A stretch of DNA of 64,000 nucleotides from Physcia stellaris (Eukaryota > Ascomycota > Lecanoromycetes > Caliciales > Physciaceae): contig JABSSW010000006.1 in the NCBI GenBank assembly GCA_018902385.1, forward strand, positions 930,001 to 994,000, written 5' to 3'. Positions 1 to 64,000 of this stretch are shown one piece after another. The first letter of the stretch is position 1, and every line of letters starts with the position of its first letter. Below the pieces are notes generated by a model. It was not told the DNA's origin, ran no database searches, and saw nothing but the letters and a program-made list of their open reading frames with translations. The position numbers and the translations under genes were made by a program.

Positions 1-3000
1 TCGTGAGGAGCGGCCGCGAGGTGGAATGGTCAAGTGAACAGTCCAGAGGAGAGACGGTATGTCCATTGAACGATGATTTCGAGCATCGGTCATTGTTCGA
101 GAGGCTGAAATATGATAGGCAACTGCGAACCTGCTACCCGAGTCCGTCGAATGGATGAACACACTGATGTCAATCATCTGGGGCCTGATCAACCCCGAGA
201 TGTTCGCTGGAGTGGCCGACACGTTAGAGGATGTCATGGGCGCTTCAGTCCCAGGGGTCATTGAAAATGTACGTGTAGCAGAGATCAACCAGGGCAACAA
301 TCCCATCCGCATCCTTAGTCTACGTGCCTTGCCGGACACGCATGTCAAGGAACTCAAGGATAGCATCCATGAAGAGAACAAGAAGACCAAAGACCCCCAG
401 GAGGCGGCCGCTGCTGAAGAGGGAGGAGATTACTATAATCTTGAAGCCTCGTTCGCATATCATGCGAAACCCAGCAACGGCAAAAGTGCGTCTTCCAAAG
501 CACGAAATATGCATATGCAGCTTGTTTTCTACCTTGGCATCAAAGGTCTTTTTGGAGTCCCACTGCCAATCTTTGTGGAGCTGCAAGGGCTAGTCGGGAC
601 GGTACGACTACGTCTACAGATGACTCCAGATCCGCCTTTCCTGAAGACATTGACGTTCACCCTCATGGGACTACCCCAGGTCCAGGCCGGCTGTATACCC
701 ATGGTTGAGAAGGGAGTCAATATCTTGAATTTACCGTTGATATCAAACTTTGTCAATTACGCCATCGGAGCTGCAGCTAGCATGTATGTAGCTCCGAAGT
801 CGATGTCGCTAGATATGGGTGCAATGCTTGCTGGTGACGACATTCAAAAGGACACCATCGCCATGGGGGTTATGTGGATCCGTATCCATCGAGCGACAGG
901 CCTAAGCAAGCAGGATAAGCGAGGTAGCAAAGGTGGTGGTTCAGATCCTTACATCACCCTCTCATTCTCGAAGTTTAGCAAGCCAATGTACTGTACCCGT
1001 GTGATCACCGACGATCTAAATCCAATCTGGGAAGAAACGGCAGCGTGAGTTTACTAACCCTTTTCCAGCGTGATATCACTGATAATCGACAGATTGCTCG
1101 TTACACCAGAGCACATCAAAGCGGACGAGCAACTAAGTGTGGAGTTATGGGATTCTGATCGCTCCAGCGCAGATGATATTGTCGGCAAAATTGAGCTGTC
1201 GATGCAGAAAATGATACAGCACCCCGGAAAAATGTACCCCCAAGTATCGAAATTAAGGGGAATGGAAGCCGACAGCGAGATGCCTGGTGAGTTACGTTGG
1301 GAAGTTGGGTATTTTGGCAAACCGCATTTCAGACCTGCTCTAAGGACGGACGGCAAGAACCCAGCGTTACCAAAGGAGCTCCAAGACAAACAGGAGTTAC
1401 AGGACGAGAAGGGAAATCTAAACAGCGATTACGCTGACGCGGTAGCTCACACACCTCCGGACCCCCTTTGGCCCAGCGGTATCTGCAGTGTGGTCATTCA
1501 CCAAATTGTCAACCTTGAGCTCGAGAACATCCAAGGTAGTGAAGGGAACAGAAAAGGCAGAGAGTACGAGCCTGCTCGGGAAGCTGGCGAGAACACTGAG
1601 GAAGAGAGCAAAAAACTTCCAAGCAGCTACTGCACCATTTTGTTCAACGATCAATTGGTGAGCTTTGTCATGATCCGTTGCGTGACTCGGCTAACACATG
1701 CAGGTTTATCGTACCCGTGCCAAGGTTGTCAGCAGCAAGCCAATCTTCAATGCTGGGACTGAGAGATTTATGAGGGACTGGAGATCGGGCATCGTGACGA
1801 TCACTGTACGTGATCAACGTCACAGAGAGCATGATCCCATCCTTGGCGTTGTGCCTCTGAGATTATCGGATATTCTGCAAACGAGTTCCCAAGTCACTCG
1901 ATGGTATCCGCTTGATGGTGGCATTGTGAGTCCGGTTTGGTTCTCTACGTAATTGTGGTACTAATCCCTCCAGGGGTTCGGACGCATACGTGTATCACTG
2001 CTGTTTAGGAGCATTGAGACGAGATTACCGCCCAATATGCTCGGATGGGATGTTGGTACCTTCGAATTTCTCTCTGATAGAATCCTAGCTCTCAACTATC
2101 ATGCACATGCCAAGCTGAAGATGAGGACTGGTGGTAGCAGTGGCCAGATCGGCAAGACGCAGTGTCGAGCTCTACCCGAGGGTGACGGCATGTTTTGGGA
2201 CGTAGCGAAAAAGGAAGGTAAGAACAATGTCCGGCTACCAGTGAAGTTCCGGTTCCGCTCTCCCGTGGTTTTCGAATTCCATACAGCAGGAAAACGTGGA
2301 GCACAAGCTTACGCCATGATATGGCTCCATCACCTAATTGACAACACTGAAACGAATATCAATGTTCCTGTCTGGACGACCAAGAACGGTGCCCGACTGA
2401 TGCAGAATTACATTACCGAAGACAATATCAAGGCCAAGGAGACTACAGGACTTGAAGATATCCAGGAAATCGGGCGTCTACAGTTCCGCTGTCAGTTCAA
2501 AGCCGGAACTGACGAGTCTCACGAACAATTCGTTGTCGACAACGATACAAGAGAAACTTTTGAGACCTGGGAAGCTTGTCTTGCTGAAGGCGTTCGGGAG
2601 AAGAAAGTGACACAAGAACTTCCTCCCAAGGTCCAGGAATTGCACGATCAATCTCTGACCGAGGGCCGTGACGTGCTGCAAGAAGCTGACCCGGAAGAAC
2701 GTAAGAAATGGCTCTCCAAAGATGGAGAGGACTGGTCAGGAGCCTTCACGCACGACCCGAAGGCCTACGTGGACTCCTCTGGTCGCAAGCGTAGAGAGCC
2801 GGGCACTCAGCCACCTCTCCATGACCCACATGATCCGAGCAGCGATGATGACGGTATCGATGATGAAGATGAGACCAGCGACTCGGACTCGGTTGATCTC
2901 GGCCTGCAAGATGCAAACAACAGCGGCGGCGTCAAAGAGCACGGCAGAGCATCCGAGAGTTCCGCGCTGCAGAACGGTACCGATGATATGGAAAAGACGA

Positions 3001-3254
3001 GGGAAGTTGCCAATAAGAGGACAGAAAAAAGAAAGAATCGTGGGTTACTACAGTGGAAACCTGTTAGGGTAAGTTTCCTTCTGTTTGCTGACCGCCACAG
3101 CTTCTTAGGACATTGAACCTATTGATTAACTTGTCGATAGAACATGGCGTTCGCGAAGGACGAAGCTAAGTTCACTATGAAGAAGATGAAGAACAAGATG
3201 ACAGGAGGATTAGGCGGACGGGAGCCAGGGGTGGAGACCGAAACGCAGACGTGA
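1..3254 (+). CDS. SMP/C2-domain lipid-transfer protein, N-terminus cut by window edge
   Basis: The exons read 1-56, 143-1044, 1093-1657, 1704-1925, 1974-3068 and 3141-3254, and all phases agree. The protein enters at the left edge already inside the gene, so the N-terminus is missing. After a short charged stretch comes an SMP-like lipid-binding domain (from WMNTLMSIIWGLINPEMF to about base 840). A first C2 domain follows, with the acidic loops GGGSDPYITLSFSK and ITDDLNPIWEE. A second C2-like domain contains SYCTILFNDQLVYRTRAK and later DWRSGIVTITVRDQ. The C-terminus is charged, with Asp/Ser runs and a basic tail. The order SMP then tandem C2 is that of tricalbin/extended-synaptotagmin proteins and of the fungal C2 family that includes S. 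pombe Mug190. These tether the ER to other membranes and move lipids. The lipid-transfer role is inferred from the family. The coding frame and domain calls are clear. Confidence 0.88.
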
Positions 3255-3658
3255 TTGCCTTAGTCGTTTCTTCGTCCAGGCACGTTGTCTTTCTGCACAC
3301 GGCCCCCATCCTCCAGCGTTAAGCGTCGCAACATTGTATTTTCTGGGCTTTGGGTGTTCCAGGGAAGAGAGTGTAGTGAAGAGGCGCTGTTCGTCTAGCC
3401 ATGCACCGTTGTATCAGGTCTTTCCTAGGACGGTTGGAATACCAGGTTTCTGAACCTAGCCTGTGATAAGAGGCAGGATTCTGTAGTTTTCATGTATTAG
3501 TTATCAAACCTTCACCTCATCATCGCCCATGAATGTGTAGGAATTGCAAGCACTTGCTCTTCTACGAAGAAACGCTAGTCAGAACAACCGAAGCTTGTGG
3601 GAAAGAGCTTTAGCGTGGATTGCAGATTTTGATGAGGAAGCATTGCTTAAAATGGTTT
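3255..3658. other. Intergenic spacer between convergent genes
   Basis: This is about 400 bases between the stop of the C2 protein on the plus strand and the stop of the hydrolase on the minus strand. It should hold both 3' untranslated regions. No further gene or repeat was seen. Confidence 0.6.
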
Positions 3659-4588
3659 CTAGGTAAAGAAATCTCTTATATGCTGCAGAAGCTGATCCGG
3701 AGCCTCTTCAGGAATATAGTGACCGCACTGCAGCGCACAGCTAGCAGGGTCAACGTTCTCGCATTGAGTTCGCCATTCGGCCAGAGCATCAAATTTAGCT
3801 TCGATTATACCAGTCTTTCCCCATATCACTCTAAGCGGGCAAATGATTTTCTTCTCGGCCTGCTCATCTGCATTCTGTTCATCAATATCCTCCTGCATGC
3901 TAGCACGGTAATCCTCGCACATTGCGTGAGCGGTATCATGCTCTCGGAACTGATTTACGTAATCCGTCAGAGCCTGTTCAGCAAATATGTCGTGGCCATG
4001 GCCTTTTAAGCACTTGTCGGCCATGACCTCAGGACTCGAGGTCATCATTTTCTCCGGAAAAGGGGCTGGTTGGGTCAAGAAGAACCAATGCCAATACGCA
4101 TACGCAAATGTCTGATCTGTTGCCGCGTACATTGCTTTTGTTGGACAGATATCCAAGATCATTACTTTTCGTACGCGGTCCGGATGATCAACACATAGCT
4201 TGTGAGCTATACGTCCGCCACGGTCGTGGCCACAGAGAAAGAAAGAGTCATAGCCTAGCTGCGACATGACCGCAATACAGTCTTTGGCCATCGCACTTTT
4301 GGCGTAAAGGCCATGGTCTGAAGGGTCCCGGCTCGGAGCTGATGGCTTTGACGAAGCGCCATAGCCTCTTATATCTATCATAATCACACTGTACTCCGTT
4401 GTGAGTTTGTTGGCAACCTTATGCCAGATCGCGTGTGTTTGGGGAAAGCCATGAAGCAAAAGCAACGGTGAGCCGGATCCGGCACGGATACCATGTATAG
4501 AAATGTCGGGCTCTACAGGGAGACTGAAAGATTTGAACCCAGGGAAAAGTTTAGACATGGTGATAGCCAGATATGTGTTTATACGCAA
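3659..4588 (-). CDS. Fluoroacetate/haloacetate dehalogenase-like alpha/beta hydrolase
   Basis: A single-exon gene of 309 residues, or 299 if the second ATG (MSKLFPGF) is used, which fits the family better. It reads closely along bacterial fluoroacetate dehalogenases of the RPA1163/FAc-DEX type. The oxyanion motif is HGFPQTHAIWH. The nucleophile elbow GHDRGGR gives Asp122 with the carboxylate-binding Arg123 and Arg126. LDICPT supplies the acid residue Asp146. The halide pocket is His167-Trp168 (AYWHWFF) plus Tyr227 (MCEDYRAS). The base is His290 in CGHYIPEEAPDQ. Numbering is from the first ATG. The full set of residues known to bind fluoride and carboxylate is present, so hydrolytic C-F or C-Cl cleavage of a 2-haloacid is a fair prediction. 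An epoxide or other ester substrate cannot be excluded. No signal peptide is seen. Its promoter is shared with GEP3 and carries a MITE-like element. Confidence 0.88.
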   Translation of the reverse strand: MRINTYLAITMSKLFPGFKSFSLPVEPDISIHGIRAGSGSPLLLLHGFPQTHAIWHKVANKLTTEYSVIMIDIRGYGASSKPSAPSRDPSDHGLYAKSAMAKDCIAVMSQLGYDSFFLCGHDRGGRIAHKLCVDHPDRVRKVMILDICPTKAMYAATDQTFAYAYWHWFFLTQPAPFPEKMMTSSPEVMADKCLKGHGHDIFAEQALTDYVNQFREHDTAHAMCEDYRASMQEDIDEQNADEQAEKKIICPLRVIWGKTGIIEAKFDALAEWRTQCENVDPASCALQCGHYIPEEAPDQLLQHIRDFFT

Positions 4589-4717
4589 GCCTATAATAGT
4601 GGTGGAATAGATTGGTTGAACCGTTTACTACTTACTATAGATTCCGGCTTGGTCAGTAAGTGTCGAGAGTGTGCTGGTGGCAATGGTATAACGTACGTAC
4701 TTGTCGATCAGCTCTAA

Positions 4718-5038
4718 TTCTCGATTTCAAAACGCTTGCGACTCCTTGGCTTTTTTCTTCCTCTCAAGACCCCGCCACTCACCAAAATGGTTTCAAAAAC
4801 CTAACCCTGATTGCACATTTCACCGGATTCTATAAGCCAAATTTTATCAATTCGATCAAAAATTGACTTTGAGATGTTATTTTACTTCGTTGTGGTCGCA
4901 TAAGGCCACAAAGCTAATTTTATTATTTTCGAATAATCTGAAAACGTTGTTGTTGAGTTACATTTTTTTGAAAATTGAACATTAAAGGGGTTGAGGGGAA
5001 AAAAAGCCAAGGAGTCGCAAGCGTTTTGAAATCGAGAA
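4718..5038. mobile_element. MITE-like element with 39-bp perfect terminal inverted repeats
   Basis: Bases 4718-4756 and 5000-5038 are exact inverted copies over 39 bp. The arms begin TTCTCGATTTC and end in a run of T. The 243 bp between them is AT-rich with no coding capacity, and the arm similarity continues imperfectly inward through a C-rich stretch. A TA dinucleotide lies one base outside the left arm and two bases outside the right arm, which would suit a Tc1/mariner-class target site, although the exact ends are uncertain. The size (321 bp) and absence of a transposase fit a non-autonomous MITE. It sits in the intergenic region between the dehalogenase start and the GEP3 start, 77 bp before the first in-frame GEP3 ATG. 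Confidence 0.75.
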
Positions 5039-5114
5039 AATAACAGCCAGGAAGACCTTAGGGCTAAGATAGAAGCAGTCAGGGTTCGGCTTGAATAATC
5101 CATAAACACCATTT

Positions 5115-7203
5115 TTGTTATGTAGCGTCGGAATCACGTCGTCTCGCTTGTTTCCGAAAACGTGCCTCCATGGCCACGTTTTCATGGCATTGAGACGCAG
5201 TCTGCTACTACTGAAATCGAGACACAGAGTATCGCCAGCCTTCTTATGCCCAACCATATCTCGGACTTTCAACACCAGTACTCTGACGCTACAACACGAT
5301 GGCTCGGTCCTGTTACCTCATAGCGAACCTCAAGTTTCGGCATCACCGCCTCCAGCTCCCCTCCCATTGCAATGTCCCGGATGCGGAGCATTCACACAGC
5401 TCACTCTTTCTGATCAAGCCGGATATTACAGCTCCAGTCGGAAATCGGTCAAGACATACCTCGCTCAGCTGAATACTACGGGAAGCCAAAAGAAACCATC
5501 GGAAGCAAAGGCATTTGAACAAGTTTTGAAGAATGCAGACGAAAGCCTCTTGCGAAACCTGGGCCTCAAAGATGTTCCGACAGCCAACGAACGTGCGTAA
5601 TGCCCTCTACCAATCGCAATTTGCCTAATACAATGCAGCACCCCAACTGTCGGCTGAGGTACCGACGCCAGTGTGCAATCGATGCCACGAGCTTGTCCAC
5701 CATCATGCCGGAGTATCTATCGTCCATCCCACCTTAGCTTCAATACAAGACATCATCTCGGAATCGCCATACAAGTACAATCACGTTTACCATGTATTAG
5801 ACTCAGCCGACTTTCCACTCTCGCTCATTCCTAGAATACAGCAGCATCTTTCTTTATTGCCTCAGAGGTCGCTAAATAGGAGATCTAAGACCGGCAAGTA
5901 CCACCATGGTCGTAAAGCTGAGATGAGCTTTATCATTACTCGCTCAGATCTACTTGCCCCGAAAAAAGAACAGGTCGATGGTCTCATGCCATACCTTATC
6001 GAAGTACTTCGCGATGCACTTGGGAAGACTGCCTCAAACCTTCGTCTTGGAAATGTGCGTTGCGTAAGCTCGAAGAGGGGATGGTGGACTAAAGAGGTCA
6101 AGGAAGCGATTTGGGAAAGGGGCGGCGGCGGCTGGATGGTCGGTAAGGTCAATGTAGGTAAAAGCAATCTTTTTGAATGTGTTTTTCCAAAAGGACGGAA
6201 TGAGGAGGTTGATTTCCACTCGTTGCGGCATGCTGCAAGGCCAGGAACTGCCGACTTCACGATGTCAAGCAGAGCGTTACGAGCAGTAGGGGCTCCACGG
6301 AATGAGGAACTATTGCTTGAAAATTCTCAACTAGAAGAGAGAGACACATTCTCAGAACATTCACTGCTGCCTCCAGCACCACCCGAAGAGCGTTATCCTG
6401 TGATGCCAGTTGTTTCATCTTTACCTGGGACTACAGCCTCGCCTATTCGACTTCCGTTCGGTAGCGGTAAAGGGGAATTGATCGACCTTCCCGGCCTTGA
6501 ACGCGGTAGCCTTGCGGATCACGTTCTAGATGAACACAGAAAGGATTTGGTCATGGGCCAGCGCATCAAACCCGGGCAAATCTCCATCAAACCCGGCCAA
6601 TCGCTTTTAGCAGCAGGTCTCGTACGAATTACGCCAACCAATTCCAATCAAGTCGTCCTGGCATATCCGTTCCTACCTTTCGACTGTCATGTTACCTCTA
6701 CCGAAAAGGCAATTAGCTTGCAAAATCAAAGAGAACCCTCTAGCGTGCCCACGATCGCGAAACCCGAAGCTGCAGACTTGATGAAGTCTGCTGGGGTATT
6801 CCAGCTGAAATGGGACGTTACGAAGCAGCGTGCGGGTCCCTTGACTCGACCTTCAGCTGTTGGCCTGAAAGCGCAGGTTCTACCGTTCGTGATTTATTCG
6901 GCAGACCTTCTTATCGAAGGCAGTGGCTGGATCGAATTAGTGGTTCAGGTACGAAAGAGAGAGCTTGAATCAGGCAGCCAATACCCCGAAAGTACCTACG
7001 GGATGGTAAGATTCCCAGAGATAGAGGTATTTAGCCCGAGGGGAGGGTATATTGGACTTCGCCGACCGATGAACGCTTGGCTGCTGGGAGGACCTAAGCC
7101 AAAAGCAGTGGCGGATAGAACGACAAGACCACGGCGCAGTATGAAGGGTGTCAAAAAGTTGGTGAAGAAGCTAGCAAGAGCTGCAGCAGATACATCATCA
7201 TAA
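5115..7203 (+). CDS. gep3: Gep3/Mtg3-type circularly permuted mitochondrial GTPase (YqeH-like)
   Basis: Two exons, 5115-5592 and 5639-7203, with the phase preserved across a 46-nt intron. The downstream ATG at 5184 (MALRRSLLLLKSRHR) starts an obvious Arg-rich mitochondrial targeting sequence and is the likelier start. A treble-clef zinc finger is formed by CPGCGAF and CNRCHEL. The GTPase motifs come in permuted order: G4-like TRSDLL, G5 SSKRG, then the P-loop GKVNVGKSN, then G3 DLPGLERG. This is the YqeH/Gep3 architecture. Yeast Gep3/Mtg3 is needed for 15S rRNA processing and small mitoribosomal subunit assembly and interacts genetically with prohibitins. The C-terminus (RRSMKGVKKLVKKLARAA) is basic and could contact rRNA. 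The neighbouring downstream gene also encodes a mitoribosomal protein. Confidence 0.92.
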
Positions 7204-7543
7204 ACCGATGATCCTTTCTCGACTTGGAGGAATTGCAGTGTCCAGAAAAGGGTTGTTTTCGGTTCCACAAAGAAACCATCCAATGATACAGACAGGAAAT
7301 TCAGATCTGTCCTTCCTTAATGCCAGTAAATACTATAGAAATCAAACATCAATGCCAACTTCTGCAGAGGCATCAATAATATAGGATCCATAATATAGAA
7401 GATCAAGTTGGAAGGTCACGTGCTTTACAGAAGAACCCTTGGGGTATCCGTACGGTAAGATTCCATTGCACCTTCGCGGCTCCGCAACCTCATCATTTGT
7501 TACGGTACTCAGAGAATCCACTCATGGGTATTCGGTGCACACC
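7204..7543. other. Intergenic spacer, GEP3 3' end to MRP49 promoter
   Basis: This is 340 bases with no coding signal. It should contain the 3' untranslated region of GEP3 and the promoter of MRP49, which run in the same direction. No repeat or structured element was found. Confidence 0.5.
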
Positions 7544-8246
7544 ATGGTGAACATATTCCATCGAATGCGAAGGCTGAAAACAGTAAGTACTCAAATGCCG
7601 CCTCGCTTCGGATTTGATCCTAAAATTGAATCGTCAGAGAGTATGTTCGTCACCGCCAGCCCGATTCTCGACCTTTCTTGACGCTTCCTAGCTCCTAGAC
7701 GTCCGATTAGGCGCCGGTGCTGCTGCTCTCCCACCAGACGTAAAACGCCTCCACCTCTCCTTCGCCTACAAGATCAACGATGGTCACTTTGGCGCCCGCA
7801 AAGTTTGGCGCCAACACCTTCCACGACTCAAATACCACAACCCGGCAGTTTCCATGACCGTTGATCGATCGCACAACAACGCTGGACCAGCTACGCTCTC
7901 AATATTCTTTGCGCCCTCTCCGCACCCTTCGTCGGCATCTGCATCATCATCTCCGGCTCCAACATCATCAACGACGAGCGCCAAAGCCACATCGGATCAT
8001 ACACCCTTTGACAGAGTTGAAACCATTGATATGAAGCACAAACACGAAGAGGAGATCTTGGAGCAGCTGATGCAGATAACGAAGGCTGTGCAGGTGAATC
8101 CGAGCCTGGAGGAGGAGCTTGAGATTAAGGAGCTAGAGGATCAGAGGGCAAGAAGCGTAAGGGATGCTGAGACGACAAGAGTTTACAACGAGAAAGTGAG
8201 GCAGGAGAAGGCACTTCTAGAACAGGCGAGGTCCGCCGTTGGTTAA
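7544..8246 (+). CDS. mrp49: Mitochondrial large-subunit ribosomal protein mL61 (Mrp49)
   Basis: Two exons, 7544-7582 and 7692-8246, joined in phase 0 across a 109-nt intron. The first exon encodes MVNIFHRMRRLKT. The second continues LLDVRLGAGAAALPPDVK, then FGARKFWRQHLPRLKYHNPAV and SMTVDRSHNNAGPATLSIFF. This is the L51/S25/CI-B8 thioredoxin-like domain shared by Mrp49 and complex I subunit B8. The strongly conserved KFWRxxLPRLKYHNPAVxM stretch identifies Mrp49. The remaining part is a fungal-type extension with a Ser/Ala-rich linker and a charged helical tail (EEELEIKELEDQRARSVRDAE). It acts in the large subunit of the mitochondrial ribosome. The ATG was chosen because it gives the conserved N-terminus. 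An upstream in-frame ATG at 7439 would add an unconserved leader. Confidence 0.9.
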
Positions 8247-8553
8247 GATGTAATCGGAAGCACTTGTGCGAAATCCGATACTCGCGGCATATGTTGTATA
8301 GCGGCATCCCGGCGTTACTATTGAAGGCATTCGCATTGAAGGTCCAGAGGGCTTGCAATAAATACGTAGAGTCCACGTTCATGTACCATCACTAGAAATA
8401 TTCACCGACGACTCAAATTTATGCATATAACCCCGAGAATAGTGGTTCTGATTACAGCCAAGTACAGCAACGTAGGGCTATTTGAGAGGAAATACTAGTA
8501 AATTTCGCTCCATGTTGACTCCTTTGACCCCACTCGGCTTTAAGTAGTTGCCC
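8247..8553. other. Intergenic spacer between convergent MRP49 and COX12
   Basis: Short 3' flank shared by two convergent genes. Nothing further is recognisable in it. Confidence 0.5.
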
Positions 8554-9165
8554 TCATGGGTCAAGTTTGGTAGGGAATGTGCCACTCTCTGTATCCTTGT
8601 CAGGCTATCGGGGAGTGCTGCGGGCTTTTATCGTACCTCGCTGTTCATCCCATCGTTCGCACCAGGCACTCGGGCACAGAGAACGGTAGGCATGATAGAA
8701 CTAAGTATTTGCTTGGATCAGCTGAGCTCTTTCGCGGACGTCCAGGATGCAATACCTGGCGACAGGGAGCAAAGTCCTCGCCCTTTGCTAAGATACATTT
8801 GTGGTAATCGACATAATTTTGCCAGCAGTGTTTTGTCCTATCATAGAAATGAGCCATTTGCTTTCAGCTATGATGATAACGGAAATCTGCCCACTGATTT
8901 TGATTTGGGAATCTAGCATCGAAACCTAAGTGTTGGACCCAGGTTCGATCAGCATTTGTTGGCTCTTTGTTGGATAAGATATAGTGTCCGTGACAGATCG
9001 AACGCCTTTTAGCTCTGTCAAACTTCAGCTATGCAATCTAACATACCAGCTATTCAACTCTAGACGTCAGCCAACTGTATCTACATGGCAAGTGGAATAG
9101 CACTGACCTGTAACGAATTTGAAAGGTTTCGTGACGAGCTTCTCGTCGTCGTCTTCGGAAGACAT
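8554..9165 (-). CDS. cox12: Cytochrome c oxidase subunit 6B (Cox12), five exons
   Basis: The minus-strand exons are 9165-9108, 8925-8895, 8837-8756, 8700-8637 and 8588-8554. Together they give 270 nt (89 residues) with every phase and GT..AG site consistent. The protein starts MSSEDDDEKLVTKPFKFVTG, continues GFDARFPNQNQ, then TKHCWQNYVDYHKCILAKGE, ends the third exon with DFAPCRQ, continues with FYHAYRSLCPSAWCERW, and ends ESGTFPTKLDP. The twin cysteine motifs CX9C (CWQNYVDYHKC) and CX10C (CRQFYHAYRSLC) are the disulfide pair of the Cox12/COX6B coiled-coil-helix fold. The protein sits on the intermembrane-space face of complex IV, bridges its dimer, and is imported through Mia40. Four introns in so short a gene is dense even for this group. 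Opposite-strand open frames across the gene are ignored as shadows. Confidence 0.95.
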
Positions 9166-9429
9166 TGCGTGATAGCGTTGTTGAAGTTGCAGTATCACGG
9201 GATCTGAAGAGTTTTGGTCTTGTTCTCAAGTCCGGTGGATGGCAAAATGATTGGTAGTACTACAGCACTGGAGTTACACGGTAATCTAGCTCGGATACGA
9301 GTAAGATAGCTCGGTATATACGTAGGTACCTAGTACTAGTACTAAGTACCTTACCTTACATCCTTGACCAACAAAGCTAGTCCTAAAGCGTGCTCCTTAG
9401 CGCTTAATCTGGCCGTAGACCACTTACTT
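9166..9429. promoter_or_regulatory. Divergent promoter with GTAC-rich palindromic tract
   Basis: This is 264 bases between the COX12 start and the start of the small membrane protein gene. Bases 9321-9358 are a tract of overlapping self-complementary steps (GGTACC, TAGTACTA, AAGTACCTTACCTTA). Similar tracts recur in other spacers of this window. Confidence 0.45.
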
Positions 9430-10188
9430 ATGTCGGCCTTGCCTCATCTTTACCAATACTCGCCAGACAAGACTGTTGACAGATTGAATCCTACAATAAG
9501 TGCGGCCATCGCAATTGCAAGCGCCATGATTGCGTCACGCGCTCTGAGAATGCAGGCAACGCAGACTTTAAAGATGCAACCTACCCAGGCTCCCAAAATA
9601 CAGCCATCTCGGCTGTCGATGATGCAACCCACCCGAAATTTGATGTTCAAGCCTACCGAGACTGTGAGGATGCGGCCAACACAGCTTCTACAGATGGCAC
9701 CGACGCGGATAATGATGAAACCAACACCCGTAAGGCTCTCGTTCTTGAGTTCCTGGAAGCTATAAGGCTGATCTCCACACAGAAGGAAGAACACAGCGGT
9801 ACGCAACTGTACCTTCAATGCGCTTCAAGTCCATTTAGCATAACCTGCGTCAAGATATGGCAACATGGACTGACGGATTCTCCATTCGTAGCTCACACAA
9901 TCTCACAACGCATTCGAACCTTGAAGAAGATACCCGTCGAACTAATTCCTTTAGGTAACTGCCCTTTTTTCTGTCCTCGATTGCTGATTACAAATTCTGA
10001 CCTGTGGCCCAACAACAGGTTTAGTCTTACTGTAAGCTTTCCCCCAGCGACAAGCCGATGCAGCTAACTCGGTTTCTCCTTTCCAAAGCGCCGCAATAGT
10101 AGCTGCTTGCTACAGTCTGGTCAACAAACTGCTTAGCGACAAGACATTGCGTCTCACAAAATCAAATCGTTCAGAAACTTTCAAATGA
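9430..10188 (+). CDS. Unrecognised 193-residue protein with a C-terminal membrane segment
   Basis: No family is recognised. A four-exon model (9430-9499, 9556-9954, 10019-10031, 10089-10188) keeps phase throughout and ends TFK-stop. It begins MSALPHLYQYSPDKTVDRLN. A repetitive Asp/Ala/Thr-rich region follows, encoded by a 24-nt tandem repeat. Next is a helical, conserved-looking block (KALVLEFLEAIRLISTQ, then SFSITCVKIWQ replaced here by SPFSITCVKIWQHGL, and ISQRIRTLKKIPVELIPLG). One hydrophobic segment, LVLLAAIVAACYSLVNKLL, spans the last two introns, and a short basic tail (RLTKSNRSETFK) ends the protein. The way splicing creates a clean membrane span out of three exons supports the gene being real. 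A single span near the C-terminus suggests a tail-anchored or type II topology. The second exon has no in-frame ATG, so the start exon is the least certain part. Confidence 0.55.
9550..9717 (+). repeat. 24-nt tandem repeat inside a coding exon, about 7 units
   Basis: Units start at 9550, 9574, 9598, 9622, 9646, 9670 and 9694, each with a core like ATGCANCCNACC. In the chosen reading frame the units give Asp/Ala/Thr-rich octapeptides. In the next frame the same units give MxPTxxxx octapeptides and stay open, so both frames are free of stops. The repeat is degenerate, so it is not a recent expansion. Confidence 0.75.
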
Positions 10189-10457
10189 ATCACGCTCAGC
10201 ATCGAAGAGACGTTCGTCGATTGCCGGCTTGCTGTAAGGAGAACAGGCCTACTGCGATCGAGATGTGAATTGTACAGATGCTAGGTTTGTTCAAGGCGCG
10301 CTCTTACAACTTGGATTGCTTTGTACATACCAAAGGACATGGAGTATCTTTGTATTAGGACTCTGCAAGGACTGGCCCGCAGACCTGCTATTCACGGTGA
10401 CGAAGAGTGCCTGATGTATGAGCAAAATCAGAACGCGTCCTGTGCTGTTTGCTTCGA

Positions 10458-11037
10458 TCAGGCTGGCTGTGGTCCTGCAACATCGAGCCCTTCTAGGCCT
10501 TGCATCGGATCGTTCGCCTGTTCGTGTGTATTGGGTTCGGTTCGTTCTGAAGCGAGCTTATCCTCCTCACTGACGGCATGCTTTGCTAGCCAACCCTCCT
10601 GAATTTCAGACCATCCGTCAATGATGGAACTGGCTCATACTTCCATAGTGCTGATACATACCTGTTCCCAAACAGCCGTTTTCGAGCCCAAGCCTTCATT
10701 ACTCTCTTTCTGCGGCTTGGCAACTGCAACTTTCAAGACTCGCCCAAAGAGCTCGCTTTGGTCCATGTTATCGATTGCTTCCTTTGCATCCGCCGGTATT
10801 CCGAATTCTACGTAGCCAAAACCACGATGGGGATCTGTAGATGAGGGAAGTTCAGGCTTTGGGATTGTGACATCGGTAATTTCGCCAAACGGCAGAAACG
10901 CATCTGCGAGTATGCGCTCGTTTACTGCGTTATCCAGGCCTCCAACGTAAACAGTTGATTTGAGTCGTGTCTCAAGAAGGGTTAGTAAGCAGTGTTTGAC
11001 ATCGTTGCCGTATTGATTGACCTACCGCTTCTGTCAT
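10458..11037 (-). CDS. Single-RRM RNA-binding protein, PPIE/Cyp33-type RRM
   Basis: The minus-strand exons are 11037-11026, 10970-10662 and 10598-10458. They give 153 residues with all junctions in phase 0. The first exon is only MTEA. The RRM follows with RNP2 STVYVGGLD and RNP1 HRGFGYVEF. The family-typical sequence LFGRVLKVAVAKPQKE comes next, then GLGSKTAVWEQEGWLAKHA. The protein ends MQGLEGLDVAGPQPA. The RRM resembles that of the nuclear cyclophilin PPIE/Cyp33, which in fungi exists as a stand-alone protein without the isomerase domain, as here. A role in nuclear RNA binding or spliceosome-associated work is inferred from the family. The start is fixed by a very short first exon and a clear donor (GTAGGT). 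The gene is divergent from SEC31. Confidence 0.88.
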
Positions 11038-11477
11038 ATTGCAAGGTCAGGATGCAGCGCCGTTGAATAGAACGGTACGAGCCAGAGGTTCGTGAACTAA
11101 TCGGATTTTCATACGAGTCCATGAAATTCAAGCAGTAGTCTTGGCTAGGAGCAAGTGAGATGGGAAATAAGGCAGCACTTTCAAACATCCAAAACCTTGA
11201 TGGCTACCTCGAATCCAGAAAGGGTTAGACTAGAACTTCCCCGGAACCAAATGTTTGAAGGACACGGAGCCCAGTACTCTGGCGATAGAGTGCACATGGC
11301 CAGCTGATGTAAAGCAACTCTCTTCAGAGGTTTGAAGACTCGTGCCTAGGCTTTGTCTGCCAAACTGCCAAACAGCCAAACAGCGGAATTGCCGTGCAGG
11401 CTGCACGAATTCACAGTTGCCATCCGCTATTCTTTCTTGAATAGCCCGCAACCCACTGAGATCCTTCGTTCTCGACA
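11038..11477. promoter_or_regulatory. Divergent promoter region RRM protein / SEC31
   Basis: This is 440 bases between two start codons pointing away from each other. It must hold both promoters and 5' leaders. No other gene, repeat or strong palindrome was found in it. Confidence 0.5.
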
Positions 11478-14400
11478 ATGGTCGGCGTACGAGAGATCCC
11501 CAGAACAGCTACATTCGCCTGGTCTCCTAGTACCAACACGACATTTCTAGCCACCGGAACGCGCGCTGGGGCTGTCGACGAAGGTTTCTCAAATGACACA
11601 CAGTTGGAGCTCTGGGATCTGAAGCTGGATGATGGCAAGCAGAGCCCAGATTCACAGCCTGTCGCCAAAATAGACACGGACTCGCGGTTGGCTTTCCGAA
11701 GTCAATGATGTTAAAGAGTAAACACGCTGACGATGCCTCCGGTAGATTCCACGATATAGCTTGGGCTCCGGAAAGCGACACCCATCCCAGAGGAGTGATA
11801 GCTGGGGCTCTTGAAAATGGGTCTCTCGATTTATGGGGAGTGAGACAGATGATCAGTGGGGAAGAGTAAGTATTCTGTCCTTAGGTTGGCAATATTGGAC
11901 TCATTGTTCATAGAGGAGCGTTAATGTCCCGTACCTCGAATCATGTTGGGGCTATCAAAGCGTTACAATTCAACGCTTTCCGCCCAGAGTTACTGGCAAC
12001 TTGTGGGGCTAAAGGCGAGGTATGAAACCATTTAAGTGCTGTGCATTCATTCACCTAAAGAGATCTCAGCTTTTCATGTCTGATCTAAATAATATCAATA
12101 AACCATTCCGGATTGGCAATGCAGTGGCTAGAGGTGGAGACTTCGATTGCTTAGATTGGAACAAAAAGGTCTCCCACATCTTGGCAACAGGAAGCAGTGA
12201 GGGTTTTGTGACAGTCTGGGACGTGAAAACGAAGAAAGAATCATTGACACTTAATAATTATAGTCGAAAGCCAGCCAGTGCAGTCGCTTGGGACCCAGAG
12301 AAGGTAGAAAGATCGGCAGACCAATTATTTTGCTGACTGACGCGAGAAATAGCAAACTCGACTTGTGACGGCCGTACCTAGTGATACAGATCCTCTTATA
12401 CTTGTCTGGGATCTCCGAAATGCAAACGCCCCAGAACGTGTAAGTAGTATTTGCCTTAGTATATTTGCGCATAACTAAAGATACCCAGATTATCCGTGGT
12501 CACGATGGGGGGGTGCTCTCTCTTTCTTGGTGTCCTCACGACACAGACTTGCTACTTTCGTGTGGGAAAGATAACAGAACGATTTGCTGGAACCCCAATG
12601 CAAGGAAGGGGCAATCAGAGTACTATGGCGATTTCCCAGTCGTCACTAACTGGACCTTTCAGACCAGATGGAGCCCGCATCATCCCCATTTATTAGCGAC
12701 TGCATCATTTGATGGCAAAATATCAGTACAGTCAATTCAAAACACGGGGTCGGAAGTTCCGCAATCGGCTGGCAACAAAGTACAGGCAATTGACGATGAG
12801 GACTTCTTTAGTAAAGCGCAATCTCAACCGCAAGCCGCAACCTTCTCGTTGCACAAAGCCCCCAAATGGCTCGAAAGACCTTGTGGCGCTTCTTTCGGAT
12901 TCGGGGGCAAGGTCTTGAGCTTCAAAACCACAAAAACACTTGTGGAGAAACAAGGAGAGAAACAAGAAATCAGGCGTGGCTCCCTTCGTATCTCAACTTT
13001 TGTTGCTGATGCTGGGGTTGGCGCGTCTATAGACGCCTTCGAGAATGCATTAAAGCAGAATGATCTAAGCAGTATCTGCAGAGAAAGAGTATCCCAGGCC
13101 AAGACCGAGGCAGAAAAGGCCGATTGGGACGTGATTGGAACCTTGACAGCTGAAAACCCCAGGAAAGCCTTGGTCGATTATCTTGGGTTCTCAACTGATG
13201 ACGACGAGACTGCAGATGGGATATCTAAGTTGACGATCAACGGCAGTCAAAAGAACAAAAGCCAAACCAACAGTACTTCCCACAATAAAGGAAACCGTTT
13301 ATCTGCATTTTTTGAGGATATTGGAGAGGGCGACGGTTTCTTATCTGACCTTGCCGCCACAAAAGGTGCCAAAACGAATAATCCGTTCCAAATATTTTCC
13401 GGTTCCGAGTCTGAACCCGACAGAAGAATTACTCGCGCTCTTTTGCTTGGGCAATTCGAGAAGGCCTTGGACGTCTGCTTGCAAGAAAACAGAGTATCGG
13501 ACGCTTTCATGCTTGCTATATGTGGTGGGCCTCCATGCATTGAAAAAGCACAAAAGGCCTATTTCAACGCGAAGTCAGAAGGTCCAAACTATCTGCGGCT
13601 ATTAGCGTCAGTCGTGGGCAAAAACCTATGGGACATCGTTTACAACGCCAATCTTGAGAACTGGAAGGAGGTCATGGCCACGCTCTGTACATATGCGGGT
13701 GCTGAGGAGTTCCCCGATCTGTGTGAAGCTCTAGGAGACCGAATGGAGGACCAAATGAAGGAGGACAATCGCGGAGCTGCCGCTCGAAAAGACGCTGCTT
13801 TCTGCTATCTTGCCGGTTCCAAGCTTGAGAAGGCAGTTGCGATCTGGATCGCCAACATGCAAGAAGAAGAACGATCAGAGTTGCAAAAAACCAACGCCAG
13901 CTCAAGCTTCTCAGCTCACGCGAGACTGTTACAGAACTTGATTGAAAAGGTAACGATGTTCCGTGAGGTCACCGACTTTGAGGATAGTGGGCAACTTGCA
14001 ACATCAGAGTGGAAACTGACTCCACTTTACGAACTCTATACGGAATACGCTGATATACTTGCGTCCCAAGGACAGCTGCAGACTGCTGAGAGATATTTGG
14101 ACTTGTTGCCCAACAAGTACCCTGCAGCGGAAGTTGCGAAGAATCGGGTCAAGCAGGCGACGAGAAAGGGAGTACCGCAGCAAACGACGAGACAGCCCGC
14201 AACTACGGCTCGGACAGCACCGCGCAATCAGCCTAATAATGTGCTTGATAATCAAAATCAGCAACCTCCAACTCAAAACAGACAGTCAGCTGCACCAAAT
14301 CAGTACGCTCCAGCTCACCAGGGTCAAGCTCCGAACCCTTATGGGCCCTCGAGTAATGGGCCTTTTGGTGGCCCCGGATTCCTCGAGCAGCCGAATCAAA

Positions 14401-15635
14401 TGCAACAACAAACCCGACAGCAACCTCGCATGGCACCTCCTCCAATGTATGGCTCTTCCGCATCGGTTCCTGGCGTCGGCCCACCTCCACGGAATCTGAA
14501 TCCTTCTCCGTCCATCCCAGCGCCGTCAAAAGCTACTAATATGAGCAATTGGAATGACTTACCTGAAGACTTTATTAAACCTCCGACAACGTCCCGTCGT
14601 GGCACTCCCGGCGTTGGTCCAGCCGCACCCTCGCAGTACACGCCAGCTCCTGGCCCAACATACGGAGCTCAATTCAAATCAACACCTCCACTTCCACCTC
14701 CTCCAAAAGGCCTCGGCGGCCCACCAAGGACTTCATCCCCAGTGACGAGTATGAGCCAGTCGTCACAAACATCAGAGCGACCATCATTCGCAACGAACCC
14801 TTATACGCCTCAACAGCCCATGCAGCCCGGAAGTCAATCTCAGCGACCACCACCAATGCCTCGTGGCGCTTCCCCATACAATGCTCCACCATCCGCGCCA
14901 CCTCCCAGCAACCGATATGCTCCAGCCGCCGCAACACCAGCTGGTCAGCCTGATTCCTCTAACAATCCAGCAATCAATAGGCAAGGTCCACCTCCTCCGA
15001 ACCCATACGCCCCACAGCAACCTTTTCAAGCACAACAGCCGCAAAATATACAGCAACCTCATCCGCTTCATCAAGAACAGTCTAGCCCTTCCCAAGGGCC
15101 ACTGCAGGGATTATCTCAGAGCTCGAGACCAAATACGGCGCAATCGCAGCGCGGAAGGCCTACCCCTCCCACTCCTAAATATCGTCAGTCCAGGCATTGT
15201 ATGACTTTGAATCCAGAATCTTGCTAACCAGTAGCCAGCATCCGGTGATCGCAGCCATATTCCAGCAAACGCACAGCCAGTCTACGAAATCCTTAACGGT
15301 GACTTCCAACGGGTCAAGGCTAGGGCTCCGCCAACGTTCAAGGCACACGTCAATGATGCGGAAAAGCGATTAAACATTCTCTTCGACCATCTAAACAATG
15401 AAGATCTCTTGAAGCAGGATACGATTGAGAGTATGTTAGAGTTGGCGCATGCGCTTCAGTCGCGAGACTACGAACAGGCTCAGGCCATTCACGTAGACAT
15501 TCTAACGAACAAAACTGATGAATGTGGCAACTGGATGGTAAGAGTTTTGCATCATTAGTTGGAGATCCGTAGGCTAATATGAACGTTTAGGTTGGCGTCA
15601 AGCGTTTAATCGCCATGAGTAGGTCGACGCCTTAG
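11478..15635 (+). CDS. sec31: COPII coat outer-layer protein Sec31
   Basis: Eight exons (11478-11686, 11746-11865, 11914-12019, 12070-12303, 12353-12439, 12489-15183, 15239-15537, 15591-15635) give 1264 residues with every phase correct. The length is normal for Sec31. The N-terminus [17 protein letters not shown] opens a WD40 propeller ([36 protein letters not shown], plus an N-terminal and a sixth blade). An alpha-solenoid (ACE1) follows, with [12 protein letters not shown] and [10 protein letters not shown]. After it comes a long Pro/Gln-rich linker (about residues 560-880) that in yeast binds Sec23 and stimulates Sar1. A C-terminal helical domain ([30 protein letters not shown]) ends the protein. 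Sec31 forms rods with Sec13 on ER-exit vesicles. The first five exons are small and the sixth carries most of the protein. Confidence 0.96.
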
Positions 15636-16125
15636 TAGAAACTGGCAATGGCCGGCATTCAGGTTTATGGATGCATTCGGGCCATCATCGAACAGCTTGA
15701 GCATGACAGCCGTCGCGAACTGGCACAGTCCTTTCGAAGGATGACTCAAGATTCAATTCACCATCATGTGACCGACCGTTGAGATACCATTCTAGTTGTT
15801 CGTTTCTCGAGAGCATTAGGTTACAGATCTACCGGAATTAGCAGATAAAGGTAGCAAAACGCTTACTCCCCGAGGCAGTGTTACCATCGAGAGTGCCGAG
15901 TTTCGTCACTGACGTATAACTTGATCGTTGTATAAGCCTTTAATAGTCATAGCCCGTCATTTTTTTATTTCAACTGCCAAAGTAAACCCGCACGCATCTC
16001 GACTGACCTCTCAGGACGCCACCGCTGAAATGCTTGGGAATGACAACGGATCATTTGAAAGCCACGTTACTAGGTACTGCCGTTGCCGCAGTAAACCTAA
16101 ACTGATGTCAAGCGGCCAGTAGACT
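15636..16125. other. SEC31 3' flank, convergent with SDE2
   Basis: This is 490 bases between two convergent stops. From about 15661 a stretch stays open for 40 codons after an AG (VYGCIRAIIEQLEHDSRRE...). It could be an alternative last exon of SEC31 joined from a GT just after ATGA at 15619. The standard Sec31 ending MSRSTP makes the upstream stop more likely. No other gene is seen. Confidence 0.4.
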
Positions 16126-17007
16126 CTATTTTCCCTTGGTTTTCGCCGCCTCCTTTTCCCCCCCGCTATCATCGCTCATATACGCATCGTCCTCATCAAA
16201 TCCATAGTAGGTCCGCGATGTTGGCTCAGCTACAGGCCTAACGATTGTCGACAGGGACGTAACTTTGCTTGGTCCTGCGTCAGACATCTCTTCATCATCG
16301 CTCCCCTCACTTGTGGGATCTGTGGACTCCTCTCGTGGACTGCCACTTGACTCCCTTGAACCCGAAAGATTGTCACGATACACACCAGACGCTATAGCAG
16401 CTTTGACCGCTTCCCTCGCCCGCTCGCCCACATCTTCCTTATCCTCGACCCATTTCCCATCTACCCGTCCCTTGTTCCCGGTTCGGATCTCCTCTTCTCT
16501 CTTTTCTGCTAGCTCTACTACCTGCTCCCAACGCTTACGCCTTGCTTCCTTTTCTTTCTTCTCCATTTCCGGCTTGAGAGCTAGGTACTCGGCCAGCGCC
16601 TTGGCCTCATTGACAGTCCGTAGTCGCCGTCCGTCAAGGTTTCGGTTCGAGCTATTTTGATCGCCCACGTTCCTCTTTTTCTTCGAAGACATGCGGCCAC
16701 CTGCTGCGCGCAGCTGGGAGCCGAAGCCGCCTTTACCGCCGCATAGTGGAACTGAAAGGCGGACAGGGAGTATGGTATCATGACGGCTGCCTAGTAAGGA
16801 TGAGATGGGTGCGAGCGAAGAGGGTTGGAGGGCTTTATTTGATAATGTTGTGAGTATAAGGCGGCTGTCAATCTGGGGAAGGCGCTTCGAGAACTCCAAC
16901 GTGAAGTCTGATATAGATGTCGATGCAGCAGTAGGGATGCCAAGGGTCCTAGGAAGGTTAAGACCAGGAAATGACGATATTAGAATGTTGACGATGTGAG
17001 GATCCAT
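16126..17007 (-). CDS. sde2: Sde2 splicing regulator with ubiquitin-like N-domain
   Basis: One exon, 293 residues from the ATG at 17007. The frame stays open further upstream, but the ubiquitin-like fold begins at this methionine (HIVNILISSFPGLNLPRTL). The signature CGGKGGFGSQLRAAGGRMSS lies at residues 89-108. In Sde2 the ubiquitin-like part is cut off after Gly-Gly (here Gly91) to expose a Lys-started protein that enters the spliceosome and promotes excision of selected introns. The core continues NLDGRRLRTVNEAKALAEYL and a long basic helix (MEKKEKEARRKRWEQVVELAE). The tail is acidic and Ser-rich. Processing and spliceosome entry are known from S. pombe and are inferred here. It shares a 241-bp promoter with the ribosomal protein eS10 gene. 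Confidence 0.95.
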   Translation of the reverse strand: MDPHIVNILISSFPGLNLPRTLGIPTAASTSISDFTLEFSKRLPQIDSRLILTTLSNKALQPSSLAPISSLLGSRHDTILPVRLSVPLCGGKGGFGSQLRAAGGRMSSKKKRNVGDQNSSNRNLDGRRLRTVNEAKALAEYLALKPEMEKKEKEARRKRWEQVVELAEKREEEIRTGNKGRVDGKWVEDKEDVGERAREAVKAAIASGVYRDNLSGSRESSGSPREESTDPTSEGSDDEEMSDAGPSKVTSLSTIVRPVAEPTSRTYYGFDEDDAYMSDDSGGEKEAAKTKGK

Positions 17008-17248
17008 GTCGAATACTGCACGGAGGGATTGGGGGTTTTCTGTGATGCAAGCAGGTATCAAGGCTGGCAAGGTACGGAGAGGGAGGTACGTAGGGTTAGA
17101 AATTTGTTGAGATAGCCGAGACCTAACACTAGCGGATTCCATACCCACAAAGATCCATTTACCTCCTAGGTATTCCACCCAGCATCACAACACCAAAGCA
17201 CAGCATCGACAGAAGCGATTCCCCGAATAGCAACAGGAACTCGCAGTC
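17008..17248. promoter_or_regulatory. Compact divergent promoter SDE2 / RPS10
   Basis: Only 241 bases separate the two start codons, so one regulatory region must serve a splicing regulator and a ribosomal protein gene. The minus-strand frame of SDE2 remains open through most of it, which makes the exact SDE2 start slightly uncertain. Confidence 0.55.
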
Positions 17249-17925
17249 ATGCTTATCCCAAAGGTATGGAAAGCAAGCAGCGCAGAGCTCAGGCAGTTGT
17301 ATCTAACCCTTACCAGGCGGATCGAAAGAAGATCCACGAGTACCTCTTTCGCGGTATGTCCATGATGAACGAGTAAATTGTTGCTGGAAGAGGACTCTTT
17401 GGACTTACATGTGTATTAGAAGGTGTCCTCGTGGCGAAGAAGGACTTCAACCTCCCGAAGCACAATGAGATCGATACCAAGAACCTTTATGTACGCTCCC
17501 TCAAATGAATTACATCAGCTCGGCATATTGATTGTCTTTCTTAGGTCGTCAAAGCCTGCCAGTCTCTCACATCCCGCGGCTACCTGAAAACCCAATTCTC
17601 CTGGCAATGGTATTACTACACTTTGACCCCCGAAGGACTCGACTACCTCCGTGAGTGGCTTCATCTTCCCGCTGAGATTGTGCCTGCAACGCACATCAAG
17701 CAGCAACGCTCGCACGCTCCTCCCAAGGGCATGATGGGTGGAGGCGATGAGCGTCGGGGTGCAGGACGCGGTGGCCCACGTGGGGATCGTGGTGACCGCG
17801 AAGGCGGATATAGGAGACGGGATGCTGGGGAAGGAAAGGAAGGTGGAGCACCGGGTGATTTCGCGCCAAACTTCCGTGGCGGCTTTGGACGTGGTGCTGG
17901 ACGTGGAGGTGCACCTCCTTCTTAG
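17249..17925 (+). CDS. rps10: 40S ribosomal protein eS10
   Basis: Four exons (17249-17263, 17317-17353, 17420-17490, 17545-17925) give 167 residues. The protein reads [20 protein letters not shown], then [20 protein letters not shown], then [20 protein letters not shown] and [20 protein letters not shown]. These are the invariant blocks of the eS10 winged-helix domain. The C-terminus is a Gly/Arg-rich tail ([16 protein letters not shown]), normal for the family and a likely arginine-methylation site. The protein lies in the head of the small cytosolic subunit near the mRNA entry. Three introns crowd the first 125 coding bases, a pattern common in fungal ribosomal protein genes. Confidence 0.97.
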
Positions 17926-18184
17926 CAACATACTCGACATCCTCTCATGGCTGGACGTAGAGTGTCATTTCGGACCATAAACGTTACTCCAAGGGCGTTG
18001 ATCCACGGGGGCGAGATACTGCTATACTCAAGAGCATGGCAGAGGGTAGCTGGCAACCGGAACCTCATAGCGCTATCATCCATTAACAATACCAAGAGTG
18101 ATTCCGAACACTTGCACATTCACAGTTCATTTGGCATGTTGCATTTTGCATTGACTGATACTCTTCCAGCCATGAGACCTCCAG

Positions 18185-20937
18185 TTAACTCTTAGGCTCT
18201 CTTTGCTCTCTAAGTCTATCGTACCTCAAGACGGCACCCATCAGGACCTGGGCGCCATTCGTGCAGTCTTCAGGTGAACAGTATTCGGCAGGGTTATGCG
18301 AAATACCGTCGCGACAGGGCACAAATATCATGCTAGTCGGACATCTCCTGCTCGTATAAACGCTATCATGTCCTATTTATTCTGATTGTTAGCTCAGCCT
18401 TTTAGACGCTTAGGCCCAGCGCCTGGGAGCTATATCACATACCGGCACCGGAGATCATATATTGAATTAAAGATTGGGTCTGATCATCAAAAAGTCCTGC
18501 AGCGCTTTCTTCCACGCACCTGATGCACTCTTCGTCAAATTTGACCGCTGGGCTTGGTGCATCCAATTGCCATTCTACACTACAACCTTTTCCCCTAGTT
18601 CCCCCCTTGTTCATATGGGCGGTGTCTTCTCCATTCGCAATTCCCTCGAAGTCACTCCTCAACTGTTCTTCGAGTTCCATTAATTGATCGTCTTCGCTGG
18701 CTCGGATGTCAAGGCTGAATCGGACCATGCCAGGGACAGTATTTGTACTTCCAGGCTTGAGATTAAGGATTCCAGTACTGGCGAGGCACGAGTGCCGAGT
18801 TGCCATATTATGAGAGTGTACAATAAGTTTGGCAGCTGTTAACAGTGCATCGGAACGGTTGGTAAAGCCGGTTGTACCAGTATGGCTGCATATCTTCAAC
18901 GTCAGCGTTGGCTACTGCAAATTGGGCAAAAAAATTGCTGTGGTTTTTGAGTAGATGCGGTTCTGATGAATGTGTATCAAGCCGTACAAATACGTAGTAA
19001 AACGCAGCATGGATCGACTGGCGTACGTACCAGTCTCGGCCACGAACAGTCAGGGTGCTGTCGGTGATTTCGGAGTCAGCATTGCCAGTCTCAGGCGCTC
19101 ATTGTGGTTTGAGAAGCTCTGTTGAGCAAACTGCTCGTACAACATGTCTGTATAAAATATACTCCGAAGAAAACTTACTGCCATCTGTAGGCTTGGACCT
19201 GTAAGACTAAGAATTAGAAGCGTACTCGTTATGTTGAGCTGTTGGAAGGAGCGGCACTAACGCCTTGAACAATCCCTATCTTTTGTCTTTGTATCTCGAG
19301 TTGAGGCCCTTGTTCTTGATCACACACAACTTCGTAAGCCGATCGCCCAAGAAGACAGATCAATAGACTTTTTCAACACCCTGGCCGCCTACCGATATGC
19401 AATTCGAAATGCGCCTAGTTCAGCTTCAGGAGACGTATGGGGATTGAATAAACCGTGCTTCGACGTACTGCTAGAGGCATAGCCTGGTAGCTAGCGTCCA
19501 TTTCACCCAGATAACCTATCCTGTCAAGTTCTTGCTTCATAGTTCGTGTTCCCCCAACTTCCGGGAGGTGATGGGCGCGCTGTAGCGCGATTGATTCAGA
19601 CCATACTCCAGACGAAACCATGCTTATAGGAAATCTTGCTCCTTCTTCACTAGAAATTCGCTTAGCTGCTTGAAACCATTAGGCTCATGGCTATAGCTTT
19701 TTCTGGGATGTTGCTAGTTCTAGGGATAAGTCATGCGAGCTCTGAAGATTTGCATGCAAGGTTGCCAGACTGCAGGATAGCAAATGAGAGTATAGCCATA
19801 TCTTACTTCGTCCAATTAATGACACCAATGGGGTAGTTAGTCTGCACATTCTCTTCGTGAAGGACGCGAAGCATCTCGACTCCAGCACAAACCCCAAGAA
19901 CTCCGTCCTGGTTATGTCAGTACTGTTCAGAGGTTTTGCTAGACCGCACATTCCAGCCATACATAGCGTCCGCCGGTCGGCTGGGTGTCTTTGTTTTCGA
20001 AGTCAGCATTGCTCAAACAGAGTCCGGTTCAAAATTTCGCATGTCCTCGGAGTCAATCCATAAACTTGATTTGTAGAAACAGCAAATTGTATAAGTCGGA
20101 AATAATTGGCTCCAAAATGAACATACCCAGATGGGAACCTGCACAAGTTGGTGGGCCAGCGCGTTGCGCTGGCCGCACTGCAAATATGTTCCCCATAGTG
20201 TCGACGCTGATATTACAGCCAAGTGATCGTGTTGTTTCTACAACTACCCGTGATATCGGAGTCAGCTTTTCCATTAACAGGTAAACGCTGAGCCACAGAC
20301 CGTGTTTCTTTTGGCTCCTGTCACTTGTATGAAGCCGCAAATTAAAGATATAGGAAGGGAAGAGGACAGGAGACTTGGAGAAGACGTACACCAGTCTCGT
20401 GCTTGTTTATCTGCGTCAGAGAGCGATAATCGAGACATGCCTATGTCGTTGGGTCCTCTAAAGCCGTTAGACGAAAACCAGCCCACTTATGAATCTAGTG
20501 TCTCAACCTCATCGACTGCTCATCATTATTAGAGCGAGGAGTCGGACGAGTCGGGATAGGAGCAGCTTGAGCAAGAATACCGCAGCTATCCACAAAATAT
20601 TCCACAACAGCGCGTCCAATGAAAATGGAGACTTAACTCGGTGCATGAACGCGAGGAGTCAAGTGGAGGTACGAGATAGCAAGCAAGTAGAATGCCCGAC
20701 CTACTTTCCCCACCTCTCTCCCTGACCCCATTGGCAAGTATAATGAATACTGTCCATTAATCTCGCGCGGTTGACGCGAAGCTGGTTCAGTGGCTGCCTA
20801 TCAGCTTCAATACTCTGGGAGTACTTGTACGCCGTTGCTGAAAGGCCTCTCCCATGAGCGAAAGCTCGACCATTGAGGGATTTAATAAGCATTGATGACA
20901 GCGTGAGTCTGTACGGCGGCACATTCATAACGGCCAT
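18185..20937 (-). CDS. Zn-dependent M20 amidohydrolase, PYD3-like beta-ureidopropionase / N-carbamoyl-amino-acid hydrolase
   Basis: Twelve exons were traced on the minus strand: 20937-20705, 20457-20390, 20243-20127, 19988-19963, 19907-19807, 19649-19469, 19414-19393, 19314-19262, 19198-19179, 19057-19031, 18885-18443 and 18372-18185. All junctions keep phase, giving 492 residues. The metal-site motifs appear in order: GSHLDTQPTGGRYDG (His138, Asp140), NEEGARF (Glu183-Glu184), AHFELHIEQGP (His244/His248), RGRDCHTGTT and SGAGHDS (His432). The spliced protein follows Lachancea kluyveri beta-alanine synthase Pyd3, which hydrolyses N-carbamyl-beta-alanine in the last step of pyrimidine breakdown. 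Other N-carbamoyl amino acids are possible substrates. The N-terminus (PPYRLTLSSMLIKSLNGRAF) is basic and could target mitochondria. Exons as short as 20-27 nt are unusual. Confidence 0.88.
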
Positions 20938-21505
20938 TGCGATCGAGCTCGAACCTCAATCCGATAATAATGAGTAGGCTGACATTCCTTGATGGTTGAC
21001 CTTTCAATTAAACATTACCTATTTGCTTGTCGAAGGCGTTCAAGATCACAAGGTTAGGGCTGCAAGCGCTTTTACGGCCGATCAGAGTATGAAGAGCTGC
21101 CAGTCATGTTCTAAGGTCATTATTCAACATGCTAGCTCTGAAAGACATCAAATAGCAGCTTGTTCAACAGATATGATCGTTATTGGATCATCACTAAGCT
21201 TAAAACGGTGAGGGTTTGACGACCACGGGTTAAGAGTAGACCAAAATCCAATAATAATGCCTAAATATTTTATCATTGTGCTGTATAGTTCAATGCCTTG
21301 GTAAGGAAGGTGATGAGCCATCACAGCTTTTACGGTGTGATGTATTTCTATATTTTGTCGAGCGCGCTTCTGGGTATATTCTTCGTTGATATCCGGTGAA
21401 TCATTACTTCGTCAAAACAGTCGCCGTTTACGGACATGGTATCTCGATGTTCTGGCAGTTTCACAAAACTGCAATGCTCTTCTACCAGGTCCAAGACAGC
21501 CACGG
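20938..21505. other. Intergenic spacer
   Basis: This is 568 bases between the amidohydrolase start and the stop of the next minus-strand gene. Only short chance open frames are present. The amidohydrolase promoter must lie here. No repeat was recognised. Confidence 0.5.
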
Positions 21506-22543
21506 TCATGGGTGACGTTCCATCTGCAATGACCTATTTTCTACACCGAGAAGGCCCAGCGCCTTCCCTGCGACGGGCTGTTCGCGGCACCAGGGGGATA
21601 TCTCGGGAACTGTCTTCTCGCGTTTCAGTTCGGACGCATGCCATGAGTGTCGCATGTCGTCTATTGTTGGATTTTTGGGGTGCGATATGTCTCTCTGAAT
21701 ATCATCCTCCAACGGCCTCCATATCCAGTCCCTCTTCCTTCTACGTCTTCGACGATGGTCAACAGACCCTGTCGAGTTCTCCTCCTTTTCCAATAAGTCG
21801 TCAAGCGCTTTCCGTTCTGCGATCTCATCTTCAAGTCGCTTATCGCATGTATCAGTGTCAGACATATTTGAGGTATCGGCTGTTTCATAAGTGATCGGCG
21901 GAGGAATCACTTCCTCGAGCTGTTCATGAAAGCACACGCACTTGACTGGCGGGAACAACACCTTGGCTGTCCTTGGAATTGTTGAGGTAGTCGCCCGTCG
22001 TGGCAAAGGGCTGTTGCGCAAGATGCTGTGTGCTCCCATGGGTAAACAATAAGGTATTGTTGGGAAACAAGGAGACGTATGACCCGAGGATGATGTGGTT
22101 GGGGAGGACCTTGAAGGTGAGGGCGACATGAAATCTAATGATCGTGGGTCCGTAGGTCGTCTTACAGCTTCTCCCGCCATGTTGGTGTCAGGTGGAGTTT
22201 GAAAGATGTGACCTTGAGTGTTACCCGCTGTCGGTGACGGCGTAACGACACTCAAACTGAGAGCTGTCTTTGATCGATGGGTGGCAGGCAAAGTAGAGAC
22301 ATTTGCGGTCTGCAGAGACAGCTTGGGGCGTTTTGGTCCTGATATGGGGGTGGCCATGACAGAAAGCATTGCATCGGTGGATTGTTGATGTAGAGTCAAA
22401 GTCGGCCGATGGTCTGGTATATGGTGCTCTTGAAGTAACTTTGTATGCGGGTCGCCATCCTGGTTCTGAAGGCCGCGTAGATACTGGGGGCTGCGCATTG
22501 GAAGCACGAGCATCGTTTGTATAAGTGATACTTCGATGCGCAA
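21506..22543 (-). CDS. Conserved fungal protein of unknown function
   Basis: Open frame of up to 345 residues. No enzymatic domain is recognised. Features that look conserved are MATPISGPKRPKLSLQTA near the N-terminus and HSILRNSPLPRRATTSTIPR. A hydrophobic-basic motif LFPPVKCVCFHEQLEEVIPP follows. Later comes a coil-like charged helix (EDEIAERKALDDLLEKEE) ending in the basic/aromatic box RRRRRRKRDWIWRPLEDD. Pezizomycotina have a family with the same SILRNSPLP and K/R-rich-WxW arrangement. Its function is not known to me. The sequence is Ser/Thr/Pro-rich and probably disordered, with many potential phosphorylation sites. The true start is uncertain: the conserved part begins near MATPISGPKRP, so an upstream exon could exist. 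Confidence 0.7.
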   Translation of the reverse strand: MRIEVSLIQTMLVLPMRSPQYLRGLQNQDGDPHTKLLQEHHIPDHRPTLTLHQQSTDAMLSVMATPISGPKRPKLSLQTANVSTLPATHRSKTALSLSVVTPSPTAGNTQGHIFQTPPDTNMAGEAVRRPTDPRSLDFMSPSPSRSSPTTSSSGHTSPCFPTIPYCLPMGAHSILRNSPLPRRATTSTIPRTAKVLFPPVKCVCFHEQLEEVIPPPITYETADTSNMSDTDTCDKRLEDEIAERKALDDLLEKEENSTGSVDHRRRRRRKRDWIWRPLEDDIQRDISHPKNPTIDDMRHSWHASELKREKTVPEISPWCREQPVAGKALGLLGVENRSLQMERHP

Positions 22544-23590
22544 GTAGCCAGGAGCTTGAAACGAATGTGATACGCAAAGACTAGGTATCTGATCTAAGGG
22601 GGCAGTGTTCGGGTTCGAGGAGCGGCGACCGAGGGATGGAACGAGCGAGGGCTATCAGTTGACGCTGTTTCGTCGTTGGGTGGCAAATGAATAGAAGAAA
22701 TGCATATCAAGAAGTAGACGTCGCCATCGCTCTTGTCACTGGCCCACACAGGTGACAAAACCTCACCCGTTTGACATTGAGCAGAAGAGGTCTGAAAGGA
22801 AAGACATGAGGGAAAAGGGTAATAATAGGATAGAAAGGGAAGGGTGAGAGCCAATTGGATGATTTGCAATGGATAATAATAGCCGAGTCACAGAAAAAGG
22901 ATTAACGACAGACCCAAGGTAAGTAGTAAGTAGTACTCCGTACGGTACCTTTTGATTAGCGGGAGAACCATCACTGAGCAATTCTACTTTAGCTGTCGGT
23001 GCATGAGGGGGATGGGGAGCTTTGATTGGAGCGGCGTAAGTTCTTTATGTCTTGTTCATGACCCAGGCGCAAGAAATGTCCCACTCCGTATTCTATGTAC
23101 CTTGATGAGGGATTGGCACCTCGGTACTAGGACTAGGTACCTTAGTTTTTGCCTTTAACTATAGCCGGTCTAGCGGATCTTCTCTGTATGATACTAGAGA
23201 GTTTCGGTCTATAAGCCGACCAAATGAGCCTACAAAAGACACAGGGGCAACGCGGGCAAATGGAACGAGGTATTCACGGCGATGCACAAGATCAGGTCTT
23301 AAAAGCAACTATTCTACAAAATACTTGTGCTTACCTGAGCACGTCGGTGATTTTCCGTCGAGAGACGAGTTGAATCGACCAGTGCGGAACCCAGTTTGGA
23401 TACATTCTCAACACCTAGATGTAGTCAATGTCTCCATTAATCCATCTAAGCCTCGGCCAATGATGATGCCTGTCACAAATGGGGCAAGCTAGTCCTCCTA
23501 CAGCGGAAGTTAGGCATCACATAGAATCCAGCGTCTCATCTAAGCTCTTGTACCCCTTTCGAGACTCATTGGCGAAACCACTCTCTGGAC
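22544..23590. other. Divergent intergenic region with GTAC-rich tracts
   Basis: About 1.05 kb between two genes transcribed away from each other. Bases 22920-22949 and 23121-23145 contain GGTACC, TAGTACT and ACTAGGTACC steps like those at 9321-9358. No conserved coding sequence or RNA gene was seen. Promoters of the unknown fungal protein and the DNA polymerase gene must lie here. Confidence 0.45.
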
Positions 23591-25796
23591 ATGGCGCAAC
23601 GTGATGGTACATCGCTGAAAAGACATGACCAGAGAGTAATACTACACTTCGTAAGTAGTCGAAGCAAACCATCCTAACGATATTGTAATCTCTCAACCTG
23701 ATCTTCATGAGGACTATGACTGTTTTTACGCCGCCGTTTTTGAGCGCGAAGATCCCAAGCTCCGCCAGCTCCCGTTTGCTGTCCAGCAGAAACAGATTAT
23801 AGTCACTTGCAACTACGAGGCTCGTCGACGAGGGCTCTACAAATTACAGCTGGTAAAAGAAGCCCGAAAGAGATGTCCAGAGGTCATTATCGCCCTAGGC
23901 GAGGATCTGACACCCTTCCGAAATGCATCGAAAGACAATTATCTTTTCTTGCGAAGCCACGCTTGGAATCGCAAGGTGGAGCGATTAGGCTTTGATGAAG
24001 TGAGCAGAAAATGCCTGTTCAAAAAGGAGTCTAGCAAGAATTGATTGACCTCAGCAGGTCTTCATGGATGCCACAGATGTGGTCGACTACAACCTTGATA
24101 TGATGAACCGAAAGGCTCTGAGCTCTTCATTTTTCCATCTTGACCGCAATGACCCTACTGTTGGCTTTTCTTTTGACGCAGCCTCTATATCCGGCCATAC
24201 GTTCCCACCGGCTAGCACAGAGACTGATTTCCCACTTGTTTCCAAGGCCATGTTAACGGGGCCTCCGCATGATGAACTGTTCTTAAGGCTCTTGCTAGGA
24301 TCTCACCTTGCTCAGTATCTGAGACACAAGCTGGAAGAGCACAAGAGCTACACATCAACTGTCGGTGTCAGCACTAACAAAATTCTCTCCAAGCTGGTTG
24401 GGAATGTAAACAAGCCCAAAGGCCAAACTACACTACTACCTCCTTACAACAGAAGCCCCGATACGGATCATAGTAACGTCACGCGGTTTCTGGACGCTCA
24501 TGACATCGGCAAAATCCCAGGAATTGGCTTCAAAACTGCTCAGAAGATCAGACAACACATATTAAAACGTCCTGCTGCCTTCCAAAGCGGTATTATTTTC
24601 GGTGAGCACACGAGCACTCTATCGTCTATCTACTTTCCACAGTTTCACAACTGAGACACATCCTCCGGGGACAAGCGGCTCTGGCTTGGTCCTGAACGGG
24701 GCCATAACCCGAACTCGGCCCCAGAGTGGCGATTCTGACTTAGAGATGTTGAACAGGTCCTACGAAAGAGCAAATTTTCGTGGGAGATGTACGACTTTAT
24801 CCTGGAATGAGTGCAGATGTACTTGAGCGGCTCCTTGCTAGCCCGGGGACGCCAAAGGAGCTCGGCTCCAAGATCTGGGGTTTGATCAATGGTGTGGACG
24901 ATACTGAAGTCGCAAAAGCCAAAGACATACCTCAACAGATCAGCATTGTAAGGTTACATTTACCCGTTTCGGAGTTGTCTCTAATTACAAGATAGGAAGA
25001 CAGCTACATTAAGCTTAATCTCATGAGCGAGGTAAGAAAAGAATTGGCAATGCTCACATGCAGCTTAATCAAGAGGATGCGCCTGGACTTGACCACTGAG
25101 GCTGAAGACATGACTGTCAACGATGAGAAACTTTCGGTAAAGAAGACAGTCGATGGTCCAAGGAAGTGGTTAGCGCATCCAAAAACTCTCCGTCTGACGA
25201 CTCGACCACGACTGCCCCGGAATCCGGACGGGAGTCGCCCGAGGTTATTCAATCGTATCTCGAAATCATGCAACATGCCTTCAGTCGTATTTAGCTTTAA
25301 TCACAGCACCGAAACGATCGCAGAGAAGGTTGTCAACGGCTCACTGCTGCCTCTGTTTCATCAACTACATTCAGGGGACTCTGGCTGGGACCTCAGTCTT
25401 GTTAATTTGTGTGCTACAAATATGGCTCTTACCGGCACAGATGGCAAAAATGGAGCTGGCCGTGATATTGGCCGAATGTTCCGAAGACAAGATGATGTTC
25501 TCAAAGAATGGAGATTCGATGAGGTTGATGAGGCACCTTCACATTCGTTTCAAGCCGCTGTGGTAAATAAATCGCAGCATTCGGAGTCAGAGCAGCGTTC
25601 TAATAAGAACAATGACAGCTCGCTAACTGGATCAGAAGACATGTATCTAAATACTCGAAATTTGAAAGATACAGAGGATGCATGGAACAGTGAAGGTGAA
25701 ACAGCGAGTCTTGGTGAGGCCTGTACACTCTGTGGGGCTACTATGCCCGCCTTTGCAATGTCGGCACACCGGCGGTTTCACTCTCTCCCGGATTGA
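23591..25796 (+). CDS. Y-family translesion DNA polymerase, iota type
   Basis: Five exons (23591-23650, 23712-23999, 24058-24601, 24757-24947, 24996-25796) give 627 residues in phase. The first exon MAQRDGTSLKRHDQRVILHF splices directly to DYDCFYAAVFE, the first catalytic carboxylate motif (Asp21, Asp23). GFDEVFMDATD gives the second pair (Asp115, Glu116). YEARRRGLYKLQLVKEA is the conserved finger region. The helix-hairpin-helix reads IGKIPGIGFKTAQKIRQHI, and the little-finger domain has RKWLAHPKTLRLTTRPR. The C-terminus carries a short C2H2 finger, CTLCGATMPAFAMSAHRRFH, which resembles a ubiquitin-binding UBZ. The enzyme would bypass damaged bases at stalled forks, recruited through ubiquitinated PCNA. 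The domain order and the GVSTNKILSKLVGNVNKP block separate it from Rev1 and kappa. Confidence 0.9.
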
Positions 25797-26217
25797 GCAC
25801 GTTTCTCCAACCTAAGTAAAGCACACAGGAAAACTTGCCGTCAGAAGCCTCCACAATGACTGCATTGCCAGGGCCCGGGCAGTCGTGACTGGCGATTCCG
25901 TTGAGTGTTTGTAGTCATGACTGAAGTATTAGAAAAGACAGGAGTGTAGTGAGGAAGAAAGTCATTTGTTCTCCATGAACGAACGGATTTGGGAAACAAA
26001 CAACAAGAGTACAGGAAGCATTCCCGGTTTGTGTGTTGAGGGCTGATTGCCTCAAGCTCATGGTTGTATTCGCTTTTGATCAATTGAAAAGGTCAATTAC
26101 ACGATTCTCAATGCTAAACAATGGGAAGTCTCGGAAATTGCGTGAATCATGATTTTCCGGCTTATTTCAAGATACAGCGTTCAACAAGGCTATTCGTCGG
26201 AGCTCAAGTCACGTTTC
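25797..26217. other. Intergenic spacer between convergent polymerase and GET2 genes
   Basis: This is 421 bases that should hold the two 3' untranslated regions. Nothing else is recognisable. Confidence 0.5.
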
Positions 26218-27261
26218 TTAACCTTCAAACCCCCTCCACCAGCCCACAATGCCCAGCACGAACACCACAACCATAGCATCCTCTGCCAGAGTATTCCAAA
26301 TGCCGCTATACTGTCCGACTAACCTAGCCCTTCCCTTCCATGGCTCAGGTAGGACGCCCCCAATGAGCTGCAACCAGCCTCCCTGACTTCGGTCTTTACC
26401 TTGCTCAAGTAAGAATCTCGAACCCTGTAGGACCAGCTCGGCAGTAGCAAAAATCCAGAACATGCTGACGGCCGGCTGTCCAGCCTCGACAACGCCTGAC
26501 GCAGAGCTGGCAGGTGGCGGGGCCGTTGACCGACCAGCTGTGAGCCGAACAGGAGAGGAGGTGAAGGAGGCGTGAGAGACGAGATATATTCCTAGGACTG
26601 TGGCGTAGAGAGCGTGGAGCATCCTCCAAATGTAGGCATACCTTTCCACTGTAGTAGATGATGCTTCTTCTCGTTGCTGGCCGAAACCGTCCATACCAGG
26701 TAGGCCTCCACCTCCACCACCTAAACCACCTAGCATCGCTGCAAGGCCCGGAGGAAGGCCAGCAGCCCCTTCAGCGCCCGGTTCGTCGCCAGTACCGCCC
26801 ATCATCATCTGTTGAAATAGATGCATCATCGGATCTTCCTCTTGTTGCTGGGACTGCCGCGGCCCAGCCTCCTCACCTGGTTGGGATACGTCGGAGCGGA
26901 GAAGGGCCCGGATATCAGCTTCTGTGGGACCCTTGGCGGATGGTGTGCTGTTCTTCTGCGGTGACGAGCGAGAGTAAGGCTGAGTGGTGATGTCGATTTC
27001 GTCAGGATCGGGCGTTGAGGCATTATCTTTAGTAGTAGGGTAATTGTGCGTGAACGATGTGTCGTCCGAAGCTTCATCTGTTAGCTATCAAGATGTGGAA
27101 AATTGGAACGGCTGGACAATACAAGGCTCGACGGGTCTGCCAGATAGCTGGGTGATCTTATCTAGACGAGAGGAACCTCCAGCTTTGATCTTGGCTTCGC
27201 GACGTTCCCGGCGACGGCGAGAGCTATCGGAGCCGGAAGGTTGAGATTGCGGAGAGTCCAT
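26218..27261 (-). CDS. get2: Get2, ER receptor subunit for tail-anchored protein insertion
   Basis: Two exons, 27261-27123 and 27077-26218, give 332 residues in phase. The N-terminus MDSPQSQPSGSDSSRRRRER continues REAKIKAGGSSRLDKI. This is the cytosolic Arg-rich hook by which Get2 captures the Get3 ATPase. A disordered acidic linker and a short helix (GPTEADIRALLRSDV) follow. Then comes a Met/Gly-rich stretch (MMHLFQQMMMGG and a poly-Gly run). Three membrane segments end the protein: YIWRMLHALYATVLGIYLVS, SMFWIFATAELVLQGSRFLL and LAEDAMVVVFVLGIVGWW. Three spans with the RRRRERR hook match Get2/CAMLG. With Get1 it inserts tail-anchored proteins into the ER. The donor used (CCT-T|GTATTG) is the one that keeps phase. 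Another donor would need a different acceptor. Confidence 0.9.
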
Positions 27262-27677
27262 CTATCACCGTCAGATGAGACGGTTGAAGAATCGAATGAT
27301 GGGGGATAGTTGTGAAGAATATGCCAACCAGCTGTACATGAAATTCAAGTCACTGTACGACTGGTAATCCTCTGGGTTTCAGAAAAATCTACTCGGAGTC
27401 TGGTCGTCTGGCTACTTGCTTCATGTAACAAGGGAACGTTTCAGTGCTTGGCACAGTAGAACTAGTGAAATAGTTCTACGGATATGTTGTCTCAGCTAAT
27501 CAGACCCCTGGCTAGTTCAAAAGCCTTCATTTTTCGCCAGAGGGTCTGAGCCAAAGATCGGGTAAATCTTGTTTTGAACGTTCGCGACTGCAATATTACA
27601 CAAAAACAGCACGATAAGCTGATAACTAGCGTTTTTATCGAGTATTATTGATTTAGCTCAAAACATTCCGAGCGCTA

Positions 27678-27760
27678 TCAGGGTTATCTCAGGGTTGAGC
27701 AGCATAATCAGGGTTATCTCAGGGTTGAACAACATAATCAGGGTTATTTCAGGGTTGAAG
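27678..27760. repeat. 30-bp tandem repeat with paired CAGGGTT cores, 2.8 copies
   Basis: Copies start at 27678, 27708 and 27738. Each unit carries CAGGGTT twice, 12 bases apart. The copies differ at only a few positions. The array lies upstream of GET2 in non-coding sequence. It has too few copies, and no regular spacers, to be a CRISPR. Confidence 0.8.
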
Positions 27761-27778
27761 CTCTCGAAGCCACGCAAT

Positions 27779-28140
27779 TGAACGTTCAATTGAACGTTCA
27801 ATGCGCAATGCAATTGCGCAACAAACATCGTATATTATACAATTATCTGTGTGAAACATTGTAGCCTCGTATCGAATTAACAATTATTTCGCTTTACATT
27901 GTCAAAATTCGAAATATTCGTTGCAATAATGAATTGCGCAATGTGCTTGATTTGACAATTTTTGAATTTGAAAATGTAAGGAAATGTGCGTTCACAAAAC
28001 GTTTGCATTGTTGCGCAATTCAATTACACAACACTCATAATGTATTATACAATTATTTCTGTGGAACATTGTAGCTCCGTATCGAAATAACAATTTTGTC
28101 GCTTTACATTGTTAAATTTCAAAATATTCGTTGCAAGGAA
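27779..28140. repeat. AT-rich block with palindromes and a diverged direct repeat of about 108 bp
   Basis: At 27779-27803 the palindrome TTGAACGTTCAA occurs twice in a row, followed by GCGCAATGCAATTGCGCAA. Bases 27818-27927 and 28029-28136 are two diverged copies of one sequence. Both contain GTATTATACAATTAT (in slightly different forms), then ACATTGTAGC, and later TCGCTTTACATTGT and AATATTCGTTGCAA. No coding frame survives. The cytosine context is partly like the hypermutated block at the end of the window, so this may be a small TE remnant. Confidence 0.65.
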
Positions 28141-28300
28141 AAGCTTCGAAAAGTGCTGAATTTGGATGATGACGCGAAGGTCAATACGGTTATTTACCCG
28201 ATTTCTGGTCCAGACGTGTAGGTAAGAAGCCCGAGCCCTGTGACGCTTCGGCTACACGGCCCGAGACAACGGATATGTCGGAACCCAATTCCGGTCCGGA

Positions 28301-28406
28301 GATCCGCACCATTAATCCGGTGAGAAGGGTTAGGGTTGCATATGCAAAGTAATACATCGTTTGCTTGCAAACCCTAACCCTGCTGACAGGATTAATGGTG
28401 CGGATC
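28301..28406. repeat. Foldback with 18-bp perfect outer arms and telomere-like inner arms
   Basis: The outer arms 28301-28318 and 28389-28406 are exact inverted copies (GATCCGCACCATTAATCC). Inside them, AGGGTTAGGGTT at 28326-28337 pairs with AACCCTAACCCT at 28370-28381, leaving about 32 unpaired bases. The inner arms carry two TTAGGG-type units in each direction. The element looks like a foldback or MITE core. A clear target duplication was not found. Confidence 0.75.
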
Positions 28407-29289
28407 CATCCCCTCGCGATAAATCCACCCTAGCCATCCCCCCCAATCACAGCCCCCTGTGGAGAGAAGAGCTGGAGAACAACAATCAATTGGTCTGCTA
28501 GACTGCTACCTCGTACACACAGCCTTAATTATCAATCGGCCCGCTCTCTTTGCACTCACACCTCACATCTGCTATGGGACTTTAGGCTTCCACATTGATC
28601 CTTCAATGTATCTAGCTGCAACCATCGAAAATCTTCGCATTGCCGACCGATAAAAGGAATCAGATAGTCGCTTCGGGACAAATGTGAAAATGACCAAAGG
28701 AGAGGCTGTTGAGATGTCCAGAACTCGTGAAAACTTCTGAGACAGAGAAGAATGTAAATATGAGCTCAGATCGACTGAGCTAGCATTAACTCGATCAGGC
28801 AATCAGTGTATGATTGAAATAGTTCTCGGATTTGAATGGGTTGTTTAAAGTCGATTAGAATGTAGAGGTTTTGTCGTCCAGGTTTCCCAATGAAACGAAC
28901 AGAGCACCAAGGCCTGGAATTTTGTTTGTTTGGGGCTTAGGTAGGTCACTGAGTGAGCCTGTACCGGAATGAGGTATGGCAAATACTCGCAGTCTTCATA
29001 TAGTATCTAAATATACTACTATATCGAATCTTCTCCGGCATAGCATACGTGCTGAGCTGACTATACTTCGGTGACCACGCTGCCGGTCTTCAGTAAAGAG
29101 TACGTCTGATGTAAAAGTGCCTTTCCACCAGTTCAAACATCAATACCTAAATAATCTTTCAACATGGGTTGGTAATCAAGGGACGGACCAGACCCTCAAC
29201 CACTGTCCATCTGTACATTATAGTCTTGCCATCTTGTGAACATGTACCTGTACCCGGGCAATGCCACGCTGGTCATTACCTTCATGGCC
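28407..29289. other. Non-coding spacer downstream of HUL4
   Basis: About 880 bases with only short unconserved open frames on both strands. It should include the HUL4 3' untranslated region. No RNA gene or repeat was recognised. Confidence 0.45.
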
Positions 29290-32200
29290 TTATTTCAAAC
29301 CGAAACCCTCACTTTCGGTCACCGCCGTCCACAATCTCGATTCTAATTGCGCTCGGCTCTGATATTTGTAAAGCCCAATCCGGTTGAAGCATGTTCGCGC
29401 CGTTGGAAATCTCTTGAAATCGTCGCCTAACCGCGTCACCTTGATGACGAGGCTAGCGGCACCCATAGCTGGGATACGATCACTAGAAGTAATGAAACTC
29501 AGTAGATTCCTTTGGTCAGACGGCTTGGCGTTTTTGAAGGCTTCCCAGAACCATGTAATCACTGGTTCCTCTGTTGACGGATCTGACTTCCCCCATCCAT
29601 CGTAGGTAGCGACTGCCTGGAGAGTTGCCACGTCCAGTGGCTCATCCGATCCACGTACGAGCAGCTCAATCTCTTCTGGGCGGAATAATGACAAAGCATT
29701 TCCGCCACAGACGGTGAAGAAGCCACGTTTGAACGGTTCAAATTGACGAGCTACCGCTGTGTCCAGAAGGTAACGCACATACAGATCCACAAATTCTCGG
29801 CGATTGGAATTGGTCACTGGCCGACGTTCACCTTGCGGGCACAGTGGGACTTGCACAATTTGCCCATAGCGTTCGGCTTCTGCTACAAAGTCCCGGCAAA
29901 ACGTTTCCTCAACATCCCCATCAAAATCGAGCAACTGACGTAAACCCTTGGCAAGCGCCGGTCTGAATTCCGCAAGATCATCAAGCGTGTAGCCTGCCAG
30001 TGGACGTGCAGTGATCACCGAAGGTCCAGTATTAGTTGGCGCAGCTGCAAGCAGTTTCCGAAAAGCGAACGGAGGGAGCGCCACGTCCAGAATCGTCGAG
30101 TTGTAAATAGCAAGACCAAGCACAACTCCGACAAGAAAGAACTGGTCCGAAGTCTCGAAGCTATCTGGATTGAAATAGCAATAGTGTGACTCTTCATCGT
30201 AGATGAACAAGCCTGGTGGACAGTATTGTCAGCGTTGCCTCGCGAAGCAAACTACATTCATTACCTACCGTGCTCAGGATCGAAGACTTCACGGACGAGG
30301 AGAAGGAACCACTCTTTCCGGAGTCTTAGAGGATCAGTATTAATAGCGTAGTACTTTCACACCAAAAGGATACGTACCCGCCAGCATCAACGCCTTCTTC
30401 ATTTGTAAATTCAATGCGTAAGCCCTTTTTGATCTCTTCTTGGCCAGTACCAACGACTTCACTGACACCACGGAGACTATCTTCTACCAAACAGTCCCTT
30501 CGAACTTTAAGAACCAAGTACTGACTAACAGCCTTCCGATTGATGATGCTGTCAAAGAAAGCCTCTCGAGCCTTGATCTCCATCTGCCGCCGGGCATCAT
30601 GCTCCATGATGTGGATCTTGGCCCATATGGACAAGAACATAGGGTATTGACAGAAAGAGAAGTTACCTCTTCGGGACTCCCAATTTTCGAAATCGGCTAC
30701 AAGGTCCGAATAATCGAGTAGGGTGTTGTAAAATGCATTCGTTGGAAGCAGTTGGCCATGTCGATTCGCCCTTTGCTTGGCAGCAGTCTTTGAGGGCCAA
30801 TATTCTCGTTCCGCGGAATCTAGATGGGGCGAATGTCCGCGAAAACGCCCATTGTTGTTAGCCATAAACAGCAACGACATCACCCTTGCCGCAGCTTTAA
30901 TTTGCCAGTCGTCGCTGTAGGCTGTAGAAGTAGGCTTTTGCTCTGGCGGTTTATTTGCTGAAACTCCAAGAGCGGCGTGGAGCTGCGCAGAGCTACTCAA
31001 TCCATTTCCCGTATAACTTGGTACAAGACCTCCATTGGGGTCTTGACTACGGCTCACTTTGCGGTTGTGCTGCCTAGACAGCCTATATGTCACAAAGCTC
31101 CCAACAAGTTCAACGAGCCTACGGAAATAGGCTTCGGGAAATTGAGAAAACCACAAAATGAGATGGTGATGACAGTCGCTTGGCAAGGTTGATAGTAAAC
31201 CTAGTATACGCTTGGTGATACCGGAATGGGTTGCAGCACCACCTTGCTTGGTGCGGTCCGAGGGCGAACCAGCAGAAGACGGTCTGAGGGCACGGCCCGG
31301 TGCTTTCAAATAAGGCGAGTTTTGATCTCGATTTGCTGCCTGTGCGTTGCTAGGATCCGTCGGCTGATTCCTACTTTGCGGAAACAGCATTGGATTCGCA
31401 AGTAGAATGAGCAAAAAACGACAATCTCTAGGAGCTTTCAACGGTCTGCCGGGGCGCCGAAGTAGATTTTCCGAGGCCTTTAAAAGCGTCCTCTGTATAC
31501 GCATTGAAGCATCATGGAGATCCTCTTCAATATGGGACATCTGCAGTTCATTTATATGAGGTACCTTGATCTTGATCCTTTCAACAACGTCCTTCGAGCA
31601 ACGACCGATGTTCAAAATTGAGCAGTACCACTCATTAAGTTCCTTCCAGTTGACTAAGGATGATTTCATTGGAATTTTGTCGTATGTTGTTTGACCTGGA
31701 GATTGCGTAGTGGATTTATGGGTGCGAGGCTGCTCGGTACTTGTGCCACCTATTAAAGATCTCTACATTAGCAATTCGAACCTAAGGCCTAAAGCTTGAG
31801 AACCAAACATGCAACCATGGCTGTGAATTGGAAGCAGAAAGGTGGCGATCAAGACTCACCTGTCCACCACGTTCCATTCTCAGCGAAGTCTCCAAGAAGC
31901 AAAGTTTTGGCGTCCACCGGGAACAAAGTAGCGTTGAGCTCACGGAGTTGACCTTGCTCTGAGTTTTGAAGGGTTGGTACCATTGAGCCCTCACTTTTTG
32001 CGCGTGGTGTCAGCATGGGCTTGACCAGCAGAAACGACCCATTGAGACAATCAATTCCTTCAAAGCAGGCTACAATGTAGTTCTCCAGAGTCCGGAAGAT
32101 ACTTTTAGAAGAATTTGATCTGGAGCGGCCAAACTTCGACATGGATGAATCTCGAGGTTCATCTGGAGCACTGATAGGAGGTATCGGCGGAGGTCGGGAT

Positions 32201-33058
32201 GGCGATGGAGGTGGACTTCGCTTTCGTCGCTGGGTAGCAAGATGGAGGGATGTAGGCGACGTTTGAGATTCAACATGGGCAATGAAGGTGCCACGTGCCG
32301 TCTCTTCCTTGACTTGAGGTGTCCTTATGACATCTGCACTGCGTTGAAATGACTCGATGTAACGCGTAATACAAAGCTCGATGAGTGCTTGTGTCCGACT
32401 TGAAGATATGTAAGGTACTAGCACTCTTTGCGTGTCGTCTGGCATTCGCTTCGAGAAATTTGGCTTGAGATCATTCACCATTAAACAGGCAGTGCACCTA
32501 AACACGTCCACATCTTGGGGCCATCGTACGTGAGAATCGCACGTGGCACATCTGCCTTCACGAGAGATAGAGTCCTATTAGAGTTCTGGGAATCAGTCAT
32601 ACAATCTTGAAAAGAGGCCGAGCTTGAATATTTCTACAGCCACATCTCTTGCGCTGATGATGGTCATGGCTCCTGCCATCGTTCAAGGGATGTACAGAAG
32701 CGCGACACAAGCTGATGGAAGGGCTTACGGTCTGCGGATGGCCGATTAGATCGGCTGTAGGATTTGTCGGCATGCCGACGAGCTGGGTTTTTGCGTCAAC
32801 AACATCATCATCATCATCCTCATCATCGACTTCATCTTTGGCAGACTTTTTCTTGCCGCTTCCAAAGATAGATGGAAAGGGATGGCTGATGGATCGGCCA
32901 TGCTGTGAGGTTCTGCGAGGTAGTGAATTGCTCGATGGCTGAGAAGGTGGGCTTCTGAGCGGTGTGGGAAACTCGTTCGCTGGGGTCGACAATGTGGAAG
33001 TGGAGGTATTGGGATAAGCAGAGGAGCCAAGGAACAAACGTGTGGGCCAGGAAGGCAT
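29290..33058 (-). CDS. hul4: HECT-type E3 ubiquitin ligase, Hul4 family
   Basis: The minus-strand exons are 33058-32729, 32574-31860, 31749-30378, 30324-30269 and 30212-29290. They give 1131 residues with all phases consistent. The N-terminus is Ser/Pro-rich with a pure Asp/Glu run (DEVDDEDDDDD). A zinc ribbon follows, REGRCATCDSHVRWP with FRCTACLMVNDLKP, a Hul4 hallmark. The middle is helical with disordered Ser/Pro patches. The C-terminal HECT domain runs from about EFTNEEGVDAGGLRKEW through LFIYDEESHYCYFNPDSFE to the C-lobe. The catalytic cysteine lies in FPTARTCFNRIGLYKY, 30 residues from the end. Yeast Hul4 acts with Tom1 and other ligases in nuclear protein quality control. That role is an inference here. 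The fourth exon is only 56 nt. Confidence 0.93.
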
Positions 33059-33718
33059 CGAAAAAGAGCTGTTTTGAGAAAAGAATCATTAACCTCGAGT
33101 ATCTCTATGCCATGACCAAGGAGTCGTTGGTGGGCGACACGTTGGCCAACGGCTGGCCGGTGTCATAGAAACGGAGCTCTTTCCCACACGGAAACTCATG
33201 GGCAGCAGTGCAAGTGCGAGGCGGCCTACTGAGCATGGCTATCATTGTGCTTCAGGGAGTCTGGTTGACGTGAAGAGGTGGGAAGGACTGAAGGGCCAAT
33301 AATTCGATACGAGGCTAACCGAGTCCTTCAATAATTCATAACTCATTGTTCACTGTTCAGCTCCTCTTCCCGCTGTGGCTTGACCTACCCCTACCTGAAA
33401 AGGATCTAACACGCATGCATGATCATGCAGAGTTGCATAACGAAGTTGCCAGATCTCACGTACGTACTACTCAGTCAATGAAGCTGTCTCACAGCTGGGT
33501 TTACCAAAAGGGTGCCCAACACATAGGACACGGCTTGATGCGCGCGCACAACTCCAGCTCTGTCGTGGAAAGAGGGTTCAGCTTGCTACTCTACTTTCTG
33601 CCTATTGCTGCTTACAACATGCATTCACCGTTGCCCTGCAGTCATTAACGGTTGTACGACAGACCTTTGCACCGAGCACTTCGGAAGGATGCTGTAGAGG
33701 TCGGATGCAACTCTGCGA
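33059..33718. other. Intergenic spacer, HUL4 promoter side
   Basis: This is 660 bases between the HUL4 start and the stop of the eL15 gene, both on the minus strand. CGTACGTACT occurs near 33459. No convincing gene or structured RNA was found. Confidence 0.45.
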
Positions 33719-34554
33719 TTATCGGTATCTCCAATAAGACTGAGTGTTGTGGCGCTTCCACGTCTTCCTTCTACCGGCGGTGGTCTTGTTGAATCTATGG
33801 CCCTTGCCGAGCCCACGAGACTTCTTCCCAGTTGCTGTCAAGCCTCGAGACTCACGGTGCTACTCAGCGGTCAGTTCACTGTAACTCCTTGGGGTCATCA
33901 CGCTGCAAACGGACCTTGTGGACTGGTTTAACGATCCAGTTGATGCGGGAATCGCGACGGATGGCTTTGTGCTGAGGGTCGACAAGGATGATTTCGAAAT
34001 ACTTGTAGGTCGAGTCCTGATTGATCCAGTAGGAGTTCAGGACTCGAAGGTTTGCACAACGTCGTCCCACCCGCTCCTCAGCTGTAGATTTCAAGGAGCG
34101 TTGGTATTTAAGTTGGTTGACACCCTGATTGGTGGGTTTGCCTGGTAGAATACATGTCAGAACATGTACTGTAGCTACGCCGAAGGGTATTAGAGATACC
34201 ATAGGTTGCACCCTTAGGAACTGGGCGCTTTCGTCCCCCACGCCGTACGCGTACGCGGTAGATAACATATCCTTGCTTAGCCTTGTAACCGAGACGACGA
34301 GCCTTGTCGGGACGCGAAGGACGAGATGCTCGATGAATGACATTTAATTGACGCAGCTATATTGATGCACTCTCAGCAATGTTCAACGAGTGTATAGCAA
34401 GACACGGAGAGCGTCACAAAACCGCCAGTGTATACACAATTCTGTGCGAATCGAGAGATGAGCTCACCTCCCAGCATCGAACGCGCAAGAGGAAGCGTAG
34501 AACGTCGGATTGCTTCTTCTTCTGGAGCTCTTCGACGTACTTGAGGGCACCCAT
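33719..34554 (-). CDS. rpl15: 60S ribosomal protein eL15
   Basis: Four coding exons (34554-34468, 34356-34200, 34141-33915, 33859-33719) give 203 residues, the normal eL15 length. Conserved blocks include [80 protein letters not shown] and [20 protein letters not shown]. The protein binds 25S rRNA in the core of the large cytosolic subunit. The ATG follows directly on an AG, and a good donor (GTAAGTCG) lies at 34641, so an 86-nt intron in the 5' leader is likely. The residue after CWE is Leu where most homologues have Tyr. The phase-1 and phase-0 junctions all agree. Confidence 0.97.
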
Positions 34555-34963
34555 CTGCACAGATAACTTTGTCAGATTATGTTTCAATAGCCATAAGATA
34601 GACGCCAAAAGAATCGCTATCGGACCTCTACCACGACTTACCTTTGCGTATTGATGTTGAACTTGACGTAGAAGATTGTGTAAAATAGTTTTGTGTGGGG
34701 AATCTAAAAGTGCAGTCCACCTAAGCGAGCTTGGCGAGACACTAACTGTACCGCGCCGATACTAGTGCATTTCCACGGTAAATGTGCATAAGGTAAGTAT
34801 AAGTACATGTACATAGCTACGGAGCACTGAGTACCTCTGATTCTTCTACTCCTGAGGTACTACTACTCTATGTCGTGAACCTAAGGTATTGAGCCTCAAT
34901 TGACAATGGATCAAGCTCAGGCACATCCATTATCAGCGCGATAAGGACTACATCTGCTTTCCA
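34555..34963. promoter_or_regulatory. eL15 leader intron and GTAC-rich upstream tract
   Basis: Bases 34641-34555 (minus strand) look like a 5'-leader intron, from GTAAGTCG to TGTGCAG just before the ATG. Bases 34786-34870 contain AAGTACATGTACATAG, GAGTACCTC and GAGGTACTACTACT, another tract of the GTAC-rich type found in other spacers here. The promoter of the ribosomal protein gene should overlap it. Confidence 0.5.
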
Positions 34964-35942
34964 CTATTTTGTTAGACAACCGGCCAGCCGCTTTACACCT
35001 CTACTTGTTTGTCTTGCAGCACTCCCCCAACTCATAGCTCCCACGTTCGAAATCGTCTCGGACGCCTCACCTTGGCCTCCATTTATCTGCGCAATCAGGC
35101 CGTCCCAAGTCTCTGTCTCCGCCCGGATAGCGTTGAGGTGCACGGACTCCTGCTTTCTTTTACTCTTGTCCATGCTAAGTAGCCCTTGAATTTGACCCTT
35201 GACTTGGCCTTCTCTGGCCGTAAGGATGCGATCCAGTCTCGTAAAGTCGCCTGCCCATTTCTCTTTGTTCAGGCGCGAGCCTTTGCTTGAGACTACTCGC
35301 TTCGACAATACGGCAAATTGATCGAGAAGGTCCTTGGATTCGGACAGTAATAAGGCTGCCTTCTCATGGCTTGGGTGCAGCGTCCAGCTCTCTGGCTCAG
35401 GAAGCATTTTTTCACGCTCCTTGTCGCCTAGAAGGTGCCGTAGAGCTAGCACCAGAGCTTGCTGCGATTTACGACTCTGCTCCAGCCTAGAGAATCGTGT
35501 TTAAATGCAGTCCAATCGGCTCGAAGACGGGGAAAAGCAACTCACGTCTCCTTCGCTCTGCCCTCAAGTAGTTTCTGTAACGCTCCATGTCGTTCAGAGA
35601 CCAGGTTCCGGAATTCCATGACATGTAGGTTAGTCATCGCTGCAGCTTGTTTTGTCCTCGTCGCCTTGGTAGCTTTTAGGAATTGCCTATACCCCGTGTA
35701 AGCATGCGAACGCCGTCGCATTAAAGTACTACCTACTGGCTTTCGAGGTGTCCTTGATCTTCTTCCGATTGCGCATTCTCGCTTGCAGCAAGCTGCTCTT
35801 GGGTCTGAATGGTTTTTCCCTTCTTAGGCCTGGGGATGGAGGTCTCGTCTCCGTTGTCTACTCCACTCAAAATGTGTAAGCATAATACATGATATGGAGT
35901 AGACTCACCTTCGTTCAACTGGCGTTTTGCCTTCCCCATCAT
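34964..35942 (-). CDS. Unrecognised coiled-coil protein of about 270 residues
   Basis: No family is recognised. A four-exon model (35942-35909, 35857-35737, 35686-35546, 35480-34964) keeps phase to a stop after LAGCLTK. The N-terminus is short, basic and then acidic (MMGKAKRQLNED, RPKKGKTIQTQEQLAASENA). A long helical region follows: QFLKATKATRTKQAAAMTNL, then EFRNLVSERHGALQKLLEGR, LRHLLGDKEREKML and LLLSESKDLLDQFAVLSKRV. The tail contains MSWGSAARQTSRGVKRLAG. The make-up recalls small coiled-coil proteins such as kinetochore subunits, but nothing decisive was seen. The last acceptor (GGAG|C at 35480) was chosen for phase. The nearer TAG at 35488 would break the frame, so this junction is the weakest part. 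Confidence 0.6.
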
Positions 35943-36407
35943 CCTATTGAGATTTATATGGCTGGTAATGCGTGGAAATGTTCGCTAATAAGTGAAGCGA
36001 TGTACTGGATCAATGCTTGCAAGACCAGATCTGGGTATGGAAATGTTGGAAGGGCTAGGGCTCATGCCATCGTTGAGGACAAAATCTCGAGAATAAATTC
36101 ACTGCAATTGAACCGGGCAACTCAAGCATCAGCAGCACATCGCTCTATCAGAGAGGTATACTCAATTGGATACTGAACGCATTGACGGCTGCGATCAGCG
36201 GAGAAGACGTACAGTCGTATCCTGATCTACGGTGTAAGAGTACGCGTATGAAATGTAGCAAGACAACTGTGTGATATTCATATTTTCAGGACTAGCTACC
36301 GTTTCAGCTGTGGGCAAGATAGCTAAGAGTTCGGCTTTTCCATAGAGTGCCTGTAATGCTAGTAGTTGGCCACCAGTAGAGTTATCCAACCACCCATTTC
36401 AATCTAC

Positions 36408-36715
36408 CTGGGAAGATTTTCCCAGTGCATGTGAATAAATCATGGCTTCATACATCTGAGGTCATACGATCGTCGGCAGTTCGTTACGTTGTCCTGGTCG
36501 GGACTTTCAGTTCAGAAAAGGCGCTCGCTGCTAAGGATAATTTTGGACTCTGTAGAAAACCGCTGTATGATCTATGGATAGTGTTTGAAGGACTTTTAGT
36601 GGGAGGAGCCTCCCTCAGGAGCTGAAAGATAAATATGCACGGAACATGGTGATGACCTAAAGCCGGTCGAGAAGGACTGAGCCCCGGGCTTAGTCCGTAA
36701 GAGAGAAACCGGCTT
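36408..36715. repeat. Cluster of three inverted repeats in a spacer
   Basis: CTGGGAA/TTCCCAG arms with a 4-base gap lie at 36408-36425. GGGAGG-AG-CCTCCC lies at 36601-36614. A nested hairpin lies at 36660-36715: outer arms AAGCCGGT and ACCGGCTT, inner arms GGACTGAGCCC and GGGCTTAGTCC. The spacer (35943-36761) has no convincing gene. A structured RNA or regulatory site is possible but unproven. Confidence 0.55.
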
Positions 36716-36761
36716 AGACTACACAACCAGGTAACTGATTTGGTGGTATCGTAGTAATGTA

Positions 36762-39557
36762 CTAAGACCCAAGCGAGAGTCCCTGGAAGGCATGGCTCCA
36801 GTCATTCCTGTGAACCTGGGATTTCCTCACTACGCCGTTGTTTGCATCTGGCTGGAGTCCGTAGGCGGGATGCTGTAAATTAGCGAGGTGGTAAGGAGCT
36901 GCGGCATACCGCGTCTGTAGACTAAGAAGCTGCTGCCCACCATTACCATAACCGACTGTAGCATGATCGGCTTGGTGAGTCTCAGGTCCAAGCGGCTGGA
37001 AGGTCTGATACATGTGAGGCAAAACCAAGCCGCTGGAGCCAACGTCTTGACTTGGTCCCCAAGGACGATCAAATGAACCATGGGGGGCACCTGACGGCCC
37101 TACGGTCGAGTACGACGAATTAGACTTTTGCTGTAGTGGTGAGGAGTACGAGTCCGCCTCAGGGTTGAAGGCTCCAGGGCCCAAACCGGAAGGTAGTTGC
37201 AAGCCCGCAACAGGTGTCACAAACGATGCAGGATTGATAGCGGACATCCAGATACGAGTTTTGTAAATCTTGAACAGATCAGTCACTAATGGATTGAAAT
37301 TGATGTAGGAGTCCGCGAAGTAGTAGAACGTCAACTTCTTCCAGTCCCTAAGATGACGAGGTCAGTACAAAAGGCTGACCAGGAGGGGATCTGTTTACAT
37401 TTGGAATTCCGCGTCCAATATCTCCATGTTGAGCCGATGTTCAACAACCTTCTGCTGACATACACGCTTTGCTTTGGCTTCATTGCCTTCTTTATCCCTC
37501 AGAGTTTGTATCTCGTGGGCTTGTGCAAGGCGCTTAATCATCTTAGGCTTTAGATCGCTGCTTGGCAAATCTGATCCACTAGCAGAAGGTCCCATGGACA
37601 TAGCAGGAGCATTGCGTGTACTACTCTGAGTAATCAATTGGCCGTTCGGGTTTGCGCCGGCTGGTGTTCCATCTTGGCAGTGACGAGAAAATACCATTAG
37701 CCATCGATAGTGCTCCTCTGTATAGCTTTCCTTCATTTCTTTAGCCTTTGACCAAGGAATGTTGTCATGCGCTACAGTTCCCAGATCTGTGCCTCTATCA
37801 GCTTCGACAATTACCAAATCGCCTGGTTTAACCTGGAGACCGGTTCCTTCTTGGACGTAGAACACGTCGGCTCTGCAAGCCTTGAACGTGACAATGTATA
37901 GTGATTGTTGAGTGCGGGATTGAAGATTTCCGAGATGTTGGCCACGTTGAGCGTGGGATAGGTAGGGAGGGCCGAGGGTCTGGGGAGAAAGCCTAGAATG
38001 ACTTTCTCCAAGCTCGTTTCGAGAGAAGTAGGTAACTGCAACTTGGCGATCACGTAAATGCTCGAGTTCTAATTGTTGTTCTTGGAGTCTTTGACGTATA
38101 CGAAATTGATCATACTCACCACTATCGCCCTGTGGAGGGCGTATCACTTCACCATAGGCAGATGGGCTGCCGTGTTTTCCACCAGGTCTCAAGCCGGAAC
38201 TAGGAGCTCCAGCCGCGTAGCTCTTCTGTGATTCGGTTGTGGAACTCAAAGAAGTCTGACGTGTCGGTACATCGGCAAAGGAATGGCGACGGCTTTGAGG
38301 TTGTTCGCCCGAACCTCCGAAACCCAACGAGCTTTGCCAATGGCCTTTTTTTACGCTCTCCAAAGTTCGATTTTCGGGAGCGCCGGCCGTGAAATACTGT
38401 GTGCCACCTTTAGCTCCATATTCACTAGCTCGACGTCCTGGTGCGCCTCCGTACGCATAGACTTGATTAGCGTCTGAATCATCCACATCATACAATGCAG
38501 ATTCTGACTCTTCAGGAACGGATCCTTGTATACGTTGATGGTATACCTGTGCAGTGTTTCTCGGCATTTGCGAAGCGGAATTAGTCGTCGCAGCTCGGCT
38601 CCTACCTTTCGAACCCTCACCCCGATCGGCTGCTGCTTGTCTGAGGAGAGCATTTTCCATCGCTAGCTGCTCAATGGTTCTTGCCTGGGTAGATAGCTTC
38701 ACACCAGCTTCGGATCCATTGGAACTTTCATCGTCATCCTCAACTTCTTGAAGCTGCTCCAGAAGAGTCGGATCATGCTCACCAAGCATACTCAGGCGCG
38801 AAGGCCGATGTTGAAGACCACCGTAAGGCACGCCGCTTCTGGTTCGACCATTTGGGAAATGGCTACCGAGACCGGTTGGTGTAGTGTTCGTCGTGTCTGG
38901 GTCCAGCTGACCGACTGAGTAGGACTGAGATCGATATGTTTTCAAGGTTGGCTGCAAGGGTATTGCAAAGGGGATCGCAGCCTCCGGTGCATTATCCCGT
39001 GCCAGCGGTGGGCTTGAATGGGCGTCCTCGGTATAAAAACCAGCAGACCCCGGAGGCACCAAACTTGTAGGTGAAGGAAGGACCTCGGTTAGGCGCGTGG
39101 GTGGTCCTCTCTGCGAATCGTTGGTCCATATTGCGTTACCCCAGGGAAACATGACGCCACTGGATGAGGGTCTGCCCATAGCGGCGCTTGGTGATGGCCC
39201 GACGTTCGCATTCCAATTTATCGAATCCGCAGCAGGAGTAGCCGGATGAGAACTGGCCGGCGAGAACGACCCGCTACCGCTGAACGAGCCTTTACGATGC
39301 GGCGCTTGTTGCACCTCCGTAAGCCATGAAGGGCGTCTTGCCTGCCTTGTTCCGTGGCTCTGGTTTAAGGAGTGCAGACGATGGTACTGGTCTTGTTCAT
39401 CATCGGAGGAGGCAAGCGCCTCTGAATCTGGAGTCGATCCGCGGATACCTGCTTTAGCTTTTTCCAGAAAGATAGAAGCGTTGCTCCCCGGAAACCCGCT
39501 GAAGGACGTGCGTTTTGTAGTAGCCCCTTGAAACTGAGGGCCATTGTTTGCAGCCAT
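36762..39557 (-). CDS. PSP1 C-terminal-domain protein
   Basis: Two exons, 39557-37399 and 37347-36762, give 914 residues. The ATG chosen starts MAANNGPQFQGATTKRTSFS. An in-frame ATG 14 codons upstream is less likely. The first 600 residues are Ser/Gly/Pro-rich and disordered, with a short coil (LSTQARTIEQLAMENALLRQ). The PSP1 domain follows: YIVTFKACRADVFYVQEGTG, LQVKPGDLVIVEADRGTDLG, PKMIKRLAQAHEIQTLRDKE and ILDAEFQMDWKKLTFYYFAD. The tail is again low-complexity. In bacteria the homologous domain (YaaT/RicT) works in RNA-processing complexes. Yeast Psp1 suppresses DNA polymerase alpha mutations and is linked to mRNA turnover. The molecular role here is unknown. Confidence 0.88.
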
Positions 39558-42420
39558 AATCAGATCGAACCTCAAGACAGGCCAGTGGCAATGATACACT
39601 AGGCACCTATTTAACTTTAATTATCAGAAAATACTCTAGCCATCCTACAAGAACACAAAAAGGTCACCAGGGCATACCTGTAAGAACGAGATAAAGTGAG
39701 GATTTGATGTCTGGATTCAATAGACAAGATATGCTAGGAAGCCAAAGTATTGAACCAGATTTAAGAAAGGTTTGAACTACTAGCGGTTAGATATGAGCTA
39801 CTGCAGATTGTAGGCCCAGTAGCAGGCATCATGGAGCCCAGATCAAGGGAAATTGTGATATTGTAGTGAAGAGAAAGGTGACCCATACTTTCAATAGTGT
39901 TGTTCACCAGAGATAAAATATTGTAAGTTGTGTTTCCCGTGATGTCAGGCTTGGCAGGTTTCGGTCTCTAGGGTCGAAATGAGAGATGCTAGAGCAAGTT
40001 GGGGCAAATCGGTGAGGTAGATGTTACAGTCCAGCAAGATTGACCTGGCTTTAGTGACTAGGCAATAGTAGGGTCGTCCGTTCTGACAGGACGGTTATCA
40101 GGGTACAACTTCAGCTAATTAAGTCTTCAATAATGGCAAGTAGATGAGAGACAGAAGTGAATCCGTACTCGCCGCTGTGATTTAAAATGAGTAATATTAT
40201 GGTGCTTCTCGGCGGAACGGGGCACACTTCCCCGGCCAGATCTAATAAATCTCTTTAATTTTGTATACAGCGAAGATGAATAAAGCGCATCCAGAGCCAA
40301 GTCTGAGTGGGGAATTTCTTCTGCTTTTCAAGACTGTCAGTATAAAGATGACAGTAACGCATTAAATACATCCCTGGTCTAGCGGGATGGCTGGTAGACG
40401 CATGAAAATCAAGCCATATTGCAGAGCAAGTGAATAAACAGAAAGCTAACAGTCGCTCGGTTCCCTACCTAGACAGCTTGACACGGGAAGACAACCATAG
40501 ACTCACCAACCTTCTCTATCCGCTAACATTGACTGAAGTCTGCTCTACGGGTGGACAGTTGTAAAAGAACACGAGGACCCGGATGGGATGCGAGATCTAT
40601 ATGTGTAAGAGTATCTATTCTTGTTCAGCAGGCGATTGCGCAGCTTTTCCGAGGATCGTCGCAGAACGCAAAGGTAGCAATGCAAGCGTAGAGAGTGGGC
40701 ACTTTACCATTAACACTGGACCGGCAAAGAGAACGCCACTAATTATACATGTGCAGAGAAGAAGGAAAGACGCCAGGGGTCGGGTCGTTTAGAAGTCGGT
40801 CCAAGGAGGAGATATCGTCCCCTCGGATCCTGCGTACGGCTGCCGCAATCGTCTCCGGTGGGCAGAAGCCGACAAATGGGGGTAGAGTCTTATTCTTCTT
40901 CCGATCGACGCTGCTATACAGTCTGAATTCGAGCGAGGATCTTGAGGTGAATATTGGCAGTCGGGTTCAACACGACACACTGCACGGAGAGAACAGGTTC
41001 AAGGTATCGTTCGCTTCGATCGTTTCACGGAAGGACAAGGGCGAGATCTTTACCCTTCGATGATTTGACTTTGAATCCCCGGGTACTGTGTAGAGAGCGT
41101 TCGAGGACAAGGCGAGGTTTCCGAGGGTAAGCCGAGGGGGGTATTTTGACTGGGTACGGTCGGTTTGTCAATTGGCGCTGTGAGGAAAGAGAGCTGGAGT
41201 TTGGCTGGGGTTCGAGTATGCAGCAATGAATTCGCGTCCATGAAGGAAGGAAAGACGAACGTGGTCGGCAAGGAAAGTTGAGTAGAGTGGTGACTCTCTC
41301 TTCAAGGTGGGACACGGATGGGGTTGACGCGAACGGAGGCTAGATGGAACAAGGTTGCAAGCCGTCGGGAAAATGCGCCAGTGGCACCCACAGGCGACCA
41401 TGACACTACTGGACGCTCCCTAAACGACGATCGACGTGGAGAAATGTGTTATGTGTTTGGCAAATACTACTACTGCTCTCTTTCCACACCTTGGGAAGAG
41501 CGGGGTGGAAGATGCTGCAAGCATGACGATCCCCGCAGGCCGCGAGGAGTATATGTCAATCACTTCCACCACCAATTATGACATCCCAAATCCCGCAATG
41601 GAACAGCCGGCGATTTGATAGCTGTAAGGTGAGTAAGTAGTATATGTGCTCCTCTGCCGTTGGGAGATGCAGATCCAATGCCTCTTCGAAGCCCACACAA
41701 TTGATGCTCGGCAAGGCTCGGAGACGTCTGAAGAGACTCAAATCCAGTAGGCTGGTATCTAGAATATTATATACCATCATGTAGATCCGAACATCAATTC
41801 GTTGAAAGTATAGTACGTATTGTCATGCACTGGGTAATCGAACCGAGAGCGCGCTAGGAGTACAGCTTTTAGGTAGTGCCTTCGAATAGGTACATGTAAA
41901 TGATGCAGATTTCCCCAGAGACAGCTGACTCCCCGAAAGGACCCCTGCCTTTCCCCACAACCTCATTGGGACTAGAGACGGAATGATCGAGATGCACGAC
42001 CAATATCCCTGTTTCACTGATGCTATACTCAAATGCCGCTCACGACAATCTCATACTAGCCAATTGAAGTTTCGATTGTCTGCTATCCCCGTCCCCATCG
42101 CCATCGCCAGGGCGTTAAGTCAGCTGAAATCAAGCCCCCTCGAAGATCTTCTGCCTTTTCGAAGGCTGTTGCTCTGTTGCCAATATCAGCTGCTAACAAA
42201 GCATTACATATCTGGTCCATGGGATTTTGGACTTCGTCATTTTGACAATCCAGTTGGTCAGAGATTGTATCAACAGCTGTGCTTTGGAAATCGCATCGTT
42301 ACAACACCGATGATGGATAGAACTATCAACCGGAGCAACTGCTCGTCCCAGCGGATGACCGACCGTGCAATACGAACAGGTCAGGGAACTGCGTGCAAAG
42401 TTTTGTCCCCACCGAATGGT
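39558..42420. other. Long non-coding region upstream of the PSP1 gene
   Basis: About 2.9 kb without a gene I can support. Short open frames on both strands (for example near 40749-41063, 40789-41401 and 41983-42462) have no recognisable motif or splice logic. The stretch 40800-41400 is pyrimidine-rich on the minus strand, as often seen in fungal promoters and leaders. A long PSP1 promoter with a spliced leader is the simplest reading. Confidence 0.4.
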
Positions 42421-43492
42421 TCATGCCTCTACCGTGTCGAGACTGCCTTTCCCAACCGTTGAGGCTACGGCTTGAGGGCCTTTTTGTTCCTTCAGCTTCT
42501 CTTCAAACTTGGCGAATTCCTTCATGGCAATTTCTTCTTCTTGATCAAGGACTTGGGTGACCCCCTGCACCTCCTCAATCTGCGAATTGGTAAGTCATGG
42601 CCACCAATTATGGTTCATAGGTCATAGCTGGGTGCGCACATAATGCATAAGCATGCTTTCGATACCGTTCTTCAGGGTGACAGTGCTCGAATCGCAAGTG
42701 CGACATGCGCCACGCAATTTCAGAAGAACATGTCCATTCTCTAATCCCCTAAACTCAATATCTCCGCCGTCATCTTGAATGGCCGGGCGTATTCGCGTAT
42801 CCAGTAATTCCTTAATCATCCCCACCACCTCGCTGTCGCTCTCGTTATACTCGAGTGTGTCATGTTCGCCACCTTCCTGCCCAGGCTCGGACGATCGGTT
42901 TTCAACAGTGTTGACAACGGCTTCGCCCGACGTAACGGCCTCGGTAATCAAACTAAATACCTCGGGCTTGATATGCGCCCAGCTGGCGTCTTCGGCTTTA
43001 GTAACCGTTATGAAATCCGAACCGTAAAAGACAGATGTGATGCCATCAACGTTGAATAACCTTGCTGCCAGTGGGGATGGATGGGGTGGTGCGAGCGTGG
43101 ACCTTGGCGAAAGATATTCAAGGAATGGAGATGAAAGAGTATCAGGGAGGACTTTTGAATTAGGCAAAAATTTCAACGCCTGATACCGAAATGTTAGCGT
43201 TGAGGTATTAGAAGTGGGCATGCTCGCCTACATCAGCATTGGGAGTTGTCTCTGTCTGGATGAACAGGGTTCGTGAGCCCTTTTTCGAGGGAATCTGGGG
43301 AGCTTGCGTGAGCACGAGACGGTTAGTCAACACCGGTCTAGTATATGCGCCAAAAGAAAGTAAAGGCCGCGCAGTGGACGTTTGATGAATGCCTCTGCAG
43401 GTGGCAGCTGTGTGCGAAGGTGCAAAAGTGCCACGCGATATGAATCTTCGCAGTTGGCTTGTGACTTGTCCAGTGGAAATCTTAGCAGCCAT
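42421..43492 (-). CDS. nfu1: Mitochondrial Fe-S cluster protein Nfu1
   Basis: Three exons (43492-43232, 43179-42640, 42579-42421) give 319 residues in phase. The N-terminus (MAAKISTGQVTSQLRRFISR) is a mitochondrial presequence, and RTLFIQTETTPNAD opens the mature part. The Nfu N-domain contains ALKFLPNSKVL, LAARLFNVDGITSVFYGSDF and ITVTKAEDASWAHIKP. The NifU-like domain has IRPAIQDDGGDIEFRG and the cluster-binding CRTC in LRGACRTCDSSTVTLKNGIE. The protein ends with a conserved helix (IEEVQGVTQVLDQEEEIAMK). Nfu1 passes [4Fe-4S] clusters to lipoyl synthase, aconitase and respiratory complexes in the matrix. The ATG at 43492 is preferred over one six codons upstream because the presequence starts there. 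The gene is divergent from HIT1. Confidence 0.96.
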
Positions 43493-43874
43493 GGTTAGGC
43501 ACTTACACACGCCAGAAGCGAAAGAATAGAGCAGCGAGAGCAGGTGGTGCAGACCAACACTTCTATTTACTACCTAGTCGTCGAGGTGTGCGTCATTTTG
43601 GTACTAGTAGATACATTAAGTTCGGCGATAGTAGAAATGAAAATTAGGCTTATCTCCGGCTTTTATTATCGAGCTTACGAGTACATTATTTTTGAATTAC
43701 TCTAGTGAAATACCTTATATCAGTGAGAATGATACTGTATCAGTAGCAGTCAGACTTGAGGAGATGATCCCCTTGCTTTGATTCGATGCACGTCATTGTA
43801 GTCCTTTCGTTCGTGACCGGCTTTGAAGCACAAAACGAGAGATTCAGACACTGATTAAGAAGGATAAGCACAGA
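43493..43874. promoter_or_regulatory. Divergent promoter NFU1 / HIT1
   Basis: This is 382 bases between the start codons of two divergently transcribed genes. No repeat or additional gene is visible. Both promoters must lie within it. Confidence 0.5.
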
Positions 43875-44528
43875 ATGAGTATGATTTCAGAGTGCAAAGT
43901 GTGTGGCAAAGAAGTTTCGAAGTACAAATGCCCGAATTGCCAGGTCCCGTAGTAAGTAGAGTATCCTTTTCATCTCGCATTTCTACATTCCCAGCGTACT
44001 GAGTCTACTGCTACCTTTAGCTGTTCAGTCGATTGTTACAAACGGCACATAGCTGAACATCTGGACCCATCCGGTTCTCTGAAACCTCTTACAATCGCAA
44101 GTGGCTTACCGCCTTCTCCATCCACTGTCATAACACCTAGCGCATCGACAAAACCAGGCTTTCGCCCTGATCATCCCATATTGATGTCACAACTTGAAGC
44201 CAATATTTCTGGAGAATTGCAACGTTCCTATCCCCAGCTGCGTGAGCTGCTTCTCATAGTATACAAGTCGACCCTCGACCCAGCCGCGAATGATGACACA
44301 ATGACCCCTCGTACGCAAGGCCACTCTATGCGCGAAGCTAGACAAGGCATGAAGTCCCAAAAAAATCATCATATTCAAAAAAAGCTGCCATGGTCTCAAC
44401 AGCGAGGTTTCCAGGATGGACTTTCAACACTCCGAAAGTTGAGAAACAAGGACAACACGAATGGCAAGGCTCTACAAGCCTTTTCAGAGCGAACTATTCA
44501 GTCGATTCCCAATTTTAACACGAGATGA
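43875..44528 (+). CDS. hit1: Zinc-finger HIT protein, Hit1/ZNHIT3-like
   Basis: Two exons, 43875-43951 and 44021-44528, give 194 residues in phase. The N-terminus MSMISECKVCGKEVSKYKCP continues NCQVPYCSVDCYKRHIAEH. It holds the treble-clef pair Cys7/Cys10, Cys19/Cys22, Cys27/Cys31, His35/His39 of the zf-HIT fold. The middle helix HPILMSQLEANISGELQRSY followed by PQLRELLLIVYKS resembles the Rsa1-binding part of yeast Hit1. The C-terminus is basic. Yeast Hit1 and human ZNHIT3 help Rsa1/NUFIP load Snu13 during box C/D snoRNP assembly in the nucleus. That role is inferred from the zinc finger plus the helix. Confidence 0.85.
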
Positions 44529-45403
44529 GTGTCAAAGGCAGTATTGGTTTTAATGGTTTCCATATGCGAGAGATTTGTCAACGAAATGTCTCTGATATAA
44601 TAATTGACAGGACATTGCGTCCAACTAACGTAAATCACATTACGACCTAGACATTACCAGAAGACTATGTACCACAGTCATTGGAGAGATCACTGTGGTT
44701 CAGATTTTAGGACGCTCCTCCCACATGTATAAACCTGCCGGTATCTGTGAGTTCACTATACTCAATCTATGTATCAAGGCATGTTTCTGGTCCTTCTGGA
44801 TCCGAGCATCTCACCAGTTCGGGTCGTGCTATCTCATGTCTAAAAGGAAGATGCGTAGCGCCTAGCGTACATTTTGCCATTTCACAGGAATAGACCCATA
44901 CGACAAGTCTACTTGAAGCCGCAATCCAAGATCTGTATGTGCCAATCGCATCATAACTAATCAGGGTCCTGAGTCCGACTTATATCATGTTGCTCCATGG
45001 ATCACAAAGTGATTTGTCAATATCAACACGAACGAGGTCGTTGTCTTCAGATAAAGAAGCGGATACTGATTTTCAGCGGCAGACTGGGGGAAAATCGCAT
45101 ATGTCGTTTTTGGTGGGAGTATCCCATACTGAAACCTTAGACTATGTACAATCCGAAACTTCATAAAAGTTCAACTTGATTGACATGATAGATGAGCCTC
45201 CTGCACATCGTAGACCTTATTACACGTTGCTCATTACCCGTCTTACTGTGAATAGTCGCTGCGCAATGCATATCATTTTAAACGGAGAGAAACGAGATGA
45301 GGGTATCATTAACGCTGAAACCAGTTGAATCGACGCCGAGTCTCACCAACGCCGGGACCTTCTATCTGAATGCTACGTTCGTAAAGTTCCTAGAACGATT
45401 CAA
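44529..45403. other. Spacer between convergent HIT1 and RasGEF genes
   Basis: This is 875 bases with no conserved coding frame, RNA gene or repeat that I can see. It is longer than the other convergent spacers here. Confidence 0.45.
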
Positions 45404-48400
45404 TCAGCCTTCTTGTAATTTATCGTCCAACTAAGCCTGAGGGCTAAGAACAAACGCGCCAGCCTTTTACATATGCTGAAAGAGGGTTTGTTTGAAAAAG
45501 TGTGGCTGTTGGAACTTACATCGTCATCTTTCGTAAATTTTCCGTCCAGAATCAGTCTTTGTATTTCCTCATTGCGTGATATTGTTGGGTATGGTGTCCC
45601 CTGACTTTTCTGTATGCCTACGATGACTTCACCCATGATCTCGAATTTCTTCCAGTTAATCCGAGTCATGCCAGCATCGAGGAATGTCTTATTTCCCTCC
45701 TCGGCGAGAACCAGATCTCGCCGGTGCAGAGGCAGGAATGGAATGCGTTCAGTGGATGTGTTGGCCCAGCCTAGTCGATATGCGAAATGACTTTTTTGTG
45801 TTCCCATAAGAATTTCCAATCGCATGAACTGCTTTTGAACTTGATGCGGGATCATTTCCCACGTCTGGGCTAGCCGATGTACAGCTGTACCATTTACACC
45901 TGCGACAATAGCACCCAAAGAATTGTAATTGTTTAGCTGACGGAGTTTCTAAGATTATGTCAGCCCATAATCAGCCCACACACCCGCCTGACTGACCCAT
46001 GCTATGCTCATGAATTTCTCCAGCATCTTAGCGCGATGCTTCGGCTTGTCACGTAATAGTATCATGTTGGCGACCCAAAATGCAACATGATTGAAATGTT
46101 CAATCATTCGATTTACGTGCTCTAAGCTTTTCCATTTTTCCTTCTCGTGCCCTGAGAGACTAACGTGTCTGACTAGATCTCTAGGCCTAATGGAAGAGAA
46201 CATTATCCAATCAATACGGGTCAGCTCGCGAGCGACATCTTCATCCGCAGTCTCCATCAGCTGATGCCACTGTATTTTGGTCAGCACGTTCTTCGGCGTA
46301 GGGTTCAAGTATTGTGCATGGCGTTGTGCGTTCTCGGCAGAGTTCAAGAACGTTTGGAAGGAGCCCGCTGATGGGGTTTCCGATCGCCCAACGCTTGACG
46401 AAAACGACGGAGTGGCCGAGCTTCTGGGGTGGTGCTGCTTGGGTGCACCATCTGTCTTCCCAGCTGCTGAAATATCTTCGGTGGAAGAATCTGCGTTCGA
46501 AGTTGACACTATACTCTGGACGGAAGACATACTGAGGAAGCTCTCAATAGTATTAGCTCTACTCCGACTGGTGTCAGAGCACGCCCATATAGTGTCATCA
46601 TCCTCTGACACAACTTCCAAACATGATCCTATCTCTTTGCCAGCAACAGCAAAGGACCTACTGCAGGAGAGACTTGATACAAAATGCGTAACTACTCGCC
46701 GTGTCTGAGGGTGCGCGAAATCTCCAGGGTAGTCGGAAATCCACTGAGCGAGGACGGCTAGGTAACGAAGCTGGGATGTCATACGACAGATTTGAGGATG
46801 ACTACTATCGTTGAGCGACTGAAACCGATGGATGATGGCTGATGTCAACTCAGAGGGTGCAGCAAACTTCCGATAAAAGCACAGAAATATTGCTGCGAAT
46901 TTGATGTCTGCTTTAGATGTAGCTTGCGCAAGTAGTCGATCCACAAGATTATCAAAGGAAAAGCCGATATCTTTTGACTCATCATGAGCTATAGCCTCTG
47001 AAGACTCACTATTTGCGCGAACCTGGCCGATATGCTCGTCTCTAATCTGAAGGAAGGAGTCCGTGATGCTCATGGCCCCCGGCCCTATCTCGGAGTGCTG
47101 CTGTTGGCTCATGGATTTTGGGGATCCCCCTGAGTCTCGATCTTCAGTATCGTCATTGACGCTAGGAGGCTCTCGTGGTCTTCGATATCCTTCGTTAACA
47201 TTTTCTGGGTTATGGAGAGCTCCGCTCCGGATTTGACCTTCTAAGTCAGAATTAGGAGAACTTGGCGAGGGGGATTGACGGTTTTTAACTATGTAATCTT
47301 TCAATCGAGGTAAGCCTCCTGGCTCCGTCACCGTCGACCCAGGTGAGTTTAGAACAGTGTCTCGTGACATTAAGAAAGGCAGCTCCGAAGTAGCACGAAC
47401 GTGCTTTGCCTTCGTGGCTGTGGTCGGTCCTGCAGAGTTTGAACTAGAAGACTGGGAAGTCGTCAAAGCACGTGCACGCGCTGGCGCTGTCCGATTTAAC
47501 GGAGATGGCACTCCTTGTTCAGAATCAGCTATCGGCTACGAGAAATCTCTGTCCCACTCATATATAAGGGGGTTCGGATGGCTGATATCTCAAGAGATGG
47601 GCGAAATGAGGAAGTCGTTGGGGATCGGACGATAGTATCCATGCTTACCAGATCTTTCTGATGTTATGATTCTCAGGATAATGGAAACACAGCGTTTGTG
47701 GGTCTCAGGGGCGATAGCTGAAGTTTGGAAAGACTCAACTCCTTCCAACTCGTTGCAGAACCCCTCCATCCTGCAGGCATCGACCTCCCACGAGCTAGGT
47801 GGATTGTCGCACTTGGAAGACACAAGTACGGTCGGCATCGCTGCCTTGGAAAAAGCGTCTAACATTGATCACCACGTTAGCCCGGCCACTTCTTGTCCCA
47901 AGGAAATATCATTGACAAAGCTCATCCCTATTCTACACGCTAAGCGAGCAATTTTACGAGATTTCTGACGAACTTGCAAAACCAGCAAACTCACTCAAGA
48001 CATTGGGTACTCGGCTCAGGCTTTGCTCATCCATAACATTGTAGAGAACGAAAACCCCATCCACTGGGGGTGTAGATTGTCCGCCGACGGTCCGAGGCCA
48101 CACGATATCGCGTTCCGCGTTGATAGTGAGATCGCTGATTTGAATTTCAAGCAGGCGAAGTACGGAAACAACGCCTTCTAAAGAGACTTTTTTGGTAGCT
48201 GAGGGGGACATTGAAGGTCTTTTCAGATCAAGCGCGCATTGGACGAAAGTCGATTTCCCAGCTTGATTTGCGCCCAGTACCGCTAGAGTGACTTCTCGCA
48301 TTTTGGCCGAGGTCGTTCCCTATTATATGTAAATTCCAGTCAGCCTTCAATGGAACGTAGGATTGCTCGGTGCACTGATTATCTTCGAAGGTACTGGGGA

Positions 48401-48701
48401 CACTTGCCATGTGCGTACATGACTCCTGCTGTCCAGCGGTACGCGATGACGGATCGTCAGGCGCAGATGGCGGAGGTTGCGCGCCCTCCTCTTCCCTTGG
48501 CGATGGTTTGATCGTACCATGTCTCGCGCGAGCGTCGTGTTTGATCTTCGCCGACTGGGCGACTAACGGTGCCGATTTGACGCGATCCTTGAGCGGAGGT
48601 CGAGAGCCCGACGTTGGTGGCGACAGTGATTGATGTGAGTCCCGAGATGGTTTGGAAGCCTCGCCGTATGATCTTGTCTTCTTGGAACGCCTGGACTCCA
48701 T
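45404..48701 (-). CDS. Ras-like GTPase domain fused to RasGEF (Cdc25-type)
   Basis: The exons on the minus strand are 48701-48357, 48319-47995, 47858-47649, 47528-45997, 45948-45520 and a short last exon ending about 45404. They give about 840 residues. A Ser/Pro-rich start leads to a Ras-like domain with a P-loop (LAVLGANQAGKSTFVQ), VDGVFVLYNVMDEQSLSRVP and the G4-like motif VLVSSKCDNPP. The G3 DxxG is not evident, so its activity is uncertain. A disordered linker follows, then the RasGEF N-domain (NLVDRLLAQATSKADIKFAA) and the Cdc25 catalytic domain (FSSIRPRDLVRHVSL, HFNHVAFWVANMILL, KLRQLNNYNSLGAIVAGVNG, RINWKKFEIMGEVI). It should exchange nucleotide on a Ras or Rap GTPase. The last exon is a guess, since several acceptors give short endings. 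Confidence 0.86.
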
Positions 48702-49829
48702 TGGTGTCCGGCTAACTCTTCATTGTTGAAGCTGAAGCAGTAGATCAGACGGACGGCTGGCTATAGCAAGCATCTGGTGTCGAAAGACCAGGGACGTTTG
48801 GAGATTTCCTGCCGTACGAGTCGTTGCTGCCTCGCTGCAGGAACGACGTGAAGCAGCATTGGAAGACGCCGTTGATGGATGGTCCAGTAGAGTCGGCCAA
48901 GATATTCAGAAGACTGCTTGTGTGATAAATTTCGAATCACATGTCACGCGGCTACTTGTGGGGAAGACATGAGGAGAATGATGGAGAATTTTGGAACGAG
49001 TCTAGGCTTCCGTGTCGTCGATTAAAGTATCTAGAGCAGCGTCCAGGAGCATCGTACCGGAAAAGCCCACTAAGTGGCTAAAGCGAGTACGTACGTAAGG
49101 TACGTGTACTCTATGTAGTCTTTACGCCCACTTACTCTCGTACTCTTCCGCGCTCGGAGCAATGCCTTTCCAATCAAGACGATACCGCCAAACGCACGTG
49201 CTGTCCAGGGTCCAGGCTTTGAGCCGTTGCTTTAGCGTACCCTGTACCTCGTACCCTAGCGTTCATCGCTTGAGATTCAGATAGAAAACGAATAATATAA
49301 TAAATTTTAACATTTTACCCTAAATTGGAACCTTGCAAGGGACAATGCCATCATTGACAATCGACTCCCATGCCAGCTGAGCAGGGGGCAACAATAGAAA
49401 ACGTCATACGCAGGGTAAGATCATCGTAGTGGCACCTTCAATGCCTGACTGGCAACATCCAGACTCGCTGCTACCTCTAACGTACTCGTACTTCTCCTCG
49501 CCAATAATGTAGCCGGGAAATCACGGATCCACAGCGTAACAAGCGAGCTTTCTAGCCCAGCACACCTCAAACTACTTTGCTACCTTATTTTACAATTCGC
49601 GGTGGGGGCACCGCTAACTTCCTGACCAATCTTATGCACCAAGATCAGTATCATATATCTACCTTCTAATTCGCACAGTGCATTTGGTGGTGGTATCTCC
49701 CTCGCTGTGCTTACCTACCGCTTTGATGGTCCTCTAGTAAACCAGCAAACGCCTGCCATTATAGTTCCGCGGCATGACAAGACCAGAATTTGTGAGACTC
49801 TCTGGCTTTGAATATGATGATCACGTCAG
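48702..49829. other. Divergent intergenic region with a GTAC-rich tract
   Basis: About 1.1 kb between two genes facing away from each other. Bases 49085-49112 read GAGTACGTACGTAAGGTACGTGTACT-like steps, matching tracts in other spacers. No gene or structured RNA was recognised. Confidence 0.45.
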
Positions 49830-50877
49830 ATGATTGCTCACCCGGTAACCCAGGTCCCCTCTCAACATCTGCCCGTCCGATCAAAGACCTACCCTCTCCG
49901 TGATTCGGCAAAGAAGTCTCGACGTGCCAAGCATGGCGAGGGTTTGGATGCAGCGGAATTATACAAGCGCCTGAATGAGTTGATAAAACAGGACCGTGGT
50001 CGGTATTTTCTTGGTCATCAGTACCCCAAGCCGAACCGAGCCACAATCTCGTCCAAGCCATATCATCATGTACCTCAGACAGCCGCCAGGGACTTCACGC
50101 GCACTACAGCCATAAAAACCGACCGCGACAAGCCCGGACTGCTGTTCTCACAATCCCTGCCAACACCAAACACTTCAGCGCAGCTATATGAGCATAGAGA
50201 TGCCTGGCAAGGACCCAAAGCATCCAGCTTTGACCTTCCGGGGTCACATGCCACCGTCAAAAGATCGTGGGATGCCGCAGGGTTACAGCGTAGTAAGACT
50301 TCAGGAAAGGAAAGGTTGATGCTAGACCGTTACCGCGATCGAATCAAGGGCCATGGCGAGAACATCTATGATTCACTGGTGGAGGCTCGCATAGCCATCC
50401 GACGTTCAAGTACAGGCGATGTGGTTAGCGAGCATCTGCCAACCATTGATCTTGGAATTCAACCAGGGTCACACGCGCTTGCTCACAAAATTACTCGACA
50501 ACACCTTGAAGACAAAACAGACTGTACGTACAATCAGGAGCCTCCTCTTTCCCTTATTCTCAGCTGGGCTTAAGGTTCGACCAACTTTCAAGAGGTGATA
50601 AAAGATTCGAGATTCCACGACGTATCACGGCTCAATAAATCGGAGTTTCCCAGTACGTAACTATGCTGACTCCGAGAATTCATTAGGGACACAGAATGAC
50701 GTATGCGAAGACGAGGCCAAGCACAATCTGACAGAATGGATGGCGCCGTTGTTCCGGTCCCTAGCCAAGAAAGGTGACATAGACTCCGATGTTGCTGCTG
50801 GCGGAATTTCGCACCGGTCGCGAGGCAAGAATTGGTCTCGGCGTCGGTCCAGCCTTCTGTCCCGATATTTTGGCTAA
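49830..50877 (+). CDS. Unrecognised 320-residue basic protein
   Basis: No family is recognised. Three exons (49830-50523, 50575-50652, 50687-50877) keep phase and end SLLSRYFG-stop. The protein is basic and largely polar. It has an N-terminal helix EGLDAAELYKRLNELIKQDR, a middle block RYRDRIKGHGENIYDSLVEA and a C-terminal segment LTEWMAPLFRSLAKKGDIDS followed by an Arg-rich stretch (KNWSRRRSS). Splicing removes two in-frame-breaking gaps and recovers FQEVIKDSRFHDVSRLN, which supports the model. The ATG chosen is the first in frame, and upstream exons are possible. The gene is the last recognisable host gene before the AT-rich block. Confidence 0.6.
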
Positions 50878-51756
50878 AAGACATCCGAACAGCCTTGAGC
50901 TTCATCATTACCGAAAAATGTCTGTAATCTGATCATTGTTTCACACTCCAGGTCTGATTCAGTAAAACTTGACTGCTCAGAATAATGCCTCACAATCTCC
51001 TGATATTGCGCCAGGCCGAGGAAGAGACGATGTTTCTCACTATAGATCTCTTCTCTCTTGTACTTCTGTCTCTAGGTCCTAGTCTCGTGTATGGTCTCTC
51101 AATGTAATAGAATCTTGCATCTACAATTTTGCGTAAACTTGTCATTGATGAAACTTAATAAAACTTCAACATTCGATTGCAAAATTAAATGAGTCAAATC
51201 ATAATTGTGTGAATCAACAATCGTTTCTTTTTCGTTAATTAACACGCGAATTTTTTCAATTTGCGAATAAACATAAAAAATACGATTCAAACAACGCTTT
51301 TTCGCATTCAATAAAATCGATTCGAAAATCATTGCAATGATTTTACATGTTGCGAATTCGTAACATATTGCGTTAAATTTTTAACAAACGCAAAAATTTT
51401 ATAAATCGACAATAAAATAACGATAATACGACAAGTAAAAATACAAAATCAATATTTCAAATTAAAATCATAATTTAAATTTGAATAACAAAATATAAAA
51501 ATCGATTTTCGAAAATATTATATTACAATTGTGATGATTTTGATTTCGAATATTATGTTATATCAAAATCGTCAAACATGTTAATTTGATCGAGTTTAAC
51601 GTTTTGATCGATAAAATATAACATTTCGAAAATTTTCATTTTTTTCGTTTTCACGATTCAATTTTATCATTATTCACAATGTTATCACGATGATTCATCA
51701 TCGTTTTGTAAATATTGTTACGAACATGTTTGACAAATAAATTTAACAAATAGATA
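50878..51756. other. Transition into the AT-rich TE block
   Basis: Composition changes sharply near 51110-51130. To the left is ordinary mixed sequence. To the right the sequence is dominated by A and T, with cytosine kept mainly before A or G. Short open frames in the right half have no recognisable motif. Confidence 0.6.
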
Positions 51757-54235
51757 CAGTAAATTCTCGTTACAGAAAGTCGAAATTTCGAAAACATAAA
51801 TTTTTTGTAACTCGAAACTTCTTGTAAGTCAGATGATTGAAATCTAGAATTATGTTACAATTCTAGAAGTTAAATTTTTCTGAGCAAATTATCGCAATTT
51901 ATTTTCAAAAATATCGAGCAAATTTTCATACAAATCGATTCTATTTTTTCAGCGAGATTTTCTGATTTATTAAAAAATCAATTCGTTCATTTTTGCAGTC
52001 TTTACATCAACGTATGAGTGCGAAGATTTTTCGCAAATCAAATGCAAATCAACTATTCAATTATTTTAATCATCGATTTAATTTTATTTGTTGATCGACA
52101 TATTGTTTTCTTCGTTCGATTTTTCGTTTATATCGTTCAAGTTGACAAATGACTTCAATATCGTCATGCTTCTGTTGTTTTTCGTACAATTGAATGAGTT
52201 TCAAAGTCGCAATAGCGATTTTGACGATAATTTTGAATTTCACTTTTTTCATTTTCGATTTTGATTTCGTTAATGATTTTTCAAGTCGATATTTCATAAT
52301 AATCTTTTCACAATCTTTTCATCGTTCTTGTCAATCGAATCGATTATTATTTCGACTTTTGAACGATCGTAATGAGCGATCGATCAGTCGTTGACGTCAG
52401 ACGTACGATTTTTACGTTTCAAAGCAATGATATTTTTGATCATTTGCAATCGAACGTTTTGCAAAATCTGTTTCGATTCAGAAAATTGTTGCATTGTTCG
52501 ATCATGTTTTCGACTAAATCGTCGTTTGTTTGAATTATTTGATACATTCATATTCGGAATCAATACGATTGATTTGATTCAGCAATTGTTGATAATTTTG
52601 ACGATGATTTTATTCTTTCAAATTTCAACGACTCATTTGACGATTTTCAGAACGTTGATGATTTGATGTAAATTTTTTTCGAATTTTGCATCGAATTTTT
52701 TCACGCAATATCGAAATCATTTGTTTCGATATCACAATTTTCATGACGCAATGATATTTTGATCGAGCGATTGACAAACGCTCGTGATATTGATCGACAA
52801 AAACAAGATTTTAATATTTTGCATGAATTCGTTTTCTTTCAATTTTCGTAAATCAATATCGATTTCATGCGTCGAAAAGTCATCTATTAAAAGCACGCAT
52901 TTTTCGTTGAATATTTTTTTTCGAAATCAGTTCAGATATTCGTCAAATATTTTATCAATTATTCAAGCAAATCGATTGCTTCGTCACATCATACGTAAAT
53001 TTTCGACGTTTACATCATGAAATTCGAACGCTCGAAAATTCATGACAATTTCAATCAATCATGATTTGAGCTTATGCGAATCAGAAACATTGATGCATAA
53101 AATCGTCGTTATTTTGATTTTGTTTTTTTTTATATTTTCTGTTGATTCGTTCGAAAGAATATTATCAAACATTGCTCGTCAAAATCATTTTGTTTCATTC
53201 ATATTGTATACATCATGCAACGAGAAGTCAAAATTCAATCAAATTTTGATTTCGTTGCGTAACTTTTCAAGATTTTGTTTCAATTGTTGTTTATTCATTT
53301 CGTTTGATTCGTCATGTCGAACATGTTTTTTCGTATGATGACGAATTTTGTATTCGTCTAATCAATCATTCGAAGTTTTGAATTTCTTGATCGTGCTTTT
53401 GATTTTTTGATATTCAGAAATCAGCTCGGCAAGTTTATTTCAAATCTTCAAAATTCATTTTTTCAGTATATTTTCGTTTATAGACATTCGTTGCTTTTTC
53501 TTTTTCAATTGTCATTGAAACAACGCATTTTTCATTTTTTTTCATTTTTCTTGTCTATTACGACAATGAGAGTTTTGAATTTGAGTGTCGTCAAGTCAAA
53601 ATTCATGCGAATCGATGCAACGACGAATTACATCGTTTGAAAAATCGTCGTTTTCGTATTTTCGACGATATATTTGTCTAACGATTGCGTATGAAAAAGA
53701 TTTATTTTGTTTCAAACAATAATCGAATCAGAATTTTCTAATGAATTTTCGTTGTTTCACGATATAATTGTGACGTTTTCGCTTCGACGAAGAATTTATA
53801 AATGTGTTGAATGAAATAAGATTGCTTTGAATCAACGACGAAACAGAAACAAAAAAAGTTGAAATCTGAAAGAAAATCGAAAAAATATATTCATGACGAA
53901 TTCAACGATGTTGAGAAAACGAAATTGACAAAATTTGAAAACACGAATGCAAAAAATAAAACATCACGAAAATGTTCGATTTGTATGAGCGATTTTCAAC
54001 GAATCAACGATTCAAATCGTGTTTCAAATTTATGCGAAGTTTGCATTTGATTCAATTAATTTTTTTATTAATTTTTTTATTAATTTTTTTACAAAGAGTC
54101 TGATCAATTGTATCGAAGTATTTCGTGTAAATCGAAATTTCGATGATTATATCAAAAAATCAAAATTTCGACGTTTGACATTTTTTGTAAAGCGAAATTT
54201 CTTATAATTCGACTTTCTGTAACGAAAATTTATTG
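51757..54235 (-). mobile_element. Pogo/Tigger-type (Tc1/mariner superfamily) DNA transposon relic
   Basis: Terminal inverted repeats of at least 28 bp start CAGTAAATTC at 51757 and CAATAAATTT (read inward) at 54235. They share TCGTTACAGAAAGTCGAA and differ at two transitions. TA lies immediately outside both ends, the target duplication of this superfamily. On the minus strand between about 53700 and 52050, scattered frames carry a CENP-B/DDE_1 transposase: DVYNMNETK (first Asp motif, altered), TESTENTKKNK, then RITTILCINVSDSHKLK, then DEYLNWFRKKYSTKNACF and SVCQSLDQNIIAS. Many stops and frameshifts make it inactive. The 2479-bp length is normal for a fungal pogo element. The cytosine context is the same CpA/CpG-only pattern as in the rest of the block. 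Confidence 0.85.
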
Positions 54236-55063
54236 TAATTAATATGATATGTGATCGAACAACGAATTATGTTTTAATTTTACGTTGAAATTAACGTGAT
54301 TTGAAATTTGACGTCGCACATTGTTTGCAATTTTAACATTTTGTATTTATTTGTTTTTGCAAATTTATTGTTTTCGTTTAATTAATCAATAATACGTTTA
54401 TTCAAACACGATTCATGATATTACAATAAATTTTCAATTTTATCGTTCGTCGTGATACGCGAACGTTCAAAAATAAAATTTCAAATCGATCAAATTCTTT
54501 TGACGAAACAAACAACGAAAAAATTCTGTTGATCAAACAAACGATCAAAAAAAAATTTGACGAGACATTTGACGAAAATCGTAAAATAACAAATCGAATT
54601 TTCACGCAAACGACGATAAAAAACGACGAAAAAAAAATTGATTCGATTAATTTTTTTTTTTATCATTTTTCAATTTTTCATTTCTATTTATGACTCAAAA
54701 TCATCACGAAACAACTTTTTTCGAATTTTTTTATTTCGATGAAACAACGTTTCAAAACGTTACGTTTCAATGTAAATCGTATGTTGCACGAAATCAATGA
54801 TAATTTTCTCGACGAAAATTTCGTCGAACAATTCAAACGTCATCGATTTGTTTCAACGATCGAATTCATAAAAATGAAAAATAACAAAATCATTCATTTT
54901 TTGAACATCGTCATTATCGATCAGCTAAAATGATAAGTCAATCAAAAAATCAACGATTTTTTGAAAAAAATCGATCGAATACGCATCGATCGTGACAATT
55001 ATTTGAACGTTTTGATTTAATATCAAAATTTGTACAATATTGTCAACGTCGATCGTGACGAAT
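54236..55063. other. AT-rich repeat sequence interrupted by the LTR element (left part)
   Basis: Unassigned AT-rich sequence between the pogo element and the LTR fossil. Its right end carries the 5-bp target CGAAT repeated after the fossil at 62555-62559, so this stretch and the sequence right of 62554 were once contiguous. A frame near 54739-54930 is open but matches nothing I recognise. Confidence 0.6.
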
Positions 55064-55218
55064 TGTTACAAATCGATTTTTGTCTGATTTGAAAAGCTTG
55101 TTTTTGTTTGATTTCATTGATTTGACTAATCGACTTGACATTGACATTTATTCGAGTTTTTTGTATTTAACATTTTATCATTTTCTTATTATTTCATCAA
55201 TGAATCAATGTTTTTACA
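55064..55218 (+). repeat. 5' LTR of the Ty3/Gypsy fossil
   Basis: 155 bp with TG..CA ends, preceded by CGAAT. It aligns end to end, without gaps, with the copy at 62400-62554. Confidence 0.9.
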
Positions 55219-58200
55219 ATTAATAATATCATTTTATCAATCAATCGTTATTATCGCATCAATTGATTGCGTAATAACATCAATCAAATCAACTTTTGTA
55301 ATCTATTTGCAAAAGTTTTTTGTTTTTTTTCAATTCGTGTTACATCGATCGATTTCGTCAATTTATTTATCAAGTTTTTTTGCTTTTTCATTGTATGAAT
55401 ATTTTATCTCAATTTTATCTTGATTTATCGACAACAACAAATTGTATTTGTTTTTCTGTGTGTTAGAAAGTTTTTCACAATTCGTTCAAACTGATTTCTA
55501 TCAACAATTTCGTGTCATCAATTTTCATTTCGAAAACACACGAGTTTCATCGTTTTCTTCAAACTAAACATCGTGAAATCGAAAAATTTAACGAAAAAAT
55601 CAAACAAATCATAATTGTTATCGTCGTTTCGAATTTTTCTTTTAGTCGTTTTGCATTCAGTTTTCGAAATACAATCAAATCAATTTTTTCGAAATCGATC
55701 GAATTTTCTGTCGAATGAAATACGAATATCAATGTTTTTCGACGAGTTGTTCAAAAATTTCGTGAATATATTACTGTTTACAGAATTTCAATTATTTTTC
55801 GAAATTTTTTGAATTCACACATTACGAATTCAATTTTCAACATTTTCAACTCGTCGAACGATTCGTCAATTACAAAATTTTTTTGAATTTCACGTCATCG
55901 TGACGTTTTGCTACAGTCGATTGTAAAAACAATCGAACGACGACGAATATTTACGTTCAGTTTTTCGTCAATTATCAATCAAGATCAGCGAAGTCGAAAT
56001 CTATTTCTATTCGAATTTATTCGATTCAACGATATCAATAACAATTTTGCAAAAACATTTGATTCAAATTCAATTGATATTCGAATCATCTCAATTATTG
56101 AAAAAAAAATTCGTGACAACATGAATCAAAATACGCAAATTGACAATTCAATTCAATCGTTTGCGTTTGATTTCAACGAAACTCAACGTCGTGAAATAAC
56201 GAAAATCGTTGTTGTCGTTTTAGAACATCGACGTCGTGATCGAAATGACGATGAAAATTTAAGTTACAATTCGTCGAATTTCGATAACAATTTTCAGTTT
56301 TCAGTTGATCATAACAACAATACTGACGAGTAAAAAATGAAAAATATTGACTTTTTCGATTTTGATTACGATAACGACATTATCGTCAACGTGAATAAAT
56401 CAATAAAATATTTCGACAAACACATTTATTATATTGATGTTTATGTTTTCGTCGATCGTTTGAAAAATCTAATTTCGTTACGAAATGAAAACAAATTTCG
56501 TATTGTTTTGTCACAATGTTTTCGTGATTACGTTCAAGAATGACATTCATTGATTTTGTTCGAATTGAAAAAGAATTTGTTACGAATCGTTTCGTTAATC
56601 ATTTGATATCAGATTTTAATCAAATCATTCAAAAAACGAACAGTTCAAACATTACAGAATTTACAAAAAAAACAATATATCATGTCAGACGCTAAACAGC
56701 AACGTAATTCTCGTATGTACGTTCAAAACATTTTTCGACATATCAGAATCGTTGAATTCGAATTTGTTTTCAATCAATTTATTTTAATTTGATTTAATTT
56801 TGATTATGAATTTCGACGCGACATTTCAAAATCAAAATCGAATATTACGATACGAATTTTTCTTGATCATTTGAAGAAAAAATTCGACATATGATTCGAC
56901 ATAGTTAACAAGTTCGTTTTTAGTTCGAAATTTAACAATAGCAATCGTTTCAATAAACAAAACAAACGTGATCGACAAAACGAATTTTCTCAATCGTCAA
57001 ATGAATTTAACGCTTTTTTTTTTCAAGTTTATCGTTTTGTCGATTATTTCGTTTTCGTTCAACAAAAACAAATTTATCAAAAACAGTCGTTCGTTCAATC
57101 AGAACGTCGTCAAATCGTTTTGTTATTCGCAAAGCAATTATTGCTGTTAACGTCAAAAAACGCGTTCGATTTCAAAAATCAATCACGTCAACAAAAAAAA
57201 ATTTGACGATCGTGATAACAAAAATTTCAAATGTAAAATTTATGTTTTGAATGAATTTGAAAAGAAAAACGATCAAAAATCAATTGAGAAAGATTTTTTC
57301 ATCGACGAGATTAGCGAAAATCAATCAGCATATTATTTCGAAAATTTAATTTATTATGATTTTGATCATTTTAACGATTTTGATCATGAATCGACAATTA
57401 ATCATTTCATTTTGTCAATCGTTTTTATTTGTCGTCGTTGTACAAAGTTTTTCGTTTCAAACAACAAATTTCATAATCACATTCGTAATGTCGAATGTTC
57501 TGATTTTAATGTTCGATTGAAAAAGTTTTTTTCAAATCAACAATTGAATTTTTTTAAAAAATCGAAATCGATGTTATCGATTCACATGTCGTCATTATTT
57601 TTATTATTAAAATTATCAAAAACTCATTTGAGTCAAATTTTAATCATGATTCAATATCGATTGTTTCGTCAAATGTTGATTTTTCAAAAAATATTGAAAT
57701 TGATTGTGAATATCGTGACTGAAATTACGCGAAAATTGACGTTGTTTTGTTCGAAAAAACTGAATCAAAATTCGTTTGCATTGATATTGAATCAAAAATC
57801 ATTATTGCGAATCGTCGATTTTTTTTTCGTCAAAATTTTGATTTGTTTATACGTATTATGATTACATTTTTTATTGTACGAGAAATAATTATTGATCAAC
57901 ATCAAATTTTTGAATACGTCATTGTTTCGATGTATTTTTTTGATCAAAAAAATGACAAAATCGTCAAAATTATGATTCGTCGCGAAATTCATTTGATGAA
58001 CAATTTCAAAATCAACATGTTCATCGACAATGATGTCATTGATTTTGAAAAATGAAACATTGACAACGAACATAACAAAATTACGATTGACAATTGCGAC
58101 GTTATTATTTTTATTAACATTCGTCGTCGATCGTCAATTGATCAATCGATGCACAAATCAATGCATATCAAAAAAACAATCATTGTTTCGTCGCAATCAG

Positions 58201-61200
58201 AAATGATCATTTCAATTCATTATTTTGTCGACAATATTTTTAATGATTGAGATTATTTTTTCGAATCAAATGAAATTGAACTTATTTTGTATGTTCATTT
58301 TATAAACATTTTTATCGAAATTATTCTTGTTCGTAATGACGACAAGCAAATTGTCAAAATTTCACGTAATTATCGTTTAAATTATTTCATTGAATTCGAT
58401 TATTTAAACGCGTTTTTCGTCAACGACGATAACGTTGATTTGATCATGAAAACATTTCGCATTATTCACAAAATCTCGTGATTCAAAAAAATTATCGTCA
58501 TTTTCGTCACGACGTTGATCGCTATTATTGTCGTCGTTACGTCAATTCAACTAATCATCATCGTTATTTCGTTGACGATACGCATCGAATCGATTTCGTT
58601 TCTGATCAATGTTGACAACGTTAATTTGTCACAAATTTTCATTTTATTTAACGATTTGCGAAAACTTTTCGATTTGCGAAAATTTTCCGATTTGCGAAAG
58701 TTTTTCACAAATCAGACTTTCGACTTTTCAAAAAAATTGAAATTTTCGATTACGTTTATCATTTCATCGTCGAACATTGTGTTATTCAATAATGTCACTA
58801 TTTATTTTTTCGACGAGACGAAAGCTTTTCGCAATCTGATCGTTGAATTTTCGATTTTGTGAACAAACAGCGAATTTGCTGATTTATCGAAAAAAAATTG
58901 AATGAAAATATTTCTTAAAACAGACTGAAAAAATAAAATCTTTGAAAAGACTAAAATGTATTTTTTGAAAATTAGAAATCGTGCTTTTGTCGATAAAATT
59001 TTCGACGAATTACACGATTTAAATCGATTATTTTGAATCAACGAATTTATTTCATTCAGTTATTCAGTGTTTTGTGTTTGAAAAAACGTTAATGAAAAGC
59101 GTAAAAATCGCGTTGTCGTAAATATTCGAAAATTTAATGTCATCATTCAATCGAATGTTTATTTTTTGTCGTTTCAAATGAAAATCATTTCAATCGTCAA
59201 GAATTGTTTTTATATTATTGTCGTGAATGCATTCGTTTTTTTTTATCAATGACGAATACATTCAAATGATCGACACAAATTCATTGTAATGAATTATCGA
59301 AATCAGAAATCATTCAACGTTGTCGTAATGAAATATAAAAATTCGTCTGTTTACGTGCAACGACAAATTGATCGATTATTTCGTGTTTATCGAAAATTTG
59401 TCAAAACATACGTTGATGATATCGTCATTTTTTCACGAATTTGACAAGAACACGTTAATCATTTGCGTCAAATATTTATCAAATTGATTAACGTCAATAT
59501 ATTCATCAAATTTATTAAAACATTCATTGATTATTCGTCAATGCAATTATTGAATCAGAAAGTCGACTCGCTTGATTTATTCACTAGTGAAAAAAAACTG
59601 AAAATCATTGCTAAATTTCAGTTTTTTCGTATTTTTCGTCAACTGGAAATTTATTTTGATTTTACTGATTGAATGAAAAAATACGTTTTATTTTACGTCG
59701 ACGTGTCAAGATCTTTACAAAAAAAAAACTATTTTGCTAAAGTCTGTTTTCAAGAAAGAAAACGCTAAAAAAACTTTCGTTAATCGAATTAAAATCGACA
59801 ATGCAACGTCAAAAAAACGAATTTCATACGAAATACTTCAATTTTTATTTTCGAAATTTTTTTATTTCATTCATCATGATTCGAAACGTCAAATTTATGT
59901 GAATTTGAATGTCAACAAAAAGTTCGACATCGACGTTGTAATTTATTATGTTAAAAATTTTTTTATCAAGTCAAACGAATATTCAGTCAAATCGTTTATT
60001 CAGTCAATAATGTTTTTGTTCAAATTACTGAATTCGATCGAAATTCGCTATTGATCGATTGAGATGAAAATCGCTGACATAATGTGAATATTGCGAAAAA
60101 TTCGTTATTTCATCGAATCATTCATTTCGTTTATCGTTATTTACATTGATCATGACGTTGCGTTAAACATAATCAAACAAATTATTTTTTCGTTTTCGTC
60201 GACAAATAAATTGAATTTTCGACTAATTCGTGTCAGCGATTATATTCAACGTTTCGATTTGAATATTCGTCATAAATCAAACAAGTTTCATTTTGTGTCG
60301 AATGTCTTGTTTAAATTCGTTAATTTCAACGATTCACAAACATCGTCGAAAGAAAAACTCGATGCTTTTTTCATTTTCGTCGACGTTGACACAAATCATT
60401 CAAATGTTGACGCATACTTTATTTGCTCGTTAATAAAAATGAATGATGTTTTTCGACTAAAAATTCTAAATAATTACAAAATCGATTTTAGTTGAAATCG
60501 AATTTTGAACGTCTTAAACATCGAAAACGACGTCAATTTTTTTTTTGAAAAAAAAAATCAAAAATTTATTTTTCGCGTTGATGATTTTATTGACGATCAC
60601 GTTTTCATTTTTCGTCGACTTTGTATATCAAATGCGATCGTCAAAAATGTGCTGAAAATTGTTCATGACGACTCAAATGATCATTCAGAATACGCAAAAT
60701 GTTATGAGCAAATCGCTTCGACATAATATATTCGTAATTTGATTCGTCAATTACGCGATTATCTGAAATATTGTTCAAAATGTCAAATTAATCGAATCAA
60801 ACGTCATCAATCACACGATTCGTTACAATTTATTTTGTCGTCAATCATTTCTTTTCACACGTTTAATTTAGATTTTATTTTTGCGTTGTCAATATCACGC
60901 GTCGAACAATTCAACGTCGTTATGTCGATTACGTGCAAGTTCACAAAACGAATTATCATTGTGTTAGACAAGAATATTTGAACAATCGCTCAATGAAGTC
61001 GAATTTTACTGAATCAATTTGATTTCGACGATTGAAAATTATTCAAAATTTTGATATTTGATCGAGATCGAAAATTCATGAAACATTTCTGACGAGAAAT
61101 TTTCACACGTCTTGATGTGAAATTATTGTACAATACAGTTTATCATTCACAAATCGATGAACAATCGAAAAAAATTAATCAAACAATCGAAAAAAACTGA

Positions 61201-62399
61201 TCAAACAATCGAAAAGAATTAATCAAACAATCGAAATTGTTTTCAGATTTCTCATTAATGTGTTGAATAATTTCGCAAACTGAATTGAAATCATATCTGA
61301 TATTCAACGAGACATTAACAATTCGATAGTCATCGTTATTGACAAAACGTTTAACGAAATTTCGTATGAATTTATTTTTACGCAAATTTTCGATTTGTTG
61401 AAATTTTTCGAAAAATCGTCGCTATCGTTATCGCAAATAACTCGACAAAAAACTGCAAATGTTTTGATTTTTGCACAAATGAATTTCAAATTCTATTACG
61501 ATCGCAAACATCAATCGATTAATCTCGTCGTCGACGATTGAGCACAAATTCGTTTTCACAAAAATTACGACATTTTTTCGATCGCAATGCTAAATAACAA
61601 ATTTAATTAACAATACATTGCGTTTTTTCGTGTCACGAAAAAAATCGATAAATTAGTTTATCGACTGAATATTTTCAAAAAATAAATTATTCATTCGATT
61701 TTTTTTATCGTTCAGTTGAAATCATGTTTTGATTCAGTTAAAAAAATTTTTCGACGTCATCGTTTTATTCAATCGAATTTTGTTTTCGTCGAAAAAAACA
61801 CTGATTTGATCAAGTTTTTTGAACTGAAACGTATCATCAACAAGCGAATGATTGTTCGACGTGAAATCGAATATTTAATTAAATAAAAAAATTATGATTC
61901 AAAATATGATGTTTGAAAAAATTTATCGAAATTGAACGATGTCATGAATCTGATACAGAAATATGAAAATTCAATTCGTCATATGATCGATTTATTTGAT
62001 CGTCATCGTTTGTCGAAATCAATCATGTTGAAAAATTTTTCGCAAATCAAAATAAAGCGATTTTCGTTAACAACAAGTTTATTACTAGAAAATTTTTCGC
62101 GAACAAGACAAATTTCGTCAACAACAAAATTATTATTTCGTCATCGATTTTCGTTTTTCGATTTTTAATCGTCGTGTTACGAAAATTTTTTTTAATTATC
62201 TTGTCGACGTCGCAAATATCGTTAATTTTCTCGTTCGAAACGTTGATGTTACGTCGCTCGAATCGATTAACTAAAAATTGAAAAATATCTGAAAAAAAAT
62301 TATTGTTAAAAAGAACGTATGACTAAAAGTTTATTGAAACATGATTAGAATAATTAAAAGTTACGAAAACGTAATCGATTTTTCTTTATTGAAACAGAT

Positions 62400-62554
62400 T
62401 GTTACAAATCGACTTTTGTTTGATTTGAAAAGTTTGTTTCTGTCTAATTTCATTGATCTGATTAATCGACTTGACATTGACATTTATTCGAACTTTTTGT
62501 ATTTAGCATTTTATCATCTTTTTACTATTTCATCAATGAATCAATGTCTTTACA
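62400..62554 (+). repeat. 3' LTR of the Ty3/Gypsy fossil
   Basis: 155 bp with TG..CA ends, followed by CGAAT, the same five bases that precede the 5' LTR. About fifteen transitions and no transversion separate the two LTRs. Confidence 0.9.
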
Positions 62555-64000
62555 CGAATTGATCAATACAAACGTTGAATTCGATAAAATTCGTAAACAA
62601 ATGAATACATTGAAAATTAATTACGAACAAACGCGTGATCGACTTTTAATCAAACAACACGATTACATTTTTTTCAAAAAAATCACGACGTTTTGTTAAT
62701 CACGATTCGCAATCGTACACGAAATTTTGATAACGACGATAAAAAAACGACGACAAAATCAACGTAATTAATTTTTTTAATAAAAACAAACGACGTTCGA
62801 AAATTTATTCAAATTTTTCTAAATTCATCGACGAAATGAAATTTATTTAACGAATTTGAAAAACAAAAATGCATAATAAAATGACAATCAACGTTGATTA
62901 TTACGATACGAATATAATCGCAATCATTATTGTGATTGATTGAATTGAAAACGATATCGATAATTACATACAATCGATACGTGATATCGACATAAATCAT
63001 TTCAAAAACTGACATATAATGTTGAAATTTTTGAATTTCATTTTCGAAAATTTTGATTTCAAACGCAATATGCGTATTCAATTTCGAATATTGATCATGA
63101 ATACACAAAACTTTCAATTTTTTTATTTCATTTTTTTTTTCGTTTTAACAATTCAATCGATTATAACGAAATCATCAAAATCGAAAAATTAATGAAAAAA
63201 AATTTCTGAAATTTGAAAAAAAACAATGAATGTATATTTTCGCGAATTCATTACGTTCGATGAAATTCGAATCATTTTGCAACAAATATACAATCGACAA
63301 TCGAATTTTCGAAAAAAAAAATCGCGATTCGTCAACAACGTTTTGAATTGTTGTTAAGAAAAATAATGTTTAATGCAATTGTTGATAAATAAATTGTTAA
63401 TTATCTAGAAAAATGTGTGCGAAAAAATATTTACATGTTCGTTTTGATCGTTTTGATCGCGTTAATTTCATTGAAATTGTCACGTAATGTTTTCGACGTC
63501 AATTTCTAACAACATGTTCACTTTTTAAAGAAAAAGACGACGTTTTCGTCGTTTCACGAATTTTTCAAATTTTTCAATTTTTCGTGCGATATTCATGATC
63601 TAATATTTATGCGATTGACGATAGAAAGTTCAGAAAATATGTCGATGAATGCGAAAAAGTCAAAAAAAATAACGAATAGAAAATAATAATACAATTGAAA
63701 ATTTATCGAAACATTTTCGCAATCATGTTTTGATGCAAAAATTGCAAATTCGAAATTTTCGATTTTAATAAACGAGCGCTTCAGACGATCGAAAAATCAA
63801 ATCGATTAATATGACGAAACGTTAATTATTTTTTGTTAATTGATCGATATTTCGTTTTCGTCAAATTCGTTCTTTTCGATTTCATTTAAATGATATTCAT
63901 AGAAAATATTCTGAGCGACGATTTCGACTAAATAAATTTGACGAAATTTATCGTCAACGAACGTTTTCGACGAGATTTTGAAATTGTTGTTTTGATCGTT
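62555..64000. other. AT-rich repeat sequence interrupted by the LTR element (right part)
   Basis: Continuation of the sequence split by the LTR fossil, running to the window edge. It has the same composition and cytosine context. No family could be assigned from the short remaining frames. Confidence 0.6.

Follow-up and report, generated by a model that had tools for sequence, protein, structure and literature searches.

In ascomycetes such as Neurospora crassa, repeat-induced point mutation (RIP) prefers CpA and enriches TpA, with CpC a minor target. Across most fungi RIP is directed mainly at CpA (PMC12543289; PMC2621366), and a kingdom-wide survey of 2025 describes a CpA preference shared by RIP-like defences (PMC12543289). 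CpT is targeted besides CpA in Botrytis, Sclerotinia and Magnaporthe (PMC4352252), Colletotrichum truncatum (PMC6180176) and Anisogramma (PMC10998396); in the available text of these reports a CpA signature accompanies CpT, and CpC is not named as a main target. Alignment-based counts find CpT to be the dominant context in fungi capable of RIP (PMC7882544) and in the Tad1 element of N. crassa (PMC2621366), CpT is raised in N. crassa rDNA (PMC5555474), and in Monilinia double mutations from CpC to TpT accompany the classical change of CpA to TpA (PMC8959702), observations that go some way towards a precedent for the pattern described below. Contexts other than CpA are also known from basidiomycetes, with RIP-like mutation at CpG or TpCpG in Microbotryum and a weak CpG bias in rusts (PMC4352252), and in Ascobolus the related process MIP methylates without mutating (PMC4352252, PMC2432034). 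The literature searched, a scope with Clutterbuck 2011 outside it, yielded no precedent for RIP restricted to CpY.

The window examined here, a stretch of 64,000 nucleotides from Physcia stellaris, contains an unstranded CpY-depleted block from 51130 to the window end at 64000. Within it CC+GG occurs 4 times against a mean of 482 in 500 mononucleotide shuffles (range 423–557), and CT+AG 398 times against a mean of 1279 (1195–1364). CA+TG (1528; shuffle range 1213–1377) and CG (793; 197–283) lie above, and TA (733; 1627–1774) below, every shuffle, the single counts being CC 1, GG 3, CT 199, AG 199, CA 839, TG 689, CG 793 and TA 733. The shuffles rule out chance or base composition as the cause of the bias. 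A first-pass annotation had called GG, AG, CC and CT rare across the block and CpA abundant, and had counted 50 cytosines by hand in 55501–55680, 60121–60180 and 62881–62940 (followed by A 27 times, G 20, T 3 and C never). That count is exact, and the full count extends it to the whole block, with the signature present in six of six sub-blocks between 51125 and 64000; neither CpT nor CpC stands at the level expected from composition, and CpA is not depleted. Host genes had been described as free of the bias, and positions 1–50000 are indeed normal by dinucleotide count, with a GC content of 0.45–0.53 per 2 kb and C followed by C in 16–28% of cases. The boundary of the mutated DNA, at about 51100–51180, is sharp. 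The final 4.5 kb of the contig (C6:1022000–1026457) are likewise saturated, the regions read being the block and these last 4.5 kb.

Since the targets are cytosines before C or T, not before A, the standard RIP indices are negative. TpA/ApT is 0.44 in the block, compared with 0.74 in the host part, 0.93–1.68 reported for C. truncatum and a mean of 1.14 for Anisogramma (PMC6180176, PMC10998396), and (CpA+TpG)/(ApC+GpT) is 1.27 in the block and 1.23 in the host part. A CpY index, (CC+GG+CT+AG)/(TC+GA+TT+AA), gives 0.06 in the block as against 0.88 in host positions 1–50000. Index-based surveys can therefore miss such systems, as both standard indices are negative on heavily mutated DNA, and genomes counted as RIP-free may, if our reading is true, hold CpY RIP.

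At the left edge lies a mutated stretch of about 430 bp (51125–51552; CC+GG 0, CT+AG 7, CA+TG 49) for which no second copy was found in the assembly, a DNA search with 51000–51545 returning only the self-match plus one 20-base match; it appears to reflect mutation spread past the repeat edge. Next comes the saturated left part of a multicopy repeat (51553–51754; CC+GG 0, CT+AG 2) with at least 40 further matches, the 40 that were scored out of 278 candidates; 39 of these 40 reach 88–96% identity over 130–184 bp within 51538–51717, and positions 51702–51756 match further loci as well. Inserted into this repeat is the remnant of a DNA transposon (51755–54237), whose flanking sequences run contiguous at other places and which has two more full-length copies in the assembly, on C29 (93%) and C14 (92%). 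Its terminal inverted repeats (51755–51784 and 54208–54237, 93%), taken without a protein domain, suggest a Tc1/mariner-pogo-like element. Compared with locus L007 it shows 169 C/T differences before Y, 14 before A and 6 before G, and compared with L006 the figures are 104, 30 and 8.

A heavily mutated remnant of an LTR-type retroelement occupies 55062–62554 on the plus strand, as do its left (55062–55218) and right (62398–62554) terminal repeats. The two repeats are 90% identical, and over 155 compared columns 14 of their 15 differences are C/T before Y and one is before A. Among the C/T differences between the window and eight related saturated loci, compared over parts of 57700–60700, 765 precede Y, 181 precede A, 87 precede G and 51 have a mixed context. 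Pfam gave no match at E 0.01 for five open pieces of the element, and scanning the window for Rfam families and tRNAs found nothing. On the minus strand, 62634–63350 is homologous (67%) to an unmutated Ty3/gypsy copy (L070), relative to which C to T changes affect 88/92 CpC, 75/85 CpT, 25/98 CpA and 8/91 CpG. The same signature recurs elsewhere in the genome, in 54 of 71 fetched loci, namely those picked by a GC content below 0.33 (212,350 bases); in these loci pooled, C is followed by C in 0.34%, T in 10.7%, A in 44.9% and G in 44.1% of cases.

The first-pass proposal of a CpY-preferring cytosine mutation acting on repeats is supported by three yardsticks. In a dead rDNA copy, compared over 22 aligned rows (two SSU rows, consensus 1348–1490, were left out for poor alignment, together with the seven gapped positions that follow), C to T change at sites with both bases strictly conserved affects 53/60 CpC, 35/63 CpT, 0/48 CpA and 1/51 CpG (Fisher p 1e-31), and 369 of 378 A/T sites are unchanged. 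Under looser conservation CpA reaches 6/81 and CpG 4/79. An unmutated Ty3/gypsy relative, set against 24 mutated stretches, gives C to T changes of 95% at CpC, 92% at CpT, 16% at CpA and 7% at CpG, with T to C low (172/7908). CpA is not fully spared in these old stretches, of which the pooled loss is 369/2283 (7–32% by stretch). In two half-mutated copies (L073 and L074) loss is 75–86% at CpC and 42–48% at CpT, and CpA, at 3%, and CpG equal the background of an unmutated pair (p 0.63–1.0 for both). CpG change is 2%, again background, in L073–L075, and CpA in L075, a more mutated copy, is 33/653 (p 0.046). The base 5' of the target has a weak effect in L073 (ACC 137/165, CCC 112/147, GCC 150/214, TCC 123/169), and TCG is mutated in 5/208 cases. 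C to T change is seen on both strands in repeats, the DNA transposon, LTR elements and the rDNA copy, with the 3' pyrimidine decisive and CpA and CpG spared or nearly so.

One of the half-mutated copies also reveals a strand pattern. The minus strand of L073 is a single mutated tract across the whole 5 kb (CpC 364/410, CpT 153/288), and its plus strand switches between mutated tracts as long as 1.7 kb and untouched stretches of 0.3–1 kb, where only one strand is mutated (plus 146–1139: CpC 5/66, CpT 2/57). The longer tracts have near-equal density, and CpC is struck harder than CpT (about 0.87 and 0.50 per tract). In a two-state model with rates set by hand, applied to three copies, dose is about 1 in five long tracts, out of eight that are mutated in L073 and L074, whereas each strand of L075 comes to about 2. 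The three tracts outside this set are plus-strand 25–134 (CpC 4/4, CpT 4/8) and 1152–1297 (CpC 9/9, CpT 7/10) of L073 and 25–821 of L074 (CpC 40/44, CpT 22/53). Such a strand pattern with even dose offers a handle on enzyme movement. Two unmutated Ty3/gypsy copies share 95.9% identity over 4.8 kb, differ without CpY bias and coexist with heavily mutated ones, so that either the mutator is not always active or these copies arrived recently.

A search of the genome for RID- and DIM-2-type methyltransferases found two different RID-type genes and one DIM-2-type gene. RID-A and RID-B (the latter on C6) are diverged, and share a PCQ motif, a common N-terminal part and a cytosine methyltransferase domain; motif VI reads EQT in RID-A and EET in RID-B instead of ENV. 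The DIM-2-type gene, on C3, retains ENV, has a BAH match below the cut-off, and best matches PDB 9bap/9baq (E 2e-181), which we tentatively take to be DIM-2. For all three proteins NCBIfam returned the general dcm superfamily only, below its cut-off. EQT and EET are described forms of RID motif VI, EET occurring in the RID of Botrytis and Pseudogymnoascus (PMC6709928). What survives of the 5.8S sequence may hint at a Eurotiomycete-like fungus, but DIM-2 is reported as nearly absent in Eurotiomycetes (PMC12543289).

Taken together, the pattern was probably left by a RIP-like genome defence directed at CpY, with CpC preferred to CpT, rather than at CpA, and an enzyme of the RID/Masc1 family is the likeliest agent. 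As judged from the sequences, the mutator probably works strand-wise, with a specificity of CpC > CpT >> CpA, CpG, and a RID-family methyltransferase is the candidate. Such an enzyme would find duplicated DNA and track along one strand, modifying CpY cytosines in a single pass, after which replication would fix C:G to T:A; the process would presumably act at the sexual stage. As in ascomycete RIP, C:G to T:A change dominates, both strands and repeats are struck and the host part is spared, and RID homologues and apparent flank spread recall the RID-dependent form. In contrast to it, CpA change does not exceed background in either of the two least mutated copies, and CpC is the best target. The kept CpG (1/51 in rDNA) differs from the basidiomycete targets, and MIP, though the work of Masc1, a protein of the same family as RID, leaves bases unchanged that are altered here. 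That the process is directed at repeats, as the first-pass annotation suggested, is supported by mutated repeats beside a spared host part but not proved; the 430 bp without a second copy were struck as well. Those 430 bp would also suit a replication or repair pressure in AT-rich heterochromatin, independent of repeats, which is nevertheless very improbable in view of the sharp edge near 51125, the strand stretches with even dose, and the low T to C rate.

Canonical CpA RIP is ruled out on grounds of composition and by what the rDNA and half-mutated copies show. Nor is there much to be said for CpA RIP having struck before a later layer of CpY changes, the least probable of the readings considered: partial CpA loss in old copies would fit it, but TpA is depleted rather than enriched, strict rDNA sites show no CpA change, and the least mutated copies lose CpY alone, so that it is refuted as far as the copies compared here go. 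More serious, though unlikely, is a DIM-2-type enzyme as the mutator, or as the source of CpY methylation in heterochromatin that slowly deaminates to T; the gene is present and repeats are the affected place, but even-dose tracts with sharp one-strand switches are easier to reconcile with a pass-like event than with slow decay, and copies unmutated at 96% identity lie beside heavily mutated ones. Strand-wise C to T tracts also resemble those of a deaminase that has no relation to the methyltransferases, AID/APOBEC-like or of another kind, and edits cytosines on one strand of repeats. AID/APOBEC deaminases, however, select by the 5' base and here the 3' base decides, and APOBEC_N, the single family searched, has no match in the genome (the control genomes giving no true positive), so that we rate a deaminase as improbable, below the DIM-2 route. 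The abundance of TpC and the decisive role of the 3' base rule out a UV-like or APOBEC-like context, and mutation of the rDNA copy and the DNA transposon rules out editing of retroelement RNA or cDNA alone. Some sequencing platforms make systematic C/T miscalls at modified motifs, and modified CpY cytosines in repeats might have been read as T; with CpC change 95% complete in 24 stretches, one-strand stretches adjoining two-strand ones and graded doses, we give such an artefact hardly any weight.

Returning to the RID-family reading, a genome that spares CpA with CpC nearly erased breaks the CpA rule as stated in the 2025 survey (PMC12543289). It would represent a natural specificity switch, mappable onto two RID-type genes, that bears on the open question of how RIP picks its cytosines. 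More tentatively, a RID paralogue (the EET-type RID-B, or RID-A) may have switched RIP from CpA to CpY, leaving CpA unused, making kilobase strand passes of fixed dose, turning only Trp codons into stops and blinding the standard indices. Among 150 RT-domain matches the stop codons comprise 250 TGA, 33 TAA and 3 TAG, an excess of TGA that TGG to TGA change at GpG predicts.

Cytosines before a pyrimidine are strongly depleted in 51130-64000 of the window, which is C6:930001-994000 in an assembly of 44.0 Mb in 147 contigs. The first-pass annotation had counted by hand 50 cytosines followed by A 27, G 20, T 3 and C 0 times; this count proved exact, and the rarity of CC, GG, CT and AG throughout the block was borne out by a full dinucleotide count against 500 shuffles. 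The block has a single CC and three GG (together 4, shuffled 423-557), and both CT+AG (398; 1195-1364) and TA (733; 1627-1774) are short. CG (793; 197-283) and CA+TG (1528; 1213-1377) are in excess, so CpA is abundant, as had been claimed. GC content in 2-kb windows falls from 0.45-0.53 in 1-50000 to 0.265-0.295 from 52001 onward, and the host part, whose genes had been said to lack the bias, is ordinary in every 2-kb step. Despite three DNA-methyltransferase-like genes in the genome, CpG in 51130-64000 reaches 3.3x expectation, and therefore does not seem to have decayed by methylation.

The bias is present in 6/6 sub-blocks. At the left end, a mutated stretch for which the search found no second copy (51125-51552, ~430 bp) is mutated as heavily as the repeats, with a sharp stop at its edge, and would measure how far mutation spreads past a repeat. 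The edge of the multicopy repeat lies at ~51553, followed by a DNA transposon remnant (51755-54237) with 30-bp inverted repeats at its ends and two further full-length copies, an LTR-type element with terminal repeats at 55062-55218 and 62398-62554, and a Ty3/gypsy-related stretch (62634-63350). Terminal repeats are identical at insertion; here they show 15 differences in 155 compared columns, of which 14 are C/T before a pyrimidine and 1 before A. Short tandem repeats lie within this element at 58652-58704 and 61160-61236 (units of 18 and 22 bp). The final 4.5 kb of the contig (C6:1022000-1026457; GC 0.24) is saturated, with 0.1% of cytosines before C and 2.7% before T, and no telomere repeat was seen in its last 300 bases.

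The direction of change was read from a Ty3/gypsy element carrying Pfam RT, RNase H, integrase and zinc knuckle domains. Two unmutated copies, L070 (C12:58300-63300) and L071 (C5:1164600-1169400), are 95.9% alike over 4.8 kb with a GC of 0.53. Alignment of 24 mutated stretches, some possibly two ends of one copy, to L070 gave pooled C to T changes at 2043/2143 CpC, 1871/2043 CpT, 369/2283 CpA and 147/2169 CpG, and the reverse T to C at 172/7908. CpA change ranged over 7-32% across all 24, and in the three stretches closest to L070 was 7-11%, with CpG at 1-3%. The differences between L070 and L071 carry no CpY bias, though their length and similarity would make both expected RIP targets; they may have arrived recently, or the process may have become rare.

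Three mutated full-length copies of the same family (L073, L074 and L075; 5 kb each) represent earlier states. C to T fractions were, respectively, 0.751, 0.859 and 0.941 at CpC, 0.419, 0.475 and 0.763 at CpT, 0.030, 0.034 and 0.051 at CpA, and 0.021, 0.024 and 0.021 at CpG, compared with 0.040, 0.035, 0.029 and 0.024 for CpC, CpT, CpA and CpG between the unmutated pair. Since their CpA and CpG rates match those of that pair (Fisher 0.63 to 1.0), L073 and L074 are at background in both contexts; CpA in L075 is slightly over background (p 0.046). Fresh sequence flanking L073 reproduces the CpY result (CpC 126/140, CpT 41/94, CpA 1/96, CpG 3/117). The base 5' of the cytosine had a small effect; among second neighbours, CCC was lowest for CpC (0.76) and CTA highest for CpT (0.67).

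Tracts were called with a two-state model whose rates were set by hand. The minus strand of L073 is a single mutated tract from 20 to 4999 (CpC 364/410, CpT 153/288). On its plus strand mutated tracts (1362-2493, CpC 57/64, CpT 47/83; 2829-4566, CpC 81/96, CpT 44/97; and two short ones) alternate with untouched stretches (146-1139, CpC 5/66, CpT 2/57; 2520-2814, 0/13 and 0/31; 4570-5000, 2/22 and 0/31). L073 and L074 have eight mutated tracts in all. The five entered in the dose comparison fall at 0.84-0.89 for CpC and 0.45-0.57 for CpT; the other three gave CpC 4/4, 9/9 and 40/44, and CpT 4/8, 7/10 and 22/53. Each strand of L075 stands at 0.94-0.95 and 0.75-0.79, about two doses as judged by CpT in a picture drawn from three copies, where one dose would correspond to one event.

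A mutated rDNA copy (C41:44399-47552) provided a second yardstick, with the Rfam consensus taken as the letters before mutation because rRNA is conserved. With strong conservation required of both bases, C had become T at 53/60 CpC (2 other), 35/63 CpT (1 other), 0/48 CpA (1 other) and 1/51 CpG (2 other), and 369/378 A/T sites were unchanged. Requiring only the C to be conserved gave 66/81, 45/83, 6/81 and 4/79, and the strands were alike in an earlier, smaller count. The CpY preference proposed in the first-pass annotation is borne out by all three comparisons: the 24 stretches, the full-length copies and the rDNA. This dead, CpY-mutated copy is the only rDNA found: the sole 5.8S match among the best 39 of 2644 candidates sits in it, and a DNA search of the assembly found no second copy. 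A working array appears to be absent from the assembly.

Searches with both elements of the window brought loci from many contigs. After removal of four duplicating a place, 71 loci remained, which are not a random genome sample because they were picked by similarity either to mutated repeats or to the gene and rDNA queries; 54 of them (212,350 bases) have a GC below 0.33, and in these the base after C is A in 44.9%, G in 44.1%, T in 10.7% and C in 0.34%. The only stop that CpY change can create is TGG to TGA, with none from CAA, CAG or CGA. The best 150 of 527 candidate RT matches contain TGA 250, TAA 33 and TAG 3 times, and 10 of these 150 are stop-free; intact copies exist.

A PF00145 search of the genome gave four matches in three genes, and APOBEC_N had no match there. 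The gene on C3 has an ENV motif and matches PDB 9bap/9baq (E 2e-181); it is a putative DIM-2-type gene. The other two, RID-A (C5; EQT) and RID-B (C6; EET), both have PCQ and a late GNAVPP motif; their catalytic halves are 40% identical over 174 residues and their N-terminal regions are also alike (34% over 149), which places them in the RID/Masc1 group. EQT and EET have each been recorded in that group (PMC6709928). Both genes would be intact provided that RID-B has two short introns and RID-A one.

The likeness to RIP lies in the mode of action. The CpA target that characterizes RIP was tested for and not found, so the process is not classed as ordinary RIP; it is RIP-like by action and a new form distinct from ordinary CpA RIP. 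A 2025 survey of 1,239 genomes concludes that CpA preference is common to RIP-like defences (PMC12543289); Amselem 2015 (PMC4352252) describes signatures at CpA, at CpT alongside CpA, and at CpG, and each of the five RID-bearing species it compared has the CpA one; C. truncatum (PMC6180176) and A. anomala (PMC10998396) show CpT besides CpA with TpA/ApT raised; and, from alignments, van Wyk 2021 (PMC7882544) reports CpT to TpT as dominant in RIP-capable fungi. Within the open literature searched, which holds few subscription papers, no precedent led by CpC or confined to CpY came to light.

In the host part, the gene at 155-3113 has SMP and C2 domains of the Mug190 type, a meiotically up-regulated family, and further pieces match Sec16, SDE2, PSP1 and RasGEF domains. 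A small tandem array lies at 27677-27759 (unit 30 bp, 2.8 copies).
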